Source: Eisenbergiella porci
GTDB taxonomy: Bacteria > Bacillota > Clostridia > Lachnospirales > Lachnospiraceae
Assembly (NCBI RefSeq): GCF_009696275.1
Contig: NZ_VUMI01000047.1
Coordinates: 1 to 44,688 of the forward strand
Reading direction: 5' to 3'
DNA length: 44,688 nt
The position numbers and the translations under genes are program-made. The notes beneath the pieces are model-generated. The model was not told the DNA's origin and made no database searches. It saw only the letters and a list, made by a program, of their open reading frames with translations. Of the stretch, positions 1 to 44,688 are shown piece by piece (the stretch's first letter is position 1; each line of letters starts with the position of its first letter).

Positions 1-54
1 TTTTGTTAGCTCATCATCCGTTAATGAAATTATGTACTTTTTAGGTCTTGCCAT
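1..54 (-). CDS. IS630-type transposase, N-terminal fragment (runs off the window)
   Basis: The reverse strand from 54 to 1 reads MARPKKYIISLTDDELTK without a stop and continues beyond the window. This opening, MARPKKY followed by (I/V)xLTxxE/D, is typical of IS630/Tc1-mariner-family transposases, which act at TA dinucleotides. A purine-rich GGCGGTGG lies 6-7 bases before the ATG as a ribosome binding site. Only 18 codons are visible, so neither the catalytic DDE/D residues nor the far end of the element can be checked. The near end of the insertion sequence should lie somewhere in 55-120, but without the other terminus the inverted repeat cannot be set. The element sits directly upstream of a run of broken genes. 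Confidence 0.6.
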   Translation of the reverse strand, partial: MARPKKYIISLTDDELTK

Positions 55-128
55 AGAAACCACCGCCGTTTCTTCTTAATTTACCAGAAATCAGCATGAA
101 TAGCCAGTACTAATTTAGCTAAATATCG

Positions 129-157
129 TTGATACAGTACACTAGAAATTATTAAAT
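129..157 (+). promoter_or_regulatory. Putative promoter for the NERD-HRDC gene
   Basis: TTGATA (129-134) and TTAAAT (152-157) are separated by 17 bases, giving a plausible sigma-A promoter. An AAGGAG ribosome binding site follows at 171-176 before the ATG at 183. The -10 match is only moderate. Confidence 0.4.
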
Positions 158-182
158 AAATGCGTCTTACAAGGAGAAAAAC

Positions 183-1262
183 ATGTTTAACAGCCTAAAG
201 TCTCCAATCTTTTTAAAATCAACCAGCAATGCAGAACTCCAGCTACAAAAACTTTATGAAATAGAGCCTAAACTAAACCCAGAAGGAAAAGCCCTGATAC
301 AGCAGGACATAAAATTCCTTGAATATGGTATTGCCGGTGAAAAGAATGTAGCATTTGAGCTGAAGAACAGCGGTATGCCAATGTACATACTTCATGATAT
401 TTATTTGACAGACGGAGATCTAAGTGCACAGATTGATTACATGGTATTCACTAGAAAGCTATGCTTTGTTATTGAGTGTAAAAATCTTTTTGGTAATATA
501 GAAATTAATAGCACAGGTGATTTTATACGTTCGATGAGTGTGGGAGGAAAAATAAGAAAAGAAGGAATTTATTCTCCAATAACTCAGAATGAGCGGCATC
601 TCCAGGTAATAAAGAAAGTAAAGGCAGAATCCAGAAATAATTTTCTGACAAAATTTCTGACAGAGCGATATTTCGACAGCTTCTATCACTCTGTTGTTGT
701 TCTGGCGAACCCCAGGACAATTTTAAATGCGAAGTATGCCAAAAAAGAAGTTAAACAAAAGGTTATTCGTGCTGATCAGCTGATTTCCTATATAAAAGAG
801 GCTAACAGTCAGTCAAAAGAATCAAATAGTTCAGATAATAATATGAAAGAATGGGCAGATTCCTTCCTGCAGCTTCATAAGGAACAAACTTGTGATTATA
901 CTGCGAAATATGAAAAGTATTATATTGCTAACCAGACATCAACAGTAGCAAGTGATCCGGTATAGACAGATGCGGAAACTACCAAAGAAATAACACCGAA
1001 GCCCGTGCTGTATAGAGCTTCTGAAGAAAAGATCGAGGATACAGAAATTTTCAAGGAACTAAAAGCTTACCGCCTTAAAAAGAGCCGCGAAGAAAACATC
1101 AAGCCATATTATATTTTCAACGATGCTCAGTTAAAAGAATTAATATCAAAAATGCCGGCTACTGGAAATGAATTACTCCTCATCCCCGGTTTCGGTGAAA
1201 AAAAGGTAACCCAATACGGCCCTGCAATTCTTTCAATCCTGGAAAGGTACCGAAAACAATGA
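183..1262 (+). pseudogene. NERD-HRDC nuclease-related protein, interrupted by an in-frame TAG
   Basis: The first 260 codons encode a NERD (nuclease-related) domain. A G-E motif lies near residue 51, and the catalytic-type pattern Q-I-D-Y followed by V/I-E-C-K-N lies near residues 83-101, as in restriction-endonuclease-like folds. The frame stops at TAG 963-965. It continues in the same frame through 13 codons into a C-terminal HRDC domain (last ~85 codons, with the helix-hairpin motif LLLIPGFGEKK), ending at TGA 1260-1262. NERD plus HRDC in one chain of about 360 residues is a known arrangement, so a single CAG-to-TAG type change at codon 261 is the simplest reading. Without readthrough the product loses the HRDC nucleic-acid-binding module but keeps the NERD domain. 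It may therefore be partly functional. Confidence 0.75.
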
Positions 1263-1868
1263 ATAACCAACACACCACTCAAACCCTGAGCTACTACAAC
1301 CAAAACGCCGCCCAGTTCCAATTCCACCCAGTCCCTGGACTTTACCTCCGTACAGGACAAATTCCTTACCTTTTTACAGCCCCAGGCACACATCCTGGAC
1401 TTCGGCTGCGGCCCTGGAAGAGACACGAAATATTTCCTGTCTCACGGCTGTAGCACAGATGCTATCGATGGTTCGGAGGAATTTTGCAGAATTGCTTCCG
1501 AATATACCGGAATCTCTGTAAAACAGATGCTTTTCAAGGAACTGAATGCATCAGAAGAATACGATGGCATCTGGGCCTGCTCTTCAATCCTTCATTCCAC
1601 CTATGATGAGCTTAAGGATATTCTGAAGAAGCTTGCCCGTGCATTAAAAAAAGAAGGCATCCTGTATGCATCCTTTAAATACGGAGATTTTGAAGGAATG
1701 AGAAACGGCAGGTATTTTATCGATATGACAGAGGATAAACTGCAGAGAATATTACAGGAAACAGATGTATTTCAAATAAAGGAAAAATGGATAAGTTCAG
1801 ATGTACGCCCGGGAAGGGATGATGAAAAATGGATGAACATGATTCTCGTAAAGAAAAACTGTATCTGA
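1259..1868 (+). pseudogene. Class I SAM-dependent methyltransferase, frameshifted
   Basis: The gene starts with ATG at 1259, overlapping the HRDC stop by 4 bases. About 20 codons in (SYYNQNAAQF) the frame is lost near 1318-1321. Reading one base later restores a typical small-molecule methyltransferase: DFTSVQDKFL, then the SAM-binding motif ILDFGCGPGRDTKYFL, IDGSEEFCRIA, and the C-terminal half YDGIWACSSILH and RNGRYFIDMTED up to codon 1868. One extra base in the TTCCAATTCC stretch explains the break. Members of this family often sit in front of a DUF3427 helicase, as here, so the two genes probably worked together. The intact C-terminal part lacks the SAM motif, so it is unlikely to be active alone. 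Confidence 0.8.
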
Positions 1869-3486
1869 TAGGCAGATCCAGTAATAACTTATGGACTGAG
1901 GGCTCAGAATACAAGGGCCGCGGAGCCAGTATGGGAGGAGACATTCCGGCCAACCATCTGCTTACATATTTGGAAAAGAGCATAAAAAGTGCGGACAGCA
2001 TTGATATCATCGTATCCTTTCTGATGGAATCAGGCGTCCGGCTTTTACTTCCTGCGCTTAAAAACGCGCTGGACAGAGGCGCGGCAATACGCCTTCTTAC
2101 CGGGAATTATCTGGGCATCACACAGCCCAGTGCCCTTACCCTGCTCAAGTACGAGCTGGAGACAGAGTCTGTGTCCATCTCTATCAAGAAAAGAACCGTT
2201 CCTTTCACCCAAATATGGCGTGGATTACTCCGGTCTGCCTGTAGTCAGGGGAAAATATTTGCAGAAGGATCTGGATATCAAGCTGATTGTTAAAGAAAGA
2301 TGCGATCTGATTTATAAAAATTACAGAAAATATGGTTCGCAGCGCGCACTGGGCTTTTGCTGTTCCAGGGCACATGCGGAGAGGATGGCTGAGGAGTTCT
2401 GCGCGGAATGTGCCGGCATGTGCAGTGTACAGCGATGCGGATGGGAATTTTTCGGAAGATAGGACAGCTGCAATTGAAAAGCTGGAAAAAGGGGAGCTGA
2501 AAGTAATTTTTTCAGTGGATATGTTTAATGAGGGTGTGGATATTCCTTCTCTGGATATGGTGATGTTCCTGCGCCCCACGGAATCGCCGGTGGTTTTTCT
2601 TCAGCAGCTGGGCAGGGGACTGCGGAAGGAGGCAGGCAAGGAGTATCTGACGGTCCTTGATTTCATGGGGAATTATGAAAAAGCCGGGAATGCGCCGTTT
2701 CTTCTCAGCGGGGAGTCTTATTCCAGAGAGGCGGCGGAGAGGAAGGAGCAGAAGGATTTCGATTTTCCTCTGGATTGTGTTGTGGACTTTGATATGCGGC
2801 TGATCGATTTGTTTAAAGAAATGGCTGCCAGGAAGGAAACAAAGAAAGAGCGTATCCGCGGGGAATATTTTAGGATTAAGGAATTTCTTGGAGGAAAGGT
2901 TCCTGCGAGGATGGATCTTTTTACTTATATGGAGGAGGAAATATATCAGCTTTGCTTAAAGAATTCGAAGGAAAACCCCTTTAACCATTATCTTGATTTC
3001 CTGAAGGAACTGAAGGAATTAACTGATGAGGAATGGAGGCTTTCACAGGGGCCGGGATGGGAATTCCTTCATATCGTGGAGACAACCTCCATGTCCAAAT
3101 CCTATAAAATGCCTATACTTCTCGCTTTTTATAATGATGGAGAGATTAGAATGGGAATTACGGAGGAGGATGTTTATCACAGCTGTAAGGCTTTCTATGA
3201 GAAGGACCAGAACTGGCGTGATATGGAAAAGGATAAAAATACAAGGGATTTCAGAAGCTGGGATAAAAAAAGATATGTCAGCGAGGCCCGGAAGAATCCG
3301 GTTCATTTTCTGAAGGAGTCGGGAAGCGGTTTCTTTGTGGATAGAGAGGGATTTGCGCTGGCTTTGAGGGATGATCTGAGGGATGTGGTGACGGAACCGG
3401 CTTTTGTGCAGCATATGAAGGATATTATAGATTACAGGACAATGAATTATTACAGGCAGAGGTATGAGAAGGGGGAACAGGGGTGA
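1829..3486 (+). pseudogene. PLD-like / DEAD-helicase / DUF3427 protein, frameshifted and internally deleted
   Basis: The N-terminus (ATG 1829) encodes the start of a phospholipase-D-like domain: SADSIDIIVSFLMESGVRLLLP, then LLTGNYLGITQPSAL. The frame is lost near 2156. One base away, YQEKNRSFHP, the beginning of the PLD HxK motif, continues to about 2210. There the sequence jumps to the C-terminal helicase lobe (DYSGLPVVRGKYLQKDLDIKL and ALGFCCSRAHAERMAEEF). A further shift near 2401 leads into the last open stretch, which holds helicase motifs V/VI (FSVDMFNEGVDIPSLD, QQLGRGLRK) and the DUF3427 tail. Walker A and DEAD motifs are absent, so roughly 1.2 kb appears to be missing compared with the family. 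The ATG overlaps the methyltransferase end by 40 bases. ATPase function is lost. Confidence 0.8.
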
Positions 3487-3510
3487 AAAAGAAAAATAAT
3501 CAGCCGCTAT

Positions 3511-3735
3511 ATGATTTTGTATTTTATATTTCTGGTTGAGAGATTTTTTCCCGAAGGTATTGTTAATAATCTGATTTGCATTGCGTTGCTTATCTGGTTT
3601 TTGTATTATTTATTAAAGGCCTTTTCGGAAGATTCAAAAAGATTACTTTTATATGAAGACTATATTGAAATTATTGAAGGAATCCTGGAAAGCCGTAAGA
3701 TATCAGAAAGTAACCAGATATTAGTAATTCATTAA
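3511..3735 (+). CDS. Small hypothetical membrane protein, possibly a remnant
   Basis: This 74-residue frame has one hydrophobic segment (ICIALLIWFLYYLL) followed by an acidic, lysine-containing tail. A GTG at 3483, overlapping the helicase stop, opens another frame (KKKNNQPLYDFVFYISG) that ends at 3540, close to where this frame continues, so the real gene may have started there and been frameshifted. No good ribosome binding site precedes the ATG at 3511. It is not recognised as any family. Its position fits a small last gene of the decayed helicase operon, and translation is uncertain. Confidence 0.3.
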   Translation: MILYFIFLVERFFPEGIVNNLICIALLIWFLYYLLKAFSEDSKRLLLYEDYIEIIEGILESRKISESNQILVIH

Positions 3736-3783
3736 ACAATACCCAAAACCCTCATACAACAAATAACAAAGGAGCCCCACCAA

Positions 3784-4329
3784 ATGAAAAAACAACTAAA
3801 CCGCTACAAATTCGAAAAAATCTCCAACATGATGACCAAGGAGTTTGGAAAGATCGCCAAAGGTGAAGAAAATGCCTACGCAATGCTCTTTGCCCCCATG
3901 GAAGGAAACCTGCTGAAGCTTCATCGGGAAAACCCGGACAGAAACGGACGAAGGGCAATGGAGGCAATCCATGTATGCCTACTGCTCGTAGACGGATACC
4001 TGACAGATACGGAATATGATTTAAATGGATACCGCACCCCTGAAAACGAAGCCTTTGTCAATGGGCTGTTAATGAGCTTTGATCCCTTTACAAACGATGA
4101 GGTCAGGGAAGCCGCCGCAGGGTATTGGGATCTCACATCACCTTTAGATTTAAGGTCATATTTCAGGGAACCTGTCCTTTGCCTGCTGAGAATTGAGAAA
4201 TCTATTGCATTATGGACGGAGGAAGGGGGCGCAAACGGCTATTTCGCCTATCTGGAACAGACAATCGGAGCAGTTACCCCCAGGGACCTGAAAATGAACT
4301 TTTCCGTTCAGGTAAAACAGCAGCCTTAA
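3784..4329 (+). CDS. Hypothetical protein, first gene of the FRG pair
   Basis: This 181-residue soluble protein starts at an ATG preceded by AAAGGAG at 3769-3775. It has no signal peptide, membrane segment or motif that I recognise. The chain looks mostly alpha-helical, with a conserved-looking core near residues 58-95 and an aromatic patch GYWDLTSPLDLRSYF near 118-133. It lies 50 bases upstream of the FRG-domain gene in the same direction, and the two were probably transcribed together. A partner, regulatory or immunity role for the FRG protein is possible but is only an inference from this pairing. Unlike the genes just upstream it is intact. Confidence 0.7.
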   Translation: MKKQLNRYKFEKISNMMTKEFGKIAKGEENAYAMLFAPMEGNLLKLHRENPDRNGRRAMEAIHVCLLLVDGYLTDTEYDLNGYRTPENEAFVNGLLMSFDPFTNDEVREAAAGYWDLTSPLDLRSYFREPVLCLLRIEKSIALWTEEGGANGYFAYLEQTIGAVTPRDLKMNFSVQVKQQP

Positions 4330-4379
4330 ACCAAATATTCTTCGCACCAGATCTTCTCTGCTGAAAGCATGGTGAAAAT

Positions 4380-5801
4380 ATGGAAAAATACAAAGAAAAG
4401 CTGCGCAGCGACGCACAACAGCTGGCAGAATACGCCGATACCTCAGAATATCTTACCCGAGCCTTCTTCCATATCTTCGGGAAAAAACTTCTGGCGGAAG
4501 GCTACGTGGACTGCAGTTATATCTTGGGCGCTTTGGGAAAAGGCACCTATTATTCCCGCCTGAAGGCGCAGGATTCCGCTCTTTATACCCTGTATGCAGG
4601 CAGCTGCATTACCTCCGAAAACCTGGAAATCATGATAAATTATATGTCTTCCATCATCGGGACACAGGACAGGGAACTGACGCCTCTCGAAGAGGAAGCG
4701 CTGGTTTTCTGGATTTTTCTTCCCTATCTTGGGGTGTCAAAGCGGGAAAAACGTCTTGAGTATCTGAAAGCAGTTCTCAACCGTTTCATTCGGGAATGGG
4801 ATGAAAAATACACCGATACCACCCCTCCTTCAGAAGAAAAACCTCCTTCAGAAGCAAAAGCAGCTGCGGAACCCTCCGTACAGAATCCGCTTCCCGAAAG
4901 GAACCTTCTGGAAAAGAACGGCGTCATATACGATGCCAATTCCTGTGAACTGGAGCTGATAGAAAACGTAAGCAGCTACGTAAAAGACATTTCCGACATG
5001 AGGCAGTCAAATACGAATCACATCCTCTATTTCCGAGGCCATTCCAGGCTATCCTACGAATTGCTCCCGGGAATCAAACGCAGCCGGAATTGGATGGTAA
5101 ATGAAAACCGTATGTATCAGGAGCTTATCCTCCGCTGCACCCAGGATTTTGCGCAGTGCCAATCCCATCTGGACTATCTGGTGGAAATGCAGCATTACGG
5201 CCTTCCCACCAGGCTTCTGGACATTACGGAAAATCCGCTGGTTGCCCTGTACTTTGCCTGCTGTAGCAGCAGGGACAGTGTGGGGGAGGTGATCGTTTTG
5301 CAGACGGAAACAGCATCCACCAAATATGCCAGGAGTGACACGGCGGCCATTTTGGCTGCGATTCCGGTATTTGATTATGCTTTTCAGATAAAGCTGTATG
5401 AGTTATGCGTAAACGGCGTACCGGAGGAGCAGGACAGGGAATATCTCCAGTATGCGGCAAAACTGGCCGGAGAGGTAAAATCAAAGAATCCGGGCTTTGA
5501 GCCACGCATCAGAAAAAAAGACTTGCTCAGCCACGTATTTATCATGCCTCTGAGAAGTAATCCGAGAATTATGAAGCAGGATGGATCCTTTATTCTGTGC
5601 GGTCTGGGGGACGGCAGAGGGGAAGGAAACAGCCTTCGCACCCTGCGTTACCGGAATAAGTCGGGAAAGAAGCTTATTTTTATCGTGAAAAATAAGGAGA
5701 ATATTCTCCGTGAGCTGGATTTGTTCTCTATTAATAAAGCGGCGCTGTTTCCTGAAATCGACGATGTTGCGGAATACATCAAGGAGAAGTATACCAAGTA
5801 G
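4380..5801 (+). CDS. FRG-domain protein
   Basis: This is a 473-residue cytoplasmic protein. Residues 1-150 form a helical domain of unknown type. A low-complexity linker rich in P, S, E and A (about 143-175) contains the repeated unit PPSE. The C-terminal FRG domain follows: LYFRGHS with F218-R219-G220, then the conserved block MQHYGLPTRLLDITENPL and VALYFAC near 270-295, and the closing NKAALFPEIDD motif near 455. The biochemical role of FRG domains is not established; they occur in accessory and phage-defence-like regions. The start codon has only a weak GGTGAAAAT ribosome binding site, and translational coupling to the preceding gene is possible. There is no sign of damage. Confidence 0.85.
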   Translation: MEKYKEKLRSDAQQLAEYADTSEYLTRAFFHIFGKKLLAEGYVDCSYILGALGKGTYYSRLKAQDSALYTLYAGSCITSENLEIMINYMSSIIGTQDRELTPLEEEALVFWIFLPYLGVSKREKRLEYLKAVLNRFIREWDEKYTDTTPPSEEKPPSEAKAAAEPSVQNPLPERNLLEKNGVIYDANSCELELIENVSSYVKDISDMRQSNTNHILYFRGHSRLSYELLPGIKRSRNWMVNENRMYQELILRCTQDFAQCQSHLDYLVEMQHYGLPTRLLDITENPLVALYFACCSSRDSVGEVIVLQTETASTKYARSDTAAILAAIPVFDYAFQIKLYELCVNGVPEEQDREYLQYAAKLAGEVKSKNPGFEPRIRKKDLLSHVFIMPLRSNPRIMKQDGSFILCGLGDGRGEGNSLRTLRYRNKSGKKLIFIVKNKENILRELDLFSINKAALFPEIDDVAEYIKEKYTK

Positions 5802-5962
5802 AAAAACAACAGGTAGAAATACACAAAGGGAAAATACATCAGGCAAAAATAAAGCAGTGTCTGACTTTTTATAACAGTATAAGTATCTCATATTTTGGGG
5901 CATCGGCTTCTGCGTTAACGGTTTAAAAACCGCGGAAACCGGAACAGGAAGGGGGACATAAG

Positions 5963-6403
5963 ATGAAAGTGAAGCTTCTCACAGATCTGACAAGCTATAA
6001 TCCCAAATTTACCAGGGATGCGGTGGGTGAATCAAATATGCATGAATACCAGCGCGAAGGCCAGCCGTGGAGAACATATGTGAACGTGAGAATAGAAGGA
6101 GACATGCTTCCGGTGGGCGTGGACGGCATGGAATGTCTGGATAACGATTACATCCGGATGAAAGCGCTTCAGAAAAAAATCGAGGAAAAAGAGCTTCTCC
6201 GGCAGCTGAAGGAAGCGGAAAAGGTCATTCATGCCATCGGTCCGGCCGGCGGAAACAAGGGAATATACCTGAAAACGCCCTGGGACAGTTCCCTGGAAAA
6301 ACTGGCATCGGATAATCAGGAATGCTGCAGCATTCTGTCTTTCTGTGAGAAAAAGAAAATCAAGGTAACAGAAGTACTGCATTCAGAGTTATATAAATTA
6401 TAA
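5963..6403 (+). CDS. Hypothetical protein
   Basis: This 146-residue protein starts at an ATG with a good AGGGGGA ribosome binding site about 9 bases upstream. It is soluble and charged, with a central helix (MKALQKKIEEKELLRQLKEA, near 67-86) that could form a short coiled coil. The N-terminal part contains an FTRDAVGESN motif and an aromatic WRTYVNVRIEG strand. I do not recognise a family. It is followed after about 80 bases by the CE15-like esterase gene but shares no obvious pathway with it. It could be the last gene of the accessory region. Confidence 0.6.
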   Translation: MKVKLLTDLTSYNPKFTRDAVGESNMHEYQREGQPWRTYVNVRIEGDMLPVGVDGMECLDNDYIRMKALQKKIEEKELLRQLKEAEKVIHAIGPAGGNKGIYLKTPWDSSLEKLASDNQECCSILSFCEKKKIKVTEVLHSELYKL

Positions 6404-6481
6404 CACGCATTCCTGTTCGGAACATGTTTCAATAAAAATAAGTAAGAAAAAAGGCTGCAAACAGTGGGAGGCTGCAAAAAA

Positions 6482-7564
6482 ATGGGGAAAGAAGCAATAA
6501 AAATAGAACTTGAAAAACGTGCGCTGCCGGAGGTCTTAAGACTTGCGGACAGCACGGCGGTGAACACACCGGAGCTTTGGGGAAAGCGCCGGGAAGAAAT
6601 CCGCGAAATCCTTCAGGAAGAATGCTACGGGAGGATGCCGCGTACGGGCTGGGAAACCGAGTGGGAGACGGTACAGGAGGATAAAAATGCGTTTGGAGGA
6701 AAAGCCGTACTACGGACAGTGGAGGTGCGGATCCATACCAATAGCCGCTATACTTCCTATCCGTTTCAGCTTGTACTGCCAAAAAATGTGCAGAAGCCGC
6801 CGGTATTTGTATATCTGACCTTCCTGCCTTTATCTTCGGATGAATTGATGGAGGAGATTACCGACAGCGGCTATGCGGTAGCCAGGGTTTCTTATCAGGA
6901 TATTGCTCCGGATCAGGGAGACGGCTATACGAACGGCCCCGGCGCCCTGTTCCCCGGCAATGCATTTGACGGCTGGGGAAAGCTTGCGGTATGGGCATGG
7001 AGCACCAGCCGCATTATGGATTACCTGGTGGATTTGGAGGAAATTGACGGTAAGCGTATTGCTGTAGCAGGCCATTCCAGGCTTGGGAAAGCCGCGCTGT
7101 TGTGCGGCGCCATGGATGACCGTTTTTCCATGGTGATTTCCAATGATTCCGGTGCGGGCGGCATTTCTCTTTTCCGGGGAAAGGAAGGGGAGAATGTGGC
7201 GGATCTGTGCAGGAATTTCCCCTATTGGTTCTGCGGCAATCTGAAGAAATATGCCGGTGGGGAGACAAAGCTTCCTTTTGACCAGCATTTCCTGGCGGCG
7301 CTGGTTGCGCCCAGAAAGCTTTATGCCGCAAGCGCCGTGGATGATCAGTGGGCGGATCCACGCTCTGAGTTCCTGTCCTGCGCGGCGGTGACGCCTGTGT
7401 ATGAACTGCTTGGGGAGAAGGGGCTTGTATGCGATAGCCTGCCGGAAACAGGAGATGCATTTCATGAGGGCAGTGTGGGCTATCATTTAAGGCCAGGCAC
7501 CCACTACCTTGGAAGGGAGGATTGGAAGCTGTTTATGGAGTACCGCAGAAGGCATGGTGTATAA
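6482..7564 (+). CDS. CE15-like (glucuronoyl esterase family) alpha/beta hydrolase
   Basis: This 360-residue protein has no signal peptide and is probably cytoplasmic. The nucleophile elbow AVAGHSRLGKAAL, followed by SNDSGAGG, matches the (G)xSRxGKxA signature of carbohydrate esterase family 15. An upstream acidic segment (DQGDGYTNGPGALF) and a C-terminal histidine region (FHEGSVGYHLRPGTHYL) fit the rest of the active site. CE15 enzymes cleave esters between glucuronic acid and lignin alcohols, and some bacterial relatives act on other sugar esters. ATG 6482 is chosen because GGGAGG lies about 10 bases before it; a GTG at 6464 is in frame but poorer. It lies just upstream of a sugar-uptake locus but is separated from it by a strong terminator. 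Confidence 0.75.
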   Translation: MGKEAIKIELEKRALPEVLRLADSTAVNTPELWGKRREEIREILQEECYGRMPRTGWETEWETVQEDKNAFGGKAVLRTVEVRIHTNSRYTSYPFQLVLPKNVQKPPVFVYLTFLPLSSDELMEEITDSGYAVARVSYQDIAPDQGDGYTNGPGALFPGNAFDGWGKLAVWAWSTSRIMDYLVDLEEIDGKRIAVAGHSRLGKAALLCGAMDDRFSMVISNDSGAGGISLFRGKEGENVADLCRNFPYWFCGNLKKYAGGETKLPFDQHFLAALVAPRKLYAASAVDDQWADPRSEFLSCAAVTPVYELLGEKGLVCDSLPETGDAFHEGSVGYHLRPGTHYLGREDWKLFMEYRRRHGV

Positions 7565-7662
7565 CACAGGTAACCGGCTGGCTTTGGAAAAGGCCGTAAA
7601 ATGCATTCGTATCAGATGAAGTAACTTTATTAATTTCATTAAAAAACAAAATCAAAGAAATC

Positions 7663-7715
7663 AAACAAAATCAGCTTTTTTGCAAACATACTGCATAAAA
7701 AAGCTGATTTTGTTT
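7663..7715. terminator. Strong bidirectional-type hairpin after the CE15-like gene
   Basis: A 19-bp perfect stem pairs 7663-7681 with 7697-7715 around a 15-base loop. One side carries an A-run and the other a T-run, so it can terminate in either direction. The remainder of 7565-7825 holds the leader of the next gene, with TATAAT at 7719-7724 and TATACT at 7740-7745, but I see no convincing -35. Confidence 0.75.
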
Positions 7716-7825
7716 CTTTATAATTGTGCAAAAACAACATATACTGATAACAGCAGTAAACCAAACCAGACAAAGGACCGGCCGGACTTGTCAGGAAAAT
7801 ACAAAACAGGAAAGGGAGTTACATT

Positions 7826-9544
7826 ATGCGAAGGAAATTATTATCCTGCTTACTTACAATAGCCTGTGTCAGTTCCATGCTTGCAGGCTGCGGCTCATCC
7901 GGGAATACATCAGGAGCAGCGGATACAGCTCCTGCAGAAAGCAAAACAGAGACTGTAGAAGGCACAGGAACGCAGGCGGCGGAGGAATCAGCTCCGGCCG
8001 ATACATCGTCTGTTAACGCAACCGGAACCGTATATGATTTAGGGGGACTCAAGCTTCCCATCTGTGATCCGGGTTCCGTCTCTCTTACTTATATGGGAAA
8101 CGATACATGGTGTGCGGGTGTCAGCTATAATGACGGAACAGCGGTTCAGAAGGAAATAGAAAACCGTACCGGCGTTCATATTGAATGGGATACGTACAGC
8201 AGTGATGTGGAAACCGTTCTTCAGACCAGGCTGGCATCCCTGGAGGGGCTGCCTGACATGGTGGAAATTCCACCCTTTGATTCCAATGTAGGCGTGGATA
8301 CCTATTCCAGCAACGGTGTATTAATTCCTTTAAATGATTTGATTAAGGAATACGCACCCAATATCCAGGCTTTATTTAATAAATATCCGGCCCTGGAGGC
8401 CATGTGTACCTCTTCTGACGGTAATATCTACGCTTTGGCAGGCTGGTGGGGAGACATTAATGATTATGTTCCCGATTATCTTTATATCAGACAGGACTGG
8501 CTGGATAATCTGGGACTTGAGATGCCTGAAACGGTAGATGAACTATATGATGTGCTGGTTGCATTTAAAGAGCAGGATGCCAACGGCAACGGGAATCCTG
8601 ATGATGAAATCCCGATGGCAACCAAGAATGGGATCAAACAGCTTTATTATCTGATGACCGGTTTTGGCTATGACACTAACTCTTTATGGTATACGGATGA
8701 TAACGGTGAAGTGCATTATGCCGCTGTCGAGGATCAGTATAAGGACATGCTGGCTTTTCTGAATAAATGTTATTCTGAGGGCCTGATTTCAGATGATTTG
8801 GATGGCACACTGCTGACACAGAATATTACGGAGGATAAAGTGGGGATTGTATGTCACGACCCTGCTGATAATATGGCGTCCTCTGATGATCTGGCGCTGA
8901 CAAGCAATCCGGAGTGTGATTATGAATTCATGCCGGTGCTTTAGGCAAATGAAAATGGTACGGCGCGGATGACAAAGCGAGGCCTGACCTGGCATTATTA
9001 TGGCATTACATCTGCCTGTGAAAATCCGGAAACAGCGATACAGTGGATCGATTATGTATATGCAAGCGAAGACGGTCTGATGCTATATAATTATGGTATT
9101 GAAGGCATGTCCTATGAGTATGATGCGGACGGAAATATTCAGTTTACCGACCTTATAACCAACAATGAAACCTATACCTCTGCATTCTCCGCTCTGAGAA
9201 GCATAGGCGCATGGCCGACCTACTTTATTAATGACTCCGGTGAGGCATTTATGAAGATATTCGAAGGGACCAAGGTGGAAACCGCATGTAAGGATGCCTA
9301 TGGCAATATGGAGGATCCGTTCCCGGAGATGCTGGGTACAGCGGAGGAGTCTGAGGTTTATACCAGTGTATGGCCTGATCTGTCCACCTATCTGGATGAA
9401 ATGTTTACCGCATTTGTAATAGGGACGGAATCACTGGATAACTTCGATAAATATGTGGAAACCGCCTATAGCATGGGAATGCAGGATATCATTGATATAA
9501 AGGGCGCACAGTACGCAAGATATCAGGAAATTGTAGGGAAATAG
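7826..9544 (+). pseudogene. Extracellular sugar-binding lipoprotein, interrupted by an in-frame TAG
   Basis: The gene encodes a binding protein of the LplA-like group for a carbohydrate ABC transporter. A lipoprotein signal peptide ends in LAGC with Cys22, and a Ser/Thr/Ala-rich linker follows to about residue 65. The binding domain then runs through YIRQDWLDNLGLEMP and DANGNGNPDDEIP. The frame stops at TAG 8942-8944 (codon 373) and continues unbroken in the same frame for 200 codons (MTKRGLTWHYYGITS, NPETAIQWIDYVYAS) to a final TAG at 9542-9544. The whole would be about 572 residues, normal for the family. The truncated form lacks the C-terminal lobe and should not bind sugar. The downstream permeases are intact. 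A CAG or AAG to TAG change is the likely cause. Confidence 0.85.
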
Positions 9545-9620
9545 CTGTCATGTGCCGTTTTAAGGAACAAAAACAGTAAATGCATAAGGGTGCGTGACGC
9601 GCCTTCGGAGAGGACAACAG

Positions 9621-10535
9621 ATGAAAGCGTTGCAGACATTGCAAAAAAATATCAGACGGGATTGGATGCTGCTGTTAATCATTCTTCCGGGAGTGCTTTA
9701 TTTCGCCATCTTTTGCTATGGTCCCATGTATGGAATCCTGATGGCATTCAAGGATTACAATATATCCAGGGGCGTTTTGGGAAGCCCCTGGGCGGGACTG
9801 AAGCATTTTAAGGAGCTGGTGAATTCAGTCTACTTTGGCCGTCTGGTAAAAAATACATTTATACTAAGCATTGAACAGCTGCTGTGGTCGTTTCCCATAC
9901 CCATAGCCTTTGCTCTGCTTTTGAATGAGCTGAAGCACAGCGGCATCAGGCGCGTGGCGCAGACGGCTGCGTATCTCCCCCATTTTGTTTCCGTAGTTGT
10001 CGTGGTGGGAATCCTGAAGGACCTGCTGGCATCGGATGGCGGCGTGCTGACGCAGCTGCTCGCCGGTTTCAGGGTACGGCCTAAAAATTATTTCAATATT
10101 CCGGAAGCGTTCCGCACATTGTATGTGGGCTCCGGCGTGTGGCAGGAATTTGGTTGGAATTCCATCATCTATGTGGCGGCAATTTCAGGGATTGATCAGG
10201 AAATGTATGAATCTGCGGCGCTGGACGGAGCCGGAAGGTGGAAGAAACTTATTTACATAACACTCCCTTCTATTGCGCCCACCATAATTCTGCTGCTGAT
10301 ATTGAATATGGGAAACATGCTGAATATCGGCTATGAGAAGGTTATCCTCATGTATAACTCGGCTACCTATTCCACTGCGGATATCTTTTCCACCTATGTT
10401 TACCGGAAGGGGCTTCTGAATGCACAATACAGCTTTGCTTCCGCGGTTGGACTGGCTAATTCGCTGATTAACGTAATTATTTTGCTGGGGGCCAATTTCC
10501 TTGCGAAAAAAGCGACGGATACTAGCATATTCTGA
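9621..10535 (+). CDS. Carbohydrate ABC transporter permease, LplB type
   Basis: This is a 304-residue inner-membrane protein with about six membrane segments, beginning WMLLLIILPGVLYFAIFCYGPMYG. It carries the EAA loop that contacts the ATPase (YESAALDGAGRWKKLIYITLP, near 202-222). Length and motifs match LplB-type permeases for complex oligosaccharides. ATG 9621 is preceded by GGAGAGG; an in-frame GTG at 9594 is less likely. It lies 76 bases after the broken binding-protein gene and would pair with the next permease. No ATPase gene is in the locus; such systems commonly use a shared MsmX-type ATPase encoded elsewhere. Confidence 0.9.
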   Translation: MKALQTLQKNIRRDWMLLLIILPGVLYFAIFCYGPMYGILMAFKDYNISRGVLGSPWAGLKHFKELVNSVYFGRLVKNTFILSIEQLLWSFPIPIAFALLLNELKHSGIRRVAQTAAYLPHFVSVVVVVGILKDLLASDGGVLTQLLAGFRVRPKNYFNIPEAFRTLYVGSGVWQEFGWNSIIYVAAISGIDQEMYESAALDGAGRWKKLIYITLPSIAPTIILLLILNMGNMLNIGYEKVILMYNSATYSTADIFSTYVYRKGLLNAQYSFASAVGLANSLINVIILLGANFLAKKATDTSIF

Positions 10536-10592
10536 CAGAAAGGGCAGGGGCTGTAACAGGACAAATTTGTACAGTCCCTGGGACGGAAGGCT

Positions 10593-11453
10593 ATGAACAG
10601 AAAAGAAAGATTTGTACCTTCGGATATTCCGATATCGATAGCAACAATTCTCATCATTATCATCACCTTATACCCGGTTATCTATGTAGTGAGCATGTCC
10701 TTCAGTGAACCTGCGCATGTGCTGGCAAGGGATGTATATCTGCTTCCCAAAGGCTTTTCATGGAAGGCTTACCGTATGATTCTGGATAATGCCACCGTGC
10801 TGCGATCTTTTGCAAATACCTTGTGGTATACGGTGGTGGGAGCGGCCACAAGCGTAACACTGACCGCAACGACAGCATTTGTATTATCACGGCGGAGGTT
10901 TTTTCTGCGCAGGCAGCTGTCTTTTTTGATGACACTGACCATGTTTATAAGCGGCGGCCTCGTGCCCTTGTATATTCTGGTGCAGAAAATGCATCTGTAT
11001 AATACCAGATGGGCAATCGTCCTTCCCTACATTATCAGTGCCTACAATCTGATAATTACCAGATCTTTTTTTGAGTCTTTGCCGGAAGAAATGGCGGAGG
11101 CTGTAAAAATTGACGGAGGTTCGGAATGGACAGTCATGACAAAAATCTTTTTTCCGCTGTCTAAACCAATTATATCCGTACTGATCCTGTTTTACGGCGT
11201 GGGATACTGGAACAGCTATTTTGCACCATTGATTTTTTTGTCTAATGAGAAGCTTCAGCCGATTCAGCTTTATCTGCGCAGCATACTGATTACAAGCGAG
11301 GTACAGGCCTCCGGAATGGGGCTGGATGCGATATTGATGAATGAACAGATGAAATATGCGGTCATTGTCATTGCCTGTTTCCCGATTATGGTACTTTACC
11401 CGTTTATACAAAAGTATTTTGAAAAAGGAGTTCTGATTGGGGCTGTAAAATAA
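10593..11453 (+). CDS. Carbohydrate ABC transporter permease, YtcP/AraQ type
   Basis: This 286-residue inner-membrane permease is the second subunit of the transporter. The first membrane helix is near residues 10-32 (ISIATILIIIITLYPVIYVVS). The MFISGGLVPLYILVQ segment is characteristic of the YtcP group. The EAA loop reads EMAEAVKIDGGSEWTVMTKI, and the C-terminus YPFIQKYFEKGVLIGAVK is the usual ending. It follows the LplB-type gene by 57 bases in the same operon. No damage is visible. Confidence 0.9.
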   Translation: MNRKERFVPSDIPISIATILIIIITLYPVIYVVSMSFSEPAHVLARDVYLLPKGFSWKAYRMILDNATVLRSFANTLWYTVVGAATSVTLTATTAFVLSRRRFFLRRQLSFLMTLTMFISGGLVPLYILVQKMHLYNTRWAIVLPYIISAYNLIITRSFFESLPEEMAEAVKIDGGSEWTVMTKIFFPLSKPIISVLILFYGVGYWNSYFAPLIFLSNEKLQPIQLYLRSILITSEVQASGMGLDAILMNEQMKYAVIVIACFPIMVLYPFIQKYFEKGVLIGAVK

Positions 11454-11492
11454 CGGCCCCTAAAGCTGCGGCAGAAAAAGGAGGAAGAACTG

Positions 11493-12505
11493 ATGCATAT
11501 CAAAGCGCCGGAAGGAATGAGCAGTGCAGAGCGTATTGCTTTTTATGATTGCGAGGAAAATATAAAATATTACCAGTACGGAACGTCGGCAGGCTGGAAA
11601 AAATATGAACATAATCCTGTTTTTGGTGGAATATATGAAACCTGCTTCGATGTCTCGCTTTTATTGGAAAAGGAAGGTACCTTGCAGCAGGTATTTAAAA
11701 TGTGGTTTTCCTGGCGTCCGAAAAAGGCTATCGGCTATACGGAAAGCAGTGACGGTATTCACTGGAAGGAACCGCAGGTAGTATTGGCGCCGGTTCCCGG
11801 TTCTGAGTGGGAAGCGGATGAAATCAACCGTCCCACGGTCATCAAACATAATGGAAAATATATGATGTGGTATTCAGGGCAGATGAAGCCCTATCTGGAG
11901 GACGGGAGGTCCGTATTGGGTTTGGCGGTAAGCGATGATGGGATAAACTGGGAGCGAAGAGAATTACCTGTGATGGAGCCGGATCAGGCATGGGAGCTTC
12001 AGGCTGTCATGTGCCCCACGTTATATTCGATGAAGAGGAAGCTCGCTTTAAAATGTGGTATGCTGCAGGCTGCAACCATGAGCCGGATGCCATCGGCTAT
12101 GCTTCAAGCCATGACGGCATACATTGGGTGAAGTTTGCGGGAAATCCGGTATTGGAAAAGAACCCGGATTGTCTGTGGGAGCAGCATAAGGTAGTGGCGC
12201 CCTGCGTTGTCAAGGAAAAAGGTTGGTATTACATGTTTTATGTGGGACATTTGCACGAAGAGCGGGCCCAGGTAGGGCTGGCCAGATCGGCGAATGGCAT
12301 CAGCGGCTGGGAACGGCACCCGCAGAATCCGTTAATTTGCCCGACACAGGGGGAATGGGACAGTGTTGCGGTTTATAAGCCTTTTGTTCTGAAGGTGGGG
12401 AATAAATGGATGATGTGGTATAATGGAGCGGCATATGAGGAACCAATATGGGTGTTGGAGCAAATTGGCCTGGCCGAACTTGACGGACCGGAGCTTTTTG
12501 GCTAA
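11493..12505 (+). pseudogene. Beta-propeller glycosidase-like protein (GH43/GH32/GH130 superfamily), frameshifted
   Basis: The ATG at 11493 follows AGGAGGAAG. The protein is built of repeated propeller blades marked by SSDGIHW, SDDGINW and SHDGIHW, and by the strand motifs MWFSW, MWYSG, MWYAAG, MFYVGH and MWYNG, as in five-bladed glycosidases. The frame breaks at the run CCCC 12014-12017. One more C would join QAVMCP to HVIFDEEEARFKMWY, giving about 337 residues. As written, the product stops near residue 212 or needs a frameshift. Possible acidic catalytic residues (FDVS, EINRPT, VAVYKP region) are on both sides of the break. The position after two sugar permeases suggests it trimmed the imported oligosaccharide; the substrate is unknown. 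Confidence 0.75.
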
Positions 12506-12584
12506 ACTCCATAAGATATGCGGCTTAAAGCAGAAGACAGCAGGCGGGGAAAGTGCGCGGCAAAACGCAGGGATGGGAGTAAAT

Positions 12585-14846
12585 ATGATAAGAGGCAGAA
12601 AATATCAGGCAAAGCATAAAATGTTTGTTTCTTATATTTGCATACCGATTGTTATTCTTACGGTTATATCCTGCCTGTTTTCCTTTGTTTATTATCGGAT
12701 TTCAAGGGAACGGGTGCTGGCCTTTGAAAATGCGATTGCCGAAAACGTGGACAGCGAACTGAAAAATATTATGGATAACCTGCTTAGATCATCGGCGCAG
12801 TATTCCATGACGCCCTGGGTGACCAGGCTGAAATATATGCAGAAAACACCGTGGCTCATGGAACGCAATATCACAGCCTCGGATATTTCCGACTACGCGA
12901 GCAATCTTTCCCTGACGGAAATTAACGACAGCATGGTGGAGTCCATTTATATTTATTACAGCCTGGGCGGTTTCGGAATCAGCAGCATCGGCAGGGTGGG
13001 CTGGAAGGAATACGTAAATATTTACCAGATCGAATGCAGGGATACGGCGCTGCTGTCGGGTTCCAGGCTGGCGCAGAATAATCAGAAAACGATCAGTCAC
13101 AATGCCAGCCTGATGAAAAATGGGAAACGAGTGTCTGGTTTTTTCATGCTTCAGACCATTCCCCTGGAAAATTCCTATTCCGGGGAGGTGAATATCCTGT
13201 TCTTCGTTCCCTATGAAAAAATATGTGCATATATTGAAAATTTCATGGATGACGGAACGGAGAGCTTTTATCTGACGGACGGAAGCCGGGTAGTTTATGC
13301 AAAGGATAAGGAAAACAGCCATTTCCGGATCGGCGATTCCGTAGAAAGCTTAAAATACGGAGGGAAAGAATATCGGTACTGCGGAGAACTGGGCGCTTAT
13401 ACGGCAGAATATACAAAGTATGGTATGGATATCGGTATTGTGCAGATTCTTGACAACAGCTTTCTGGAGAGAGACTTTTCACTTTTTGCAGAATGGCTGA
13501 TTATGGGATATCTGGTTCTGCTTATACTGATTTTTCTCGTGTCTTCAAGAATGACCAAGTACAGCTATCAGCCGCTGGAACACATAATGAATATGCTGGT
13601 GGAGGAGGATCATGAGGGCAGCAGCATCAATGAGTATCAAATCATTGAAAAAGCGCTGGAGGAGCTGGACTCCCAGAAAAAGCGGCTGGAGGTAACGGTA
13701 TTCGAACAGAACCCTCTGATTGAGCAGTATATTCTCCATACATTGCTTTGCTCCAATAAACCACAGGCCAATGAAGTAAAGTATGTGAATACCATGCGGC
13801 AATATTCGCTCTATCGCTGTCTGGCGCTCAAGCGAAGTCCGGAATCCGGACAATATATTAAAGAAATTGATACATGTCTGGCAATTTATCCCCAGATTCA
13901 TGCCGCATTTGTTGAAGAGGGAAATTATCATATCTGGGTTCTGAGCTACGCTGAAGAAAGTCTGATGGAGGAAATTACGGAATTCCTTGCCCAGACCTTT
14001 GAGGATTCCGGCTATAAGGATGCGGCTCTGGGCGTGAGCCGGGTACATGAGAACATTCTTCATATTTTATCTGCCTTTAATCAGGCGGTGAGGGCTTTAG
14101 AATATCATTTCTTTTATCCCGATAAAAAAGTGATACGTTTGGAAGAGGATCGGATTGAAGAGCGTGATCAGAACTGCGTGGCCTTTGAAGTACCTGCCCT
14201 GCAGCAGGAAAAGATATCGGAAGCTGTGGAGACACTGCATGCGCAGCAGCTGTTTGATGCATACCAGGGGATACTTCTATATAATTTTGAGACACGGTTT
14301 CTTCATAAAGAGGCTTATTTCGCGGGAATTCATAAGCTGAATGACATGATTCTTGGACTGTTCGGAGAGAAAAAGCAGGGCAATCTTATTGAACAGATAG
14401 AACTGCTGGAGCCGGAAAGCTTTGCCAGCCTGGAAAGCTACCTGCAGACCTTCCGATTGAAAACCTTCCGTCTGATGGAACAGTGTGTGGCCAAGGAAAA
14501 TCCGGTATATTACGCCAGAAATCAGATGATCCGCCAGTATGTGGAAGAACATCTGACGGATGCCAATCTTTCTTTGAATGAAACCGCACGGGTTATGCAT
14601 TATACTTCCACCTATTTTGGAAAGTATTTTAAAGAGCAGTTCGGATGTACCTTCCAGAAATATGTGGCTACCAAACGGATAGAATGTGCAATCCGCTATC
14701 TGCGGCAGAAAAATATGAACGTGCAGGAAATTGCTTTGAAATGCGGATTTACCAATGATGTGACATTCCGGCGTACATTTAAGATGTATGTGGGGGTAAC
14801 CCCCTCCCAGTTTGAAAAAGAACAGGGTGATGATGAGGTGAAATGA
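12585..14846 (+). CDS. Membrane-bound AraC-family regulator with extracellular sensor domain
   Basis: This is a 753-residue regulator. The first membrane helix is near residues 12-35 (FVSYICIPIVILTVISCLF). An extracellular domain of about 270 residues, probably Cache-like, follows, then a second helix (LIMGYLVLLILIFLV, near 305-320), a cytoplasmic linker, and a C-terminal AraC double HTH (LSLNETARVMHYTSTYFGKYF and NVQEIALKCGFTNDVTFRRTF, with the closing VGVTPSQFEK). Such one-component regulators are usually encoded beside LplB/YtcP transporters and activate them on sensing a sugar. ATG 12585 is used because GGGAG lies at the right distance; ATG 12573 is also in frame. The gene is intact although two genes of the locus upstream are broken. 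Confidence 0.85.
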   Translation: MIRGRKYQAKHKMFVSYICIPIVILTVISCLFSFVYYRISRERVLAFENAIAENVDSELKNIMDNLLRSSAQYSMTPWVTRLKYMQKTPWLMERNITASDISDYASNLSLTEINDSMVESIYIYYSLGGFGISSIGRVGWKEYVNIYQIECRDTALLSGSRLAQNNQKTISHNASLMKNGKRVSGFFMLQTIPLENSYSGEVNILFFVPYEKICAYIENFMDDGTESFYLTDGSRVVYAKDKENSHFRIGDSVESLKYGGKEYRYCGELGAYTAEYTKYGMDIGIVQILDNSFLERDFSLFAEWLIMGYLVLLILIFLVSSRMTKYSYQPLEHIMNMLVEEDHEGSSINEYQIIEKALEELDSQKKRLEVTVFEQNPLIEQYILHTLLCSNKPQANEVKYVNTMRQYSLYRCLALKRSPESGQYIKEIDTCLAIYPQIHAAFVEEGNYHIWVLSYAEESLMEEITEFLAQTFEDSGYKDAALGVSRVHENILHILSAFNQAVRALEYHFFYPDKKVIRLEEDRIEERDQNCVAFEVPALQQEKISEAVETLHAQQLFDAYQGILLYNFETRFLHKEAYFAGIHKLNDMILGLFGEKKQGNLIEQIELLEPESFASLESYLQTFRLKTFRLMEQCVAKENPVYYARNQMIRQYVEEHLTDANLSLNETARVMHYTSTYFGKYFKEQFGCTFQKYVATKRIECAIRYLRQKNMNVQEIALKCGFTNDVTFRRTFKMYVGVTPSQFEKEQGDDEVK

Positions 14847-15009
14847 CTGGTTTGGTATTGGCTGTGATGATGATATACAGAAGTTTCTCCGGTATCGAAA
14901 TAAAGCCTCCATCCCGGCTATGAAGAAACCAGACAAATCCTGAATTACTTTCTTTCGGTCAGTGCGGTAAATGCGCTGACCTGCTGAATGGTTACATAGT
15001 AACAACACA

Positions 15010-15052
15010 AAAGGGAAAGACCCCCCGCATCCCGCGGCCGTCCTTTCCCTTT
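15010..15052. terminator. Terminator shared by convergent genes
   Basis: A 10-bp stem (15010-15019 with 15043-15052) encloses an inner CCGC/GCGG pairing and has A- and T-runs on its flanks. It lies between the AraC gene on the plus strand and the DUF5684-like gene on the minus strand and could serve both. The rest of 14847-15083 shows nothing else. Confidence 0.65.
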
Positions 15053-15083
15053 CTTAACGTCAATCATTACAACGGCTCAGCCA

Positions 15084-15494
15084 TCAATCCTGCTTTCCCA
15101 GATAAACCGATCCCCCAAACCCAAGCATCAGAAGGAAAATGGGCCTGAGGAAGAAAAGCCCGACGGTGAAGCCCACGCCGTGGCCGAAGGCTTTTGAAAG
15201 CTTGTACAGCTGGACAATCATCAGCACCGTGGCCGCCAGGGAAACGAGAGAACCCAGCAGGGAGGGCAGAACCTCGCCAAGAGCGGTGCAGAGGATGTAA
15301 ATCCAGAAGATTTTCGTATCCCAGGTGAACTTATAACAGGTATAAGTATTATAGATGGGAATGATTGACTTCCAGCCCGGCTCGTTTGCCTTTTCGTACA
15401 TTTTCCAGCCTGCGGCGAGGATGAGAATGTACCATACCACGGACAGAACCACGCCGGTAAGGCCTGTTGTTTCATATAAATACTGAAATTGCAT
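15084..15494 (-). CDS. DUF5684-like small membrane protein
   Basis: This 136-residue integral membrane protein has about four hydrophobic helices. The signature KANEPGWKSIIPIYNTYTCYKFTW (near 35-58) marks the DUF5684 family, whose function is unknown. The ATG at 15494 is preceded on the reverse strand by AGGGGGT. The gene stands alone and is convergent with the AraC gene, ending near the shared terminator. Helices are seen at VVLSVVWYILILAAGW, IFWIYILCTALGEVL, SLVSLAATVLMIVQ and FTVGLFFLRPIFLLML. Confidence 0.75.
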   Translation of the reverse strand: MQFQYLYETTGLTGVVLSVVWYILILAAGWKMYEKANEPGWKSIIPIYNTYTCYKFTWDTKIFWIYILCTALGEVLPSLLGSLVSLAATVLMIVQLYKLSKAFGHGVGFTVGLFFLRPIFLLMLGFGGSVYLGKQD

Positions 15495-15618
15495 GGATAA
15501 AACCCCCTGTTCCGGACGGCATGGATACCGTCCTTTTTTATAGTATATTCTATCACGTATCTATTGGATTTGTAATACAATTTGTTCATATAATTTCACA
15601 CTTAATTTCATGCAGTGC

Positions 15619-15647
15619 TTGAGTTTTTAACTCCGATAAAGTATTAT
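15619..15647 (+). promoter_or_regulatory. Promoter for the CheW/CheR-like cluster
   Basis: TTGAGT (15619-15624) and TATTAT (15642-15647) are separated by exactly 17 bases, a good sigma-A promoter. A CCGATAA sequence at 15633-15639 resembles a flagellar sigma-D -10 element, but I see no matching TAAA at the required distance. Confidence 0.5.
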
Positions 15648-15749
15648 TAGAATAGTATCAAAAAAACAGGAACGGCTGACGGAAATTTTGGATTCTCCGC
15701 AGTCCGGTTTGCAGACGGCTTTGACAGTCCAAGGCGGAAAGGAAATAAA

Positions 15750-16148
15750 ATGGACGATGTGGATAACAGTTATCTTTTATTCGTTTCGGATGGTCTCTTT
15801 TTTTTGCTGCCGGTCTGCTGTCTGGACCGGGTGATGGATGCAGAAAAGCCGGAAGAGGAGGCGGAGGCGGCGGAATGTAACATACTGGCAGGGGCTTTGG
15901 GCGGAAACGGCAAGCGCAGGTACCGCATCCTGCTGCATAAGGAAGCGTCGGAAGAGAAGCTGTTGCTGCCGGCTGATGACATAATAGATCTCAGGGAAAT
16001 CAATGATGAACAGATTTTAGAATTAACGGAACCGGTTCTGAATGAGAGGAACCGGTATTTAATTGCCGTTGCAGTAACCGAAACGCAAGAGGGAAGAAGG
16101 ATTCCCGCATACATCCTGGATCCGGCCTGCCTGTCAGGAGAACAATAG
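15750..16148 (+). CDS. CheW-like protein (divergent)
   Basis: This 132-residue soluble protein has a CheW-like pattern: an N-terminal beta-strand reading YLLFVSDGLFFLLPVCCLDRVMD, a region ending in the hydrophobic strand RNRYLIAVAVTE, and PAYILDP. The usual conserved glycines and the receptor- and kinase-binding loops are poorly kept. The role would be coupling of a chemoreceptor to a kinase, but no receptor or CheA gene is in the window. The assignment rests mainly on the neighbouring CheW-like and CheR genes. An AAGG-containing leader precedes the ATG. Confidence 0.5.
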   Translation: MDDVDNSYLLFVSDGLFFLLPVCCLDRVMDAEKPEEEAEAAECNILAGALGGNGKRRYRILLHKEASEEKLLLPADDIIDLREINDEQILELTEPVLNERNRYLIAVAVTETQEGRRIPAYILDPACLSGEQ

Positions 16149-16217
16149 AAGAATCGGTAAAAAGGAACTAAACATATATAAGCCAATAGGAATGAATAAA
16201 GGAACGGCGGGGGAACT

Positions 16218-16547
16218 ATGGAATACATAACGGCACAGGCCGGGAAAAAGATGCTCTGTATAGAGAAGGAGCGGGTCGAAGCTATCCTGATGAAGCCGGA
16301 AATATGGCGTGTCCCGGATGTTTCGGAGGAAATTTTGGGAATTGCGGTATATAACGGAAAACTGGTGGTCTATTATCGCTTTGACTGTAAACAGGAGGCG
16401 CTCTGCGGTATTCTTGTCAGGGACGACGGCGGAGGGGTCTATGGAATTGCCGCGGCGGCGGTTGGGGAAGAAGGTCTTTCCCGGGAGGAGCTGGAGCCCG
16501 TAATGGCGGGAACCGTAAACGGGGTATGGGAGAAGAAGAGTGATTAG
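16218..16547 (+). CDS. CheW-domain-like protein
   Basis: This 109-residue protein is preceded by GGCGGGGGAAC. The pattern LCIEKERVEAILMKPEIWRVPDVSEEILGIAVYNGKLVVYY resembles the CheW core, where the strand VxxI is followed by P-x-x-P and a G-I-x-x-x-x-G-x-x-V-P segment. It is shorter than a full CheW (about 140-160). It ends 8 bases inside the CheR gene, so translation of the two is probably coupled. The function is likely as an adaptor or scaffold in a small or relic chemosensory module. Confidence 0.55.
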   Translation: MEYITAQAGKKMLCIEKERVEAILMKPEIWRVPDVSEEILGIAVYNGKLVVYYRFDCKQEALCGILVRDDGGGVYGIAAAAVGEEGLSREELEPVMAGTVNGVWEKKSD

Positions 16548-17346
16548 GCTGAGGGAAGAGGAATTCTCTGATATTGTGAATTACATGCGTGAGGCATACG
16601 GTATCAACCTGGATAAAAAGAAGGTTCTGATAGAATGCCGTATGACAAAGCTTTTGGAAAAAAGGGGACTTAATTCCTTTGGGAAATACCTGGATATGCT
16701 CCATCAGGACAGGACAGGAGATATGGCCGCGGAAATGGTCAACTGCCTGACGACAAATTATACTTATTTTTACAGGGAGCCGGATCATTTCAGGCTGCTG
16801 CAGGAACGGATCCTGCCGAAGCTTATGGAACGCAGGCAGTATGGCGGACTGGATATCTGGAGCGCTGGCTGCTCCACCGGAGAAGAATGCTATACCCTGG
16901 CCATGGTGCTGGAGGAATGCCGCCGGCCAAATAAATACATGGGAAATATACGGCTCCTGGCGACGGATATTTCAGGGGATGCCCTGGATAAAGCGCAGAA
17001 GGGCCAATATCCGGCCAAGGAACTGGAAAAGCTTCCACTGGAATGGCAGAAAAAATACTGTACGCATGTTGATGACAGAACCTTTCAGGTAAACGAAGAA
17101 CTGAGATACAGAATACGCTTTGAAAAAAGGAATCTGCTGGAACCGCGCCCGTTTCTTGGATCTGGAGAAAAACAGGGACAACGTGGAGAAATCCTGCCTG
17201 CCGGAACCGCTGAAACGGTGGAAAGCCCCGCGGATATGGGCGATTCGGGTATCTGGGCGGGAAAGGAAATCTGCAGGCATGAAAAGGAAATCCTTTTTGT
17301 AATAGATATGGAGAAAACAGTGGAGGGCCTGATAATCTGCCAGTAA
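16540..17346 (+). CDS. cheR: CheR-type chemoreceptor methyltransferase, C-terminus not conserved
   Basis: This 268-residue protein starts at a GTG inside the preceding gene. The N-terminal CheR helical domain (residues 1-75, ending NCLTTNYTYFYRE) and the SAM motif IWSAGCSTGEECYTL (near 106-120) are well kept, as are LLATDISGDALDKAQKGQYP and RIRFEKRNLLEPRPF. After about residue 205 (base 17155) the sequence no longer resembles CheR. The D-L-I-F-C-R-N-V-M-I-Y-F segment, which completes the SAM pocket, is missing in all three frames, and about 60 unrelated residues run to the stop. The enzyme is probably inactive, and the gene may be a remnant. No cheB, cheA or receptor gene is nearby. Confidence 0.75.
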   Translation: MIRLREEEFSDIVNYMREAYGINLDKKKVLIECRMTKLLEKRGLNSFGKYLDMLHQDRTGDMAAEMVNCLTTNYTYFYREPDHFRLLQERILPKLMERRQYGGLDIWSAGCSTGEECYTLAMVLEECRRPNKYMGNIRLLATDISGDALDKAQKGQYPAKELEKLPLEWQKKYCTHVDDRTFQVNEELRYRIRFEKRNLLEPRPFLGSGEKQGQRGEILPAGTAETVESPADMGDSGIWAGKEICRHEKEILFVIDMEKTVEGLIICQ

Positions 17347-17456
17347 GGAAAAGCAGGAAAGTTTGAAAATATTTCCAGATAATGTGTAATACTATTAAAA
17401 GAGCGCGGCAGACAGGAAACGTCCTTTCTGCAAACAAACAAGTTAGGAGGAATAAT

Positions 17457-18629
17457 ATGCTTGAAGTGATGGAAGAAAAAGCAATGATACAATTTCTGGA
17501 AAAGTTTACAGACTACCCTTTCCTGGTGCGGTTCCAGGAGCATGAATACACTATTGGTGAGGGAGAGCCGTCCTTCACCGTTATTTTCAGAAATCCCATC
17601 CCTGTTTCCCGACTGATGACGAGTACGTCGCTGGCGCTGGGGGAGGCCTATATGGATGGCGAGCTTGAGATAGAAGGCGATCTTTACCAGGCGCTGGATC
17701 ATTTCCTGGGTCAGATGGGAAAATTCTCAGCGGATCAGCATGCGCTGAAGAAGCTTATCCATACCTCTACCTCCAAGAAGAATCAGGAGAAGGAGGTCAC
17801 CAGCCATTACGATCTGGGAAATGATTTCTACAAGCTGTGGCTGGATGAAACACTGAGCTATTCCTGCGCTTATTTCCGCAGTGAGAACGACACCCTGTAC
17901 CAGGCGCAGGTAAATAAGGTGGATTACATTCTGCAGAAGCTGTACCTGAAGGAAGGCATGACGCTTCTGGATATCGGCTGCGGCTGGGGGTTCCTGTTGA
18001 TTGAGGCCGCAAAAAAATACCATATTAAGGGCACCGGAATTACCTTAAGCAAGGAGCAGCACAGGGAGTTCCGGGAGCGGATAGAAAAGGAAGGGTTACA
18101 GGATTATCTGACAGCTGAGCTGATGGATTACCGGGATCTGCCCGCCATGGGGCAGAAATTCGACCGTGTGGTCAGCGTAGGTATGGTGGAGCACGTGGGG
18201 CGTGAGAATTACCATCTGTTTATAGACTGCGTGGAAAAGGCGCTGAAGGACGGCGGCCTGTTCCTGCTTCATTTTATCAGCGCCCTGAAGGAGCATCCCG
18301 GAGATCCCTGGATAAAGAAGTATATTTTCCCGGGCGGTGTGGTTCCCAGCCTGCGGGAAATGATTTCCTGCATGGCGGATGATAATTTCCATGTCCTGGA
18401 TGTGGAGAACCTGCGCCCTCATTATAACCGGACGCTGCTTTGCTGGGAGCATAACTTCAGGGAGCACATGGAAGAGGCGGAGCAGATGTTTGATGAAAAA
18501 TTCCTGCGTATGTGGGAGCTTTATCTGTCCTCCTGCGCGGCAACCTTCCATAATGGAATCATTGATATCCATCAGGTGCTGGCCTCTAAAGGCGTTAACA
18601 ACGAGCTCCCTGCCGTTCGGTGGTATTGA
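17457..18629 (+). CDS. cfa: Cyclopropane-fatty-acyl-phospholipid synthase
   Basis: This 390-residue cytosolic, membrane-associated enzyme adds a methylene group from SAM across double bonds of membrane phospholipid acyl chains. The lipid-binding N-terminal domain is followed by HYDLGNDFYKLWLDETLSYSCAYF (near 124-147), the SAM motif LLDIGCGWGFLLIEAA, GITLSKEQ, and the bicarbonate-site region VSVGMVEHVGRENY. ATG 17457 has TTAGGAGG at 17443-17450; an in-frame ATG at 17382 lacks such a site. A permease gene follows after 39 bases, suggesting co-transcription. The length fits the family and all key motifs are present. Confidence 0.93.
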   Translation: MLEVMEEKAMIQFLEKFTDYPFLVRFQEHEYTIGEGEPSFTVIFRNPIPVSRLMTSTSLALGEAYMDGELEIEGDLYQALDHFLGQMGKFSADQHALKKLIHTSTSKKNQEKEVTSHYDLGNDFYKLWLDETLSYSCAYFRSENDTLYQAQVNKVDYILQKLYLKEGMTLLDIGCGWGFLLIEAAKKYHIKGTGITLSKEQHREFRERIEKEGLQDYLTAELMDYRDLPAMGQKFDRVVSVGMVEHVGRENYHLFIDCVEKALKDGGLFLLHFISALKEHPGDPWIKKYIFPGGVVPSLREMISCMADDNFHVLDVENLRPHYNRTLLCWEHNFREHMEEAEQMFDEKFLRMWELYLSSCAATFHNGIIDIHQVLASKGVNNELPAVRWY

Positions 18630-18668
18630 GCGCAGGATAAGCGGGCGGTTAATGGAGGGATAGTGGTT

Positions 18669-19826
18669 ATGAAGGAAATCAGGAGTGAATCGAAGCTCAC
18701 TTTTTTTGAGGCAACAAGCATTATTGTGGGGCATGGAGTGGGATCCGGTATTTTGTCGGTGCCCTTTCTTGCGTCCAGAAACCGTTGGTATGATATTCTC
18801 TGGATTATCCTTTTGGTGTATGGGATTAACCTGGTGATGCATTTTATGATAGCGGAGCTGTCCTACAATAATGGCGGGGCACAGTTTATTAAGTGCTTTG
18901 AGAAGGAGCTTTTTGTGGGCAGGATGAAAAAGGCGGCGACCTGGTTTGCCTTCGGGCTGCTGGGCTTTTCCGTGGTGGTGAACGTGAGCGGGTTTATTGC
19001 CGGGGCTTCGGCTGTCTTTGAGGCCTGGTTCGGCCTGCCGTCCGCGGCGGGGATGCTGCTTTTCTATGTGCTTGCGGCGAGCGTGGTTTATATTGGTATG
19101 AAGCTGGTGGGAATCTGTGAAAAAATCGCGGTATTCTCCATGGTGGGGGTTATTGGTATTCTGTTTATCGCAACTTTGATTTCCGATGTCAGCCCTCTGC
19201 CGGCCAGTTTTGTTTCTGCTTCCAATCTGCTGGCGCTTTACAGCATGGTATCCTTCTCTCTTTCCGCGGTGATGTCCGTGCCGCAGGTGGTAAAGGGGCT
19301 GAATGGGGACAGGAATCAGATTATGGGTTCCATTGCGGCAGGTACGGGAATCAATGTGGGGCTGATTCTGCTGATTACCTTTATGACGCTTCTGGGGGCG
19401 GGCAGCGGGGTGACGGAAAACGGCGCGCTGGTGGATCTGTCCCTTCATCTGGGCGGCTGGGTGAGTATTATCGGATATATTTTCTCCCTGCTGGCTCTTG
19501 CCACATCTTTCTGGGCCAATACACTGAACCTGCGTGATATCGTAAATGAGCAGACCGGCTGGGGTGTGAAAAAGAGCTGGCTGGCCGCTTCCCTTCCCTG
19601 TCTTGTTATCGCGCTTATCGGCGTGGAGAGCTTTGTGGGCTTTACCAGGCTGGCCGGTGTGGTGCAGGTGCTGACGGGAATCGGTATTATCATTGCTTAT
19701 AACCGTTCCAGAAAACATGAAGGGAGCAGTCTTATCTGCGGAAGGCTGGGGACCATACCGTTCCAGGTTATTGTGGTGGTCAGCTCCCTGCTGTCCACTA
19801 TAGGATCTTTGCTTGCGGTTTCGTAA
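18669..19826 (+). CDS. Amino-acid permease (aromatic amino acid/AAAP-like family)
   Basis: This is a 385-residue membrane protein with about eleven hydrophobic helices. The N-terminal segment FFEATSIIVGHGVGSGILSVPFLA, with its small-residue GxGxGILxxP motif at the first helix break, is typical of APC/AAAP-fold amino-acid transporters. The cytoplasmic YNNGGAQFIKCFEKEL loop follows helix 2. The substrate cannot be read from the sequence. ATG 18669 has GGAGGG about 8 bases upstream. The gene lies between cfa and a phosphodiesterase-like gene, with gaps of 39 and 26 bases, so the three probably form one operon. Confidence 0.75.
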   Translation: MKEIRSESKLTFFEATSIIVGHGVGSGILSVPFLASRNRWYDILWIILLVYGINLVMHFMIAELSYNNGGAQFIKCFEKELFVGRMKKAATWFAFGLLGFSVVVNVSGFIAGASAVFEAWFGLPSAAGMLLFYVLAASVVYIGMKLVGICEKIAVFSMVGVIGILFIATLISDVSPLPASFVSASNLLALYSMVSFSLSAVMSVPQVVKGLNGDRNQIMGSIAAGTGINVGLILLITFMTLLGAGSGVTENGALVDLSLHLGGWVSIIGYIFSLLALATSFWANTLNLRDIVNEQTGWGVKKSWLAASLPCLVIALIGVESFVGFTRLAGVVQVLTGIGIIIAYNRSRKHEGSSLICGRLGTIPFQVIVVVSSLLSTIGSLLAVS

Positions 19827-19852
19827 GAATTATTAAGCGGGAGGACAGGATA

Positions 19853-20668
19853 ATGGCCGGATTGAATGAAATCTGCATTACACAGACGGCGGCAACGGTT
19901 TTAGCCCTGCTGGGTGAAAAAAAGGGGGCGGAAATGGCGGAGCCTGACAGGCGGGTGCTTGCACAGGCGGAAAAGCTCTATGGCGCGGGGGGCTGCGATC
20001 GTGTCTTTATGTACCATCCGGATGCGGTGGCGATGTGGATTTATGAAAAATACAGGGCGCATTTTGCACAGCTGGAAAAGCGGGCGGCGCTCAGGCTTCC
20101 CATGCGTTCCGTTGTCCCGCCGGTCACGCCGGTGGCCTTCGCTTCCATGTACAGCGGGCTGCAGCCGGCGCAGCATGGGATTATGAAATATGAGAAGCCG
20201 GTGCTTGGGGCGGAAACTGTTTTTGACAGGCTGCCGGAGGCAGGGAAACGTGTGGCGGTTATTTCCACGCAAGGGGACAGTATTTCCCTGATTTTTCTGG
20301 AAAGGCAGGTGGATTATTTTATCTATCCCACAAAACAGGAATGTAATGAAAAGGCGATGGGGCTGATTGCTGAGGATACTTACGATCTTATCGTTCTGTA
20401 TAACGGGGATTATGATTACTATATGCACCGCAGGACGCCGGAAGGAAAACGGGCGCTGCAGGCTCTTGATGAGAATATCGATACCTGGTGCGGCATTTAC
20501 GACAGAATCAGGGACTGCTGGAAGGGACACCGTACCGCGCTGGCCTTTGCCCCGGATCATGGCTGTCACCGGATGCTTGGCTTCCTTGGAACCCATGGGA
20601 AGGAGGAGCCTTGCGATATGAATATCATGCATTTCTACAGCTTTCTTCAGGAGCAGGCGGAACCGTAG
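19853..20668 (+). CDS. Alkaline-phosphatase-superfamily phosphodiesterase-like protein
   Basis: This 271-residue soluble protein contains PPVTPVAFASMYSGLQPAQHGI (near 89-110), the nucleophile-Thr region of type I phosphodiesterase/nucleotide pyrophosphatases, and FAPDHGCHRMLGFLGTHG (near 232-249), which supplies metal-binding Asp and His residues. It is shorter than typical family members and lacks a signal peptide. The first metal Asp motif near the N-terminus is not obvious, so activity on a given substrate is uncertain. It follows the permease gene by 26 bases as the likely last gene of the cfa operon. A role in lipid or phosphonate metabolism is only a guess from context. Confidence 0.6.
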   Translation: MAGLNEICITQTAATVLALLGEKKGAEMAEPDRRVLAQAEKLYGAGGCDRVFMYHPDAVAMWIYEKYRAHFAQLEKRAALRLPMRSVVPPVTPVAFASMYSGLQPAQHGIMKYEKPVLGAETVFDRLPEAGKRVAVISTQGDSISLIFLERQVDYFIYPTKQECNEKAMGLIAEDTYDLIVLYNGDYDYYMHRRTPEGKRALQALDENIDTWCGIYDRIRDCWKGHRTALAFAPDHGCHRMLGFLGTHGKEEPCDMNIMHFYSFLQEQAEP

Positions 20669-20699
20669 GCTGCTTTGGCGGCATCGGAAGCTTTGGCCG

Positions 20700-21560
20700 C
20701 TACTGTTGCTCCGGCGGCTCCTTATCTGCAGCAGACTTCCGAAATTCCCTGGGAGAGACACCATAGGCATCCCGGAAAACCCGGGAAAGGTGCGCTGTGG
20801 AGGTAAAACCGCATTTTTCCGCAATCTGGCTGAGGGGCAGCCGGGTGTCCAGGAGCAGCTGGTGTACCTTGGAAAGCCTGACGTTGTATAAGTATTCCAG
20901 GAAAGTGGCCCCGGTGGCGCTGCCAAACAGGCGGCAGAAATGGTAACGGCTCATATGGACCAGCCCGGCCGCGGCATCCAGGGTAATGTTTTCCTGATAA
21001 TGGGTATTGATATAATGGATAACGGATACGATTTCAGGCTGGATGCTTTTGCCGTCCAGAGTATCCTGGGCGCCTGCGTCCTCCAAAAGCTCACCCAGCA
21101 GTACCAGCAGCTGCAGGATGACGGAGCAAAGCAGCTTTTCTGCAAGAAAACCGCTTCTGTTATGGCAGGCATCCGCTTTCTTAAAATGTTCCAGCACTTC
21201 GGCCGCCTGTTCGTCGGATAAATGCAGCACACAGGAATCCAGTTTATGAAGCAGCAGGCGTGTTTCCCCTTCGGTAAGCAGGGAATGCAGTACCGGAACG
21301 GGAAGATTGATAATATAACGCTCGTAGGAGTCGGATTCCCGGCTCTCCGTATAATGAATCTCAAAGGGCTTGAGGATATACAGATCCCCCGGCCTCAGGG
21401 TATAGCGCACATCGTTCAGAATCAGGGTCCGATCTCCGGATATCTGCAGGTAAATCTCATAGGTGTCATGATAATGCTGTACCTTCATATCACTTTTTTC
21501 CGGCTTCCGGATATATTCCACCAGAAATTCTTCATAGGGCTCAAAGGCTGTGTGAAGCAT
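20700..21560 (-). CDS. AraC-family transcriptional regulator (cupin-type sensor)
   Basis: This is a 286-residue regulator. The N-terminal cupin-like domain includes VQHYHDTYEIYLQISGDRTLI and LRPGDLYILKPFEIHY (near 26-75), which would bind a sugar. The C-terminal AraC domain has two HTH motifs (ITLDAAAGLVHMSRYHFCRLF and LSQIAEKCGFTSTAHLSRVFR) and the ending YGVSPREFRK. The start at 21560 is supported by AGGAGG 8 bases before the ATG; an in-frame start at 21680 lacks one. It is divergent from the GH4 gene and probably controls it through the shared 21561-21837 region. Confidence 0.88.
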   Translation of the reverse strand: MLHTAFEPYEEFLVEYIRKPEKSDMKVQHYHDTYEIYLQISGDRTLILNDVRYTLRPGDLYILKPFEIHYTESRESDSYERYIINLPVPVLHSLLTEGETRLLLHKLDSCVLHLSDEQAAEVLEHFKKADACHNRSGFLAEKLLCSVILQLLVLLGELLEDAGAQDTLDGKSIQPEIVSVIHYINTHYQENITLDAAAGLVHMSRYHFCRLFGSATGATFLEYLYNVRLSKVHQLLLDTRLPLSQIAEKCGFTSTAHLSRVFRDAYGVSPREFRKSAADKEPPEQQ

Positions 21561-21714
21561 CCTTTTTTCCTCCTGGAAAACATACTGGAATGCAGATTTT
21601 TTATTTTTCCGGCTGTCAGCCGCATTGCCGAAGCATGGGGAAGCCGGATAAACTTTTACATCCGTATTATATAACCCCAAAAAATAAAGAGCAATATCTG
21701 AACGGTTCTTTTAT

Positions 21715-21765
21715 AAAATAAGCATTTATTTTGCTGTATTCTTATTTCTTGCGTGCTAGTATAAT
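21715..21765 (+). promoter_or_regulatory. GH4 promoter with a perfect dyad, candidate AraC operator
   Basis: A consensus TATAAT lies at 21760-21765, about 73 bases before the GH4 start, but the -35 at the normal distance (TATTCT, 21737-21742) is weak, as expected for an activator-dependent promoter. Just upstream, AAAATAA (21715-21721) and TTATTTT (21726-21732) form a perfect inverted repeat that could bind the divergently encoded AraC protein. Confidence 0.4.
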
Positions 21766-21837
21766 GCTATCGGACAGTAAGTGCGAAGCGGTTGGGCAGT
21801 TACTGAACAGTGAGAAAATATTTGGAGGATGAGTATT

Positions 21838-23226
21838 ATGAGGTATACGAACAACGGAGCGGAGGACATTAAAATCGCCTATATCGGGGGAGGCTCCCGC
21901 GGCTGGGCATGGGGGCTTATGAGCGACCTGGCGGCTGCACAGGATATGAGCGGCAGTGTATTCCTGTATGATATCGACAGGGAAGCTGCGGCCAGAAATG
22001 AATGCATCGGCAACAAAATGAAGGACTTGAAGGAATGCAGATCCGCGTGGAATTATAAAGCGGTGGAAACTATGAAGGAGGCGCTGACAGGGGCGGATTT
22101 CGTAGTGATTTCCATTATGCCGGGCACCTTTGACGAAATGGAAAGCGATGTCCATGCCCCGGAAAAATTCGGTATTTACCAGTCTGTTGGGGATACCACG
22201 GGACCGGGGGGCCTTATGAGGGCGCTGCGCACGATACCGATGTTTGAAGAATTTGCCGCAGCTATCAGGGAATACTGCCCGCAGGCCTGGGTCATCAATT
22301 ATACCAATCCCATGACGGTATGCGTGAAGACGCTGTACCGCGTATTTCCCAAAATCAAGGCCTTTGGCTGCTGCCATGAGGTATTCGGAACCCAGAAGCT
22401 TCTGGGCCTGGCGCTGGAGGATATCAAGGGCATCCAGGGGGCGCAGAGAGAGGATATCCGGGTAAATGTGGTAGGAATCAATCATTTTACCTGGCTTACG
22501 GCAGCGCAGTATAAGAATATGGATCTGTTCCCCATCTACCGGGAGTTTGCATTGAAATACAGGGATGAGGGCTTCGGGGAAAAGGCGGATGAAAACTGGC
22601 TGAACCGTTTCTTTGACAGCCGCGAGCAGGTCAAGCTGGATCTGTTCCTTAAATACGGCGCGATTGCAGCGGCGGGCGACAGGCATCTGGCGGAATTCTG
22701 TCCCGGCTCCTGGTATCTGAAGGATGAAGAAACCGCACATTCCTGGGGCTTTAAGCTGACCCCGGTATCCTGGAGGAAGGAAGATCTGAAGAACCGTCTG
22801 GCCAGGAGCGAGCGGCTTTACAAGGGCGAGGAGGAAATGACGATCAATCAGACCGGTGAGGAAGGGGTGCAGCAGATGCGTTCCCTGCTGGGCCTGCGCG
22901 ATCTGGTGACCAATGTGAACATACCCAACTGCGGCCAGATTCCCAACCTGCCGCTGGGCGCCGTTGTGGAAACAAATGCGCATTTTAGCGCGGACTCTGT
23001 CCGGCCTGTATTTGCCGGGCCGGTACCGCAGAGCGTGTACCCGCTTGTAAGCAGGGTATGCGGTATTCAGGAAATGACCGTGGAGGCTGCCATGGGCCGG
23101 GATCTGGAGCTGGCGTTCCAGGCCTTCTGTATGGATCCCAATATGGAGCTGGGTCTTAAGGATGCCAGAATATTGTACAACACAATGGTAGAAAATACTG
23201 CGAAATACCTCACAATGTACCAGTAA
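21838..23226 (+). CDS. Glycoside hydrolase family 4 (alpha-glucosidase / LplD alpha-galacturonidase-like)
   Basis: This 462-residue cytoplasmic enzyme belongs to GH4, which uses NAD and a divalent metal in a redox-elimination mechanism. The NAD-binding start IKIAYIGGGSRGWAWGLMSDL, the metal-site block INYTNPM and GCCHEV (Cys-His-Glu), and GINHFTW are all present. The Cys-His-Glu motif and the opening resemble alpha-glucosidase and LplD-type enzymes rather than phospho-glycosidases, so the substrate should be a non-phosphorylated alpha-glycoside or uronide. ATG 21838 is chosen because GGAGG lies 9 bases before it; ATG 21829 would touch the ribosome binding site. It opens the second sugar-utilisation locus. 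Confidence 0.88.
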   Translation: MRYTNNGAEDIKIAYIGGGSRGWAWGLMSDLAAAQDMSGSVFLYDIDREAAARNECIGNKMKDLKECRSAWNYKAVETMKEALTGADFVVISIMPGTFDEMESDVHAPEKFGIYQSVGDTTGPGGLMRALRTIPMFEEFAAAIREYCPQAWVINYTNPMTVCVKTLYRVFPKIKAFGCCHEVFGTQKLLGLALEDIKGIQGAQREDIRVNVVGINHFTWLTAAQYKNMDLFPIYREFALKYRDEGFGEKADENWLNRFFDSREQVKLDLFLKYGAIAAAGDRHLAEFCPGSWYLKDEETAHSWGFKLTPVSWRKEDLKNRLARSERLYKGEEEMTINQTGEEGVQQMRSLLGLRDLVTNVNIPNCGQIPNLPLGAVVETNAHFSADSVRPVFAGPVPQSVYPLVSRVCGIQEMTVEAAMGRDLELAFQAFCMDPNMELGLKDARILYNTMVENTAKYLTMYQ

Positions 23227-23251
23227 GACAGGTTTGCCGGGGGTTTCCATC

Positions 23252-23280
23252 TTGTTAAATCTCCCTTTTTTCAATATAAT
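23252..23280 (+). promoter_or_regulatory. Promoter for the response regulator/kinase pair
   Basis: TTGTTA (23252-23257), 17 bases, then TATAAT (23275-23280) form a near-consensus sigma-A promoter about 66 bases before the response-regulator start. Confidence 0.6.
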
Positions 23281-23346
23281 AAATGCAGCGGGAAGCCATG
23301 GTGTTTTCCATGAATGTCAGTTGCGTTTGTGCGGGGGGGATAAAAA

Positions 23347-24885
23347 ATGTATAGTCTGCTGCTTGTGGATGATGAAAGACTGGAGCTGGAAACCCTGAGG
23401 GATTATATTGCCTGGGAGAAACTGGGCTTTGACAGGGTATATACGGCAAGAAGCGGAAGGGATGCCTATGATAAGGTACTGCGGCTGAAGCCGGATGTGA
23501 TGATTACCGATATACATATGCCGGTAATGAACGGAATTGAGCTGGCTAGGCAGATGTATGCGGACGGATGTACCACGAAGGTGGTGTTCCTGACCGGTTA
23601 TGATGAATTTGAGTACGCCAAGGCCGCCCTTCAGGTGGAGGCCGTGGATTATATCCTGAAGCCGTTTTCTTTTGATAAAATCAGGACAGCTATGGATCGT
23701 GTGAAGGAGCTTCTGCATAAAGAGGAGCTGCTGAAGAAGTCTGTCAGGGTGTATGGGAAAAGGCTTTTATGCAAGGTGATTGATAACGAGGGCGAGTCCG
23801 GCAGGGAGGCCTGCCGGCAGTTCCTTGATATCTGTGAATGGGATAAGGAGGAATGGTTCGGGCTTGTTACCACCAAGGCCTGCCCGGAGGATTATATCAT
23901 GGAACAGGTGGAAAACAGCCTGTCCGAGGTGGTGTATTCCATTCGGGGGGGTAAAAAGGGTACCTACTATCTGGTCCGTTATTTCGTGGATTTCAGGGAA
24001 TCCGCAGAACGTATCTGCGCCAGGCTGGAAGAACTGGGGCTGCATACCTGCGTAATTTTTTATCCCGAAAAGCTGTCCGTGGATCAGCTTTATGATGCGG
24101 TCCGGTTTCTGGAGGAACTACGGGAACGCGCCTTTTATGTGCCGGGCGGAAATGTAATAAGCGCCAGGCAGCTGGAGGAGCAGGTAAAGCTTCTGGAAGG
24201 GGAGGAAGAAAACAGGGAGGTATCCCGCCGGATACTGGGAGAAATGAAGGAGCTTCTTCATACCCAGTGCCTGGAAAAGAAGGCGGACAGGCTGGAAGTT
24301 TTTTTACTGGAATATTTTGATAAACTGAATAATAACCCAAGAAAATGTTTTTATATCCTGGAGGAAATGAGCTTCTTTTTGTCGGAGATTTATGATGCTT
24401 GTGCGGCCCGGAAGAAAGAGGCGCGGCTTCCCGGAAAACCGGAATTGAAAGCTGCCGTATATCAGGCGCTGAATCTGGAGGAGCTTCGCAGGTTTTGTTT
24501 GGAAAACGGACTGGAAGGAATCAGGAGGCTGGGAGACAGAAAAGCGGAGGAGAGCCGGAAATACGAGCATGTGGTGAGCTGTGTAAAGCAGTATGTGGAG
24601 GCACACTACGGGGATTCCATCTGCGTGGAGGCGCTTGCTTCAGATATCGGGCTGAGTCCGAACTATGTCAGAAGCCTGTTTAAGGAGAGCGAGGGAACCA
24701 CGATAAATGAATGGATTGTGGAATTCCGTATGGGAAAGGCCTGCGCGCTATTAATGGACAGGCGGCTCAAGGTAAAGGAGATCAGCCGGATGGTAGGCTA
24801 TGAAAACAATTCTTATTTCTGTTCGGTATTTGCCAGACGCTTCGGTGTGTCTCCCAATGAATACCGGCTGGAAATACTGGGGTGA
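23347..24885 (+). CDS. Response regulator with AraC HTH (YesN-type)
   Basis: This is a 512-residue cytoplasmic response regulator. The receiver domain (residues 1-120) has acidic Asp8-Asp9, phospho-acceptor Asp55 in MITDIHMPVMNG, and the conserved Lys in YILKPF near 105. A long middle region of unknown fold follows. The C-terminal AraC domain has ICVEALASDIGLSPNYVRSLF and VKEISRMVGYENNSYFCSVFA, ending FGVSPNEYR. It starts with ATG after a GGGGGGA ribosome binding site. The sensor kinase gene lies 84 bases downstream. YesN/YesM-type pairs normally activate a neighbouring oligosaccharide transporter, here the operon starting at 26904. Confidence 0.92.
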   Translation: MYSLLLVDDERLELETLRDYIAWEKLGFDRVYTARSGRDAYDKVLRLKPDVMITDIHMPVMNGIELARQMYADGCTTKVVFLTGYDEFEYAKAALQVEAVDYILKPFSFDKIRTAMDRVKELLHKEELLKKSVRVYGKRLLCKVIDNEGESGREACRQFLDICEWDKEEWFGLVTTKACPEDYIMEQVENSLSEVVYSIRGGKKGTYYLVRYFVDFRESAERICARLEELGLHTCVIFYPEKLSVDQLYDAVRFLEELRERAFYVPGGNVISARQLEEQVKLLEGEEENREVSRRILGEMKELLHTQCLEKKADRLEVFLLEYFDKLNNNPRKCFYILEEMSFFLSEIYDACAARKKEARLPGKPELKAAVYQALNLEELRRFCLENGLEGIRRLGDRKAEESRKYEHVVSCVKQYVEAHYGDSICVEALASDIGLSPNYVRSLFKESEGTTINEWIVEFRMGKACALLMDRRLKVKEISRMVGYENNSYFCSVFARRFGVSPNEYRLEILG

Positions 24886-24969
24886 GCGGATGCGGCTGTT
24901 TCATGTCTGTACCTTGATGAGGATACGGAGGGAACAGCCGTTTTTTATATACGTAAGAGGAGTTAAAAA

Positions 24970-26730
24970 ATGAATAAGCTTAAAATGACATTAAAAAACA
25001 TCTCCCTGCGCTGGAAGTTCTTTTTCGGTTTTCTGATTACCTCCCTGGTGCCCATTGTGGGCTTCGGCGTCTATGCTTATACGAATACGGAAAAAATTCT
25101 GCTGGAACAAAGCTATGGCAACATGGAGGAAAACCTCGCCAGGGCCAGCAACAACATGGATATGGTTCTGGATGGCTATGAAAGCGCTTCCTCACTGATA
25201 TTCATGAATAAGCAGGTCCAGGATCTGATTTCCGTGGACTTTACCAATTATGGGTATGAGGATCTGTACTACTACCTGAAGAACTATTTCGGTACGATGA
25301 TGGCGATCAATTCGGATGTGAACACTTTTTCCATTTATACCACCAATCAGACGATCGCCCAGGATTATTATTTTATCTATAAGGTGACGGAGGAAATCGA
25401 ACAGGAGGAGTGGTACAGACGCGCCAGGGCGGAAAATGGAAAGTCGGTATTTATGCGGGGCGGAGTAAATAAGGACGGAAATTATGTGTTTTACCTGGTG
25501 CGCTCACTGGATTATTACAGCTATGGAAGCCTACGGAATGTCCTGCGCATGGAGATTGATGAGAAGCATCTTCTGGGTGTGATTTCCGAAGTATCCCGGG
25601 ATGATGAAATGATGATTCTGGATGAGGAAAATCATGTGGTATCCTGTGCGGACAAGTCCCTTACTGGGCGTTCCATCTATGACATACTGGAGGGCTATGA
25701 GGGAGAAATCGGGAATAACAGGCGTGATACGGCGGTTTATGACGGCAAGGAAATGCTGGTCAGCTCCGTAACAAGCCCCCAGGGTTGGAAAATACTTTCC
25801 CTTGTTTCTGTTCCCATGCTGGAAATGAATATCCGTACCTCCGTGAAGAACGTCATAATGTTTGGACTGCTGGCAATCGGAATGTCACTGGTCTTTTCCG
25901 CTATTATTTCCATACTCATTACACGCAGGATCAAGGAGCTGACAAAATCCGTGGAAAAGATGAAGGACGGCGTATTCGGTGAAAGAATTGAAGACGGAGG
26001 CAGAGATGAGATCGGCATTCTGGCGGAGGTTTTTTCCGACATGAGCCTTATGGTGAAGCATCTCATTAAGGATATTTATGAAAAGGAGCTGATTCGTAAG
26101 GCGGCGGAGCTGAACCTGCTTCAGGAACAAATCAACCCCCATTTCCTGTACAATGTCCTTTCCTCAATTACCTCCATGGCCATACGCAGCGGGAACTCGG
26201 AAATATCCGATATGGTGGATCATCTCGCTTTGTTTTACAGGATTTCCCTGAATAAGGGGAAAAATATCCTTACGGTAAGGGAGGAGGTGAAGCTCCTTGA
26301 GAATTATCTTGAAATACAGAAGGTCCGCTTCGGCGATGCCATTCAGATAACCTGTGATCTGGATGAGAATCTGATGGACTGTCTGATTATCAAGCTGATA
26401 CTCCAGCCCATTGTGGAAAATGCGATTCATCATGCAATGAAGGATGAAACAGAGGTCCTTCATATTGCAGTCACGCTGAAGCAGGAGGCGGATTATATGG
26501 TATTTACCATCATAGATGACGGGGTGGGGATGGATGAAAATACCGTAAAGGAAATCAATTCCGAAATCCGGACTGCGGTGAGGGGCTTTGGGCTGAAAAA
26601 TGTTTCCATCCGAATCCAGCTGCAGTATGGGCAGGACTACGGGGTAAAAGTGTACAGTAAAATAAATGAAGGAACCCGGGTTTTAATAAAACTGCCTATT
26701 GTCCGGAGCGGGGAAAAAGATAAACTGTAA
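24970..26730 (+). CDS. Sensor histidine kinase, YesM type
   Basis: This is a 586-residue membrane kinase. The first membrane helix is near residues 16-36 (FFFGFLITSLVPIVGFGVYAY), followed by an extracellular Cache-like domain to about 290, a second helix (VIMFGLLAIGMSLVFSAIISIL), and a HAMP domain (TRRIKELTKSVEKMKDG). The phospho-acceptor region QINPHFLYNVLSS has His391. The ATPase domain carries the N-box VENAIHHAMKDE, DDGVGMDE and GFGLKNV. It partners the upstream YesN-type regulator and probably senses an extracellular sugar or a ligand-loaded binding protein. TAAGAGGAG precedes the ATG. Confidence 0.92.
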   Translation: MNKLKMTLKNISLRWKFFFGFLITSLVPIVGFGVYAYTNTEKILLEQSYGNMEENLARASNNMDMVLDGYESASSLIFMNKQVQDLISVDFTNYGYEDLYYYLKNYFGTMMAINSDVNTFSIYTTNQTIAQDYYFIYKVTEEIEQEEWYRRARAENGKSVFMRGGVNKDGNYVFYLVRSLDYYSYGSLRNVLRMEIDEKHLLGVISEVSRDDEMMILDEENHVVSCADKSLTGRSIYDILEGYEGEIGNNRRDTAVYDGKEMLVSSVTSPQGWKILSLVSVPMLEMNIRTSVKNVIMFGLLAIGMSLVFSAIISILITRRIKELTKSVEKMKDGVFGERIEDGGRDEIGILAEVFSDMSLMVKHLIKDIYEKELIRKAAELNLLQEQINPHFLYNVLSSITSMAIRSGNSEISDMVDHLALFYRISLNKGKNILTVREEVKLLENYLEIQKVRFGDAIQITCDLDENLMDCLIIKLILQPIVENAIHHAMKDETEVLHIAVTLKQEADYMVFTIIDDGVGMDENTVKEINSEIRTAVRGFGLKNVSIRIQLQYGQDYGVKVYSKINEGTRVLIKLPIVRSGEKDKL

Positions 26731-26903
26731 AATTTCAACACATATTGTTATATTTTTATATAAATATTCTCCGAAAGGTATAAAAATGTGTAATTTTTAT
26801 ATGGAGTGTTAAATTTTAATATGTATGTATCGTTAAAAACGACGTATTATAAGCACGTAAAAGTTATTAATTGTACATATCTTACAGAGAAGGAGAGGTT
26901 ACT
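26731..26903 (+). promoter_or_regulatory. AT-rich control region of the second transport operon
   Basis: This 173-base gap is much richer in A/T than its surroundings. TATAAAAA (26779-26786) and TTTTTATA (26794-26801) form a perfect 8-bp dyad. TCGTT/AACGA at 26829-26841 forms a second, and TATTAT at 26845-26850 could be the -10. No good -35 is seen, consistent with a promoter activated by the adjacent YesN-type regulator. The -10 and dyads are visible; the assignment to this regulator is inferred. Confidence 0.4.
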
Positions 26904-28520
26904 ATGAAAAAGGCTATAGCAATGTTTCTGACCTTGGCAATGGGAGTTTCCATGCTTGCCGGCTGCGGAAACAGCAGCACAACAACAGCGGGGGGAGAGA
27001 GCGCGGCAGGCGCAGCGGAATCTGTGGCAGACAGCGGGGAAACGCCTACGCTCACTTTTTTCGATAAGAACTCGGGTTCCAAGCAGTTTGACGATCCCGT
27101 AGCTCTTGAACTGATGAAACGGACCGGAATCAATATCGAGGTAGTGAACCCGACGGGAGATCCTGCGGAGAAGCTGGCGCTTATGCTGGCCGGCAAGGAC
27201 TATCCCGACATTGTACTGATGGACAGGGGAAGCGATATTGTAAACAAATATATTGAAGCGGGGGCGCTTGTTAACCTGACGGATTATCTCGATCAGATGC
27301 CTAATGTCAAGGAGATGTACGGTGACACCCTGAAGAAAACGAGATGGACTGACGGACAGAACTATTATTTATCCAACTGGTATGGAATGGATCCCGACCC
27401 GGTAAGCGGATTTATTCTCAGATACGATATCATGTGTGAGCTGGTGGGCAAGGAAAGGGCGGACAGTGACGAACCCTTTACCACATCTGAAATCATGGAG
27501 GTATTCCGCCAGTATAAGGAAAAATATCCTGAGGTTGACGGGAAAAATACCTTTGCACTGACCCTTGGGGACGAACAGGACAGCAAGGGAGCCATCCTGG
27601 GCATGTATGGTATGAAAACCTATTATGAAAAGGACGGAAAGCTTTACTGGGAAATCAGAGATCCCAGATATCTGGAAGCCATGCATTTTATCAACGGTGT
27701 TTATGAGGAAGGACTCCTGGAGAAGGAATGGGTTTCCAACAACGATGAACTGTTTAACCAGAAGCTGTCAACCGGAAATATTCTGGGATACATCGGTGCA
27801 TACTGGGCTGCCTGGACCGCGAATTCCAGCCTGAACAGCACCGTAGGACCGGATGCCAACTACCTTGCCTATAAAGTGGTTCCTGATGGCTATGATCCTG
27901 ATAAGACAACACTGGGCGGGCGTTCTTCCCTGGGCTGGGATGCCATTGCCATTACCAATAACTGCAAGAACCTTGACGCCGCCCTGAAATTCATCGACTA
28001 TTGCGCAAGCCAGGAGGATCAGGATCTGATGTTATGGGGAATCGAGGGCGTGCACTGGACAAAAGACGGTGACACCTATGTGCCCAACGAAGAAATTCTT
28101 GACGGACTGCAGAACAATCTGGATAAGACCCGTGAAGAGACCGGTATTACCAGATGGACCTGGTTTGTAAGAAATGCCTCCACCCATAAAGACGGTTCTC
28201 CCAGCCGTATGCAGATGTCCAGAAAAGACATTACAGCGACCTGGGCGGATAAGAATCTGACCAATACCTATTGGGATACCGCTGAATTTGACAATCTGAT
28301 TCCTACAGGAAGCGATCCTGTAGCCCTGAAGGCACAGAAAGTCCAGGATATCATCAAGCAGGCTTATCCAAAGATGATTAACGCGGCATCCCCGGAGGAA
28401 GTGGATAAGATTTATAATCAGATGCTCGCTGACTGCGAAGCCGCAGGCCTGGAAGAGGTAGAAGCGAAAATCAATGAAAATTACGCAGCGCGTATGGAAA
28501 TCTGGAATGCGGATAACTAG
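26904..28520 (+). CDS. Extracellular sugar-binding lipoprotein, LplA-like
   Basis: This is a 538-residue lipoprotein. A signal peptide MKKAIAMFLTLAMGVSMLAG precedes lipid-attached Cys21, then a short Gly/Ser/Ala linker. The mature part has the usual opening LTFFDKNSGSKQFDDPVALEL, MLAGKDYPDIVLMDRG, and the C-terminal block YDPDKTTLGGRSSLGWDAIAI. It captures an oligosaccharide outside the cell and hands it to the two downstream permeases. ATG 26904 has GGAGAGG at the right distance. Unlike the homologous gene at 7826, it is intact. A 12-bp hairpin follows the stop codon. Confidence 0.92.
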   Translation: MKKAIAMFLTLAMGVSMLAGCGNSSTTTAGGESAAGAAESVADSGETPTLTFFDKNSGSKQFDDPVALELMKRTGINIEVVNPTGDPAEKLALMLAGKDYPDIVLMDRGSDIVNKYIEAGALVNLTDYLDQMPNVKEMYGDTLKKTRWTDGQNYYLSNWYGMDPDPVSGFILRYDIMCELVGKERADSDEPFTTSEIMEVFRQYKEKYPEVDGKNTFALTLGDEQDSKGAILGMYGMKTYYEKDGKLYWEIRDPRYLEAMHFINGVYEEGLLEKEWVSNNDELFNQKLSTGNILGYIGAYWAAWTANSSLNSTVGPDANYLAYKVVPDGYDPDKTTLGGRSSLGWDAIAITNNCKNLDAALKFIDYCASQEDQDLMLWGIEGVHWTKDGDTYVPNEEILDGLQNNLDKTREETGITRWTWFVRNASTHKDGSPSRMQMSRKDITATWADKNLTNTYWDTAEFDNLIPTGSDPVALKAQKVQDIIKQAYPKMINAASPEEVDKIYNQMLADCEAAGLEEVEAKINENYAARMEIWNADN

Positions 28521-28554
28521 GACAGCCGGTACTTATTAACATAAGAAGCTATTG

Positions 28555-28582
28555 GAAACGCGGTTTAAACAAACCGCGTTTC
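28555..28582 (+). promoter_or_regulatory. Intercistronic hairpin after the binding-protein gene
   Basis: A perfect 12-bp stem (28555-28566 with 28571-28582) with loop AAAC lies between the binding-protein stop and the first permease start. No long T-run follows, so it is more likely an mRNA-stabilising or partial-termination element than a full stop. Such elements keep binding protein in excess over permeases. Confidence 0.6.
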
Positions 28583-28603
28583 TTAAAAAAAGGGGGTATT
28601 AAT

Positions 28604-29554
28604 ATGGCGAAAAGTGCTGCAGTGAAGCCGCCTAAAAAACCGCTGAAAAGCAGACTGTGGAATCAGAGATATTTGTTTTTGCTGATGCTGCCGGCCGTTG
28701 TCTGGGTTGTATTTATATGCTATGCTCCAATGACCGGGCTTTACATGGCCTTCACAAACTATTCGCCCACAACGGAAGGGTATTTCCACGATCTGCTGGG
28801 AGCGCCGTTTGTAGGGGTGGACTGGTTTGAATATTTCTTTCAGAACGATTTTGTAATGATTATGCGCAACACGCTGGCTACCAGCCTTCTGACTCTGCTG
28901 TTTTCCTTCCCGGCGCCTATCCTGATCGCTATTTTCCTGAATGAGGTGCGCAGTATGCGGATGAAAAAGTTCGTGCAGACCGCATCCTATCTTCCCTACT
29001 TTATTTCCTGGGTTATTGCGGCGAATATTTTCCTCACCTTCCTTTCGGGTGACGGTGTGGTAAACGATATCCTTCAGTTCCTTCATTTTACGGATGAGGA
29101 TATCCTGTTCTTCCAGAAGGGGCCTTATTTCTGGTGGATCATTGCAATCGCCAATACATGGAAGGTCATGGGCTATAACGCCATCATCTATCTGGCGGCG
29201 ATTTCAGGCATAGATCAGGAACAGTATGAAGCGGCGGAGGTGGACGGCGCCAACCGGGTGCAGCGGATTATTCACATCACGCTTCCGGCAATCAGGCCTA
29301 CCATCTGTATTCTGTTGATTCTCGCCATCGGAGGAATCCTGAATACAGGCTTTGAGCAGCAGCTGCTGATGCAGAACGATTCCATCCTGAATTATTCGGA
29401 CGTGCTTGATACCTACGCTTACCGGTATGGTATGAAAAACGGGATGTATTCCTACGGCACCGCAGTTGGCCTGTTTAAGTCCATTGTATCGTTTATCCTG
29501 GTGCTGAGCGCCAATTCAATTACGAAGAAGCTGAACGATTCGGCACTGTTTTAA
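28604..29554 (+). CDS. Carbohydrate ABC transporter permease, LplB type
   Basis: This 316-residue inner-membrane protein begins with a positively charged stretch (KPPKKPLKSRLWNQRY), then the first helix (LFLLMLPAVVWVVFICYAPMTGLYMAF). It carries the EAA loop EQYEAAEVDGANRVQRIIHITLP (near 206-228) for contact with the ATPase. The motif AFTNYSP after helix 1 and the length fit LplB. It pairs with the permease at 29641. GGGGG in the leader serves as ribosome binding site. The protein is similar to the permease at 9621, so the two loci in this window are related. Confidence 0.92.
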   Translation: MAKSAAVKPPKKPLKSRLWNQRYLFLLMLPAVVWVVFICYAPMTGLYMAFTNYSPTTEGYFHDLLGAPFVGVDWFEYFFQNDFVMIMRNTLATSLLTLLFSFPAPILIAIFLNEVRSMRMKKFVQTASYLPYFISWVIAANIFLTFLSGDGVVNDILQFLHFTDEDILFFQKGPYFWWIIAIANTWKVMGYNAIIYLAAISGIDQEQYEAAEVDGANRVQRIIHITLPAIRPTICILLILAIGGILNTGFEQQLLMQNDSILNYSDVLDTYAYRYGMKNGMYSYGTAVGLFKSIVSFILVLSANSITKKLNDSALF

Positions 29555-29565
29555 GGGAGGACGAG

Positions 29566-29588
29566 AGTTTGAAGGTTCCCTTCAAACT
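29566..29588 (+). promoter_or_regulatory. Intercistronic hairpin between the two permease genes
   Basis: A perfect 10-bp stem (29566-29575 with 29579-29588) with loop TTC begins 12 bases after the first permease stop. A smaller CAGG/CCTG hairpin lies at 29608-29619. No T-run follows, which suggests an mRNA processing or stability element. Confidence 0.5.
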
Positions 29589-29640
29589 ACTGATTAATGC
29601 TGTATTGCAGGCAAGCCTGTGATATGCAGGGGGTAAGAAC

Positions 29641-30540
29641 ATGAAAAATAGAAAAATCAGACATAGAAGCAAGGAAGACTGGATTCTTGATATCCTTAAG
29701 GTTATCGTTCTCTCCGTGGTTACTATTATTACGGTATATCCGTTCTGGAATATTTTTATTATTTCTATCAACGATGCCACGGATGCCATCCGCGGAGGGC
29801 TGTATTTCCTTCCCAGAAAGCTGAGCTTTTCAAGCTATATGGAAATACTCACCAAGAAAACATTCCTTGGCTCCATCAAGGTGAGCGTGGCAAGGACGGT
29901 CATCGGAACGCCCATAGCAGTGCTGGCAACCTCCATGCTTGCCTATTCACTGTCCAGAAAGGATCTGGTAGGGCGTAAGTTCTGGAACCTGCTGTTTATT
30001 TTCACCATGTATTTCGGCGGCGGGCTGGTTCCGTACTATATGGTGTTAAAGGGGATTCACATGCTGAATACCTTCTGGGTATTTATTTTCCCGCTGATGA
30101 TGAGTGTATACAATATGATACTGGTAAGATCCTATGTGGAATCCATGCCGGAATCCCTGTTTGAGGCGGCGAAGATAGACGGCGCCACGGATCTGACCGT
30201 ATTTTTCCGGCTGGTGCTGCCGCTGGCGAAGCCGATTCTGATGACGATAGGTTTGTTTGTGGCGGTCAACCAGTGGAACTCCTGGTTCGACGCTTACCTG
30301 TATACATCGTCCCAGAGCCTGAAACCCATGCAGTCCGTGCTGGTGGAAATCCTGAACCAGTATCAGACGGGAGGGAGTGTATCCCAGCAGATGTCAAACG
30401 CGAAATCCGGAATGACGGTGACGCCGGACAGCATCCGGATGGCTGCAACCATGGTGGCGACCATACCGATCATTATGGTATATCCTTTTATCCAGAAATA
30501 TTTTGTCAAGGGAATTATGCTCGGAGCGGTTAAGGCCTGA
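29641..30540 (+). CDS. Carbohydrate ABC transporter permease, YtcP/AraQ type
   Basis: This is a 299-residue inner-membrane permease. Helix 1 reads VIVLSVVTIITVYPFWNIFIIS. The MYFGGGLVPYYMVLK segment and the EAA loop SLFEAAKIDGATDLTVFFRL (near 171-190) are typical of the YtcP group, as is the ending YPFIQKYFVKGIMLGAVKA. It is the second subunit of the transporter with the gene at 28604. GGGGGT lies about 8 bases before the ATG. The substrate is probably an alpha-linked oligosaccharide given the downstream clan GH-D enzymes. Confidence 0.92.
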   Translation: MKNRKIRHRSKEDWILDILKVIVLSVVTIITVYPFWNIFIISINDATDAIRGGLYFLPRKLSFSSYMEILTKKTFLGSIKVSVARTVIGTPIAVLATSMLAYSLSRKDLVGRKFWNLLFIFTMYFGGGLVPYYMVLKGIHMLNTFWVFIFPLMMSVYNMILVRSYVESMPESLFEAAKIDGATDLTVFFRLVLPLAKPILMTIGLFVAVNQWNSWFDAYLYTSSQSLKPMQSVLVEILNQYQTGGSVSQQMSNAKSGMTVTPDSIRMAATMVATIPIIMVYPFIQKYFVKGIMLGAVKA

Positions 30541-30583
30541 TTAAAAACAGGCATTCGGACGATGTTTACTATGGGGGTTAATT

Positions 30584-32560
30584 ATGGTTTATAACAGGGG
30601 AAATGATAAAATAAATATATGCCTGGATCAGGAGAGCGGCACTTATTCACTGGAGCTTCAGGGGGGAGCTCTTAAGGATATGTGCGCGGCCGTCAGGCTT
30701 AAGGACGGAAGGCTTTTAAAAACCACAGATCTGTGGAAGCATGAAATATCGGAAACACAGAGCGATGAAGAGCCGGGGCGCTGCCGGAAGGTGTGCTTCC
30801 TCCATTCCGGCGGTCAGGAGTGGAGACTGGTCCAGGAATTCTGTATTTACGCAGACTTCCTGACCGTATCCGCCGCGCTGCTTGGCAGCCGGGAAACACA
30901 GAGCAACTATATTGCGCCGCTCTGCCCCGGAGAGGAAGGAAAACTGGATATGGAGGAGGACATCCGTTTCCTGTCCGCGCCCTTTGACAATGACAAATGG
31001 GCAAAATTCGTGGATTATCCCATCCAATATGCCCGGATGTCCTATGAATTCACGGCGCTTCATGAAGAAAACAGCGAAGCGGGGCTGGTTTTGGGTTCCG
31101 TGGATCACGATCACTGGAAAACAGGCTTTCTGGCGGAAACAGAAGAAGGAAGCGGCGTAACAGGCATCCGCGCGGTTTGCGGCGCGGCGACGGAGGATAC
31201 CAGGGATCTCAATGGCATAGCCCATGGCTATGTGCACGGGATGAATATAAAGAGCGCTCGTATTTTCGTGGGGTACTTTGATTCCATCCAGGAGGGCCTG
31301 AAGACCTACGGGGCCTGCAATGCGGCAATCCGGCCTGCGCTGCCCTGGAAGGGGCCCGCGCCCTTTGGCTGGAACAGCTTTGCGGCGCTGATGCCTTTGA
31401 TTTCCTTTGAAAAGTACAAAGAAGCCAGTGATTTTATGAAGAGCATCCAGGAAACGTTCCACGATGCAGACGGCACTCAGTATATTGACTATGATGCGGG
31501 CTGGGAACGTTTTACCAACAAAATGCAGGAAACCGTGGAATATGCCGGGGCAAACAACCAGAAGGCAGGCGCTTACTTCTGCCCTTTCATTGTTCTGGAG
31601 CCCTGGTTTGACAAAGAGGTTCCGGGCACGGGAGGAAATTATCTGTACCGGGATCTGATGCTGCGGGATGAGCATGGAGAGGTGCTTCCGCCGGTGGACG
31701 GACTTTATTCACTGGATGCAACCCATCCCGGCGTGCTGGAATATATGGAATATGTGACCGGAAAGCTGATACAATGGGGGTACAGGTTGGTAAAGACAGA
31801 TTTTACGGGCCATGGCTGCCGGGAGGGTGTATTCTATAATAAAGACATTACCACAGGGGTGGAGGCTTACAATTACGGAATGAGCCATTTTGTAAGATGC
31901 CTTTCTGAGGAAAGGGCCGGTTATCCCATTCTTATCAGCCTTTCCATTGCCCCGATTATGCCTCACGGCTACGGCCATGCCAGAAGGATTTCCTGTGATT
32001 CCTTCGGGAGCCTGGATCAGTCGGCTTATCTGAATAACTGCATCACCTATTTATGGTGGATGAATGACTGTTTGTACCGCTTTAATGATCCGGATCATAT
32101 CGTTACCTATAAAACCTATGACAAGCATACCACGACGCCGGAAGAGGGTATTACCCGTATGAATACGGGAGTTATCTGCGGCGGCCTGATGCTTGCCAGC
32201 GATGATTACGGAATGCCTGCCGCCCGTGAACGTTCCCGCCTGGTGCTTACCAATGAGGAGGTAAACGCTGTGGCCAGAAAAGGCGGAGCCTTCCGCCCCG
32301 TATCGGGCGCACGGGGAGAATTTGCGGCGGATGTATTTATGAGGCAGGAGGAGGACGCGGTACTGGTGGGAGTATTTAACTACAGCCTGTCGGACGAACG
32401 CCATATGGAAATCCCTCTGGAAAAGCTGGGACTTTCCGCCGGGGAAAGGTATACAATAAGAGATCTGTGGAGCAGACAGGAAACAGAGGCTGACAGCGGA
32501 GTTATCAGGGTTTCTTTAATACCCGCACAGTCAACCATTCTGAGAATCACAAAAGGATAA
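30584..32560 (+). CDS. Clan GH-D glycosidase (alpha-galactosidase-like), copy A
   Basis: This 658-residue protein has no signal peptide and should act on imported sugar in the cytoplasm. An N-terminal beta-sandwich (about 1-250) precedes a (beta/alpha)8 barrel starting at FGWNSFAALMP. The nucleophile is probably Asp406 in RLVKTDFTGHGCREG, matching the K-x-D pattern of GH36/GH31-like enzymes, and the acid/base probably Asp472 in GHARRISCDSFG. A C-terminal beta domain follows from about 570. The exact family (GH36 or a relative) and the linkage cleaved cannot be fixed by eye. The gene starts 44 bases after the permease and is followed by a paralogue 47 bases downstream. Confidence 0.8.
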   Translation: MVYNRGNDKINICLDQESGTYSLELQGGALKDMCAAVRLKDGRLLKTTDLWKHEISETQSDEEPGRCRKVCFLHSGGQEWRLVQEFCIYADFLTVSAALLGSRETQSNYIAPLCPGEEGKLDMEEDIRFLSAPFDNDKWAKFVDYPIQYARMSYEFTALHEENSEAGLVLGSVDHDHWKTGFLAETEEGSGVTGIRAVCGAATEDTRDLNGIAHGYVHGMNIKSARIFVGYFDSIQEGLKTYGACNAAIRPALPWKGPAPFGWNSFAALMPLISFEKYKEASDFMKSIQETFHDADGTQYIDYDAGWERFTNKMQETVEYAGANNQKAGAYFCPFIVLEPWFDKEVPGTGGNYLYRDLMLRDEHGEVLPPVDGLYSLDATHPGVLEYMEYVTGKLIQWGYRLVKTDFTGHGCREGVFYNKDITTGVEAYNYGMSHFVRCLSEERAGYPILISLSIAPIMPHGYGHARRISCDSFGSLDQSAYLNNCITYLWWMNDCLYRFNDPDHIVTYKTYDKHTTTPEEGITRMNTGVICGGLMLASDDYGMPAARERSRLVLTNEEVNAVARKGGAFRPVSGARGEFAADVFMRQEEDAVLVGVFNYSLSDERHMEIPLEKLGLSAGERYTIRDLWSRQETEADSGVIRVSLIPAQSTILRITKG

Positions 32561-32606
32561 GAAAAAATAATGCCCGCCTGAGCGGACAGATGGGAGAAAA
32601 TTAAGT

Positions 32607-34568
32607 ATGAATTGGGAAGGCCTGATTTTAGACGAGGAAACCGGACGCTTTACCCTTCGCTTTGCAGGAGGGGAATGCAGGGATTTATATGCGCAGGTAA
32701 AGCTGCAGGACGGCACCTGCCTGAAAACAACGGATATGAAGCTGCATAAAAAAAGGGAGACGGAGGTTACCACCGAAATAGGAAGCTGCCGCAGGGCGGA
32801 GTTTGTGCATGAGGACGGAGGCAGGATACAGCTGATACAGCAGTTCGACCTCTATGAAGAATACATGACCATCCGCCTGACCGCAAAAAGCCCTGATACA
32901 ATCACCACTAACTGCATGACGCCTGTCTGCGGCCATGGAGAGCAGCCGGTCCTTTCTATGGAAGGAGAAGAAATCCGCTTCCTCTCCGCCCCCTTTGACA
33001 ACGATAAATGGGCAAAATTCGTGGACTATCCGGTAAAATACTCTTCCATGTCCTATGAATTCACTGTAATCCATCCGAAAGAAGCCGCGTCCGGCCTGGT
33101 TATGGGCTCCGTGGATCACGACTGCTGGAAGACCGGCTTTTCCGCCAAAACCGACAAGGACGGAAGCATTGTGTGCCTGGAAGCGATCTCCGGCGTAGCA
33201 ACGGAAGACACAAGGGATCTGGACGGCGCCAGACACGGATATCTTACCGGGAAAGAGATCAGCAGCGCCCGTATTTTCCTGGGCTGGTTCAAAGATTTCC
33301 AGTCCGGCCTTGCGGTATATGGAAAAGCCAATGCGGCGATCCGTCCCGCCCTTCCCTGGAACGGCCCTGTAATCTTCGGCTGGAACAGCTGGGCAGCCCT
33401 GATGGGCAAGGTATCCTTTGAAAAATATAAGGAAGCCTGTGACTTTATGAAATCCATCAAGGATACCTACCAGGGATCGGATGGCAAACAATATGTAAAC
33501 TACGATGCGGCGTGGGGCCGCTTTACCAACAAAATGCGCGACTCCGTGGCCTATGCGGAAGCAAACGGCCAGGAACCGGGAACATACTACAGCCCCTTTA
33601 TCACCCACGAACACCAGTTTAAACAGGAAGTGCCCGGCACCAACGGAAATTACCTGTTTGAAGACCTTCTCCTGCGTGACGAAGACGGAAAGATCCTTCC
33701 CCAGATAGACGGCCTGTATTCCCTGGATCCCACACATCCGGGCACATTGGATTACATCTCCTATGAAACGGACAACATCATAAAATGGGGCTTCCGCAGT
33801 GTCAAAACCGACTTTGTTGGCCATGGCTGCCGCGAAGGCGTATTTTACAACAAAGAAATCACCACCGGCGTACAGGCCTTCAACTATGGAATGAGCCATT
33901 TCACAAAATGCCTCTCCGAAGAACGGGCAGGCTACCCCATTTTTATCAGCCTCTCCATCGCGCCCATAATGCCGCACGGCTACGGACACGCCAGAAGAAT
34001 ATCCTGCGACGCCTTCGGAAGCCTGGACCAGTCAGCCTACCTGAACAACTGCATCACCTACCTCTGGTGGATGAACGACTGCCTCTACCGCTTCAACGAC
34101 CCGGACCACATCGTAACCTACAAAACCTACGACAAACACTCCACCACCCTGGAAGAAGGCAGGACCCGCTACCACACCGGCGTGATCTGCGGAAGCCTGA
34201 TGCTCACCAGCGATGACTACGGAATCCCCGAAGCCAGGGAGCGCGCCAGAACGATCCTGACAAACGAGGAAATCAACGCCATAACCAGAAAAGGCGAAAG
34301 CTTCCGCCCTGTTTCCGGAGCCGCCGGAGAATTCGCCGCCGACACCTTCGTCCGCAAAGACGAGGATGCCACAATAGCCGCAGTATTCAACTACAGCCTG
34401 TCCGACGAGCGCCTTGTAGAAATCCCCCTGGAAAAACTGGGCCTCACCCCCGGACACCCCTACAAAATAAAAGACCTCTGGACCAAAAAAGTAACAGAAC
34501 CCCAGTCCAACACCCTCCGCCTCACCCTGCTGCCCGCACAATCCACAATCCTGAAGATCTACCAATAA
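32607..34568 (+). CDS. Clan GH-D glycosidase (alpha-galactosidase-like), copy B
   Basis: This 653-residue paralogue of the preceding enzyme has the same layout. The probable nucleophile is Asp402 in SVKTDFVGHGCREG and the probable acid/base Asp468 in RISCDAFG. From about residue 400 to 530 the two proteins are almost identical, while the N-terminal sandwiches differ more. Synonymous codons differ widely: copy B from about 33200 onward prefers codons ending in C. GGGAG precedes the ATG with a spacing of about 11. It is the last gene of the operon and is followed by a strong terminator. The two copies may have split substrates or product sizes; this is an inference. Confidence 0.8.
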   Translation: MNWEGLILDEETGRFTLRFAGGECRDLYAQVKLQDGTCLKTTDMKLHKKRETEVTTEIGSCRRAEFVHEDGGRIQLIQQFDLYEEYMTIRLTAKSPDTITTNCMTPVCGHGEQPVLSMEGEEIRFLSAPFDNDKWAKFVDYPVKYSSMSYEFTVIHPKEAASGLVMGSVDHDCWKTGFSAKTDKDGSIVCLEAISGVATEDTRDLDGARHGYLTGKEISSARIFLGWFKDFQSGLAVYGKANAAIRPALPWNGPVIFGWNSWAALMGKVSFEKYKEACDFMKSIKDTYQGSDGKQYVNYDAAWGRFTNKMRDSVAYAEANGQEPGTYYSPFITHEHQFKQEVPGTNGNYLFEDLLLRDEDGKILPQIDGLYSLDPTHPGTLDYISYETDNIIKWGFRSVKTDFVGHGCREGVFYNKEITTGVQAFNYGMSHFTKCLSEERAGYPIFISLSIAPIMPHGYGHARRISCDAFGSLDQSAYLNNCITYLWWMNDCLYRFNDPDHIVTYKTYDKHSTTLEEGRTRYHTGVICGSLMLTSDDYGIPEARERARTILTNEEINAITRKGESFRPVSGAAGEFAADTFVRKDEDATIAAVFNYSLSDERLVEIPLEKLGLTPGHPYKIKDLWTKKVTEPQSNTLRLTLLPAQSTILKIYQ

Positions 34569-34606
34569 ATCAACACAAATAGTTTATGACATTAATATAA
34601 AAATGA

Positions 34607-34663
34607 CTGTGGATCCCCCACCTGCAGAATATCACTACAGTTACGGGATCCACAGCCCTTTTT
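34607..34663 (+). terminator. Rho-independent terminator of the second glycoside operon
   Basis: An 11-bp stem (34607-34617 with 34645-34655) is followed by CCCTTTTT. The loop is 27 bases. A second small hairpin (CCACTA/TAGTGG, 34681-34697) lies just after. Confidence 0.8.
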
Positions 34664-34721
34664 CCCCCAAATCCTTTATCCCACTATTTAGTAGTGGTAT
34701 TCAATATTCTTCCGGCCAGCC

Positions 34722-35010
34722 AGTGAGGTGCCAGCCATGTTCGGTCCCAGGGCGGGGGCGGCGGGGAGTGTTTACAGAACCATTGGAAAAAACGGTGATG
34801 TTTCTTACTGCCCCGAAAGGCCAGGATTCCGCCGCCCCTAGCGGCTTGTCTGACGAAGACAGCAGACGCCAGTCGCTGTCTGAGGAGTTCCAGCCGCGTT
34901 GGCGAAATCCTGGCTTTTCGGGACAGTTAGAAACACCCCGTTTTTGAGACTGGCTCAGTAAACACCCCCGCCGCCCCCGCCCTGGGACCGAACATGGCTG
35001 GCACCTCACT
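34722..35010. repeat. 289-bp inverted-repeat element (MITE-like or long-hairpin RNA)
   Basis: The first 45 bases (34722-34766) and last 45 bases (34966-35010) are perfect inverted copies of each other, starting AGTGAGGTGCCAGCCATG. Inside, the two halves stay partly complementary almost to the centre near 34866, with conserved blocks such as CCCGAAA followed by GCCAGGAT. The ends are very G/C-rich. No transposase frame is convincing: the short open frames on both strands mirror one another because of the symmetry. It lies between a terminator and the ddh leader, with no clear target-site duplication. It could be a miniature transposable element, a REP-type repeat or a structured RNA. Confidence 0.75.
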
Positions 35011-35091
35011 CCTCCCCCGCCAAAAGAATTATGGAATTTCCCTCCCAATTATGTTAGGATGATAAAGAAAATATTTCAGAGGAGGATTCAG

Positions 35092-36078
35092 ATGAGCATA
35101 AGAATTGGCATATTAGGCTATGGAAACCTGGGCAGAGGCGTAGAATGTGCGATTAAGCAGAACCCGGATATGGAACTGGCGGCAGTATTTACAAGACGCG
35201 CGCCGGAATCCGTCAGGATTCAGACACAGGGCGTTCCTGTCTGCAGAATTGAAGATGCGGTGCAGATGCAGGATAAAATCGATGTCATGATTCTCTGCGG
35301 CGGAAGCGCCACGGATCTGCCTGTGCAGACACCTGAGTTCGTGCAGTATTTTAATGTAATAGACAGTTTTGACACCCATGCGAAGATCCCGGAACACTTT
35401 ATGGCTGTTGACGAGGCGGCGAAGAAGAGCGGAAAGGTAGGCATCATTTCCTGCGGTTGGGATCCGGGTATGTTTTCACTGAACCGCCTGTACGCAAACG
35501 CGGTACTCCCGCAGGGTAAGGATTATACCTTCTGGGGCAAGGGTGTCAGCCAGGGACATTCCGATGCCATCCGCCGGATTGAAGGGGTAGCGGATGCAAG
35601 GCAGTACACCATTCCCGTGGACGAAGCGCTGGCCAGCGTTAGAGCCGGAGAAAACCCGGAGCTGACCACCAGGCAGAAGCATACGAGAGAATGTTTTGTG
35701 GTAGCGCAGGAAGGAGCGGATAAGGCGCGTATTGAAGAAGAAATCAAGACGATGCCCAACTATTTTGACGAATACGATACCACCGTACACTTTATCAGCG
35801 AAGAGGAAATGAAGCGGGATCACAGCGGCATCCCTCACGGCGGCTTTGTCATCCGCAGCGGTAAGACAGGCTGGAATGAGGAGTTTGGGAACGTGATTGA
35901 ATACAGCCTCAAGCTGGATTCCAATCCGGCCTTCACTTCTTCCATACTGGTGGCTTTTGCAAGGGCGGCATACCGTCTGGCAGAAGAAGGACAGTCCGGC
36001 TGCAGGACAGTATTCGATATCGCGCCCGCCTATCTGAGCGCAAAGAGCGGTGAGGAACTGCGCAGAACCATGCTGTAA
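35092..36078 (+). CDS. ddh: meso-Diaminopimelate D-dehydrogenase
   Basis: This 328-residue cytoplasmic enzyme interconverts meso-diaminopimelate and L-2-amino-6-oxopimelate with NADP, a one-step route to lysine and peptidoglycan precursor. The NADP-binding start IRIGILGYGNLGRGVECAI, the CGGSATDLP and NVIDSFDTHAKIP segments, SCGWDPGMFSLNR, and WGKGVSQGHSDAIRRI are diagnostic of Ddh. The length equals the family's usual 326-328. ATG 35092 follows GGAGG; the frame extends upstream to 35059 without a site. A TGTTAGGAT extended -10 at 35052-35060 may be its promoter. It is transcribed alone and ends at a hairpin terminator. Confidence 0.95.
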   Translation: MSIRIGILGYGNLGRGVECAIKQNPDMELAAVFTRRAPESVRIQTQGVPVCRIEDAVQMQDKIDVMILCGGSATDLPVQTPEFVQYFNVIDSFDTHAKIPEHFMAVDEAAKKSGKVGIISCGWDPGMFSLNRLYANAVLPQGKDYTFWGKGVSQGHSDAIRRIEGVADARQYTIPVDEALASVRAGENPELTTRQKHTRECFVVAQEGADKARIEEEIKTMPNYFDEYDTTVHFISEEEMKRDHSGIPHGGFVIRSGKTGWNEEFGNVIEYSLKLDSNPAFTSSILVAFARAAYRLAEEGQSGCRTVFDIAPAYLSAKSGEELRRTML

Positions 36079-36152
36079 GCAGAAGAAAAAGATACATGAA
36101 AATTGCCTGGATACAGGCCGGATGGCCTGAAAAAAGGGCGCGGAAATTACTA

Positions 36153-36190
36153 AACCCGGAGGATTGATGAATCTTCCGGGTTGTTTTTTT
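36153..36190 (+). terminator. Rho-independent terminator of ddh
   Basis: A 13-bp stem with one G-U pair encloses the loop GATG, pairing AACCCGGA (36153-36160) with TCCGGGTT (36175-36182). It is followed by GTTTTTTT. The opposite strand has only a weak T-run for the convergent gene. Confidence 0.8.
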
Positions 36191-36271
36191 GAAGTATGAT
36201 ACCATATATAGTGAATTTGTTCTTTTTTTCTGTATCCCCGGTTTCTGCCATGCGCCATGTTTCCTGTCCTT

Positions 36272-38905
36272 TCAGAAGCAGGAAGTGTCTGGTCCGTCCG
36301 GGGTATGGCAGGATGGATTTTGGGGTTTGCAGATTCGGTTAGCCCTGTGCGGAGGATGGGGCCTGCGGCGTACCCATCTGGCATAAAGGGTGATATCTCC
36401 GGTACTGCCCTGGGGGATTACCGTGACCTGTCTGCCTCCCCCGGGAGCATTATACCAGCCGGAAAAACGGAATCCGGTGCGCTCTCCGGGTGGCAGCAGC
36501 CGGATATCAGGAGAGACGGCCGTATAGGATTCCGGATTGGGATGGGAGCTTCCCTCCAAATTTTCATAGCGGATAGCATATACAATGGGAATCAGCCAGA
36601 CCTGCGTCTGATTTCCGTTCAGCCTTATTTCCCAGCCATCGAAATCCTGAGGCGGTTTCCGGAAGGCATCGGCGTCCTGCTGCGTAAGAGTGGTATGTGG
36701 GGGAGTGCCTTCTCCGGCAATGACAGGCTCTCCCTCCGGATTGGGTGATACATATCCGGAATTGTCCAGCTGTATTACGGACCCGAAATCCAGGCTGCCC
36801 TGAAGGAAGACCACGGCGTCACGATCTTCAATATAAAAACCATTGGTTATATCCCTCAGCCCTTCAATATAGAATTCTCCATTATTATAAATTCCCGGCG
36901 CATAGGACGAGGCCCGGTTCTCCCCGCCTTTGCCCAGCGAGGCCTGGTTCAGCTTATAGACCTGGGAGCCGATATCGTTGTATATTCCGCCGCCCACCCC
37001 CGCCTGATTCAGAAAAATGTCACCGCCTGTAAGAATGGCTGTGCTGCCGCCGTGGTTCCACAGGCCGCCGCCCTGTCGGCGGGCCGTATTGGAGTGTATG
37101 CTTCCGCCCGACATATCCAGCATGGAGCCCTCCGCCAGGCTGACGCCGCCCCCGGACTGCAGGGCGCTGTTCCCTGAAATATCCGTTCCCGGCCGGATAA
37201 GAAGCCGCCCCGGAATACAGCAGATGCCGCCGCCGTGACCGCCGAAACTATTTTCTTTGGCACCGGCCCGGTTATTTTGGACGAGCACTTTGCCCTGAAG
37301 CGTAAGCGTTCCGTTTGCCGTATTGCAGTAAATACCGCCCCCGTTGCCGATACGGCAGGTATTATTAGTGACGGAGGAGGCATCCGTAATCAAAAGGGAT
37401 GCGCCGCCTCCTCCGTTCCAGATGGCGCCGCCGCTGTTATTGATAGCTGTATTGCCTGAAAATGTGCTGTTTTCCACGGAGGTATCCAGCGTCCCGCTGC
37501 CGGAAAAGAGGCGGAGGGCGCCGCCCTCGTAACCGGCCGTATTGGAGAGCAGCCTGGAATTTATAAAACGGACGGTTCCGGTGCTGCCGTTGCTGTAATA
37601 TATGGCGCCGCCGCTGTTGCCGGCCTCATTTTCCGCAAAACGGCAGCCATCCGAGAGAAAAAAGGTTTCGGCCTCACTTCCCAGGAGGATTGCGCCGCCG
37701 CTGCCGGAGGAGCGGTTGGAAAGGAAGCTGCTGTCGGCGGCAGTGAAGGAACAGGCGGACAGGCCGGCGTACAAAGCGATGGCCCCGCCGGAGGCCGAGG
37801 CCTGATTTCCCTCCAGCAGACAGCTTTGAAGATGGATTTCGGAGGGGTGTGCCAGGGAGCGGTTCTGAAGCCACATGCCGCCGCCGCTGCCGGAGGCGTC
37901 GGTGGTGGCTGTATTTTTTATCAGGCTGCTGTTTTGGGCGGAGAGGGAAAAACCTGCGTCGGAAAGCAGATAAAGCATTCCTCCTGTACCGGCCGTATTT
38001 TCCCTGAATACAGTACCGTCGATGCTGATGGAGACGGGCTGCAAAACCGCTGTCAGACAGACTGCACCGCCGTTATTGGAGGCCCTGTTTGCCGATATCG
38101 GAGACGTGGTGGATATTTCAAGCCGATCTCCCGCATTGGCGCTGTAGAAGTAAACGCCGCCGCCATGATATGCGCTGTTCCCGGCAAGCAACATGCTTCC
38201 TGTAAGCTTCAGAAGCGAGGATGCCGCCCCGCCGCTGCGATAGCCGGAAAAAAAGATGCCGCCGCCGGAGGAAGAAGCGCTGTTCCCGGTAATCCTCACC
38301 TCATCGCCTATGGTCAGGGAAATGCCTGCGCCCGATGTGAGGGAATGGCAGCAGATGCCGCCGCCGTTTGCCGCCGAATTATCCGCAATGACTGCGTGAT
38401 CTGAAAACTCCATACGATCATTGGAGGTCCCGGGAAACATGGCGGCAGCGCCTCCGGAGGTTTTGGACACACAGCCTGTAATCCGGGAATTGCCATTCAT
38501 TACAAGTAAATTGGCCAGGGTGGGGGCAGCCTGCAGACAGACGCCGCCGCCTTCCGCCGCAGAATAATTGTTCCGCAGGATACAGCCGTCCTCCAGATAG
38601 AGAGAGCCGCCGTTTACGCAGATCAGAGAACGGTTGGCGCTGTCGGATGCGGAATGGGCAGCCATATCCCCGTCCAGAATAATGTTGTTCAGATGCAGGG
38701 AAGCCCCCGATGCGACACGGAACAGGTTTTGGCTGTAGCCGGCGGCTTTCGTCAGAGCAAAAACATCCGGGAAAAGACTGCTTATGGTAACGTCACGGCC
38801 GACTTCCAGTTGTTTTGTAACAGGGATGTCAGCCGTCAGCTGAATGGAAGGGTCTGTTCCGGCAAGCGCTGCCGAAAGTTCGGATTCATTGGAAACCTGT
38901 GCCAT
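36272..38905 (-). CDS. Beta-helix repeat protein (Pmp/adhesin-like) without signal peptide
   Basis: This is an 877-residue protein. Residues about 60-690 are a right-handed parallel beta-helix built of many repeats with GGG(I/A/V) turns and N-x-A or N-x-S steps (NSAANGGGICC, NSASSSGGGIFF, NEAGNSGGAIYY), resembling chlamydial polymorphic membrane protein repeats. A Listeria-Bacteroides (InlB B/Flg_new-type) repeat follows near 776-845 (FRFSGWYNAPGGG to DITLYARWV). The start at 38905 has AAAGGTGAT before it and an in-frame stop upstream. There is no signal peptide, membrane segment or LPxTG anchor, and the last 32 residues are Pro/Arg/Cys-rich, so the C-terminus may be frameshifted. It is divergent from the retron. 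Confidence 0.75.
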   Translation of the reverse strand: MAQVSNESELSAALAGTDPSIQLTADIPVTKQLEVGRDVTISSLFPDVFALTKAAGYSQNLFRVASGASLHLNNIILDGDMAAHSASDSANRSLICVNGGSLYLEDGCILRNNYSAAEGGGVCLQAAPTLANLLVMNGNSRITGCVSKTSGGAAAMFPGTSNDRMEFSDHAVIADNSAANGGGICCHSLTSGAGISLTIGDEVRITGNSASSSGGGIFFSGYRSGGAASSLLKLTGSMLLAGNSAYHGGGVYFYSANAGDRLEISTTSPISANRASNNGGAVCLTAVLQPVSISIDGTVFRENTAGTGGMLYLLSDAGFSLSAQNSSLIKNTATTDASGSGGGMWLQNRSLAHPSEIHLQSCLLEGNQASASGGAIALYAGLSACSFTAADSSFLSNRSSGSGGAILLGSEAETFFLSDGCRFAENEAGNSGGAIYYSNGSTGTVRFINSRLLSNTAGYEGGALRLFSGSGTLDTSVENSTFSGNTAINNSGGAIWNGGGGASLLITDASSVTNNTCRIGNGGGIYCNTANGTLTLQGKVLVQNNRAGAKENSFGGHGGGICCIPGRLLIRPGTDISGNSALQSGGGVSLAEGSMLDMSGGSIHSNTARRQGGGLWNHGGSTAILTGGDIFLNQAGVGGGIYNDIGSQVYKLNQASLGKGGENRASSYAPGIYNNGEFYIEGLRDITNGFYIEDRDAVVFLQGSLDFGSVIQLDNSGYVSPNPEGEPVIAGEGTPPHTTLTQQDADAFRKPPQDFDGWEIRLNGNQTQVWLIPIVYAIRYENLEGSSHPNPESYTAVSPDIRLLPPGERTGFRFSGWYNAPGGGRQVTVIPQGSTGDITLYARWVRRRPHPPHRANRICKPQNPSCHTPDGPDTSCF

Positions 38906-39108
38906 AGGATATCACCTTTTTTTACATAATACCCTATTGTATGCAGGAGGCGCATAAAAAGAGCCAGTTTCAGGGGAAAACAGAACAAGCAGGAGGAGTG
39001 CCCGGAATGGTTTCAAAATAGAGCAACGGCCGAAGCCCGGGGCGTGAAGTATAATGATGGCGAACTGAGCAGCAGATGTAAAACAAGATGGTAAAACCTG
39101 ACGGACTG

Positions 39109-39117
39109 TGCTAGAAT
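39109..39117 (+). promoter_or_regulatory. Extended -10 promoter of the retron transcript
   Basis: TGCTAGAAT matches the extended -10 form TGn-TATAAT with one change. The -35 (TGGTAA, 39089-39094) is poor, as is common for extended -10 promoters. Transcription would begin near 39124, about ten bases before the first paired end of the structured RNA. The rest of 38906-39108 shows only the leader of the divergent beta-helix gene. Confidence 0.5.
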
Positions 39118-39133
39118 AAAACAAAAGCCGGCC

Positions 39134-39439
39134 GGCAGCATATCCGGGAAAATATTTTCCGGCCTGACGGGGAGTCCCCGCCGGGAGTTAGAAACAGTGG
39201 GCATGCAGAATACTGCATGCAGAATCCTGCACCCGTAATCCGCTCCAAAGTACATCCGCACACTTCCGTGTGCACACCGCCTTCGGCTGTACATTTCCGC
39301 AGCTTACGGTATCGGTGTATTGTGCCGTCCGGCTTATCAAAGCTATAAGCAGCGCGTGAGGATAAAAGAGGAACTGCATGGGATGCTCATATGCGGTTCC
39401 TCTTTTTGATTTTACCGTGAAAATATTTTCCATGCTGTC
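39134..39439 (+). ncRNA. Putative retron msr-msd RNA
   Basis: The two ends are complementary, as expected for retron a1 and a2. GGCAGCAT (39134-39141) pairs with ATGCTGTC (39432-39439), with one G-U. A 13-base block (39147-39159) pairs with 39419-39431, and CGG (39160-39162) with CCG (39415-39417). Between them are compact hairpins: CGGGG/CCCCG at 39168-39180, GCATGCAG/CTGCATGC at 39201-39220, GCACAC/GTGTGC at 39258-39273, GCC/GGC at 39279-39287 and GCTTAT/ATAAGC at 39332-39350. A 16-bp stem (39364-39379 with 39391-39406) near the 3' end is the natural candidate for the msd stem. The branching G and the msr/msd boundary cannot be placed by eye. It lies 47 bases before the reverse transcriptase start. 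Confidence 0.65.
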
Positions 39440-39485
39440 AAGTATTTTTATTGTCCCTGTTTTTACGAAAGGAGGAGGCTCCTGT

Positions 39486-40472
39486 ATGTCAAATTCGCAG
39501 CTTTGGAAATACTGTACCAAAGAACAATGCCAGGACTTTATCCTTTCGTTGGATCTTGTCCCTCACAGCGCCGGTATGAGCAGGGAAAAGCAGCTTGCCT
39601 GTCTTTATATGCTCAGCAACCGTGGAGTGGAGAATTACCATAAGGAGATTCTGACAAAAAAGGATGGCGGGACAAGGACGCTTATGGTTCCCTGCAGCCT
39701 ACTGAAGGCCGTGCAGCGCAATATCCTGCACCATGTGCTGGAGCAAAGGCCCGTATCGGACTGTGCCAGGGCCTATCGGAAAGGCACGGACATCCTGGCC
39801 AATGCCGGGCCGCATACCGGGAGAAAGCAGGTGCTCAAGCTGGATATCAGCCATTTTTTTGACAGCATTCTCTTTCCCAGGGTTATCAGCGCCGCCTTCC
39901 CGGATACGCTGTTTCCTCCGGCCGCCGCCGCGCTTCTGGCAAACCTGTGCTGCTGCCGGGAACGCCTGCCCCAGGGCTCTCCGGCTTCCCCGGCCATCTC
40001 CAATCTGGTGATGCGACCCTTTGATGAATCCATGAGGCGCTGGTGTGAAGCGAGACAGATCGTATACACCAGATACTGCGATGACATGACCTTTTCCGGA
40101 GATTTTGATCCCGCCGCTGTTTATCATAAGGTAAAAAGCTATCTGGAGGCGATGGGATTTTCCTTAAATGAAAAGAAAACAAAGCTCCTGAAGGACGGCG
40201 TACGCCAGAGTGTGACGGGAATTGTGGTCAATGAAAAGCCCCAGGTCTCCAGGGATTACCGTAAAAAACTGCGGCAGGAGATCTATTACTGCATGAAATA
40301 TGGAGTAACAGGGCATCTTGAAAGGCTGAGGGAGAAGACCGGGAATGCGGTGGAGGAGCAGAGGTATATATGTTCTGTCCTTGGAAGAATTCAGTTTGTG
40401 CTGCAGGTGAATCCGGAGGACAGGGAATTTGCGGAATACTGCAGGATATGGAAAGAGCGGTTTGTAAAATAA
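39486..40472 (+). CDS. Retron-type reverse transcriptase
   Basis: This 328-residue enzyme should prime from a guanosine of its own RNA and make a branched RNA-DNA molecule (msDNA). Motifs in order: RT1/2 GGTRTLMVP (61-69), the retron-specific NAxxH as NAGPH (106-110), RT3 LKLDISHFFDSI with Asp120, RT4 LPQGSPASPAISN (161-173), the catalytic YCDD (197-200, where YADD is usual), RT6 GFSLNEKKTKLL, and RT7 with the retron VTG (243-245). QGxxxSP in RT4 excludes a diversity-generating retroelement. There is no fused domain. ATG 39486 follows GGAGGAGG; the frame is open upstream but overlaps the structured RNA. No toxin or effector gene is recognisable beside it. Confidence 0.9.
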   Translation: MSNSQLWKYCTKEQCQDFILSLDLVPHSAGMSREKQLACLYMLSNRGVENYHKEILTKKDGGTRTLMVPCSLLKAVQRNILHHVLEQRPVSDCARAYRKGTDILANAGPHTGRKQVLKLDISHFFDSILFPRVISAAFPDTLFPPAAAALLANLCCCRERLPQGSPASPAISNLVMRPFDESMRRWCEARQIVYTRYCDDMTFSGDFDPAAVYHKVKSYLEAMGFSLNEKKTKLLKDGVRQSVTGIVVNEKPQVSRDYRKKLRQEIYYCMKYGVTGHLERLREKTGNAVEEQRYICSVLGRIQFVLQVNPEDREFAEYCRIWKERFVK

Positions 40473-40581
40473 TCGGAAAAGGCTACAGCAGGTGCAGGGG
40501 AAAATGAGTATTTAATTCAGGCTGTTATAAAGGCCACGCAGTATTACGGCGGGCCGTAAATATAAAAGGAGGGTATTTTTT

Positions 40582-41019
40582 ATGGAAAAACAGGTTAAAG
40601 GGGTGGCACATGCAGCATTTAATGTGTCGGACATGGATAAGGCGGTTCAGTTCTACCATGATGTTTTCGGCTTTGAGAAAGCGTTTGAGATGGCGCATCC
40701 GGTGACAGGGGCCCCGTGGATTGTATACCTCCATGCCGGCGGCAGCCAGTTCATCGAATTATTCTACGGAGGGGTTAACCCTCAGGAATATAAGGACGGC
40801 AACATCGGTTATTCCCACATCTGCTTTGAGGTTGAGGATATTAACAAAACCGCGGAGCAGATTGTAAAGGCGGGAGCCGTACTGGATTCGCCCGTGTCCC
40901 AGGGGCTGGATAAAAACTGGCAGTGCTGGACCCATGATCCGGACAACAACCGGATTGAACTGATGCAGATGGAGGAAGAATCCCTGCAGAACCAATTCTT
41001 AAGAGAACATAAACTGTGA
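40582..41019 (+). CDS. VOC-family (glyoxalase/dioxygenase-like) protein
   Basis: This is a 145-residue single-module vicinal-oxygen-chelate protein. Candidate metal ligands are His10 in GVAHAAFNVSD, Glu in QFIELFYG, His in GYSHICFEVED and Glu in NRIELMQM, the usual spacing for a lactoylglutathione-lyase-like fold. Substrate and reaction cannot be read from the sequence. It has a strong AAAGGAGGG site and a terminator just after the stop, so it is a single-gene unit, about 110 bases after the retron. It is most likely unrelated to the retron because the family is common in metabolism. Confidence 0.85.
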   Translation: MEKQVKGVAHAAFNVSDMDKAVQFYHDVFGFEKAFEMAHPVTGAPWIVYLHAGGSQFIELFYGGVNPQEYKDGNIGYSHICFEVEDINKTAEQIVKAGAVLDSPVSQGLDKNWQCWTHDPDNNRIELMQMEEESLQNQFLREHKL

Positions 41020-41027
41020 CGGAAGGG

Positions 41028-41063
41028 AAAACCTGATGCGGCGCGTCTGCTGCATCAGGTTTT
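41028..41063 (+). terminator. Terminator after the VOC gene
   Basis: A perfect 12-bp stem pairs 41028-41039 with 41052-41063, with A-run and T-run at its base, starting 9 bases after the stop codon. Confidence 0.7.
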
Positions 41064-41105
41064 CTGCTCCTCCCGGAAACCCTCCATTATAACACCAGAC
41101 TGTTC

Positions 41106-41127
41106 CGGTTATGCTAAGGTAATACCG
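41106..41127. promoter_or_regulatory. Candidate MerR operator dyad
   Basis: CGGTTAT (41106-41112) and AATACCG (41121-41127) form an imperfect dyad just before the MerR ribosome binding site. It could be an autoregulatory site. No clear -35/-10 pair with the long MerR-type spacer is seen. Confidence 0.3.
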
Positions 41128-41142
41128 TAAGGAGGCGCTGCA

Positions 41143-41898
41143 ATGAATACCTACAGGACATCGGAAGTTGCTGAAAAAATCGGGATACATCCCAATACGG
41201 TGCGGCTGTATGAGGAGCTGGGACTGATTCCCAGGCCCCAAAGACAGGGCAACGGCTACAGGGTTTTTACCGATCTGCATGTGGAACAGTTCCGTCTTGC
41301 CAGGCTTGCTTTTCAAATTGAGGTAATGCAGAATGGGCTGAGGAAAAAAATAATTCATATGGTAAAAGTATCCGCCGCCGGAGATTATGATACGGCGCTG
41401 GAGCTTACCCGGGAATATATAGACCAGGTCAAAACTGAAATTGCCAATGCGGAAGAAGCTATTGAAAGCGTAAAACAGATTTTCCATGGGGAAAGCAGCG
41501 GGAACACCTGCTTTTTAAAACGCAAGGAGGTGTCAGAACAACTGAATATTTCAATGGATACCCTGAGAAACTGGGAAATAAACGGCCTCCTGACTGTAAA
41601 ACGAAGAAAAAACGGGTACCGGATTTATACGGAGGAGGATATCAGACAGCTGAAAATCATCCGCTCCTTAAGATGTGCGAATTATTCCCTGGAGGCTATT
41701 TTATCCATGCTCAGCCAGCTGGCCGAAGATCCGGATCTGGACATAAGAAAAGCGCTGGACACACCGAGACCTGATGCGGAAATCATCGCGGTGTGCGATA
41801 AGCTGATAACCTCCCTGACGTCTGCAGAGGAAAATGCATGTCAGATGCTTTGCATGCTGCAGAATATGAAAAGAAGGTTCGGAAAACCCTCCAGTTAA
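41143..41898 (+). CDS. MerR-family regulator with two MerR DNA-binding domains
   Basis: This is a 251-residue regulator. Residues 3-70 form a MerR winged helix (RTSEVAEKIGIHPNTVRLYEELGL, then RQGNGYRVFTD). A helical linker of about 50 residues follows. A second MerR domain sits near 128-195 (RKEVSEQLNISMDTLRNWEINGL, then RKNGYRIYTEEDIRQLKIIR), and a C-terminal helix ends the chain. Double MerR proteins can bind as intramolecular dimers. AAGGAGG precedes the ATG. The ABC transporter genes follow after 62 bases, so the protein probably controls them in response to a drug or peptide; the ligand is unknown. Confidence 0.9.
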   Translation: MNTYRTSEVAEKIGIHPNTVRLYEELGLIPRPQRQGNGYRVFTDLHVEQFRLARLAFQIEVMQNGLRKKIIHMVKVSAAGDYDTALELTREYIDQVKTEIANAEEAIESVKQIFHGESSGNTCFLKRKEVSEQLNISMDTLRNWEINGLLTVKRRKNGYRIYTEEDIRQLKIIRSLRCANYSLEAILSMLSQLAEDPDLDIRKALDTPRPDAEIIAVCDKLITSLTSAEENACQMLCMLQNMKRRFGKPSS

Positions 41899-41960
41899 CC
41901 ACCAGTGTTTGCTCCCGTGCTATCCTTGTCCCTGTAAAAATACGAAGAGGAGGCAATGAT

Positions 41961-42695
41961 ATGCAGGAAGTAATCAAGGTGGAACAGCTTACCAAATCCT
42001 ATGGCGCCCTCCGGGCGGTTGACGGCCTGAGCCTGTCTGTGGAACGCGGCATGGTATTCGGGCTGCTTGGCGCAAACGGTGCGGGAAAGTCCACAGCCAT
42101 TGAATGTATGCTGGGCACGAAAAAGCCGGAAAAGGGAAGCGTCACCATATTGGGAAGCAGCCCCACGGCGGACAGGAAGGCGCTTTTTGAAAAAACAGGC
42201 GTTCAGTTCCAGGAGAGCAATTATCAGGAGCAGATCAGAGTGGCGGAGCTGTGTGAGGTAACTGCGTCCCTGTACCGGAATGCATCGGATCCGGCGGCGC
42301 TGCTTCAAAGATTTGGGATTGGGGATAAAGGAAAAAGCCTGGTAAAGGATCTGTCCGGCGGACAGAGACAGCGGCTTTTCATCGTTCTCGCGCTTATTCC
42401 CAATCCGGAGGTGGTCTTTCTGGACGAACTGACCACCGGCCTGGATGCGAAGGCCCGCCGGGAGGTATGGAAAATACTTTCCGATTTGAAGGAAAAGGGC
42501 CTGACCATCTTTCTGACCTCCCATTTTATGGACGAGGTGGAGGTTTTGTGCGATCGTATCTGCATTTTGAAAAAGGGAAAAAGCGTCTTTTATGGAACAG
42601 TTTCCGAGGCGGTGGAAAAAAGTCCCTGTGAGAAGTTTGAGGATGCATACCTTTGGTATACGGATGAGGAGGAAACGGCCCATGAAAACATTTAA
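41961..42695 (+). CDS. ABC-2 type transporter ATPase
   Basis: This is a 244-residue cytoplasmic ATPase. It has Walker A GANGAGKST (near 37-45), Q-loop VQFQESNYQE, signature LSGGQRQR, Walker B VVFLDELTTGLD and the switch His in LTSHFMDEVE. Leu replaces the usual Pro after the Walker B DE, a variant seen in this exporter group. It would power the membrane protein encoded next, whose start overlaps this gene by 14 bases. ATG 41961 follows GAGGAGG; the frame extends further upstream without a site. The MerR gene upstream suggests inducible expression. Confidence 0.93.
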   Translation: MQEVIKVEQLTKSYGALRAVDGLSLSVERGMVFGLLGANGAGKSTAIECMLGTKKPEKGSVTILGSSPTADRKALFEKTGVQFQESNYQEQIRVAELCEVTASLYRNASDPAALLQRFGIGDKGKSLVKDLSGGQRQRLFIVLALIPNPEVVFLDELTTGLDAKARREVWKILSDLKEKGLTIFLTSHFMDEVEVLCDRICILKKGKSVFYGTVSEAVEKSPCEKFEDAYLWYTDEEETAHENI

Positions 42696-43425
42696 AGCCA
42701 TGCTGAAAACTGAACTGAAGCTGTCGCTGCGCGGGATGGACATGGTCATTTTTGCGCTTTGTGTTCCGCTGGTGGTCCTGGTTATTCTGGGAATCATTTA
42801 TGGCGATAAACCTGCCTTTGAAGGCGCCGGATACAGTTTCCTGGAGCAATCCTTCGGTGCGCTGGCTGCAATTTCCATCTGCGCCGGCGGTGTTATGGGC
42901 CTGCCGCTGGTAATTTCGGATTACCGCAGCAGAAAAATACTGAAACGATATAAGGTAACCCCGGTCAGCCCGGCCATGCTGCTGTTTGTGCAGGTGACAA
43001 TCTATACTCTCTACGCCGTGGTGTCCCTGCTGTTGCTGTATTTTGCGGCCGCACTTTTCTTCGGATATAGGTTCCGCGGATCGGTGCTCAGCTTTGCCGG
43101 AGGCTATCTGCTGGTGCTGGTGTCCATGTTCAGCATCGGCATGCTGGTGGGCGGGGTTGCCCCGAATACCAAAATGGCGGGGGTGATTGCCAGCATTCTG
43201 TATTTCCCCATGTTGATTTTCTCCGGGGCTACCCTTCCTTATGAGGTAATGCCTGCGGCCATGCAGAAGGCAGCGGATATTCTGCCGTTAACGCAGGGAA
43301 TCAAGCTGCTGAAGGCCGCTTCCCTTGGGCTGGGGGCGGAAAACGTGCTGGTGTCGGTGATTGTGATGGCGGTGATTGCTGTGGTTTGTATTGGCGTAGG
43401 AATCCGGTGGTTTCAGTGGGAATAG
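42682..43425 (+). CDS. ABC-2 type transporter permease
   Basis: This is a 247-residue membrane protein with six hydrophobic helices, the first at MVIFALCVPLVVLVILGIIYG. The central segment with DYRSRKILKRYKVTPVSPAMLL is the cytoplasmic coupling loop of ABC-2 exporters, and GVAPNTKMAGVIASILYFPMLIFSG is the conserved later region. It forms the transporter with the preceding ATPase, whose last codons overlap its start. The likely role is export of an antibiotic, lipid or peptide; the cargo is unknown. ATG 42682 lies within the upstream gene, so translation is coupled. Confidence 0.9.
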   Translation: MKTFKAMLKTELKLSLRGMDMVIFALCVPLVVLVILGIIYGDKPAFEGAGYSFLEQSFGALAAISICAGGVMGLPLVISDYRSRKILKRYKVTPVSPAMLLFVQVTIYTLYAVVSLLLLYFAAALFFGYRFRGSVLSFAGGYLLVLVSMFSIGMLVGGVAPNTKMAGVIASILYFPMLIFSGATLPYEVMPAAMQKAADILPLTQGIKLLKAASLGLGAENVLVSVIVMAVIAVVCIGVGIRWFQWE

Positions 43426-43469
43426 GGCATTGCCCTGTTCTCCAAAGTTCTTTTTTGTTCAAATCCTGG

Positions 43470-44540
43470 TTAGGATGATTTTCTCGCTTTAATGACAAAA
43501 ACCGTGGGCAGCATCAATGCCTTTCTTCCAAAATCATCCTCTGCCACCATTGCTTTTTCTCTGTCGGTCTGTTCCGTCAGCTTTTCGATGACAAAGCCGT
43601 TATCGGCCAAAGCGTTAATGTACGTACTCAACATACGGTTGGACAGCATAATCTCCTTGTCACTCATTTCAGCGCGATACCATTCTTCATTAAAATAGGA
43701 ATTACTGAAAATAAGTCTGCCGTTTTCCACCGAAACACACTTATGTATCGGATGTGACCAACCGAAGACGAATACGCCGTCTTTTTTTAAATAGGAATGG
43801 ATATTCTGAAAGGTTTTGTCCAAATCAGTAGTCCAGCCTATTCCGTAAACGGAATATACCAAATCAAAATAATCAGCTGGCAGCCCGCATTTATCCTCCA
43901 TGGGGGAGCAGACGAGCTTTGCATTGATTTTGTGCGCTTCAAGAAAATCTTTCGTGCGTCCAAGCTGACGTACAGATATATCCAGCCCCCACAGTTCTGC
44001 CGCCCCATTATCAGCGGCATATTTTAATGAACGGCCGTTGCCGCAGCCAATCTCAAGAACTTTTTTCCCGGAAAGATTTCCAAGCAGATGCAATTTGTCT
44101 TCTGAGGGGAAAAAACTGCCCCAGTCCGGCAGGGCAGTCGCCCCCAGGAACTCACTGCCTATTGTGCTCCAAAACTCATTATTTGTTTTATGCGCTTCGG
44201 AAACCTCCATTTCCACATTATCCACCTTACCTAAAACCCTGCCGCCGACAATGTTCTTTTTCATTATCTCCGCTTCTTTTGCAAGCGCCATCATATTTTC
44301 CTCTGCTTTCTTTTTGTAATCAGCATCGGTCAGCCTTTCCCCTGAAAACAATTCGTTAAGATCTGTTTTCAGAACTTTACAAACCGGCTGCATCAAGGAT
44401 AATTCGGGCATTCCGTTGCCGCATTCCCATTTGCTTACGGTTTTGTCGCTGATGCCAAGAATATCAGCAAATTCGCGCTGGGTTAAATTCTGTTGCTTTC
44501 TCATTTCAGCAATAAATCTGCCTGTTTTTACCTGATTCAT
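43470..44540 (-). CDS. XRE-type HTH fused to a SAM-dependent methyltransferase
   Basis: This is a 356-residue protein. An N-terminal XRE helix-turn-helix (residues 5-62, RFIAEMRKQQNLTQREFADIL and SDKTVSKWECGNGMP) is followed by a helical linker and a class I methyltransferase domain from about 140 (KKVLEIGCGNGRSLKYAADNGA, GLDISVRQLGRT, DYFDLVYSVYGIGWTTDLDKT, WSHPIHKCVSVENG). The fusion suggests a DNA-binding regulator that also methylates a small molecule or senses SAM. ATG 44540 has AAAGGCGGTG upstream; the frame runs to 44606 without a site. It is convergent with the ABC-2 genes. The target is unknown. Confidence 0.85.
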   Translation of the reverse strand: MNQVKTGRFIAEMRKQQNLTQREFADILGISDKTVSKWECGNGMPELSLMQPVCKVLKTDLNELFSGERLTDADYKKKAEENMMALAKEAEIMKKNIVGGRVLGKVDNVEMEVSEAHKTNNEFWSTIGSEFLGATALPDWGSFFPSEDKLHLLGNLSGKKVLEIGCGNGRSLKYAADNGAAELWGLDISVRQLGRTKDFLEAHKINAKLVCSPMEDKCGLPADYFDLVYSVYGIGWTTDLDKTFQNIHSYLKKDGVFVFGWSHPIHKCVSVENGRLIFSNSYFNEEWYRAEMSDKEIMLSNRMLSTYINALADNGFVIEKLTEQTDREKAMVAEDDFGRKALMLPTVFVIKARKSS

Positions 44541-44688
44541 GCCGACACCGCCTTTCTTGGAAGGATAGTGTGAAAGAAAGTAGAGGAAAACCATAAATGG
44601 ACGCACTTGAATAAGCTGTCTAAGGCAGGCAACTTTTTGAAGTGTTATAGAGTTAGGAAATTAGATCAAGAAGCTAATGGTTCATCAG
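44541..44688. other. Window end, no supported gene
   Basis: This stretch holds the leader of the HTH-methyltransferase gene and about 80 bases with no start codon plus ribosome binding site on either strand. A plus-strand frame is open from 44574 to the end, but too little is visible to call it. Confidence 0.5.

Follow-up and report, generated by a model that had tools for sequence, protein, structure and literature searches.

An Ec107-like retron in Eisenbergiella porci, and the sequence of its group's msDNA as probable chromosomal scars

What kind of retron is present in Eisenbergiella porci, and does the DNA made by such elements ever return to the chromosome? Both questions are raised by contig NZ_VUMI01000047.1 of assembly GCF_009696275.1, the 44,688 nt of which we call the window. 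A preliminary description of this DNA reported a complete retron. The core of that description is right, because the element has its own promoter, a structured RNA and a reverse transcriptase (RT); the arms, the 3' boundary and the msd had been misplaced. It is complete in the Ec107 sense only, as no linked effector has been found. An effector gene belongs to the tripartite defence types of retron and does not define Ec107. The window element is a real retron which belongs to the Ec107 (Eco5) group. The best overall explanation, in which we have considerable confidence, is a stand-alone Ec107 (Eco5) retron together with msDNA pieces which were probably joined into broken DNA. The parts of the locus are the following:

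39109-39117, + strand: extended -10 promoter element (TGC TAGAAT), from the sequence and its score against the aligned RNAs
39124-39338, + strand: msr-msd RNA closed by a1 and a2, from covariation and the fold (z -5.1)
39125-39137, + strand: a1 arm, 12 of 13 positions pairing with a2 (helices 1-2)
39138, + strand: predicted branching guanosine, from the invariant AG of AGC at 39137-39139
39144-39162, + strand: msr hairpin P1 (helices 3-4)
39163-39185, + strand: msr hairpin P2, with loop AGT (helices 5-6)
39213-39322, + strand: predicted msd, a template of about 110 nt, from the ends of orphan copies, the 107 nt of E. coli and the DNA fold
39233-39309, + strand: msd stem, GTAC helix and inner hairpin (helices 7-9)
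39276-39315, + strand: part of the msd of which an identical 40-bp copy lies at G000:C62:59804-59843, from a search of the window's own genome (G000)
39323-39335, + strand: a2 arm, from its pairing with a1 and covariation
39364-39413, + strand: terminator-like hairpin and T-run between the RNA and the RT gene (fold z -4.9)
39486-40472, + strand: retron RT, Ec107-like, 328 aa, from Pfam, PADLOC and the nearest solved chain

We will start with the RT. Its likely start is ATG 39486, which is preceded by AAAGGAGGAGG; a start at 39378 was set aside in favour of it. The retron motifs NAGPH (39801-39815) and VTG (40212-40220), which had already been noticed, are both present in the reading frame. A VTG in region Y is a mark of retron RTs. 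For region X a NAXXH rule is given in the accessible part of PMC6868368. The box at 40074-40085 is YCDD, described at first as a departure from YADD. It is instead typical of the group, because it is reported for RT-Eco5 (Ec107) in the accessible part of the same paper (PMC6868368). The Pfam domain RVT_1 is found with 77 bits. The top PADLOC model is RT_Ec107-like with 459 bits, followed by RT_III-A with 320 bits. These two models also rank first and second in all eight further RTs that we scored: E. coli Ec107 (L119), Budvicia, Vagococcus, three clostridial relatives and two members of a sister clade. By sequence the best solved chain is the RT of Ec86. With the NCBIfam model retron_St85 (NF038233) the window RT reaches 211.9 bits, under the curated cut-off of 235. 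The genome of the window has twenty RVT_1 stretches in its 6.1 Mb, several of them with broken frames.

Relatives of the RT were obtained by a scan of genome contigs, from which we have kept the best 80 of 187 loci, with identities of 43-74% over the best segment. Among these 80 the nearest come from Lachnospiraceae bacterium CE91-St56 and Eisenbergiella tayi, both in the genus of the window, and the group is also present in Enterobacterales. In the family as a whole, 65 of 299 genomes have an RT match at E 0.001, mostly to distant RTs; matches above 300 bits occur at 11 places, the window counted. In E. coli the RNA is present in 373 of 5426 genomes, at one place per genome, which is located between pyrE and slmA among the matches listed and in L119. 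Every RT match in phage and plasmid collections has less than 60% identity (57 and 194 records), and a collection of viral contigs scanned for one conserved msd pattern gave no match. The sister clade has a shorter RT N-terminus (L057, L058, L060, L061, L062, L070, L074, L082, L100, L101). Two of its RTs score as RT_Ec107-like; by eye its upstream RNA appears related, with a GCGAGTCGC-like hairpin and an a2 of the TATTG type. Second complete Ec107-like retrons are found at L172:3076-5236 (G312, the genome of L011) and at L178:1779-4584 (G332, the genome of L039).

The RNA shared by these retrons was recognised by reading the regions 5' of the RT in relatives. Its structure was set on the window sequence and scored over 45 aligned sequences; L090, L096 and L042 were left out, and the row of L119 has no a2. 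The RNA is conserved from Lachnospiraceae to Enterobacterales, and it is homologous to that of Ec107 in E. coli, since it aligns with L119 and L059 with the structure kept. Covariation is extensive: 45 of the 51 pairs have changed on both sides, in 405 cells. A total of 87.1% of the 2210 cells are paired, a value which leans toward the structure because this was derived from one of the sequences. When the 3' partners are slid as a control, 32-46% of the cells are paired and 84-140 show changes on both sides, while none of 500 shuffles reaches any of the observed values of pairing or covariation. The a1/a2 helices (1 and 2) have changes on both sides in 12 of 13 pairs. Helix 6 of P2 is paired in 97.2% of its cells, with such changes in 7 of 8 pairs. 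The weakest part is P1, whose helices 3-4 are paired in 75.6% and 58.6% of cells.

The region also folds well. Positions 39122-39338 give -89.8 kcal/mol (z -5.1, none of 200 shuffles as good), and 39109-39440, which contains the stretch proposed beforehand for a folding check (39124-39440), gives -126.4 kcal/mol (z -4.9), better than all of 100 shuffles. Rfam has no match in the window at gathering scores. The extended -10 which had been placed ahead of the transcript is present, and 22 of the 45 RNAs in the alignment have an element of this score before a1, a level attained by 2% of mononucleotide shuffles. The predicted transcript start, at about 39124, is 7 nt past this element and directly before a1.

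The A and G of AGC are invariant across the 45-row alignment. According to the accessible part of PMC6868368, the branching guanosine is found in an AGC next to a1; the predicted branch point in the window is G39138. We predict a length of about 110 nt for the msDNA. In E. coli, the 107 nt which precede a2 stop in the corresponding part of the RNA. Folded as DNA, the predicted msDNA (39213-39322) has a stem and two inner hairpins, with -24.1 kcal/mol (z -4.2, none of 200 shuffles as good). How far it reaches on its low side is uncertain, given an extra hairpin of the window at 39201-39220.

In the preliminary description the RNA was closed differently: a1 and a2 ran from about 39139 onward and over 39415-39440, and enclosed about 306 nt with a 16-bp hairpin inside. 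These arms are formed by a 13-nt exact palindromic complement, GGAAAATATTTTC, and a short block. The complement is real and beyond chance, since none of 500 mononucleotide shuffles reaches even 12 nt, and the arms are part of the minimum-energy fold of 39109-39440. Nevertheless at most 7 nt of it are present in the two closest relatives, and the check by covariation which the description itself had named supports 39125-39137 with 39323-39335 throughout the family, closing an RNA of about 215 nt. There is also no room for the earlier arms in many relatives, because the RT begins 14-54 nt past a2 in 43 of the 62 loci with arms assigned by a script, some of them wrong. It is therefore extremely improbable that they are the a1 and a2 of this retron. 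The distance from a2 to the RT is 150 nt in the window, 105 in L009 and 162 in L010. The GGAAAATATTTTC block is found at 39147-39160 and again 3' of the RNA at 39420-39440; possibly it could pair with P1 in read-through transcripts and act as a switch between RNA and mRNA. As for the 16-bp terminal hairpin, it does exist (16-17 bp at 39364-39406, z -4.9, with a T-run after it), outside the conserved RNA. The whole element at 39364-39413 looks like a terminator; it is unlisted in a simple terminator scan with a loop limit of 8.

The retron stands alone. We have clustered the ORFs around 60 loci, three to the left and three to the right (four loci are repeats of one genome), and found no widely shared neighbour gene: the largest homologous family is present in 6 of the 60 loci, and in the sister clade no family is found in more than 3 of 31. 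The neighbours tested in the window are a VOC protein, a MerR regulator, an ABC ATPase, a diaminopimelate dehydrogenase and a large repeat protein. There is some synteny within the genus, since L010 also has a related dehydrogenase upstream. The large repeat protein (36272-38905, - strand) is directly upstream of the retron and has Chlamydia PMP-like and Listeria-Bacteroides repeats.

Our default guess for the role of the msDNA in its host is phage defence with an unlinked host protein. Alternatively the retron might be a type III-A defence system which has lost its neighbours and depends on an unlinked effector; RT_III-A, the second-best model in every RT scored, points in this direction. We find this doubtful, although it keeps a real chance: RT_Ec107-like fits the window RT better, and the neighbour families are as rare as described above. 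In place of the phosphoribosyltransferase and HTH genes linked to type III-A retrons, the next genes in the window are those of the VOC protein, MerR and ABC.

We now turn to the chromosomes. When G000 was searched with 39100-39485, it gave the retron locus and one other match, of 40 nt and 100% identical, at C62:59804-59843 (E 2e-13). On its msDNA 5' side this copy stops 7 nt short of a2. A joined query with the msds of 37 relatives gave extra msd matches in six of 43 retron-bearing genomes; the census is incomplete because at most 6 candidates were scored per genome. Two of the candidates, L172 and L178, were dropped as they are complete second retrons with RT, and a 24-nt match in G329 was dropped as chance, since nothing in the retron RNA of G329 itself corresponds to it. 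L. celerecrescens (G313) has a copy identical in 82 of 82 nt, the start of which leaves out the 6 nt next to a2 of the G313 retron. Clostridium sp. 12(A) (G315) has two decayed places, and Lactonifactor (G324) has two pieces, one of 31 nt (100% identical) and one of 39 nt (85%). A dedicated search was made with the RNA of L022 (L022:4758-4966, 209 nt) in five Lacrimispora-like genomes. In [Clostridium] aerotolerans (G352) there are 11 places: E is at most 3e-6 for seven, and between 1e-4 and 5e-3 for the four weaker ones. The close relatives G318 and G351 gave no orphan copies in the L022 search. In the E. coli search the 373 carriers showed none. In all there are 17 places in 5 genomes. Most of the copies checked (13 of 15) overlap no ORF, with ORFs picked at 80 aa.

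The orphan copies are nearly confined to the msd. Apart from the retrons and from a self-match of 18 nt within one of them, the matches of the 209-nt query are all within positions 59-184, the msd being at about 80-189. Three copies stop exactly at position 80, and two whole ones begin at 184. Only one copy (L224) passes position 80, by 21 nt past the predicted msDNA 3' end into msr. The RT gene of L022 (1033 nt) was searched in seven genomes and gave the retron alone, plus one 27-nt match with E 0.004; this control is insensitive for G000 and G324 because it is cross-species there. A tblastn search with one RT found none in the 17 records which hold orphan copies.

Seven orphan sites have been compared with relatives. 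The site of the 40-nt copy (L138) has flanks which correspond to an intact sugar ABC operon in G303, of the same genus, with 88-89% identity. On L139 the left flank reaches to 4860 and the right one continues from 5135, so that the msd piece replaces 274 bp; the joins have 1 and 3 shared bases. On C62 (L138:9616-10388) this operon is cut to six ordered pieces of 44-190 bp, with several deletion junctions in less than 1 kb; four further junctions in this shredded operon have 0-11 nt of filler each. In G313 the 82-nt copy (L173) connects, by nearly blunt joins at either end, two stretches which are separated in G315. At L230 about 42 nt are inserted when compared with G315; the G315 site has a GAT matching the msDNA 3' end, and in two other relatives the site has unrelated sequence. 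L235 is common to G352 and G315; neither G318 nor G351 has it. In L224 the left homology ends at the copy and the right flank has no match. The flanks of L228 come from two places of G315; their homology breaks off before the copy is reached, at distances of 48 and 78 nt. For L234 there is no clear empty site among the flank matches of relatives.

How did these copies arise? We favour, with moderate confidence, the capture of msDNA at broken DNA. This reading is supported by the position of the 40-nt copy at a deletion and of the 82-nt copy between distant stretches, by the empty or copy-free sites of L230 and L235 in sister species, and by the near confinement of the copies to the msd, several of them with shared predicted msDNA ends, while the RT gene gives no comparable copies and is missing from the 17 orphan records. 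It is weakened by the four low-scoring places of G352, by the carriers which have no copies (G318, G351 and the E. coli genomes), by the msr stretch in L224, by the distant end of homology in L228 and the lack of a clear empty site for L234. It is also weakened because G352, which has most copies, and G000 have no Ku match, and because G000 is a draft. The copies could instead be leftovers of decayed retrons or duplications of the retron locus at the level of DNA, not derived from msDNA. Several of them are indeed decayed, L224 includes part of msr, and G312 and G332 do have a second retron. Such an origin is unlikely in our opinion: it has to face the absence of RT near all 17 places, the perfect identity of the G313 copy with unrelated flanks directly outside, and orphan ends which coincide at the predicted msDNA ends. 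Furthermore there are no pieces of a1, a2 or RT, though the RT gene is ten times longer. For the 40-bp copy of G000 an assembly artefact should also be considered, as this draft has 149 contigs and 4.92% contamination and the site is within the shredded operon. The copy is inside a 260-kb contig, its flanks closely match a genome of the same genus, and named isolate genomes carry such copies too, which makes an artefact very unlikely.

If msDNA is captured, end joining comes into question. The survey for Ku covered 39 genomes: 36 of the 43 used with the joined query, G000 and those of L022 and L019. Ku is found in three of them (G313, G315 and G324), all bearing orphan copies. The chance of finding all three among the 5 orphan carriers of 39 is 10/9139, about 0.001, a post hoc figure for related genomes searched to unequal depth. 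By eye, a gene resembling an ATP-dependent DNA ligase follows ku in the three genomes. G352 and G000 have orphans with no Ku match, and G352 has neither flank of the ku island of G315, save a 68% paralogue. Among 14 well-known control genomes, which include E. coli, Ku is found in Bacillus subtilis only. The link of Ku to the orphan copies is suggestive only. In L. celerecrescens ku is located at G313:C10:261334-261861, about 10 kb from the full-length orphan msd on the same contig.

A possible course of events can be proposed. The extended -10 would start a transcript at about 39124, whose ends would be brought close by a1 and a2. The RT would bind the msr hairpins, prime on the 2'-OH of G39138, the predicted site, and copy the msd, beginning near 39322 and finishing near 39213. 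The product would be a branched msDNA of about 110 nt, with a stem and two inner hairpins. Attenuation at the terminator-like hairpin, which precedes the RT gene, would probably make the RNA more abundant than the RT. After processing, the msDNA may be inserted where DNA is broken. Ku and its ligase could carry out this step in genomes which have them, and other end joining elsewhere. We think it fairly probable that Ec107-like retrons are in this way a steady source of free single-stranded DNA, used as filler by end joining in the host and leaving scars, small insertions and rearrangement junctions. With a similar degree of confidence, the ends of the orphan copies would be a record of msDNA ends. 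Altogether the data suggest that retron DNA can be captured during chromosome repair.

The closest known system is Retron-Eco5 (Ec107) of E. coli. It shares with the window retron the best PADLOC model, the YCDD box, a homologous RNA with a1/a2, the P2 hairpin and a branched msd, and no linked effector has been found in either. The msd is predicted at about 110 nt in the window, beside about 107 nt in Ec107. The window retron differs by its phylum, by its site, which is other than pyrE/slmA (ttk), by the extra msr hairpin at 39201-39220, and by the terminator-like hairpin and 150 nt of spacing ahead of the RT gene. Orphan msd copies are present in the genome of the window and in relatives, whereas the 373 E. 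coli carriers of Retron-Eco5 have none.

Chromosomal sequence resembling msDNA has a precedent in Nannocystis exedens. Lampson and Rice in 1997, and Lampson et al. in 2002, reportedly described msDNA-like repeats in its chromosome and proposed retrotransposition. In the accessible part of PMC6868368 these repeats are described as msr and msd. The orphan copies resemble them in being msDNA-like sequence in the chromosome. They differ by containing hardly any sequence other than msd, by their occurrence in five genomes of a different phylum, and by being found at breakpoints, with copy-free sites in sister species. This was the only precedent for msDNA insertion that surfaced in a literature search with most subscription journals outside its coverage. 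A 2022 review states, in its accessible part, that retrons seem to be without integrative retrohoming (PMC8867640).

The retron of the window is thus a well defined Ec107-like element, the first anatomy of which has been corrected, and the msDNA sequence of its group recurs as chromosomal scars. The anatomy of Ec107, fixed by covariation, is extended to gut Firmicutes, and three of its traits persist from one phylum to another: YCDD as the catalytic box, a branched msd and the lack of a linked effector. The orphan msd copies also matter for the old question of whether retron DNA returns to the chromosome. Should breaks indeed capture msDNA, retrons would be mutagens whose past activity could be read from genomes, and unwanted insertions may result when retron-based editing is used in hosts with end joining.
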